Shown here: positions 1-24,511 of the stretch, piece after piece
Numbering within the stretch: position 1 is the stretch's first letter
Layout of the letters: each line of letters begins with the position of its first letter
IMG/VR virus record: IMGVR_UViG_3300022144_000138
Span: 1-24,511 of that record
Origin: a virus
Strand: one strand, 5' to 3'
DNA length: 24,511 nt
The notes under the pieces: generated by a model
What the model was told of the DNA's origin: nothing
The model's input: the letters and a program-made list of their open reading frames with translations, nothing else
The model's database searches: none
Program-made: the position numbers and the translations under genes

Positions 1-233
1 ATGGCAGCGCGGCGGCGACCACCGGCAAGCATTCGATAGCCGCCGCCCTCGGTCCCAACAGCACCGCCAGTGCCGGCGAGGATGGCGCCGTGGTCCTCAC
101 CTATTGGGACACTGATGTCTGGCCCTATGCGCTCCGCCACATCCTGTCTGCCCGCGTCGGCGAAAAGGGCATCGAGGCCGGCAAGGTCTACCGCCTGAGC
201 AGCGACGGCGAACCGGTCGAGGTGGCGAAATGA
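1..233 (+). CDS. DUF7666-like phage protein, 3' end only
   Basis: Only the last 76 codons are in the window; the start lies to the left. The reading frame (codons from base 3) opens with an SAAATTGKHSIAAALG segment of short Ala/Ser/Thr/Gly repeats, then a compact end (VVLTYWDTD, SARVGEKGIEAGKVYRL, GEPVEV). Small-residue repeats followed by a 'VGE-G-I---YRL---GE-VE' end resemble proteins of unknown function found in phages and grouped near DUF7666; I make this match from memory. The repeats suggest a beta-helix or beta-roll. The stop overlaps the next start as ATGA (230-233), so it belongs to the same operon as the next genes. Function unknown. Confidence 0.75.
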   Translation, partial: GSAAATTGKHSIAAALGPNSTASAGEDGAVVLTYWDTDVWPYALRHILSARVGEKGIEAGKVYRLSSDGEPVEVAK

Positions 234-466
234 CCGGCAAATTCTCCGCCGTCGACAAGCGCGACTGCGTCATCCGCGAGGCCAACATGCGCCGCATGGT
301 CTACCCCCGGCGCATCGAGGCCGGCAAGATGCGCCAGGGCAGCGCAGACCGCGAGATCGCCATGATGGACGAGATCGCCGCCGACTACAAAAAGCTGGCT
401 GAAACCGAGATGCTGGAGCGCAACCGCTTCGAAGCATCCTCCAAGGACCGGGACCTTTTCGCATGA
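230..466 (+). CDS. small conserved phage protein, 78 aa
   Basis: A charged, mostly helical protein with no membrane segment. Segments such as CVIREANMRRMVYPRRI, GKMRQGSADREIAMMDEIAADY are typical of a small protein often seen in early operons of alphaproteobacterial phages, where its role is unknown. The start is fixed by the ATGA overlap with the upstream stop, and the stop overlaps the next ATG in the same way (463-466). It sits directly before the HerA-like ATPase, so it may be co-translated with it, but nothing in the sequence shows a physical partnership. Confidence 0.8.
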   Translation: MTGKFSAVDKRDCVIREANMRRMVYPRRIEAGKMRQGSADREIAMMDEIAADYKKLAETEMLERNRFEASSKDRDLFA

Positions 467-1590
467 TGGGCGAGCTTCTCAAGATCCCGCAGCGCGTCCA
501 CGATGGCACGCACCCGATACCGATGCAGGCGCTCGAACAGCACATCGGCATCATCGGTCGCACCGGCAGCGGCAAATCCTACACCGCCCGCGGGCTCGTC
601 GAGCAGCTGCTCGATCAGGGCCGGCGCGTCTGCGTCATCGATCCGACCGGGGCATGGTGGGGCCTGCGTCAGTTGGCGGACGGCAGCGGCCCCAGCGCCT
701 ACAAGATTGCCATCTTCGGTGGCACCCATGGCGACATGCCGCTGTCGGAACGCGCCGGCCCGGCGCTCGGCCGCGCGCTGGCGACGCAGAACCTGCCCGC
801 CATCATCGATCTGTCGGAGATGTCGAAGAGTGCGCAACGGCGATTCCTGACCGGCTTCACCGAGGCCCTGTTCGAGAAGAACCGCAGCGTCCTGCACCTG
901 ATCATCGACGAGGCCGATGAGTACGTGCCGCAGCGGCTCTATGCCGAGGCAGCCACCCTGTTCGACAAGATCGACCGCATCGTGCGGCGCGGGCGCATCC
1001 ATGGTTTCCGGGTCGCGCTCATCACGCAGCGCGCCGCCGTCATCCACAAGGACGTGCTCAGCCAGATCGGCACCCTCGTCGCCATGCGCAGCGCCAGCCC
1101 GCAGGACCGCAAGGCCGTCGAGGGTTGGATTAAGGGGCACGCCAGCGACGCCGAGGCCACTGAGGTGCTCGACAGCCTGGCCGCGCTCGATCGGGGCGAG
1201 GGGTGGGTGTGGTCACCGGAGGCGAACGTCCTCAGCCGGTCGCGCTTCCCGCTCAACCGCACCTTCGACAGCAGCCGCACCCCCGAGGTTGGCGAGGATG
1301 CGCCGGCCCCGGTGACCCTCGATCAGATCGACCTCGCCGATTTCCGTGATGCCCTGGCCGATGTTGAGACCGTCGTTGCGCGGCCGGCGCCATCCGGTGC
1401 AGGCACGGGCCTGTCTGATGCAGAGCGGGCGGTCATCAAGGCGCTTGAGGCGCGGGTGGCGACGCTGGAGAACGACCGGGCGGTCATCGCCGATTTCGTG
1501 ATGAGCGCCGCGACCGCCGCCAATGCCTTCGACGCGGCGGTGGCAGCGCTGCGTGATCTGACAGCGCGGACGCGCGAGGTGGCGAAGTGA
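463..1590 (+). CDS. HerA/DUF87-type P-loop ATPase
   Basis: A 375-residue ATPase. Walker A is GRTGSGKS at about residues 32-39, followed by a CVIDPTGAW strand; Walker B is LIIDEADEY at about 146-154. A basic helix (RIVRRGRIHGFRVALITQR) after Walker B fits the sensor and arginine-finger region of the FtsK/HerA group. Residues 310-375 are Ala-rich and likely coiled coil. HerA-family proteins are hexameric DNA translocases that often act with a nuclease; no nuclease partner such as NurA is visible beside it. A helper in phage DNA processing, or an anti-host or exclusion ATPase, are both possible. Both ends overlap neighbours by 4 nt (ATGA and GTGA). Fold assignment is confident; function is inferred. 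Confidence 0.85.
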   Translation: MMGELLKIPQRVHDGTHPIPMQALEQHIGIIGRTGSGKSYTARGLVEQLLDQGRRVCVIDPTGAWWGLRQLADGSGPSAYKIAIFGGTHGDMPLSERAGPALGRALATQNLPAIIDLSEMSKSAQRRFLTGFTEALFEKNRSVLHLIIDEADEYVPQRLYAEAATLFDKIDRIVRRGRIHGFRVALITQRAAVIHKDVLSQIGTLVAMRSASPQDRKAVEGWIKGHASDAEATEVLDSLAALDRGEGWVWSPEANVLSRSRFPLNRTFDSSRTPEVGEDAPAPVTLDQIDLADFRDALADVETVVARPAPSGAGTGLSDAERAVIKALEARVATLENDRAVIADFVMSAATAANAFDAAVAALRDLTARTREVAK

Positions 1591-1844
1591 ACAAGAACCC
1601 CCCAGCGTTCCCGACTGACGGGGCCATTCAGCATGGCACTGACTATGATGGCATGACGCTGCGCGATTGGTTTGCCGGCCAGGCCAGCGCTGCCATCGTG
1701 GGCACCATTAGCAGCGAAGAGGGTTACGAGCGCCTTCGTCGTCTCGCGTCTTCCTATGGCTTTACGGTCAGCCGGTGGATTGCGCGCGAATCTTACAAGC
1801 AGGCGGACGCGCTTCTCGCGCAGCGGGAGAACCTGACGCCATGA
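1587..1844 (+). CDS. small phage protein, 85 aa, GTG start
   Basis: The start is GTG overlapping the ATPase stop as GTGA (1587-1590), with GAGGT about 6 nt upstream. The N-terminus (PAFPTDG) leads into DGMTLRDWFAGQA, a motif that recurs in small phage proteins of unknown role, followed by a helical end (RESYKQADALLAQRE). No catalytic motif or membrane segment is visible. Its DNA is somewhat richer in A/T than the ATPase gene before it. Function unknown. Confidence 0.75.
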   Translation: MNKNPPAFPTDGAIQHGTDYDGMTLRDWFAGQASAAIVGTISSEEGYERLRRLASSYGFTVSRWIARESYKQADALLAQRENLTP

Positions 1845-1906
1845 GCACCCTGATTCGATGCCGCTGCCAATCTTTTGGCCCTCACGTAGGAGACGAATTG
1901 CCATGA
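1841..1906 (+). CDS. possible 21-aa leader peptide or coupling ORF
   Basis: This is a 22-codon frame that begins with ATG overlapping the preceding TGA (1841-1844, ATGA) and ends with TGA overlapping the next ATG (1903-1906, ATGA). It fills the only gap between two operon genes. A GGGAGA lies about 11 nt upstream, which is a weak ribosome site. It may simply let terminating ribosomes travel to the next gene, or may be a chance frame: a gap this short easily contains one. The peptide (MSTLIRCRCQSFGPHV...) has two close Cys residues and no recognisable similarity. Confidence 0.3.
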   Translation: MSTLIRCRCQSFGPHVGDELP

Positions 1907-2247
1907 TTAAGAATGACGCCACGCTGGCGCACACTCCCGGACCATGGAAAGTCGGTTTTGTGACTGTTGCAGAACACGGCGATGGCACGGCGGGCTTAAT
2001 CGTTGATGACGAAAACACTCCTTTGGGGTTCCGCTACATTGCATCAATCGAGTTTGCCGAGCAAAAACTGGCCGGCAGGCGGGCCGACGAAATGCCTGAT
2101 TTTAGGCTTATGTCTGCCGCGCCGGAACTGTTGGCGCTGGCAGTGCAGTATCGGGATGATCTTCGTTATCCGCCAACTCCTGACAGCACACAGCGCCGCC
2201 TCGCAGCGATTGAAGCGGTCATTGCCAAGATCATCGCTACCGAATGA
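1903..2247 (+). CDS. phage protein with HTPGPW N-terminus, 114 aa
   Basis: The motif HTPGPWKVG near the N-terminus and the segment ADFRLMSAAPELL-type (here DFRLMSAAPELLALAVQY) are hallmarks of a widespread small phage protein of unknown function. I chose the ATG at 1903 over the in-frame ATG at 1858 because an AGGAG sequence (1888-1892) is well spaced for it and the family normally starts a few residues before HTPGPW. The gene is visibly richer in A/T than its neighbours, which suggests it was acquired separately. The stop overlaps the next ATG (2244-2247). Confidence 0.8.
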   Translation: MIKNDATLAHTPGPWKVGFVTVAEHGDGTAGLIVDDENTPLGFRYIASIEFAEQKLAGRRADEMPDFRLMSAAPELLALAVQYRDDLRYPPTPDSTQRRLAAIEAVIAKIIATE

Positions 2248-2432
2248 GCCGCACCCGCGCCCGCTATCCGACCAAGGCCGCGATTGCCCGCGCCGTCGAG
2301 ATGGCGCGCGCCCTTGGGCTTGACGTTGCCTCGATCGCGGTATCACCTGACGGCACGGTGCGGACGCTGCCCCTGGCGGCGGTCCAGCTGGCGCCAGTCG
2401 GGGAGAACGACGGATGGGCCGACTTCAAATGA
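2244..2432 (+). CDS. small basic phage protein upstream of integrase, 62 aa
   Basis: The N-terminus is Arg/Lys-rich (MSRTRARYPTKAAIARAVEMARALG) and likely helical, followed by a short beta segment (VASIAVSPDGTVRTL) and a GWADFK end. Small proteins of this plan regularly sit immediately before tyrosine integrases in alphaproteobacterial phages. A recombination directionality factor (excisionase) would fit the size, charge and position, but no diagnostic motif is visible, so this is only a hypothesis. The last 19 nt overlap the integrase gene. Confidence 0.75.
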   Translation: MSRTRARYPTKAAIARAVEMARALGLDVASIAVSPDGTVRTLPLAAVQLAPVGENDGWADFK

Positions 2433-3517
2433 AGAACGTCGCCACGCGCGGCGGGCGCCTCTATTACCGCACCAAGGCCGGCGGCAAGGAACTGTTCTTC
2501 CGGCTGCCCGCGCTCGATGACCCGCAGTTCGCTGCCGAATATGCCCGCCACGCCAAAGGCGACACGACCCCGGCGCCGCCGGCACGCGGCAGCTTCAAGG
2601 CGCTGTGCATCGAGTTTCGCACCCGGCTGCCGTTGATGACCCGCAAGAACGGCAAGCCGCTGGCGAAGGCCACGACCGAGAACTACCGCCGCTATGTCGA
2701 CATGATCGAACGCGATATCGGCAGCCGCCCGGTAAAGGGCCTGGCCCCGGCGCACGTCTTCATCCTGCGCGACCGCTATGCCGAGACGCCGGGCACCGCG
2801 AACAACTACCTCTCGGTGCTGCGCCTGATGATGGGCTTTGCGATGCAGCGCGACGCCAGCCTCAAGCACAACCCCGTCGCCGAGGTGCCGGCGCTGCCGC
2901 TTGGCGAGCACGAGCCGTGGCCCGACCGACTGCTGATCGCTGCCCTCGATGCCGCCACCCCGATGACGCGCCTGGCGGTCATCACCGGCCTGTGTAGCGG
3001 GCAGCGCATCGGCGATGTCATCAGGATGCAGTGGGGATGGTGCCAGAACGGCGTCATGCAGCTTGTCCAGGAGAAGACCGGCAAGCATGTCGCGGTGCCG
3101 ATGCACCCGATCTGGCGGGCCGAACTGGCGAAGCACAACCGCAAGGCGGTGACCCTGCTCTACGATCGCAGCGGCAAGCCCTTCGCCGAGGACGCGACCC
3201 TGCGCGAGCGCATCGTCGACATGATGGCGCTGCCCTCGGTGCGTGCCGCCCATGCCGAATGTGTCGCTGCCGAGGAGTGCGGGGCCGATGCCCGGTTCAC
3301 CTATCACGGTCTGCGCAAAAACGCCGCCTGCTACCTGTCAGAGACCGGCCTGACCGACGAGGAAATCGGCGCGCTGACCGGTATGTCGCCAGAGATGGTG
3401 CGGCTCTACACCCGCAAAGTCAGGGTGTTGCGCATCGCCAATGGACTGGCCGAAAGGCTGGCAGGTGGAACGCCGATCCCGCTCAAGGTGGAACGCTCCC
3501 GCGCCGCCGAAAAATAA
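2414..3517 (+). CDS. int: tyrosine-type site-specific integrase
   Basis: A 367-residue integrase of the lambda Int family. It has an N-terminal arm-binding-like segment (about 1-60), a SAM-like core-binding domain (about 60-165, with TTENYRRYVDMIERDIG) and a catalytic domain. Catalytic residues are R198 (GQRIGD), probably K221 (QEKTGK), H298 and R301 (YHGLRK), and nucleophile Y332 (MVRLYTRK). The usual second His/Trp position appears as Met324 (TGMSPEMV). I chose 2414 because GGGGAG lies 9-10 nt upstream and MGRLQMK resembles homologous N-termini; the ATG at 2429 (overlapping the upstream TGA) is an alternative. It directly abuts a tRNA-Glu fragment that is its likely attachment site. Confidence 0.93.
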   Translation: MGRLQMKNVATRGGRLYYRTKAGGKELFFRLPALDDPQFAAEYARHAKGDTTPAPPARGSFKALCIEFRTRLPLMTRKNGKPLAKATTENYRRYVDMIERDIGSRPVKGLAPAHVFILRDRYAETPGTANNYLSVLRLMMGFAMQRDASLKHNPVAEVPALPLGEHEPWPDRLLIAALDAATPMTRLAVITGLCSGQRIGDVIRMQWGWCQNGVMQLVQEKTGKHVAVPMHPIWRAELAKHNRKAVTLLYDRSGKPFAEDATLRERIVDMMALPSVRAAHAECVAAEECGADARFTYHGLRKNAACYLSETGLTDEEIGALTGMSPEMVRLYTRKVRVLRIANGLAERLAGGTPIPLKVERSRAAEK

Positions 3518-3518
3518 T

Positions 3519-3536
3519 CCAATCAAAACAGATTGG
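3519..3536. repeat. inverted repeat next to attP
   Basis: CCAATC (3519-3524) and GATTGG (3531-3536) form a perfect 6-bp inverted repeat around AAAACA, just after the integrase stop. The right arm overlaps the CCA end of the tRNA fragment. It could be an integrase arm or core site, a weak terminator for int, or chance. Confidence 0.4.
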
Positions 3537-3575
3537 TGATCCCTACGGGAATCGAACCCGTGTTTTCGCCGTGAA
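3534..3575 (-). other. attP: attP core: 3' half of tRNA-Glu(UUC)
   Basis: Read on the minus strand, these 42 nt are the anticodon UUC, the 3' anticodon stem (GGCGA), variable loop AAAC, T-arm (ACGGG TTCGATT CCCGT), acceptor strand AGGGATC, discriminator A and an encoded CCA. The plan matches tRNA-Glu position by position. The match ends exactly at the anticodon: the next base upstream is G where U33 should be, and no D-arm or 5' half follows. Integrases often use such tRNA 3' halves as the identity segment so that the host tRNA is restored on insertion. Phage genes flank it on both sides and int is 17 nt away, so it is attP and not a working tRNA gene. Confidence 0.85.
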
Positions 3576-3613
3576 CAGCAAAAACCCTTTGAGATCAAGC
3601 GGGCGTTCCACAA

Positions 3614-3633
3614 TGAGGGCCGAATTGCCCTCA
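3614..3633. terminator. candidate hairpin between convergent int and methylase
   Basis: TGAGGGC (3614-3620) and GCCCTCA (3627-3633) form a perfect 7-bp stem with loop CGAATT. It lies between the convergent ends of int (+, 3517) and the methylase (-, 3649). No T-run follows on either strand, so it is at best a weak bidirectional terminator or a protein-binding site. Confidence 0.4.
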
Positions 3634-3648
3634 AACGGTTTCAACGGC

Positions 3649-4488
3649 TTACAGGGTCGGGGGAACGTCGGGAAGCGGGAAATTGCTGACGATCAGTTCC
3701 GTCACCGGCTTGCCCGCGCCGGCCACCTTTGTCGCCAGCGTGTAGGTCGTGGCGACATCGGTGATGTGGAAGCGGGCGAAGGTCTCGCGGGCGCCGGCCG
3801 TCGCGTTGATCGAGAGCAGGAACTTGCCGCTGATGCCGGCCAGCTGCTCGGCCAGTGCGGCGAAGTCAGACCGGCTAAAGACGCCCTCACCATAGTCCGT
3901 CTCATTCCCCCAATAGGGCGGGTCGAGATAGAACAGCGTCGCCGGCTTGTCGTAGCGGGTGATGAAGTCGGCAAAGGGCAGCCGCTCGATGGTCACCCCG
4001 GCCAGGCGCTCGTGCAGATCGGCGAGCATCGGCTCCAGTTTCGTCACGTCGAATCGGGCGGGCGTCCGCGCGTCGACGCCGAAGTTGCGGCCATGCACCT
4101 TGCCGCCGAACGCCAGGCGCTGGAGGTAGAGGAAGCGGGCGGCGCGTTGCAGATCGGTCAGCGTGTCGGGCGGGACGGCCATCAGGCGGTCGAACTCGGC
4201 ACGGCTCGAGAGACGCCAGCGCAGCATGTCGATGAAATAGGGATAGTGTTCCTGCAGGACGCGGAACAGGGTCACCACATCGGCGGAGATGTCATTGATC
4301 TTCTCGGCCTTGGCGCGGCGCTTTCGCCGCAGGAAGATGCCGCCCATCCCGATGAACGGCTCGGCATAGGTTTCGTGGGGCGTGGCATCGATGATGCGGC
4401 ATAGCCGCTGCGCGAGGTTGCGCTTGCCGCCGACATAGGCGGCGACGGGTGCGACAGCGACGCCGTCGATTCGGTCTAGAGACTCCAT
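3649..4488 (-). CDS. DNA adenine methylase (D12/Dam class)
   Basis: A 279-residue N6-adenine methyltransferase of the Dam/D12 class. Visible motifs are the SAM-binding start (YVGGKRNLAQRL, 18-29), motif I (AEPFIGMGG, 42-50) and motif IV DPPY (189-192, in LFYLDPPYWG). The start at 4488 removes a low-complexity upstream extension and has CAGGTAA about 8 nt upstream. It is the last gene of the late operon, separated from the o-spanin by 142 nt, and lies beside attP, a typical place for cargo genes. It probably protects phage DNA against restriction or alters host regulation; the target site cannot be read from sequence. Confidence 0.93.
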   Translation of the reverse strand: MESLDRIDGVAVAPVAAYVGGKRNLAQRLCRIIDATPHETYAEPFIGMGGIFLRRKRRAKAEKINDISADVVTLFRVLQEHYPYFIDMLRWRLSSRAEFDRLMAVPPDTLTDLQRAARFLYLQRLAFGGKVHGRNFGVDARTPARFDVTKLEPMLADLHERLAGVTIERLPFADFITRYDKPATLFYLDPPYWGNETDYGEGVFSRSDFAALAEQLAGISGKFLLSINATAGARETFARFHITDVATTYTLATKVAGAGKPVTELIVSNFPLPDVPPTL

Positions 4489-4630
4489 GGCTGTTACCTG
4501 ACATAGCGCCCCCGCCGGTGCGCCCGGTGCGGGGACTGAAGGCTGCGCGCGCAGCCCAAGGTGCGGGTGACCGCCCGCGGTTCGAGGTGTTACAGCACCC
4601 CGACCCCCCGCTTTCACACGAGAGGGAATT
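4489..4630 (-). promoter_or_regulatory. structured non-coding leader of the methylase gene
   Basis: This 142-nt gap is unusually large for an otherwise overlapping operon. It contains a 16-nt perfect palindrome at 4541-4556 (GGCTGCGCGCGCAGCC), a tandem octamer CCGGTGCG at 4515-4522 and 4524-4531, and a GCGGG/CCCGC pair around 4564-4579. No convincing promoter boxes are visible. It may hold a terminator of the lysis genes, a methylase operator (many methylase genes control themselves) or a structured RNA leader. Nothing coding is seen. Confidence 0.4.
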
Positions 4631-4885
4631 CTATTTCGGCCAGCCGGCCACCAGCGCGCGGCGCCGGCGCTCGCAATCGGCGATGGCTGCGCCCCGTTCG
4701 ATCAGCGCCCGGTCGACCGCCGCACTGTCACCCCCGGCCAGCAGCGGGATGGTGCAGGCGACCAAGCCCTCAGCGGGTGGCGCCGGCAGCGGCAAGGGCG
4801 GCACGACCGGCTGCCGCGATGGCCCGCACGCGGACAGGATCGAGGCAAGCGCGGCGAGCAGCAGGGCGGGTCTGGTAATAGGCAT
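4631..4885 (-). CDS. Rz1: o-spanin, Rz1-like outer membrane lipoprotein
   Basis: An 84-residue lipoprotein. A signal peptide (MPITRPALLLAALASILSAC) ends in a lipobox with Cys20, followed by a Pro-rich stretch (PPLPLPAPPA) that is typical of Rz1-type spanins, and a charged C-terminal helix. The start at 4885 is supported by AAAGGA 6 nt upstream and by the signal peptide beginning there; the longer open frame upstream is antisense-like composition. The first 116 nt overlap the end of the i-spanin gene in another frame. It should join the i-spanin across the periplasm to disrupt the outer membrane in the final lysis step. Confidence 0.88.
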   Translation of the reverse strand: MPITRPALLLAALASILSACGPSRQPVVPPLPLPAPPAEGLVACTIPLLAGGDSAAVDRALIERGAAIADCERRRRALVAGWPK

Positions 4886-5168
4886 CGGCGTCCTTTCGGG
4901 TTTCGGCGGCAAGGGCGTCCAGGGCGACGCTCGCGGCCTTGGCGGCGGTCTCTGCCCCGGCGACGGCTTGCGCGCGCTGAGCGGCCTCGCTGGCTGCCAC
5001 AGCGCGCAATCGGGTGGCTTCCTTCTCCCACTCGCCGCGCTCATGGCTGGCGCCCCGGTCATAGGCCCGGTCGTTGATCGTCCAGGCACCCAAGGCGAGC
5101 GCCGCGACGAGGGCACCGATGACATAGGGAAGCGCCGGGCCGATGAACCACGAGAGGATTGCCTTCAC
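4770..5168 (-). CDS. Rz: i-spanin, Rz-like inner membrane protein
   Basis: A 132-residue protein with one N-terminal membrane helix (about 8-29, LPYVIGALVAALALGAW) followed by a long Ala/Glu/Arg-rich coiled coil (ERGEWEKEATRLRAV onward), the plan of Rz-type spanin subunits with the C-terminus in the periplasm. The start is GTG, overlapping the upstream holin-like stop as GTGA (5165-5168). Its 3' end lies inside the o-spanin gene in a different frame, as in lambda-type spanin pairs. Identity rests on topology and arrangement, since spanin sequences are poorly conserved. Confidence 0.85.
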   Translation of the reverse strand: MKAILSWFIGPALPYVIGALVAALALGAWTINDRAYDRGASHERGEWEKEATRLRAVAASEAAQRAQAVAGAETAAKAASVALDALAAETRKDADAYYQTRPAARRACLDPVRVRAIAAAGRAALAAAGATR

Positions 5169-5422
5169 TCATCGTCTCCCTTGGGCTGCGAACTGTTGGT
5201 CAGCGCTGCCGAGCCGCCGCCGGCAACCGTTGCCAGGCCGAACGCCTCGGCGATTTCGCGCAGCGCGACGCGCACGCCGGTGGCGAGATAGAAAACCGTG
5301 GTGCCGGCGATGACGATGATGGCCACCATCATCCCGACGCGCGCGGGGTCGAGCGTCTTGTTGTCGATGCCGGTCAGCAGGTTGCCGATCTGGCGCGCAA
5401 TCCAAGGAACGACCGTCTTCAT
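5165..5422 (-). CDS. holin-like single-span membrane protein, 85 aa
   Basis: One hydrophobic segment (about 28-50, VGMMVAIIVIAGTTVFYLATGV) is preceded by an amphipathic N-terminus (PWIARQIGNLLTGIDNKTLD) and followed by a hydrophilic tail ending KGDDE. It lies between the endolysin and i-spanin genes with 4-nt overlaps at both sides, so it is part of the lysis cassette. A holin role is likely from position and topology, but two other small membrane proteins are encoded just upstream (5931-6044 and 6041-6472), and which one forms the lethal hole cannot be decided from sequence. Confidence 0.75.
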   Translation of the reverse strand: MKTVVPWIARQIGNLLTGIDNKTLDPARVGMMVAIIVIAGTTVFYLATGVRVALREIAEAFGLATVAGGGSAALTNSSQPKGDDE

Positions 5423-5931
5423 GCTTCACCTGTCGTGGCAACGCCCGGCCCCGCAGCCCATGCCACTGGCGCGGCGAGCGCAATGCCCGCGGGCCAGCGC
5501 AGCGCGACGAGACGCGCTCGGCCGAACCGGCGGATGTTGACGGCGTCTCCCTGATTGCCGCCGAGGATATCGAGGTCGCCATCGGCATGGGCGCCGACAA
5601 CAAAGCCGACATGCCCGCCGCCCTCGCGGCCGAACACGGCAATGGCGCCGAGCGGAGGCCGGGGCGCTGTCGTGCTGAGCGCGATGCCCCAGCTGGCCCA
5701 CGCCTTGGCGCGGATGCCGACGAAACCGCGCGGCGGCGTCAGCCCGATCGCTGCAAAGCAGTCGGCGACGAACAGCCCGCACCACGGCACGCTGTCGGCG
5801 GCATAGGCGATGCCCAGCCACCGGGCAGCGCGCTTGGCCATCGCCATCACTCGCGGCTCGTTGCGCGAGCCAGGTGCTTCACGGATGCCGACCTGCGAGC
5901 GGGCAACAGTCAGCCAGGTGGGTTCGCTCAT
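5419..5931 (-). CDS. endolysin, TIGR02594/NlpC-P60-CHAP-like peptidase
   Basis: A 170-residue cysteine peptidase fold. Probable catalytic residues are Cys51 (VPWCGLFVADCF), His107 (GGGHVGFVVG) and Asn126 (GGNQGD). The N-terminal GIREAPGSRNEPRV segment and GDAVNIRRF are typical of the TIGR02594 group found in phage lysis cassettes. There is no signal peptide, so release should depend on a holin. The C-terminus ends in a hydrophobic Ala/Pro stretch of unknown use. The start ATG overlaps the stop of the 37-residue membrane peptide by one base (TGATG), and its stop overlaps the holin-like start (ATGA). Confidence 0.9.
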   Translation of the reverse strand: MSEPTWLTVARSQVGIREAPGSRNEPRVMAMAKRAARWLGIAYAADSVPWCGLFVADCFAAIGLTPPRGFVGIRAKAWASWGIALSTTAPRPPLGAIAVFGREGGGHVGFVVGAHADGDLDILGGNQGDAVNIRRFGRARLVALRWPAGIALAAPVAWAAGPGVATTGEA

Positions 5932-6044
5932 CAGCGTTCTTCCTCGTCAATGGGGTCTTCGGGCCAGGTGCGGATTGCCCAGCACAGCAGCGCGACGGCG
6001 CCGAGCAGCAGCACGATGAGGGTCAGCGCGACGGGCGGGCTCAT
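5931..6044 (-). CDS. 37-aa single-span membrane peptide in lysis cassette
   Basis: A short gene with a strong membrane helix (about 4-24, PVALTLIVLLLGAVALLCWAI) and a very acidic tail (WPEDPIDEEER). The start overlaps the upstream stop as ATGA (6041-6044) and the stop overlaps the endolysin ATG as TGATG, so it fills the gap exactly, which is strong evidence that it is translated. Size and topology fit a small holin, antiholin or pinholin-type peptide with the tail in the cytoplasm; the role is inferred. Confidence 0.7.
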   Translation of the reverse strand: MSPPVALTLIVLLLGAVALLCWAIRTWPEDPIDEEER

Positions 6045-6472
6045 GCCGAACCGCCATCGGTATCGAGCACCGGCAGCGTGGCCATCATGTCGGGCGCGAG
6101 CAGCGCCTGTGCCTGCGCGATGACGGCCGACTTGGGGTTGATCCGGTGCAACTCGGAAACGACAAGCCGATAGGCAGCGTTCTGCAGCGTCACCTTCATT
6201 TCCAGGGCATGGGCTTTCGCCTCGTTCGCCTGTGCCTGTGCAGCGATGGCGTCGACCCGTTGCGACATGGCATCGATGCGCTGCTGACAGGTCAGATCGT
6301 CGCTACGCTTCTCGCCCCGCATCGCGGCCTTGGCGTCGATCGACATTTTGTTGAGCAGCGGCCACGTCTTGATGAGGGTGACGAGCACCACGGCCAGCAA
6401 CCCGTAGACGCCGACGCCGCCGACATTCAGCCCCGCGATGCCGAAGACATCCTGGCCGGTCATTTCGATCAT
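6041..6472 (-). CDS. membrane-anchored coiled-coil phage protein, 143 aa
   Basis: An N-terminal hydrophobic segment (about 14-34, GLNVGGVGVYGLLAVVLVTLI) is followed by a cytoplasmic-looking coiled coil (QQRIDAMSQRVDAIAAQAQANEAKAHALE) and a C-terminus with VIAQAQALL. The start at 6472 has GGGGGA about 7 nt upstream; an ATG three codons later is an alternative. Proteins of this plan occur near endolysins in alphaproteobacterial phages and are often labelled holin-like. A spanin-like or holin-accessory role is possible, but a true spanin pair is present downstream. Confidence 0.7.
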   Translation of the reverse strand: MIEMTGQDVFGIAGLNVGGVGVYGLLAVVLVTLIKTWPLLNKMSIDAKAAMRGEKRSDDLTCQQRIDAMSQRVDAIAAQAQANEAKAHALEMKVTLQNAAYRLVVSELHRINPKSAVIAQAQALLAPDMMATLPVLDTDGGSA

Positions 6473-6487
6473 GCTTGTTCCCCCGGT

Positions 6488-6973
6488 TTAGGTGTCGGGC
6501 AGGTCCGCTTGTGCTTGTGCGATGACCGCCGCCATCGCTGCGGCGGCCTCCTGATCGACCATGCCAAAGCCATCGCTTGCCGGTTCTTCGGGTGCAGGCA
6601 TCAATCCTGCATCGAACAGCGCCGCCAGATCATTTGCCCAGGCAATCGCCATGCCGATGCCATCGGCGGCAAGCTCGTCGATCCAGCTTTCGACATTGAG
6701 CGGAAAGCCAGGACGGCTTTGCCACATGCCGCTTTTCGCATCACGCAACAGGCCTTGCTCGCCAATCTTTAGAACCTGGCCTTGCTCATCGACGAGCGAC
6801 ACTGACACCCATGTGACCGCGCTCTGCGACGCAACGGGGATGTTGGCCTTGATTGTCGGTTCAACGCGCTTGCTGACGACGCGCACCCGCGCCCGAGGCC
6901 ACGTCGCATCGCCGGTGTCATAGCCGATTTCGTTGGGTTGCAGTCCAAGCGCCTCGGGGTTTCGTGTGATCAT
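6488..6973 (-). CDS. phage protein following the tail tip gene, 161 aa
   Basis: Soluble protein with a probable beta-rich N-terminal half (ITRNPEALGLQPNEIGYDTGDATWPRARVRV, SVSLVDEQGQVLKIGEQGLL) and a helical C-terminus that ends in AAVIAQAQADL. The start overlaps the tail tip stop by 4 nt (6970-6973). Position directly after the J-like gene suggests a tail fibre companion, tip assembly factor or fibre chaperone. The VIAQAQ motif recurs in the next protein downstream. Confidence 0.7.
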   Translation of the reverse strand: MITRNPEALGLQPNEIGYDTGDATWPRARVRVVSKRVEPTIKANIPVASQSAVTWVSVSLVDEQGQVLKIGEQGLLRDAKSGMWQSRPGFPLNVESWIDELAADGIGMAIAWANDLAALFDAGLMPAPEEPASDGFGMVDQEAAAAMAAVIAQAQADLPDT

Positions 6974-9900
6974 GGTAGCGGCAAGCCTCCCCCTCCGCCC
7001 GGATAGCCGCCACCGCCCGCGCCGCCGCCATAGCCGCCGCCCGATCCGCCATCGGATGCCGGAATTGTCACATAGCCAACGAGCCTGCGCCCCGGTGCCG
7101 CCAGATCGGCGCCGCCGGTGCGTGCTGAATAGGTGCGGCTTCCGCCTTGATAATAGGGGTCATCGTCGGTGACGGCATAGGTTACGCTCGGCGTCAGGCC
7201 TGAAACCGAGCCGCCGACGTAGCTAATCGTGCCTAGATCATCGATAACCGAATGATCGTAAATCGTGATCGTGCCGACACCGCCGCTGTTCGAGGCACCA
7301 AGCGGCGGCGTCGAATAAATCTGCTGCGCGCCCCCGCCGAAAAACTGCCCCATGTTGCGGCGATTGGCGCCATAGGTGCTGTTGCGCTGGCTATAGCCCA
7401 CCCATGGCCGCACGATCATGTGACCAAAGCCCGACGAATATCCGCTGACCGCCCAATGCGGCCAGACGAACGCAATCGGCGTGTCGATGCCTGTGCTGTA
7501 GTGCGGCACGCGATAGGGCACCGTTACTGCTGCTTGCAGATCGTACCAGCCATTACCCGGATAGGCGGCGCGGCTGAAATCGCTGGCGGGAATGACGAAT
7601 GTGTTGAGATAGTCGCCGCGACCATCGTAGACGTTGATGCGCACGCCCATGGTGCCGCTGCTGGCCATGTCGCCATCCGATCGCGCACGCCAGTTAAACC
7701 AAAGTTGCTGCTGACTGTTGAAGGCGCCGTTGACGGGAATGAGGCCCGCCGCTGTTGGCGGTGAAAAGCCACCATAGCTGTCGCCCTGGATGCGCAAGGC
7801 AAAGGGCGCTGCCTCGTAGCTCTCGGCAAACCGGGTGACGTTTGCGTCTGCGCCCCACCAAAGGCTGAGGTTGAGCGGGTCCTTGATAAGGTTCTGGCTA
7901 TCGAGATTGAGGGTCGCACCGGCCTCGATCCCGGAAAGTTTCGCGCTCTCGGTCGTATTGATATCGGCCAGCGCCACCGGGCGTCCAGACAAGGCGTTGT
8001 AAGCTGACAGCGCGTTGGCGCCCGTCACCCATGCGCCGCCGCTGCGCAGCTTGAAGACAGCGTAGAAGCCGCTGGTGTCCACCCACAGGTCACCCTCTGC
8101 GGGTGACGCAGGAGCGCTGGCTGAATAAGTGACGATGTTGCGGGTCGCGCCAGGCGTCGCGGGCTTCAAACCTTCGATCGTGATGCCATCAGCAAAGGTG
8201 ATGTCCTGTGCCAGCGATGGCGTCTTTCCAGCGATCTGGATCACGCCGCCGACCATCTGGAAAGTAACGTCGATGTAAGCCTTCGGCGGATTGTTGATAC
8301 CCGCGCCTGCCAGATACTCTGCGCCATTGCCTTCGCCGGCATTGGTCGAGCCGATCAGCACGTAGGCGTTGCGATACTCGAATCGCGGCGAGCCGAAAAC
8401 CGAACGGCTGCCGCCCATCGTGTAAATCTGATTGGAGATATCGCCGTCCAGCCGTCCGGTCTGCGGTTCGTCGAAAGTGAAAATGATGATCGGCCGGGCG
8501 TTAAACGTAGTGTTGAGGTAGGTCAGCCAGTCCTGCAAGCAGCTTCGCGCGAAGTTAAAGCCGCCAAGTGGGTAGGCCATGATCGGGTTGCCGAGCGTCT
8601 CGAAAGTGACCACGCGCCAGGTGCCGGCGGCTGCGTCGTAATCGCAGACCGAATACATGGAGGCCAGCCCGGCAATGTTGGTCTGCGTGTCTTCGTTCCA
8701 CAGCCCCATGTGCGTGATGCCGCCCGGCATATTGCCTGTGAGCTGGGTATTATAGCCGCAGGTTCGAATGCGATATGTCGTCGGCTTTCCGTCTCCGGTG
8801 ATGTTGTTCCACACAGCAGTTGTCGCCGCTGTCGCCACCGCCGTGATCCACGGCGCATTGCGCGGGTCATAGGTTGTCGGCGTTACCGGTGACACGTTGC
8901 CGGTTTCGGCATTGTCCCATTGATAGACCGCCGCATTCTCTTCGCGCAGCACGATGTCAACCGTGGCATCGATGTTGAAACGCAGCGAGCGAACCCGGAA
9001 CAGCTTGCCCGACCATGCCCGCGCCTGGCTGGTGACGGCGACGATCATGTTGCGGCGCAGATACCAGCCGCGCACGCCAATTCGACACGAGAACATGCCC
9101 TGATAAAGGCTGCGCTGTCCCACCTGCTTGGCGATCCGTTCGGCGCGCCGCACATCCTGCACCGCACCAAGTTCGAGCGTCAGCGGTCGCGGCGCTGGCG
9201 ATGTCCGGGGCACGACCACATCCGGATAGTCGGCCATGCCGAACAGCGACGGCGCATTCGGTTGCTGAAAGCGCCCGCGAACCACGGTGAACTGCTGATC
9301 CGGTGCCGGCGCAGGGTTCCAGCTAAAGCCGCCCTGAATGTCATCGTCGGTCAGCGTGATTGCTGCCGTCAGGTCGTTGACCGCGACCCGCAAGCCCAGC
9401 CGTCCGCCATCGTCGATCAACTCGGCATTCATCGCCGCGAGCAGCGTGTTGAACACGACCTCGGGTTCCTGATCGTCCGAGAAGGCCGCGCCACCTTCGT
9501 AGCGGCGATGCGACCCGCCCACCGCCAATGTCACGGCTTCATCGCAGCGTGCCGCCGCCGTAGCGAAACTGGCGAGATCGATCAGCGTCGGCGACATGCC
9601 CAGCCCGGCGCTCACTACCCCGTTGATGCGATAGCCGAGCAGATAGGCGAGCAGTTGCAGCGCGTGATTGCGCCCGCGCTCGACGCTTCCGGCGGTATAG
9701 CGCCAGGTCGTGCAATCATTGGCACGCTGCGTGCCCGACCCGCCGGCAACCGTGCTGTCCAGCGCCGGGTCATAAAGCGGCATCCCGCGCCCGATGACCG
9801 TCCAGCGCCCGGCGATGCCATTGGCGAACGGCGACGTGCTCGATGTGCTGTTGTTGCTGCGCTTGACGCGCACCTTCATCGTTGTGCAGCCGGTCATGCG

Positions 9901-10431
9901 CTGCGACGCGCCCCAGCCCGCGCCCGCATTGACGGTGTGATAGGCGCCGGCACCGCCTTCGAGGATGACTTCGACGGTCAGATAGCCGGCGTAGATGCCC
10001 TGCGCCCCGCCAGCGGATGTCCACGCCTGTTTGTCCTCGATCCAGATTTCCTCGATGCCGTCGCTGCGATGCGCCGCCAGCGCGAAGACGTAATCGATAT
10101 ACTCCTGACTGGTGCCCGATGGCTCGCCATAGCGAAGGTCGAGCGGGAAGGCGGTGCGCCCGAACACCATCTTGCGCTTGGCAGCGGGGTCGATGTTGAT
10201 CGACTTGGGGTCGAAACTGGAAACCGATGCGGCACCGGACGATTTGCCACCGGTCTTGATGGCCGAGCCTGCAATGCCGATCGCAGCCGTGGTCGCTGCA
10301 AGAGCAGCCGCCGCGCTGATCGTCGCGCCTGTTGCCGCGAAAATGCCGGCACTGATGGCCTGGCCCGCACCGGGGATGACGTTGACTGCGACTGCCGCTA
10401 CCAACAACAGCGGCTTGAGAACCTTACCCAT
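6970..10431 (-). CDS. tail tip / host specificity protein, J-like
   Basis: A 1153-residue protein, the largest of the window. The N-terminus is a hydrophobic Ala/Gly-rich segment (about 1-60) usual for J-type proteins, then a baseplate-hub-like region, and a strand-rich segment ending VDIVLREENAAVYQWD (about 485-500) that resembles Phage-tail_3 (PF13550). Residues about 545-720 carry a separate globular domain with YRIRTCGYNT at its start and NAYVLIGSTNAGEGNG near its end, possibly ILEI/FAM3-like. EGDLWVDTSG (about 780) and KLSGIEAGAT are fibre-type linkers; the last ~28 residues are Gly-rich with LPLP. I chose the start at 10431 (MGKVLKP) over an upstream in-frame codon because the earlier part is antisense-like. 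It overlaps the upstream gene by 8 nt. Confidence 0.9.
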   Translation of the reverse strand: MGKVLKPLLLVAAVAVNVIPGAGQAISAGIFAATGATISAAAALAATTAAIGIAGSAIKTGGKSSGAASVSSFDPKSINIDPAAKRKMVFGRTAFPLDLRYGEPSGTSQEYIDYVFALAAHRSDGIEEIWIEDKQAWTSAGGAQGIYAGYLTVEVILEGGAGAYHTVNAGAGWGASQRMTGCTTMKVRVKRSNNSTSSTSPFANGIAGRWTVIGRGMPLYDPALDSTVAGGSGTQRANDCTTWRYTAGSVERGRNHALQLLAYLLGYRINGVVSAGLGMSPTLIDLASFATAAARCDEAVTLAVGGSHRRYEGGAAFSDDQEPEVVFNTLLAAMNAELIDDGGRLGLRVAVNDLTAAITLTDDDIQGGFSWNPAPAPDQQFTVVRGRFQQPNAPSLFGMADYPDVVVPRTSPAPRPLTLELGAVQDVRRAERIAKQVGQRSLYQGMFSCRIGVRGWYLRRNMIVAVTSQARAWSGKLFRVRSLRFNIDATVDIVLREENAAVYQWDNAETGNVSPVTPTTYDPRNAPWITAVATAATTAVWNNITGDGKPTTYRIRTCGYNTQLTGNMPGGITHMGLWNEDTQTNIAGLASMYSVCDYDAAAGTWRVVTFETLGNPIMAYPLGGFNFARSCLQDWLTYLNTTFNARPIIIFTFDEPQTGRLDGDISNQIYTMGGSRSVFGSPRFEYRNAYVLIGSTNAGEGNGAEYLAGAGINNPPKAYIDVTFQMVGGVIQIAGKTPSLAQDITFADGITIEGLKPATPGATRNIVTYSASAPASPAEGDLWVDTSGFYAVFKLRSGGAWVTGANALSAYNALSGRPVALADINTTESAKLSGIEAGATLNLDSQNLIKDPLNLSLWWGADANVTRFAESYEAAPFALRIQGDSYGGFSPPTAAGLIPVNGAFNSQQQLWFNWRARSDGDMASSGTMGVRINVYDGRGDYLNTFVIPASDFSRAAYPGNGWYDLQAAVTVPYRVPHYSTGIDTPIAFVWPHWAVSGYSSGFGHMIVRPWVGYSQRNSTYGANRRNMGQFFGGGAQQIYSTPPLGASNSGGVGTITIYDHSVIDDLGTISYVGGSVSGLTPSVTYAVTDDDPYYQGGSRTYSARTGGADLAAPGRRLVGYVTIPASDGGSGGGYGGGAGGGGYPGGGGGLPLP

Positions 10432-10855
10432 CGGCACGACCCGCTGGCCAAGCGCGCGCAATAGCCCCCATCGCCACGAAGCCGCCCTCAGACAGCGCCA
10501 CAGGGCCACTGGCGGTCATCCATCCCAGCGCCTGCCCGTCGCTCACCACGTCGCCGCTGTGCGCCGCCAGCGGCGGGATTGCCGGCCCGAGCAACGCCGT
10601 CGCCGCATCGTCCAGCGTTTCCCAGCCCAGCCGACGCATCGCCCGAACCATCCCGCGCGGGGTACTATAACCTGCCAGCGCCGCCGGCCATATATCGACT
10701 CCCGTCACCGCCAGCACGGCACCCACAGCGGCGCGGGCACAGTCCTGTCGCCCCAGCCGATAGGTTGCAGAACACATCGCCTCGCCATGGGCGGCAAGGC
10801 GCGCCTCCCAATCGGGCACGCGAGCGAGCCGTGCCCCGGTCACCGGCCCGCTCAT
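10424..10855 (-). CDS. DUF6950-like tail assembly protein, 143 aa
   Basis: The segment DWEARLAAH followed by YRLGRQDCARAAVGAVLAVTGVD, with Asp38-Cys39, and an AGYSTPRGMVRAMRRLG element match the DUF6950 family, which is found just before J-type genes. It occupies the place of the lambda K / NlpC-P60 tail peptidase and the Cys39 position fits a papain-like nucleophile; I do not see a clear catalytic His, so activity is uncertain. Overlaps with both neighbours (10852-10855 ATGA, and 8 nt with the tail tip gene) show it is part of the tail tip set. Confidence 0.82.
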   Translation of the reverse strand: MSGPVTGARLARVPDWEARLAAHGEAMCSATYRLGRQDCARAAVGAVLAVTGVDIWPAALAGYSTPRGMVRAMRRLGWETLDDAATALLGPAIPPLAAHSGDVVSDGQALGWMTASGPVALSEGGFVAMGAIARAWPAGRADG

Positions 10856-11460
10856 CGATAATCTTCCCGGCCACGCGGATATTCAGCACCCATGATCGCC
10901 GGGGCGCTGTTGCCCTGCCCAAGCGATATGTTGGCGGAAAGGTCCCCCGCGTCATAACTGGCCTGCGCCAGATAGCTGCGCCCCGGCGCCGCCGCGATGA
11001 TGGCGCGGTAGTTCTCGATCTGCATCGTGATCGTGAATTCGCCGCCTTCGAACTGTTGCGACGGCTGCATCATATAGCCGCGATACAGCGACCGCAGTTC
11101 GGTGACCGTGCCGGCGCCATTGTGCAGCACCGCCCACACCCGGAACTGCCGGCCGGCATATTTGCTGGGGTCTTCGATGGCATTGAGCAGGCCGGGTGAA
11201 CTCGGGTCCGCCGTCAGCGTCGCGGTCAACGTGTCAGTTCCACCATCATCGTGGGAGACGGTGCCGAGCCGCAGCACATCCGTGCTCATGTTATCGAAGG
11301 TATAGCCGGCGCAGTCGCCATCGCTGTCGGTCAACCCGCCCGGCACGGTCAACGGCATTGGCGCATAGGCGACGCGCAACGGCAAATCGACGAAATCGGC
11401 AAAGATCAGCAGCCCGGCGACGACGTTGCCGGCTGAAAGACTGCCATCGGCGAGCGCCAT
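10852..11460 (-). CDS. minor tail protein, lambda L-like position, 202 aa
   Basis: A beta-rich protein (LPLRVAYAPMPLTVPGG, LRLGTVSHDDGGTDTLTATL, EFTITMQIENYRAIIAAAPG) ending with a segment SYLAQASYDAGDLSANISLG. The place between the Dit-like and peptidase-like genes and the 'IENYRAI...R-Y' element resemble DUF2163/DUF1833-type minor tail proteins, though I cannot assign one. The start at 11460 (MALADGSLSAGN) overlaps the upstream TAA by one base (TAATG). It probably forms part of the tail tip ring. Confidence 0.8.
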   Translation of the reverse strand: MALADGSLSAGNVVAGLLIFADFVDLPLRVAYAPMPLTVPGGLTDSDGDCAGYTFDNMSTDVLRLGTVSHDDGGTDTLTATLTADPSSPGLLNAIEDPSKYAGRQFRVWAVLHNGAGTVTELRSLYRGYMMQPSQQFEGGEFTITMQIENYRAIIAAAPGRSYLAQASYDAGDLSANISLGQGNSAPAIMGAEYPRGREDYR

Positions 11461-12080
11461 TAGAAGCCCTCCTCGGCGACAAAATCGCCGGGCTGATAGA
11501 TCGTGCCGGGGGTTGCTTCCCATGCCAGCGGGTCGCGCATCCGAACCGTGCAAACCGGGTTTGAAAGCGCGACGCCATCGTTGTCGGCAGGAGACTTGCG
11601 CAGCGGTGTCGTCAACGTCGCCGTGCCATTGCCCGCACCATCGGCGACGAGGTTGGCGCCAAGCACGATCGGCTGCCAGAAATCACCGGGGATCACCACC
11701 ATGATGATTTGGCCGGCGACAAGGTTGGTGACGCCGGGCGCCAGTCCTTTGAGGTTGAGCGAATAGCCAAGCTGGCCGCCGCCGTTGACCTGGCAGTCGG
11801 TTGGCCGTCCGGGAATGGTCACCTGCAACCGCTCGACCATCGATAGCCGCGCGAAACTGTCGGGCCGCTTCATCTGCGCCAGAAAGCCGCGCAGCGTCAC
11901 CATCTCATCAAGCGTGCGCGGCACCAGCCGCCCCGTTGCAAACCAGCGTTCCGCCGGGCCAAGCTGCACCGTCCGCGTGGCACCGGTCAGTTCGGAACGG
12001 TTGACCTGATAAGCGGGCGGCTGTGTCCATTTCATGCCGGCCAGACGCAGCCCTGCCGGAATCGCGATGATCGCCATCAT
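11460..12080 (-). CDS. distal tail (Dit)-like protein, 206 aa
   Basis: The first gene after the tape measure, where siphophages encode distal tail or M-type minor tail proteins. It is beta-rich: an N-terminal MKWTQPPAYQVNR segment, a GAERW-type core (LGPAERWFATGRLVPRT) and a C-terminal stretch with GDFWQPIVLGANLVADGAG and ATLTTPLRKSPADND, a pattern common in Dit-like proteins of alphaproteobacterial phages. Start ATG at 12080 overlaps the tape measure stop (12077-12080); a second ATG follows directly. Function is inferred from order and pattern. Confidence 0.8.
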   Translation of the reverse strand: MMAIIAIPAGLRLAGMKWTQPPAYQVNRSELTGATRTVQLGPAERWFATGRLVPRTLDEMVTLRGFLAQMKRPDSFARLSMVERLQVTIPGRPTDCQVNGGGQLGYSLNLKGLAPGVTNLVAGQIIMVVIPGDFWQPIVLGANLVADGAGNGTATLTTPLRKSPADNDGVALSNPVCTVRMRDPLAWEATPGTIYQPGDFVAEEGF

Positions 12081-13834
12081 GCCCCTCGTGATGTTGGAAT
12101 GCGCCCGCGCGTGGCGCTGCGAAACGTCTCGCCGGCTGCATCCCGCCCGGCCTGCGCCGATGCCGTCGCCACGCTGGTAATGAACAAGGGTGAGGGCTGC
12201 ACATCGACCGAAACCGCTACGGCCTGCCGACTGCGGTTCTCGCCGCCCGCCATGCGCGCCACCTTGCGGGTTGCATCGGCGGTCATGATCGTGCCGGCGC
12301 CGTTCGGCATGAACATCTCGGGGCCTTTCTCGCCGACGAGATAGGCTTGCCCCGGCTGCACCGGGCCACCGATGGCCTTGCCGCCGCCGAACAGCCCGCC
12401 GAGGAACGATGCCGCCGCACCGAACAATCCACCGCCCGAGCTGCTGCCGCCGTCGCCGTTGAACAGCGACTTGAGCCCGGAGGAGATCAGCTCGGCGCCG
12501 GCCGAACGCAGGCTGTTCACCAGCACGTCGCCGAGCGAGCGGCCGTAGGCGACTGCGTTGCCGAGGTCTTCGGCCAGGCTGTCCCCGAATTTCTGTGCCC
12601 GGTCGAGCAGATCAGGCGTGATGACATCGATCTTGGGAATTTCGATCGCAGTGACCTTGATGTCCTGGAGCTGCTTCCCGAAGTCGTAGCTGCTGTCGAC
12701 GATGTCCTTGAGGCCCTGCGAGATGCCACCGTCGCGGCCGAGAACGTCCTGCAGCGTGTCGAGCCCGCCCATGCGGACATCGCTGGCGCTGAGGCCCTTG
12801 TAGATGTCCTCGGGCGTCTTGCTGCCGCCGCTGCGCGACCGGGACGGCTTGCTCTTGCCAAGCACCGGGCGGTCCTCGCCGCTGCCTGTGGGGCGCGGCG
12901 TGCGATTGCCCGCGGCCTCGAAGTCCTCGGCGGCACGCAGGAACTGCCCGCGCCGGGTGACATCGGACGGGCTGAAAATCTGCGCACCGAGCGCCGGGAG
13001 GAAGCCCTGTTTCTTGCGGATGTCCGCCGTGCCGGCAAAGAAATCGCGGATGTCCCGGATGCCGGCGCCCGCCTTGCTGGCAAGCACCCCGACTGCATCG
13101 GCGAGGTAAAGGATGCTGTCGGCATTCTCCGCCACCGTCGATGCGATGTTGGCCTCCAGCACGGTCTTGACCGCCGACAGTTTGTCGGCCGCGTCATCGG
13201 CCTTCTGGATTTTGTCGTCGGAGATGACGACGCCCAATTTCTCGGCAGCCGTGGCCAGCGCATCGATGGCGCCGCGCCCGCCCGACAGCAGCGTGTCGAG
13301 TTTCTGCCCGGCCTTGCCGAACAGATCGACCTCGATCGCCGCGCGCTTCGCCGGGTCCTCGACCTTGGCCAGTCGCTCGGCGATGAGCCGGATCGCTTCG
13401 CCGGTGTCGAGCTTGGCAATCTGCGCCTGCGAAATGCCCAGCTGGCCGAACGCCGCCGTCGCCGAGGTGCTGCCCAGCTTGGCATCGCCGAGCGTCTTGG
13501 TCAGCTTGGCGAGGCCCTTGTCCATCGTCTCCTGATCGATGCCCACCTGCGTCGCCGCATAGCGAAACACCTGCAGGTCCTTCGTCGTCACGCCAAGTTG
13601 CTGCGAAACCTCGCCGAGCGAGGACGCATATTCGAGCCCGCGGTTGACGACGCCGACGACGGCATCGATCCCGATACCCGCCACGAGGCCGGCGGCGGCG
13701 CCCTTGAGCACGCCGAACGCCTTGTCGATCTGCCCGACGCCGCGGTCCGCCGCATCCGCCGCCTTCTTCATGTTCGAGATGAACGACGACGATTCGAGCG
13801 TCAGCGAGGTGTAGAGGCTGCCAACCTGTGCCAT
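12077..13834 (-). CDS. tail tape measure protein
   Basis: A 585-residue tape measure protein. The N-terminus (AQVGSLYTSLTLESSSFISNMKKA) is typical; helical, Ala-rich segments follow, with hydrophobic patches at about 40-65 (GAAAGLVAGIGIDAVVGVV) and near 465-490 (GGGLFGAAASFLGGLFGGG). The C-terminal signature PGQAYLVGEKGPEMFMPNGAG is characteristic. The start at 13834 is supported by GGGAGGC upstream and by a one-base TGATG overlap with the T chaperone stop. At about 0.15 nm per residue its length suggests a tail of roughly 85-90 nm, which is an estimate. Confidence 0.95.
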   Translation of the reverse strand: MAQVGSLYTSLTLESSSFISNMKKAADAADRGVGQIDKAFGVLKGAAAGLVAGIGIDAVVGVVNRGLEYASSLGEVSQQLGVTTKDLQVFRYAATQVGIDQETMDKGLAKLTKTLGDAKLGSTSATAAFGQLGISQAQIAKLDTGEAIRLIAERLAKVEDPAKRAAIEVDLFGKAGQKLDTLLSGGRGAIDALATAAEKLGVVISDDKIQKADDAADKLSAVKTVLEANIASTVAENADSILYLADAVGVLASKAGAGIRDIRDFFAGTADIRKKQGFLPALGAQIFSPSDVTRRGQFLRAAEDFEAAGNRTPRPTGSGEDRPVLGKSKPSRSRSGGSKTPEDIYKGLSASDVRMGGLDTLQDVLGRDGGISQGLKDIVDSSYDFGKQLQDIKVTAIEIPKIDVITPDLLDRAQKFGDSLAEDLGNAVAYGRSLGDVLVNSLRSAGAELISSGLKSLFNGDGGSSSGGGLFGAAASFLGGLFGGGKAIGGPVQPGQAYLVGEKGPEMFMPNGAGTIMTADATRKVARMAGGENRSRQAVAVSVDVQPSPLFITSVATASAQAGRDAAGETFRSATRGRIPTSRGA

Positions 13835-14112
13835 CAGCTTGCCTCCCTCATCTCGTCGTATCGATCGAACCACCCGAGCAGCTTGCTCGCCACGTCGTCA
13901 TCCTCGACCGGCGGTTCCCATGTTTTCAGGAAGTCGGCGGGCGTCGCCGGCTGCCCGCTGCTCGATGCGGCGTTGACCGCCAGCGAGGCGAGCAACCGGG
14001 CGGCGTCATCGGCGCGCGGCTGACCGAACGGTTCGACCAAGCTGTAGGCCATCCATTCGGTCAGTTCGGCCGATGACAGCACCGATTGCAGCTCGGCGAC
14101 GGTGCGCCCCAT
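13834..14112 (-). CDS. tail assembly chaperone T, made as G-T fusion
   Basis: The 92-residue frame after the ATG at 14112 carries GRTVAELQSVLSSAELTEWMAYSLVEPFG, the typical T/DUF4035-like domain of tail chaperones. The same frame is open without a stop back to 14160, where a slippery heptamer ends gene G, and the read-in part (RRFLFRLALAMGRTV) looks like natural T sequence. The genuine product is therefore probably the G-T fusion, and the ATG at 14112 may not be used at all; no good ribosome site precedes it. T recruits the tape measure protein to tail tube subunits during assembly. Confidence 0.85.
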   Translation of the reverse strand: MGRTVAELQSVLSSAELTEWMAYSLVEPFGQPRADDAARLLASLAVNAASSSGQPATPADFLKTWEPPVEDDDVASKLLGWFDRYDEMREAS

Positions 14113-14513
14113 GGCCAGCGCCAGGCGGAACAGGAATCGCCGGCCGGGCCGGCGCGTCAGTTTCCCGCCAGCTCCTCGACATCGCCCTCAGCGATGGCAT
14201 TGAAGCTGAGCACGGCGTCATAGACGCGGCCCAGCGCCGCCGCGCTCTTGCCCCCAAGCGCGACGATGTCCTCCTCGGTGAACAGCGGCTTGCCGTCCTC
14301 CCCGACGATGCACGCAGAGGCATAGCGGGCGCGCACGTTGTCGGGCGCGACAAGGCCCTCCTGTCGCGCCTGGTAGACCGCCGTCTCCAGCGCATCGCGG
14401 TCGCGCGCGGTGAGGGAGCGGATGCGGACGGTGCCACCCCACTCCGGCACCGGCACGTCCTTGGTGGGAAGGTCCTGCGCCCCAAGGATGGCGTCGCGGC
14501 CGAGGACCGTCAC
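13834..14513 (-). CDS. G-T fusion tail chaperone by -1 frameshift
   Basis: Predicted 226-residue product: 118 codons of G (14513 to 14160), then a one-base backward slip so that base 14160 is read twice, then 108 codons of the T frame (14160 to 13837) and its stop. The geometry is a correct -1 shift: G codons and T codons differ by exactly one base in the right direction, and the T frame has no stop between the slip site and its own ATG. Lambda makes its gpGT by the same mechanism, and the ratio G to G-T matters for tail length and assembly. Confidence 0.85.
14138..14154 (-). promoter_or_regulatory. frameshift-stimulating RNA hairpin
   Basis: CGCCGGC and GCCGGCG form a perfect 7-bp all-GC stem with loop CCG. 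It begins 5 nt after the slippery heptamer, the usual spacing for a stimulator of -1 frameshifting. A longer pseudoknot could form but is not obvious. Confidence 0.75.
14157..14513 (-). CDS. tail assembly chaperone G
   Basis: A 118-residue soluble protein with a beta-rich N-terminal part (VLGRDAILGAQDLPTKDVPVPEWGG) and a helical body (SLTARDRDALETAVYQARQEG, LFTEEDIVALGGKSAAALGRVYDAVLSFN). This pattern is typical of G-type chaperones encoded between the tail tube and tape measure genes. The start is GTG overlapping the tail tube stop as GTGA (14510-14513). It ends one codon after the slippery site, so most ribosomes give G alone and a fraction give G-T. Confidence 0.88.
   Translation of the reverse strand: MTVLGRDAILGAQDLPTKDVPVPEWGGTVRIRSLTARDRDALETAVYQARQEGLVAPDNVRARYASACIVGEDGKPLFTEEDIVALGGKSAAALGRVYDAVLSFNAIAEGDVEELAGN
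14160..14166 (-). promoter_or_regulatory. slippery heptamer GGGAAAC for -1 frameshift
   Basis: The minus strand reads G GGA AAC in the zero frame of gene G, a canonical X XXY YYZ site, directly followed by the G stop codon TGA (14159-14157). After a -1 slip the tRNAs can re-pair on GGG and AAA. Lambda's G-T site is GGGAAAG, which differs only in the last base. Confidence 0.88.
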
Positions 14514-14935
14514 GAGCGGGTCACCGTGCCAGTAATCTTCAACGTCGCATTCGCCGTGATCTGGCTGCCGACGCGGGCGCCAGTCTGAAACGACGTTACA
14601 AACGCGGTGAAGCTGAGCGTCTTCTGCAGCGGCGTGGACAGTCGGATGCGAAAGTTGCGGCGGCTAGAACTGTAATAGTCGTTCTCCATGCCCACCTGCT
14701 GCCCATCGGCCTCATCGAGGTTCATCTGCAACGACACGTTCCCGAAGTCGGGCAGATCGGCGATGTACTCTGCCGCGTCCGATTCGAGGGTCGTTACAGC
14801 GATGAGTGGCGTCGAGCCATCCGGCCCGGCAATGTCGCGGATTTCGCCGACGAGGGTGAACACTTCGGGGCTGGCCCCATTGCCGCGCAAAAGCGCAGTC
14901 TTTTTGGACGCCACCGCGCGGGATGGATTGGCCAT
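14510..14935 (-). CDS. major tail tube protein
   Basis: A 141-residue beta-rich protein with a basic N-terminus (MANPSRAVASKKTALL), a core with EVFTLVGEIRDIAGPDGS and a C-terminal part TLSFTAFVTSFQTGARVGSQITANATLKITG. The 'F-L-G---I-GP' core and the arrangement just before the G/G-T chaperones are those of siphophage tail tube subunits. AGGAGA lies 7 nt before the ATG. It should stack in hexameric rings to form the tail tube. Confidence 0.9.
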   Translation of the reverse strand: MANPSRAVASKKTALLRGNGASPEVFTLVGEIRDIAGPDGSTPLIAVTTLESDAAEYIADLPDFGNVSLQMNLDEADGQQVGMENDYYSSSRRNFRIRLSTPLQKTLSFTAFVTSFQTGARVGSQITANATLKITGTVTRS

Positions 14936-14972
14936 CTTGGTCTCCTGTCAGATTGAGGGTGAGCGGCGCCGA

Positions 14973-15473
14973 TCAGCCGATGCCGATGATGGTGATGTCG
15001 TAGGTTACCGAAGTGCCGGCGCCGCCGTTGAGGATGCGCAGCAAGTCGCCGGTCGCAGGCGTCACGGTCCAGCCAGTGCCGGGCGCCACAAACAGTAGTT
15101 CACCGCCGGGGCGAACCGCAGCGGTATGGGCCACCGCGCCGAACGGTCCGACAAAGCCATTGCTGGGAGCGCCGCCGACGATGACATCGTTGGTGTTGCC
15201 GGCGGCGGCGACAATCAGGATGGCCTTGATTGCCGTGAAGGCGAGCACTGCGCCGAAGGCATCGACGAGGACGCCCGACAGATCGATGCTTTCCGACGCC
15301 GACGCGGCGAGGGTGCGCTGCGAGACCCACCGGCGGTTTGCCTGATTGGGGCCGGTGCCATCGGTCAGCGCCGTGACATAGCGCAGCGCCAGGCTGTCCG
15401 TGGGCGTGCTGAGACCCGACGCGGCGGTATAGTCGCCGGTGACCCCGACGATGATGTTCGCATTGAGAGGCAT
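14973..15473 (-). CDS. phage virion-region protein, 166 aa
   Basis: A beta-rich, Ala/Gly/Thr-rich protein without charged stretches: SGLSTPTDSLALRYVTALTDGTG, VLAFTAIKAILIVAAAGNTND and a C-terminal TSVTYDITIIGIG. I recognise it as a recurrent hypothetical protein of alphaproteobacterial siphophages but know no function. It sits between the DUF3168 tail terminator and the tail tube genes. A decoration or fibre-like structural protein would fit composition and place. ATG at 15473; the gap to the upstream stop is 5 nt. Confidence 0.75.
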   Translation of the reverse strand: MPLNANIIVGVTGDYTAASGLSTPTDSLALRYVTALTDGTGPNQANRRWVSQRTLAASASESIDLSGVLVDAFGAVLAFTAIKAILIVAAAGNTNDVIVGGAPSNGFVGPFGAVAHTAAVRPGGELLFVAPGTGWTVTPATGDLLRILNGGAGTSVTYDITIIGIG

Positions 15474-15478
15474 GGGCG

Positions 15479-15865
15479 TTACTCCGTTTCGGTGATGATG
15501 AAATCCAAGGACGTTCGATGCAGCCTCGGCTCTGCGCTGGCGTCGTAGAGGTCGCGCTCGCTATCGAGAGCGCAGTCGGCGACGGGCAGGCTGTCATTGT
15601 CCCAACCGTCGAGCCGCAGCCGAACCGCTGTCGCCAGCGCGCGGACGGCGGTGAAGGTCAGCCCCCAGCAATCGACCTGGACGCGGACATCGGCATAGCC
15701 CGAGGGGCCTTGCAGCGACCGGACATCGGTGCGGCTGATGCGCTGCCAGGTCAGGTGCGGATAGGCGACGTTCTGCGGCGCCACGACCGGATAGACCCGA
15801 TCGCCGATCAGAGCCGCGAGCGGCCCGGAGGTCAGCCGGTCGAACAGCGCATCATCGAGCGTCAT
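15479..15865 (-). CDS. DUF3168 tail completion/terminator protein
   Basis: A 128-residue protein with the DUF3168 pattern: LFDRLTSGPLAALIGDRVYPVVAPQNVAYPHLTWQRIS, then GYADVRVQVDCWG and a C-terminal RTSLDFIITETE strand. In HK97 (gp11-like) and SPP1 (gp17) this protein caps the head-proximal end of the tail tube and joins it to the head. The start at 15865 overlaps the gp10-like stop as ATGA; an upstream in-frame extension is out-of-frame shadow of the previous gene. Confidence 0.9.
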   Translation of the reverse strand: MTLDDALFDRLTSGPLAALIGDRVYPVVAPQNVAYPHLTWQRISRTDVRSLQGPSGYADVRVQVDCWGLTFTAVRALATAVRLRLDGWDNDSLPVADCALDSERDLYDASAEPRLHRTSLDFIITETE

Positions 15866-16356
15866 GCGTTGCGCCCGTTCGGCAGCACCGGCCCGAATTT
15901 GCGCAGCTTCTTGGCTGCCCGCTCGATCCCACGCTCGAGCTCGGCAATCTGAATCTTCAACCCGACATCGGCGGCAGCATCGAAGGCCGGACGCATCCAT
16001 GGCCGGGCCGGCATGTTGACGGTGCCGAACTCCTGAAACAGCCCCCAGAACGCCTTGCCGGTCGAGATGTTGAACGTGATCGTGTTTTCGCTGCGCGCCC
16101 TGGCCTTGCGCACCTTAATGTTGTCGACGAGCCGGCCATAGTCGGCGACGGTCACCGCACCGCTTTTCAGCTTGCGACGCCGCACCGTGCTGCCGGTGCC
16201 CCGCGGCGCCACCGATTTGATGACATCCGCCACGACCTTCGCCGCCTCGCGGTTGGCCTTGTTCCCCACCTTGGTGGCAACCTCGTCGCCGAGCGCGGCG
16301 AGATTGGCCTTCAATTCGGCGAGTCCCTCAAGCCGGGTGCGGACAGCGAAACTCAT
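15862..16356 (-). CDS. HK97 gp10-like head-tail connection protein
   Basis: A 164-residue protein of the HK97-gp10 family. Key segments are LEGLAELKANLAALGDEVATKV, an ADVIKSVAPRGTGS linker, a basic RRRKLKSG loop and the signature FWGLFQEFGTVNMPARPWMRPAFDAAAD. It lies between head closure and DUF3168 genes, as in HK97, and takes part in joining tails to filled heads. The start at 16356 overlaps the head closure stop by 4 nt (ATGA). Confidence 0.92.
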   Translation of the reverse strand: MSFAVRTRLEGLAELKANLAALGDEVATKVGNKANREAAKVVADVIKSVAPRGTGSTVRRRKLKSGAVTVADYGRLVDNIKVRKARARSENTITFNISTGKAFWGLFQEFGTVNMPARPWMRPAFDAAADVGLKIQIAELERGIERAAKKLRKFGPVLPNGRNA

Positions 16357-16670
16357 TGGACCGCCGCCTTTGCAAACAGGTGCAGCCCGGCCTTGCGGCC
16401 AAGCTCCTCGATCCCGGTGATGTCGTAGGTCAGGCCGTCGCACTGTGCCCGCCACTCGGCTTTCACATCGCCGCGCCAGCGCACCTTGAACTTGACCTCG
16501 GCCTGCGCCTGCATGATCGCCTCGCGCTCGATCTCCCGCGCCGTCAGCGGCAGCCGCGACGCCCACACGGTCGCGACCTCGACGAATGCCTCCAGCGCCT
16601 CGCCGCCGGTCCCGCGCGTGATGGTCCTCGACAGCAGCGTCAGCCGCCGGTCGAGTTGCCCAATCCGCAC
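16353..16670 (-). CDS. head closure / head-tail adaptor protein
   Basis: A 105-residue protein with the typical N-terminus IGQLDRRLTLLSRTITRG and the segment VATVWASRLPLTAREIEREAIMQAQAEVKFKVRW, then YDITGIEELGRKAGLHLFA. This is the SPP1 gp16 / HK97-type head closure family, a short beta-barrel ring below the connector. The start is GTG at 16670 with only a weak ribosome site; it begins 3 nt after the previous stop, so coupling is likely. Confidence 0.92.
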   Translation of the reverse strand: MRIGQLDRRLTLLSRTITRGTGGEALEAFVEVATVWASRLPLTAREIEREAIMQAQAEVKFKVRWRGDVKAEWRAQCDGLTYDITGIEELGRKAGLHLFAKAAVQ

Positions 16671-16673
16671 AGG

Positions 16674-16991
16674 TCAGTCCGTGGTCAGCGCGTGGACGAC
16701 GGCGATGTTGCCACCGAGGTCTTCGGCTTCCGCCTCCAGGATGGTCGCACCGCCGATTGTGCAGCCTTCCAGCCGCCCGGCGAGCGCTGCCAGATCGTCC
16801 ATCCGGCCCGGCGTCACCTGCAGGCGCACGCGGTGCAGCTGCGCCACGGCGCCCATCGAGGCCCATTCGTCGATTTCATAGACGACGAGTTCGAGCCCGG
16901 CGGGCATCGTGCGCAGCAGCAGCTCTGCCAGGTCGGCGAACGGGCGGAACGCCGTGGCGGCAGCGGTTTCGGTCAGCAGCGTGTCAGTCAT
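16674..16991 (-). CDS. hypothetical protein in head-tail module, 105 aa
   Basis: An acidic, probably alpha/beta protein: MTDTLLTETAAATAFRPFAD, LELVVYEIDEWASMGAVAQLH, VRLQVTPGRMDDLAALAGRLEG and an end NIAVVHALTTD. I do not recognise the family. The start overlaps the DUF6456 stop by 8 nt, so expression is coupled. Between DUF6456 and head closure genes it may be structural or may work with the DUF6456 protein. Confidence 0.65.
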   Translation of the reverse strand: MTDTLLTETAAATAFRPFADLAELLLRTMPAGLELVVYEIDEWASMGAVAQLHRVRLQVTPGRMDDLAALAGRLEGCTIGGATILEAEAEDLGGNIAVVHALTTD

Positions 16992-17493
16992 GGTCACCCT
17001 CCGGCAGTCGATAGAAATCCGCGAGCCGATCGAGCGCGATGCACAGCACCACTTTGCCCGACCGGTTCGGCCAGCCCAGCGCCCGTTCGACTTCGACAAG
17101 GCCCTCGCCATTGCAGACCGAGCGCCACAGCACATCGACAAGGCCGCGCCCCACGGCCTCGCAGGCGGCGTCGAAGCGCGCCCTGGCACTCATCTGCGTC
17201 TCGGTGGCGTGCATCGGCCGGGGCGCCCCTTGAGCCACCCGGCTCCCCGGCACCGCGTTCCAGTTCATCGTCACCTGCGGGCCGATCGCCGCGCGGGTGT
17301 AATCGTTCCGCAGCCGGTCGCCCGCCTCGAACTGGCGCCAGCTGATCATGCCGCGATTGGCCAGCCAGCCGAGCGGCCCTTCATCGGTGGCCACGTCAAC
17401 GAGCTGCATCGCGCCGTCGAGGAAGCGGATGCGCGGCTGAATGCGGCCACCCGGCCGCGCGCTGGCAATGGCCTTGGCAATGCGCTTGGGCAC
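16984..17493 (-). CDS. DUF6456 protein, 169 aa, GTG start
   Basis: The sequence contains LGWLANRGMISWRQFEAGDRL, GPQVTMNWNAVP, MSARARFDAACEAVGRGL, LWRSVCNGEGLVEVERALGW and SGKVVLCIALDRLADFY, the DUF6456 layout: an N-terminal helical part and a C-terminal part that ends in a helix-turn-helix-like segment. Members occur in alphaproteobacterial chromosomes and phages; the shape suggests DNA binding, although this is inference. The GTG at 17493, 11 nt after the previous stop, is my preferred start; a TTG at 17535 lies inside the previous gene. A putative regulator in the middle of head-tail genes is unusual. Confidence 0.78.
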   Translation of the reverse strand: MPKRIAKAIASARPGGRIQPRIRFLDGAMQLVDVATDEGPLGWLANRGMISWRQFEAGDRLRNDYTRAAIGPQVTMNWNAVPGSRVAQGAPRPMHATETQMSARARFDAACEAVGRGLVDVLWRSVCNGEGLVEVERALGWPNRSGKVVLCIALDRLADFYRLPEGDHD

Positions 17494-17504
17494 GCTGCCC
17501 GGTC

Positions 17505-17873
17505 TCAGACCGGGTCGCCGATCTCGACAGCCCAAGCCGCAATGCTGACCGTGCCGCCGCTGACGAGGGCCTGATCGGGGCAGGTGGTGACGTAGAGCAA
17601 CCGGGTGCCCGCAACGTCGAGCAGCGACACGTGATTTCCGGTGCCATCGGCGAGCACGGCGAGGCCGCTTTTGGCTGCGATGGTAACTTTGCGCCCACTC
17701 ACGTCGCCGGCAGCAAGGGCAAAGTCGCCGCCCACCATGGCGCTTGCCACCAGCTTGCCGGCCTGTGCGGCGGCATAGGTGGCGGGCTGGCCGTTCGTCA
17801 CCACCATCAAGGTAGCGGAGGCGACGACATTGAGCGAGCCGTCGATGACGGCGGTGCTGGCAAACTTGCCCAT
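17505..17873 (-). CDS. phage structural-region protein, 122 aa
   Basis: A beta-rich protein with GKFASTAVIDGSLNVVASAT, PATYAAAQAGKLVASAMVGGDFAL, SGRKVTIAAKSG, then LLYVTTCPDQALVSGGTVSI and a WAVEIGDPV end. I recognise a recurring hypothetical family in alphaproteobacterial phages; no function is known to me. GAGGAG lies 7 nt before the ATG. Composition and place suggest a virion accessory protein such as a decoration or fibre-base subunit. Confidence 0.78.
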   Translation of the reverse strand: MGKFASTAVIDGSLNVVASATLMVVTNGQPATYAAAQAGKLVASAMVGGDFALAAGDVSGRKVTIAAKSGLAVLADGTGNHVSLLDVAGTRLLYVTTCPDQALVSGGTVSIAAWAVEIGDPV

Positions 17874-17883
17874 TTGGAACTCC

Positions 17884-18192
17884 TCAGCGGTTTTCGACGC
17901 GGATGAGGAACGACCGTTCATCGGTCGTGCCGTTGCTCGCGGTGATGCGGTTGGTGATCTGGTAGATGTGCCCGACGACGCCGCCCGAAATGCGCAGCGT
18001 GGTCTTGCTGGCGTCGAACGTCTCGTTGCTCGCCACCAGCCCGCCGGCCTCGACGGGTGTGATGGTGAAGACCGATGCGGCAATGGTCAGCGGCGGCGTC
18101 GTCCGCGCCAGATAGCCATTGCCTCCGCCGAGCCAGTCGACGGCATAGTCGAGGACCGCAGCCGGGTCCTTGACGTGGTTGTTGTTACCCAT
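17884..18192 (-). CDS. Ig-like small virion-region protein, 102 aa
   Basis: Starts with DPAAVLDYAVDWLGGG and ends in FDASKTTLRISGGVVGHIYQITNRITASNG followed by TDERSFLIRVENR. The last half has the 'tsvwlsGGt-G--Y-vtnrI-T--G---erslti-V' pattern of a small beta-sandwich protein common in phage head regions. Its role is unknown; decoration or head-fibre attachment are likely possibilities. The ATG overlaps the connector stop by 8 nt. Confidence 0.8.
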   Translation of the reverse strand: MGNNNHVKDPAAVLDYAVDWLGGGNGYLARTTPPLTIAASVFTITPVEAGGLVASNETFDASKTTLRISGGVVGHIYQITNRITASNGTTDERSFLIRVENR

Positions 18193-18769
18193 GCCGCCAC
18201 ACCCGATAGGGGGCGAGCAGCGCCTTCACCGAAAAAGGCATGACCGAAACGATGTTACCGACGTTGACCGTCTCGCGGTTCTCGTAGAGGTGCGCGACGA
18301 ACATCATGATGGCGTGGCGGATGCCCTCGGGGACATCGTTCCAGCTGGCGCCATAGCCGGCGAGATAGGTGACGGTGACCGCCGCCATCTGCGAGCGCAG
18401 CGCCGGCCAGGTATTGCCGAACGACGGGGCCAGGCGAGCCGGCAACGATGCGGCGTCGAGCTGGTAGAGCACCGGCGCCAGCACCGTCGACACGCCGGCC
18501 TCGGTGACATAGCGCACCTCGGTCAGGCTGATGACCTGCGAGGGTTCGAGGCGCAGTACCTTGTCGGCGGGCCAGGCATCGAGCGTCAATTCCCAGCCCT
18601 GCTGAATGAGCGCGCGGCCGAGATACTCCTCTACCCAGCCCGTCGCCGCGCCGATCAGCCCGCTGATGTGCAGCAGGTCATCGGGGTCGTTGCCGATGCG
18701 CAGTTGCTCCAGCACGGAGGTAACCGGCACGGCCGGGCCAGCTGGAGCAACTGTGCGGCGCAGCGCCAT
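18185..18769 (-). CDS. head-tail connector protein, gp6-like
   Basis: A 194-residue protein: ISGLIGAATGWVEEYLGRALIQQGWELTLDAWP is the classical N-terminal helical part of HK97 gp6 / phiE125 gp8 type connectors, followed by a beta part and the AIMMFVAHLYENRETVNVGN helix and PYRVWRHG end. It should form the dodecameric adaptor ring under the portal. The start ATG at 18769 lies 3 nt after the previous stop. Confidence 0.93.
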   Translation of the reverse strand: MALRRTVAPAGPAVPVTSVLEQLRIGNDPDDLLHISGLIGAATGWVEEYLGRALIQQGWELTLDAWPADKVLRLEPSQVISLTEVRYVTEAGVSTVLAPVLYQLDAASLPARLAPSFGNTWPALRSQMAAVTVTYLAGYGASWNDVPEGIRHAIMMFVAHLYENRETVNVGNIVSVMPFSVKALLAPYRVWRHG

Positions 18770-18772
18770 AAA

Positions 18773-18961
18773 TCAGGCGGCAGTCTTGCGGGCTGCGGCC
18801 TTGGCGGGCTTCTCGACCGCATCCGGGTCGATGGCCGCGCCTTCGCGGATAAGGCGTCCGGCGGTCTCGGCGTCGATATCGGACCCGACTGCCAGGACGG
18901 CGCCGGTCTCGGTGTGTTCGCCGCCGACGAGGATGTCGCGCGTGATCTGAATATTCTTCAT
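18773..18961 (-). CDS. small phage protein between capsid and connector, 62 aa
   Basis: MKNIQITRDILVGGEHTETGAVLAV followed by DAETAGRLIREGAAI and a Lys/Ala-rich tail is the pattern of a small protein that regularly lies between capsid and connector genes. I prefer 18961, which has AAGGA upstream and matches the family N-terminus. An in-frame ATG at 19036 overlaps the capsid stop (TGATG) and would add 25 residues, which fits the coupling used across this operon; the choice is open. Function unknown. Confidence 0.75.
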   Translation of the reverse strand: MKNIQITRDILVGGEHTETGAVLAVGSDIDAETAGRLIREGAAIDPDAVEKPAKAAARKTAA

Positions 18962-19035
18962 GGTCGAAGGTCCTTGCTCCAGATGGCCAGCCGGGGACGA
19001 GACGAGCGAGCCCGCATCGCCCCCGACCGTCATCA

Positions 19036-20406
19036 TCAGTTGGCGTCGAGGCAGGCAGCGAAGCTGGCGACGCGGCGAACCGCGACATCAACATCCTGCA
19101 TGGCGATGGTCCGCAGCGTGCCCGCGGTGCCGCCGGTGAACGGGTCCACCAGCAAGTCGAGGCCACCCCACATGCCGATGAGCAGATCGGCGAAGTTGCC
19201 GAACGCCAGCGCGGACAGGTTGGTGCCCGAGCCCTTGGTCAAGTTGCGGGGCACCTGGTTGGAGGCAATGGCCTTGTAGCCATTGACCTCGTTGTTCCGC
19301 CAGATCGGGACCGCAGTGGTGTTGCCAAGCTCGGCGGTCTTCTTCATGCGCCCGCGCAGCGCCGCGTTGGTGATGTAGGCGCTGGTGGGTGCATCGGCGT
19401 TGGCATTGCCGACTGCGGTTTCGAGGTCGACCACCGCATCCCAAGTCAGCGCCCCACCGTTGGTGCCGATGGCCACCGAGCCGATGCCCGCCGTCTGCAG
19501 CACGCCGCGCGGCTGACCCGCAGCGCCGGAGCCGTTGAGCGCGCCCAGGTCGATCGCGAGCGCGATGATCTTGGCGATGTCCATGCGGATGAAGGCTTCG
19601 ACATCGATCGAGCTTTGCAGCAGCAGCCGGCGCGACACGTCGACAAAGGCGCCGGCGGTCTTCGGCGTCAGGGTGACCTGATCGAACGCCTGCTGGCTCT
19701 CGGTCACTGCCGCGTTTTCCGCCACCCAAAAGGCGCTGCCTGCACCGGTCTGGCGGGGAATCGCGACCTGGCCGACAAGCCCGGTCAGCATCGTCGCGCC
19801 GCCCTGCGTCACCGAAAGCTGGTTGCGCAGCACTTCGATGAACGACATGCCCATGACGGTGGTCTGCACGGTGTTACCGCCGTCCGCCGCCACACCCACG
19901 GTGAGGTCGCGGGTTTCGCCGGCAAGGCCCATCGCGGCATAGGCCGAGCGGTTCTCGCCGAAGACGTTGGAGCGCAGCACTTCGGCCGGGATGGTGACGC
20001 CGCGAATCTGGCCACCGTCGCGACCGTTGATCTTCTGGACCTCGGCCGAGCATTCGAGCTCGAACGCGGCGGCGTCCTGAGCACCCTTGTCGGTCGGGTT
20101 GGCGCGGGCGTGCAGCAGCCGGATGACCGAGAAGCTGCGGACATCCTTCTGCGTCAGCCCGAGTTCCTGGCCAATCTTCTCCTGGCCGGCGACCTTGAGC
20201 GGGTTGGCGGCGCGCTTGTTGAGTTCCTCGGTGCGCGCGGCGCGGTCATCGAGGCTCCGGGTCTCCGCCAGTTTGGCGAGATACTCGGTCTTTTCTTCCG
20301 GGGTGAGGTCCCGGTTTTCGCCCTCGGCCTTGTTGTGGATCGCCAGGGCGGCGTCGTGCGAGGCCTTCGCGGCCGCGCGCAGTTCTGCAATGGTAGGTGC
20401 GGCCAT
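19036..20406 (-). CDS. major capsid protein, HK97 fold
   Basis: A 456-residue HK97-type capsid protein. Residues 1 to about 95 are charged and helical (KAEGENRDLTPEEKTEYLAKL, RAARTEELNKRAAN), the delta/scaffold domain that the protease normally removes. The shell part has SVTQGGATMLTGLVGQVAIPRQTG, AFWVAENAAVTESQQAFDQV and RLLLQSSIDVEAFIRMDIA, then a C-terminal AFGNFADLLIGMWGGLDLLVDPF. A strong site TAGGAGG lies before the ATG at 20406, in keeping with high expression. The gap to the protease gene (76 nt) holds no other gene. Confidence 0.96.
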   Translation of the reverse strand: MAAPTIAELRAAAKASHDAALAIHNKAEGENRDLTPEEKTEYLAKLAETRSLDDRAARTEELNKRAANPLKVAGQEKIGQELGLTQKDVRSFSVIRLLHARANPTDKGAQDAAAFELECSAEVQKINGRDGGQIRGVTIPAEVLRSNVFGENRSAYAAMGLAGETRDLTVGVAADGGNTVQTTVMGMSFIEVLRNQLSVTQGGATMLTGLVGQVAIPRQTGAGSAFWVAENAAVTESQQAFDQVTLTPKTAGAFVDVSRRLLLQSSIDVEAFIRMDIAKIIALAIDLGALNGSGAAGQPRGVLQTAGIGSVAIGTNGGALTWDAVVDLETAVGNANADAPTSAYITNAALRGRMKKTAELGNTTAVPIWRNNEVNGYKAIASNQVPRNLTKGSGTNLSALAFGNFADLLIGMWGGLDLLVDPFTGGTAGTLRTIAMQDVDVAVRRVASFAACLDAN

Positions 20407-20482
20407 TTAAGCCTCCTATTTCAGGGGTTGGGATGGGCAGTCGTCCGCGGCCCGGCAGCCCATCGCGCCGGACGGAACAGGG

Positions 20483-21118
20483 TCAGCGAGGGCGGTTGAG
20501 CTCGAGCTCGCGCCGCCGGTGGTTGGCGCGGACCTGCACGTCGGCCAGCTGCGCCGCGTTGCCGGCTTTCACCGCTTCCTCGAACGCCGCCGATCGCAAC
20601 GCCACGGTGGCGTCGGGATAGGCGGGGTAGGTCACCGGCGAGACATCGTAGAGCCGGCTGAATTTCGTGATCGTGCGCAGCACCGAACCATCGGCTTGGC
20701 GTTCCCAGCGGTCACCACCCGAGGCCACATCGAAGGCAAAGCTCGACTGCCGCACCCGGCCATCGTTGATGAACGCGGCGACGCGGCGGCTGCACTCGTC
20801 ATCGGCGAGGGCGAATTCATACCGCAGCCCGGTCTCGTCGATGCTCAGCTGGAGCGAGCCGGCGGTGCTGCGGGCAAGGACCTGCGAGGGGTCGTGGTTG
20901 AACAGCGCGACCACATCGTTGCCCAGCACGTCGTCGAAGGCGCCGGGCTCGATGATCTCGACAAAGCCACCGAGCGGGTCAGAGCGGACGTTGAACTTGG
21001 CGGCATAGCCGGCGACGGCCTCGGCCGCGCTAATATCGACCTTCACGTCATCGGCGAGGCCGGCGGCGAAGCGCAGTTCGATGCCGGTGCAGGCAGCCGA
21101 CTGGTAGCGTTTCTCCAT
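20483..21118 (-). CDS. HK97-type prohead protease
   Basis: A 211-residue serine protease of the HK97 prohead family. Probable catalytic His75 lies in LFNHDPSQVLARS and Ser125/126 in RQSSFAFDV, followed by ITKFSRLYDVSPVTYPAYPDA. The N-terminal AGYAAKFNVRSDPLGGFVEII element is also typical. It should cleave the delta domain of the capsid protein during maturation. The start has AGGATTGAGG upstream and is 3 nt from the portal stop. Confidence 0.95.
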   Translation of the reverse strand: MEKRYQSAACTGIELRFAAGLADDVKVDISAAEAVAGYAAKFNVRSDPLGGFVEIIEPGAFDDVLGNDVVALFNHDPSQVLARSTAGSLQLSIDETGLRYEFALADDECSRRVAAFINDGRVRQSSFAFDVASGGDRWERQADGSVLRTITKFSRLYDVSPVTYPAYPDATVALRSAAFEEAVKAGNAAQLADVQVRANHRRRELELNRPR

Positions 21119-21121
21119 GCC

Positions 21122-22384
21122 TCAATCCTCCTTGGCGTTGGGGTCGAGGGGCGGACCCCCATTGTGGCCGATCGGCGCCGCGCCGGGCGTTGCCGCCGTG
21201 TTCGCGTTGCCGGGCTGGAACAGCTTGTCGCCCTCGGGGCCGATGCCCGGCAGCCCCATGGTGGCGCGGGCCTCGTTGATCGTCATAAGGCCCCATTGGC
21301 GGGCGGTGCCGAGCGCGGTGAGGCGCGACTGCATGTCGCCCTTGAGCAGTTCGTCTGTCGGGAATCGGACCTCGCAGCGGCCCCGATCGGCCGGCGCGAA
21401 AACCTTGTTGTTGAGTTCCTGGACGCTCTGCTCGATGTGCGGCTCGATGCAGTCGATGACATAGGCGATGTTGCCCTGCTCGACGTTGTTGTACTTCGCG
21501 CCGTCCATCTCGCCGAGCTTGTGCAGCGGCATGTCGAACATCCGCGCCACCTGCGCGATTTGGAACCGATTGGTGGCGACAAACTCCGCGTCACCAAGCG
21601 GCATGGTGAAGGCGTTGAATTTCATCCCCTCTTCGAGGATGGCCACCTTGCCGGCGTTCGCGGCGCCGCCATAAGCCTCGGTCCAGCTGTCGCGCAGCCG
21701 ATCGATGGCGCCTTTGGTCAGTGTTTCCGGGTGCTCCAGCACGCCGGCAAGGCGCGTGCCGTTCGTGTAGAAACCCTCGGTAAAGCCTTGCATCTGCACG
21801 CTGGTGGCCACCGTGGCGCGGTGCATGGCGATGACGCTGACACCCTGCAGCCCGTTGAAGCCGGGCGACATGATGTGAAAGATATCCTCGTCGGCGACGG
21901 TCCTTCCCCCGACCCGGTAGGTCTTGCGACCCGCCACCAGTTCGGGATTGCACTCCTGCGACAGCAGCGGCCACAGCCCGATGGCCTCATCCGTCCGCGC
22001 GTCGCGCTGAATCTCGGCGTAGAAATTGCCCCACAGCAGCTTGCGCGCGATGGCCAGGTGCCAGAAATGATAGCCGGTCTGATAGCCGTTCGGCCGGGCA
22101 CCGAGCATCTGACCGAGTGGCGATTGCCAGAGGCGCACCGGGCGCTCCGGGTCGTTGATGTCGAAGACCTGTTTCGGCAGCGTCGCGTTGGCCTTCGCAA
22201 TCTTGTCGACGCAGATGTTGACCGCCGGGACGCCCATCGCTTCCCAAGGGTTCGAGAAGCCGGCGCCGGCGGTGACCGCGGTGAAGTTCGTCGCCTGGCG
22301 CCACGCACCGATCGTGTCCCAAAAGCTGCGCCGCTCGCCTCGCTGGCTGGACGCACGAGTGACATTGAGGCCGAAGATTTTCAT
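21122..22384 (-). CDS. portal protein, HK97 family
   Basis: A 420-residue HK97-family portal: FSNPWEAMGVPAVNICVDKIAKANATLP at the start, LWQSPLGQMLGARPNGYQTGYHFWH, GNFYAEIQRD, DEDIFHIMSPGFNGLQGVSVI, and IAQVARMFDMPLHKLGEM. It forms the 12-subunit ring through which DNA is packaged and to which terminase docks. The C-terminus ends in a flexible APIGHNGGPPLDPN tail, a motif I associate with alphaproteobacterial proteins. GGGAGG lies 5 nt before the ATG. Confidence 0.95.
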   Translation of the reverse strand: MKIFGLNVTRASSQRGERRSFWDTIGAWRQATNFTAVTAGAGFSNPWEAMGVPAVNICVDKIAKANATLPKQVFDINDPERPVRLWQSPLGQMLGARPNGYQTGYHFWHLAIARKLLWGNFYAEIQRDARTDEAIGLWPLLSQECNPELVAGRKTYRVGGRTVADEDIFHIMSPGFNGLQGVSVIAMHRATVATSVQMQGFTEGFYTNGTRLAGVLEHPETLTKGAIDRLRDSWTEAYGGAANAGKVAILEEGMKFNAFTMPLGDAEFVATNRFQIAQVARMFDMPLHKLGEMDGAKYNNVEQGNIAYVIDCIEPHIEQSVQELNNKVFAPADRGRCEVRFPTDELLKGDMQSRLTALGTARQWGLMTINEARATMGLPGIGPEGDKLFQPGNANTAATPGAAPIGHNGGPPLDPNAKED

Positions 22385-22399
22385 TCAGCCTCCCTCTGT

Positions 22400-24049
22400 T
22401 CATGCCGTCACGACGCCGCGCTCTTCGTAGACCGACTTCGACGGCGCCTTGGCGCGAGCCGCCAGCCCGATGGCCATCACCAGCGTCACAATGCCATCGA
22501 TCTTGTCATTCGACCGGCGCTTGTCCGGCTTGCGGTTGCCCGCCTCGTCCTTCTGCACCACGCAGTTCGACGCCTGCCACCGCATCACCGGGTTGCCCCC
22601 ATGCTGCAGCTGCGCCTCAAGCAGTTCGGTCTCGAACGCATCCCAGGCCGGCGCCATGTCCTTGAAGCCCTGGCCGTGCTCGACGAGCGGAATGTCCGTG
22701 ACGCCCTCGTCTTCGAGTTTCTTTTTCAGGTCCTCGATCCGCCAGCGGTCATAGCCGATCTCGCGGACATCGAACCGGCCGCAGACCTCGACGAGCTTGC
22801 GGATGATGGCGGTGTCATCGCGCGCCCGGCCCGGCGTGGCGATGATGTTGCCGTCCCTCACCCACACGTCATAGGGGACGCGGTCCTTCTCGACCCGCTC
22901 CCGGATGCGAACCTTGGGCACCCACTGCCATGTCCACGACGCATGAACGTCGGGCCAGAACAGCGTGAAGGCCGTCAGATCGCTGACCGAGCCCAGATCG
23001 AGCGCCCCGTAACAGGGCAGTCCAATCAGGTCATCAAGCTCCACCAGCCCGTTGCAAGCATCCCAATCGTTCGAGGCAATGGCCCGCTCGACCGCATCTA
23101 CCCGCTGATTGAGGTAGAGGTTGCGGAATGCACTCTCGAAACTCGGCAGCCGGGTGGCCCTGAGCGCCAGCGTGCGCAGATCGGTCGCGTCGCGGAACGT
23201 GCCCAGCGCCGGATTCGACGCCGCCCATGCCGCCTCGTCGAGCAGGTCGCACCCCTCGGGAGAGGCATAGACCTTGCCCACGAACGTCGGGTCATCGACG
23301 ATGCCGGCCGCAACCTGCTCGCCATAGTCGACCAATTCCGACATCGGATGATCGGCCTTGGGCGACTGCGTCGAGATGACGATGCCGAGCGGCTCGGCGC
23401 GGCCCCCCTGGCTGGTCTGCAGCGTGTCGAAAAGCTCGCGCTTCGCTGACTGCGCCAGTTCGTCGTAAATCCACAGCGACGGCGACATGCCGTGCTTGGT
23501 CTTTGCGTCCGAACTCAGCGCCTCATAGGTCGAGCCCCGACCCTTGCCACCTGGCGGATTGCCGGTGACCTCGATTGTTTTCTTGAACGACTGGACGTTC
23601 GTGATCGCCGCCAGCCACGGCACCGCGTCGATTATGGCGACGAGCTCGTCGAATACGAGCCCGGCTTGGTCCTTGTCGTTCGCCGCGCTGGCGATTTCGC
23701 CGCGGTCCTCGGCCTCCGGCCCCACCAGATGCGCCATGACGATGCCGACGATCAGCCCCGTCTTGCCGTTCTTGCGGGCAATCGAGAGCAGCGCCTGGCG
23801 CACCGCCCGCCGGCCATCGGCGGTTACGGGGTCGTAGATGTCGCGCAGCCACTCTTTCTGAAAGGCGAGCAGCCGATAATTCGTGCCCGAGAGGATGCCC
23901 TTGGTGATGGGCAGCGTCTCGATGAAGGCGATGACCCGGCCAGATCGGGACAGCAGCGGGTTGAGCCACGGCGTTTCGGGCGGTCCCGCCGCCTCCGCAT
24001 CCGCTACAATCTTCGCCTGCGGCCTGGCACCGGGGCCTCTGCGGCCCAC
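22400..24049 (-). CDS. terL: terminase large subunit
   Basis: A 549-residue packaging motor of the Terminase_1 type. The ATPase part has a Walker A variant ARKNGKT at 91-97, Walker B WIYDE at 193-197 and the coupling segment GIVISTQSP. The nuclease part shows ALDLGSVSDLTA (Asp351) and a C-terminal DKIDGIVTLVMAIGLA with its acidic residue. The start is GTG at 24049 and the N-terminus MGRRGPGARP resembles that of P27-type small terminases. No separate small terminase lies between it and the HNH gene, only 3 nt away. Confidence 0.95.
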   Translation of the reverse strand: MGRRGPGARPQAKIVADAEAAGPPETPWLNPLLSRSGRVIAFIETLPITKGILSGTNYRLLAFQKEWLRDIYDPVTADGRRAVRQALLSIARKNGKTGLIVGIVMAHLVGPEAEDRGEIASAANDKDQAGLVFDELVAIIDAVPWLAAITNVQSFKKTIEVTGNPPGGKGRGSTYEALSSDAKTKHGMSPSLWIYDELAQSAKRELFDTLQTSQGGRAEPLGIVISTQSPKADHPMSELVDYGEQVAAGIVDDPTFVGKVYASPEGCDLLDEAAWAASNPALGTFRDATDLRTLALRATRLPSFESAFRNLYLNQRVDAVERAIASNDWDACNGLVELDDLIGLPCYGALDLGSVSDLTAFTLFWPDVHASWTWQWVPKVRIRERVEKDRVPYDVWVRDGNIIATPGRARDDTAIIRKLVEVCGRFDVREIGYDRWRIEDLKKKLEDEGVTDIPLVEHGQGFKDMAPAWDAFETELLEAQLQHGGNPVMRWQASNCVVQKDEAGNRKPDKRRSNDKIDGIVTLVMAIGLAARAKAPSKSVYEERGVVTA

Positions 24050-24052
24050 CAG

Positions 24053-24364
24053 TCAGCCCTTTGCCCAAGGGTGGGCAGGGTCCAGCGGCGAGCCATCCGG
24101 GTTGCACCCCTTGCGGGGCCGGGTCGTTCGCGCCGCGCCGGCCTCGGGACCGCGCGCCGTCTTGGCGCCGTGGCACGGCGAGCAGCAGCTGCGCAGATTG
24201 GCCAGGTCGAACGGTGCCCCGCCATCGGCAATCGCGGTCGCGTGGTCGACGGTATCGGCCGCGGTCAGCCGCCCGCCGGGGCAGTATTCGCAGAGCGGGT
24301 TCGCCCGCAATTTCAGCCGCCGAAGTCGCTGCCACCGCTGCGTGTTGTAGGGCCAGGCAGCCAT
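24053..24364 (-). CDS. HNH endonuclease, packaging-associated
   Basis: A 103-residue HNH nuclease: CEYC (25-28), VDHA (Asp40-His41), N56 in LANLRSC, and CSPCH (61-65) give the zinc-binding HNH fold. N-terminal MAAWPYNTQRWQRLRRLKL is typical of HNH proteins encoded beside terminase and portal genes in HK97-like phages, where HK97 gp74 helps cos cleavage. The start at 24364 has GAGGGGG upstream. It is the first gene of the late operon here, so the promoter should lie in 24365-24482, but I see no clear boxes. Confidence 0.93.
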   Translation of the reverse strand: MAAWPYNTQRWQRLRRLKLRANPLCEYCPGGRLTAADTVDHATAIADGGAPFDLANLRSCCSPCHGAKTARGPEAGAARTTRPRKGCNPDGSPLDPAHPWAKG

Positions 24365-24445
24365 GCCAACCCCCTCGCCGAATCGGGCCAGATCAAAACT
24401 AACTCTTCGCGGTGAGGGGGCGGCGGTCTTCAAAGGCGAAGCCGT

Positions 24446-24459
24446 AGGGTTTTGACCCT
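24446..24459. repeat. small hairpin upstream of the late operon
   Basis: AGGGT (24446-24450) and ACCCT (24455-24459) are a perfect 5-bp inverted repeat with loop TTTG. It lies between the terminator and the HNH start, where a promoter, operator or cos site would be expected. Its role is unknown and it may be chance. Confidence 0.3.
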
Positions 24460-24482
24460 CCCCCCACCCCCTGCGCAGGCAC

Positions 24483-24502
24483 AAAAAAAGCCCGCGAGGG
24501 CT
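24483..24502 (-). terminator. intrinsic terminator before the late operon
   Basis: On the minus strand AGCCC (24502-24498), loop TCGC and GGGCT (24493-24489) form a perfect 5-bp stem overlapping a run of seven T (24489-24483). It is a textbook rho-independent terminator for transcripts entering from the right, isolating the HNH-terminase operon from the gene or operon beyond the window edge. Confidence 0.85.
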
Positions 24503-24511
24503 ACCTCCGGG

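Follow-up and report, generated by a model that had tools for sequence, protein, structure and literature searches.

A putative lambda-type −1 ribosomal frameshift that fuses the tail chaperones G and T of a long-tailed phage

The stretch of DNA analysed here, called the window throughout, is a virus record of 24,511 bases. According to the PHROG assignments it carries, on the minus strand, the gene order tail tube, G, T and tape measure, and the features that concern the G–T junction are the following.

14510..14935, minus strand: gene of the major tail tube protein, upstream of G (phrog_158 major tail protein, E 5e-17; PF16460/16461 weak).
14513-14157, minus strand: gene G, a tail assembly chaperone of 118 aa, with a GTG start and a TGA stop at 14159-14157 (open reading frame list; phrog_344).
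14166-14160, minus strand: putative slippery heptamer G_GGA_AAC in the frame of G (read in the sequence; a canonical heptamer lies at the same junction in 106/115 clusters of relatives).
14159-14157, minus strand: zero-frame stop TGA, abutting the heptamer (the stop lies 0-3 nt past the heptamer in 36/106 clusters).
14154-14138, minus strand: 7-bp GC hairpin proposed in the initial annotation, with arms 14154-14148 and 14144-14138 and loop 14147-14145 (CCG).
14153-14114, minus strand: second possible stem-loop, longer than the short hairpin and equally stable, in a position similar to that of the stems in stop-adjacent relatives.
13834..14166, minus strand: T part of the predicted G–T fusion, in the −1 frame and entered only via the slip site, 110 codons (GK-LTRRPGRRF...) plus the stop.
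12077..13834, minus strand: tail tape measure gene, downstream of T, with an ATG near 13834 (phrog_9483 tape measure, E 4e-32).

The protein families agree with this order. G matches the tail assembly chaperones of phrog_344 with an E-value of 4e-24 and, under the curated cut-off, the Pfam family PF16459 (Phage_TAC_13, E 1e-4). The −1 product matches PF06223 (Phage_tail_T, the family of lambda T; E 4e-15; 56.3 bits, cut-off 25.9) and phrog_337.

A few other regions of the window deserve mention. By eye, the open reading frame list contains a tyrosine-integrase-like frame at 2414-3517 on the plus strand, i.e. on the strand opposite to G and T. The stretch that follows it (about 3520-3610, plus strand) translates to GDPYGNRTRVFAVNSK, which looks like a translated tRNA end and might be an attachment site; ARAGORN found no tRNA in the window. 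A frame at 3649-4617 on the minus strand resembles, again by eye, a D12-class DNA adenine methylase (AYVGGKRNLAQRL ... DPPYWG).

The minus strand reads ...GCG GGA AAC TGA CG CGCCGGC CCG GCCGGCG... at the junction, so that a spacer of 5 nt (TGACG) separates the heptamer from the short hairpin. The frame of T is exactly −1 relative to G and is open from the slip site until the stop at 13836-13834; its translation reads GK-LTRRPGRRFLFRLALAMGRTVAEL..., also given as GK-LTRRPGRRFLFRLALAMGRTVAELQ..., with the stop ending at 13834. On re-reading the sequence, every position given in the initial annotation proved correct. Taken alone, the heptamer of the window makes a modest argument: away from the junction, the relatives' G genes contain 0.00135 in-frame X XXY YYZ heptamers per codon, and this background gives a chance of about 1.3% over the roughly 10 codon slots of the window's own overlap.

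The relatives carry the argument further. They were gathered by scanning viral contigs with G and with T, by scanning genome contigs once and by searching phages, and together these gave 204 loci matching G or T, the window included. At 190 of the 192 loci that match both genes, the frame of T is −1 relative to that of G. Clustering by shared 12-mers reduced the loci to 115 clusters, and in 106 of these the G–T junction contains a canonical in-frame heptamer, most frequently AAAAAAC (43 clusters) and GGGAAAC (34), followed by GGGAAAA (11) and GGGTTTC (7). Conservation in related phages, which had been named as a check on the signal, is thus found for the heptamer, and on these sequence comparisons its recurrence at the same junction cannot be chance. 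The initial annotation had also pointed to the final C as a departure from lambda. The C is indeed present, but it is not unusual: the last base is C in most heptamers of the relatives (AAAAAAC, GGGAAAC, GGGTTTC), the chief other form being GGGAAAA.

We also looked for relatives in which the slip site is disrupted and the frames are intact, a pattern that was expected to speak against frameshifting. A canonical heptamer is missing from nine of the 115 clusters. Among them are two (L003 and L109) with GGGGGAA ahead of the stop and four (L041, L053, L087 and L100) with GGATTTN in place of the GGGTTTC of others; the latter sequence suggests a slip site that would need re-pairing mainly in the A site. 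In one locus, L091 of Nocardiopsis listeri, G and T run in a single frame across GGGGGGAATGA (2800-2850), a run of six G, while the matching position of L109 reads GGGGGAATGA and has two frames; the single frame may reflect a sequencing error in the G run or a genuine fused gene. In L120 the T match is in the +1 frame, but this match is weak (E 0.8).

The nearest relative, L001, is nearly identical to the window and has the same arrangement of G and T. The differences between the two follow the proposed frames, as 15 of 16 changes in G fall at third positions of the G frame and 6 of 6 changes past the slip site fall at third positions of the T frame. The two sequences are identical over 14189-14114, where about 2.5 changes would be expected at the rate found in this comparison, and we regard this difference-free stretch as suggestive only.

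It is from the −1 relation at 190/192 loci, the heptamers and a peptide that is conserved up to the slip site that we infer a programmed frameshift fusion of G and T. Those features of the lambda type that can be read from sequence are found in the window, namely a heptamer near the end of G, an open −1 frame for T, a position between tube and tape measure, a T domain related to lambda T and a chaperone G. We are therefore highly confident, on the strength of sequence comparison, that the window, from a long-tailed phage, encodes a programmed −1 ribosomal frameshift of the lambda G/G-T type. This was the central proposal of the initial annotation, and the protein families, the −1 relation, the heptamers and the conserved peptide upstream of ATG 14112 support it. 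Its further idea, that the stop abutting the slip site may increase pausing, gained no support from any of the tests.

The part played by the downstream RNA is less clear-cut. The 7-bp hairpin exists as described: CGCCGGC (14154-14148) pairs with GCCGGCG (14144-14138) and has a predicted folding energy of −14.1 kcal/mol on its own. Its role as the stimulator is another matter. The hairpin overlies the codons of the conserved peptide RRPGRR and is largely dictated by these codons at high GC. A hairpin that is equal or better and at the right distance arises in 10.5% of synonymous recodings of the −1 peptide (phage codon usage), and one as good is found at 2.7% of positions in the other coding sequence of the window. 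For the window alone, the downstream fold has a z-score of −1.47 against synonymous recodings, a mild excess over what the coding content would give. Against dinucleotide shuffles the z-score is −0.27, so that the hairpin is not significant by itself.

A different picture emerges from the relatives in which the stop lies 0-3 nt past the heptamer (n=36). The 50 nt downstream are far more strongly folded than synonymous recodings (z −2.95 ± 0.25, compared to −0.73 in a control region) and dinucleotide shuffles (z −2.71), and the excess of folding is confined to that stretch. Relatives with a longer zero-frame overlap show a weak effect (z about −1), although here double coding confounds the comparison with synonymous recodings. 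Strong stem-loops beyond coding constraint can be seen 10-60 nt past the heptamer in the 36 stop-adjacent relatives, for example in L065, L098 and L080, and are weak or lacking in relatives with a longer overlap of G and T.

Across all relatives, however, alifold found almost no consensus structure, because the register of the stem drifts between lineages. When covariation was tested on fixed axes, axis 63 exceeded the synonymous null (z 4.9) and axis 59 exceeded it too, therefore no single conserved stem can be claimed. Comparison of the stem among related phages, suggested along with that of the heptamer, thus reveals selected downstream folding in the stop-adjacent group without conservation of one particular stem. 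For this group, to which the window belongs, a stimulatory stem-loop is likely, even though the window is no outstanding case within it. In the literature searched we found no description of such a selected downstream stem-loop in stop-adjacent relatives.

An explanation that differs in this point, and that is compatible with the preferred one, is that the frameshift is real and that its stimulator is the longer stem (14153-14114), or no structure at all, rather than the 7-bp hairpin. The energies do not separate the two folds, since the longer stem has −21.9 kcal/mol and the short hairpin together with a 3' hairpin has −21.5 kcal/mol. The selected stems of the stop-adjacent relatives are usually about 40 nt long and begin 5-8 nt past the heptamer, which resembles the longer stem, and the dependence of the short hairpin on its codons points in the same direction. 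On the other hand, the short hairpin lies at the classic spacing, and the same short fold is seen in one relative (L130). We consider the chances for and against this explanation to be even. One could further speculate that the G–T family uses two signal designs, one in which heptamers abutting the stop rely on a downstream stem-loop under selection and one in which long-overlap heptamers do without; the window would be of the first design and may alternate between two stems of equal stability. We offer this idea tentatively, as it seems to us rather doubtful as a whole.

The frameshift could be dispensed with if T were a separate gene, starting at ATG 14112 and coupled to the termination of G, which would also be the start chosen by routine gene calling. 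This ATG does open a frame of 92 aa, and in L109 the stop of G overlaps an ATG (GGGGGAATGA), so re-initiation is possible in some members of the family. However, the peptide between the slip site and ATG 14112 has the consensus L-R-x-R-P-x-R-R-F-x-F-R-L-A and ranks with the most strongly conserved portions of T in the 106 relatives (R 102/106, F 95/106, L 104/106, A 101/106), whereas the column of the ATG itself holds L in 90/106 and M in just 7/106. We looked for a Shine-Dalgarno-like sequence before ATG 14112 and found none, and the codon sits 45 nt beyond the stop of G, at the edge of the strong stem. The conserved upstream peptide and the non-conserved ATG speak against a separate start, and we reject a separate T gene as very improbable. 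Least credible of all is that G and T are one gene broken by a sequencing error of the contig: errors are a common cause of frame breaks in metagenome contigs, and the single frame of the Nocardiopsis locus over six G would fit, but the idea is excluded by the identical arrangement in L001 and by the −1 relation at 190/192 loci from independent assemblies, isolate phage genomes among them.

According to the programmed frameshift that we prefer, most ribosomes would end at TGA 14159-14157 and produce the chaperone G of 118 aa. A minority would slip back by one base on G_GGA_AAC, enter the frame of T and read to 13834, probably assisted by the downstream RNA structure, and the product would be a G–T fusion of about 226 residues. 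By analogy with lambda, G may coat the tape measure protein while the T domain recruits tail tube subunits. In lambda about 30 G are made per G-T, and this proportion is important for tail assembly, with G binding the tape measure and T the tube subunit (PMC5009743). For two fs-genes of an HK97-like chaperone cluster, experiments showed frameshifting of 6-7% (PMC3711429). A_AAA_AAG is a far better slip site than A_AAA_AAC in E. coli (PMC5009743), and given this difference, heptamers ending in C may need a stem more.

In practical terms the gene model becomes G together with a G–T fusion of about 226 residues, and the T gene from 14112 is dropped. The view that routine calling misses such fusions holds in part, as Madraxi, Yara and P1312 have no joined coding sequence while Dubu, phiSASD1 and Jflix2 do. 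The window is one more well-supported example of a known rule, and the finding is useful for annotation. In addition, the comparative set offers more than 100 junctions for asking which parts of the signal matter, above all with respect to the prevalence of heptamers ending in C (A-site tRNA-Asn or -Phe) and to the pairing of a selected stem with an adjacent stop.

It is useful to compare the locus with known systems. Conserved G–T frameshifting in tailed phages has been known since Xu et al. 2004 (cited in PMC5009743, PMC3556154 and PMC3483164). Lambda shares with the window a −1 slip on GGGAAA-N close to where G ends, a T of the same Pfam family and the position between tail tube and tape measure genes, its order V-G-T-H being that of the window. 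There are three differences. Firstly, the lambda heptamer is GGGAAAG, as rightly stated earlier, and that of the window ends in C. Secondly, the stop lies 15 nt past the heptamer in lambda, while it abuts the heptamer here. Thirdly, the downstream structure is weak in lambda and strong in the window. The Streptomyces phages Dubu and phiSASD1 have a homologous G (42-43% identity) and T, GGGAAAC-TGA and an annotated joined G–T coding sequence, but they have other hosts and a different stem sequence. Among different phage groups, heptamers ending in C serve the pre-tape-measure chaperone in the Caulobacter phages phiCbK (AAAAAAC) and Colossus (GGGAAAC; PMC3556154), and G_GGA_AAC serves that of the archaeal virus HCTV-1 (PMC5009743). 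Burkholderia phage KL1 (gp18/gp19) likewise has GGGAAAC abutting TGA, a −1 fusion and a predicted stem-loop (PMC3483164; sequence confirmed here), although its predicted structure is weak (−4.9 kcal/mol) and an additional gene stands between the fusion and the tape measure. The observation made on the window is correct, ordinary and not new in kind; GGGAAAC-TGA has already been published for KL1.
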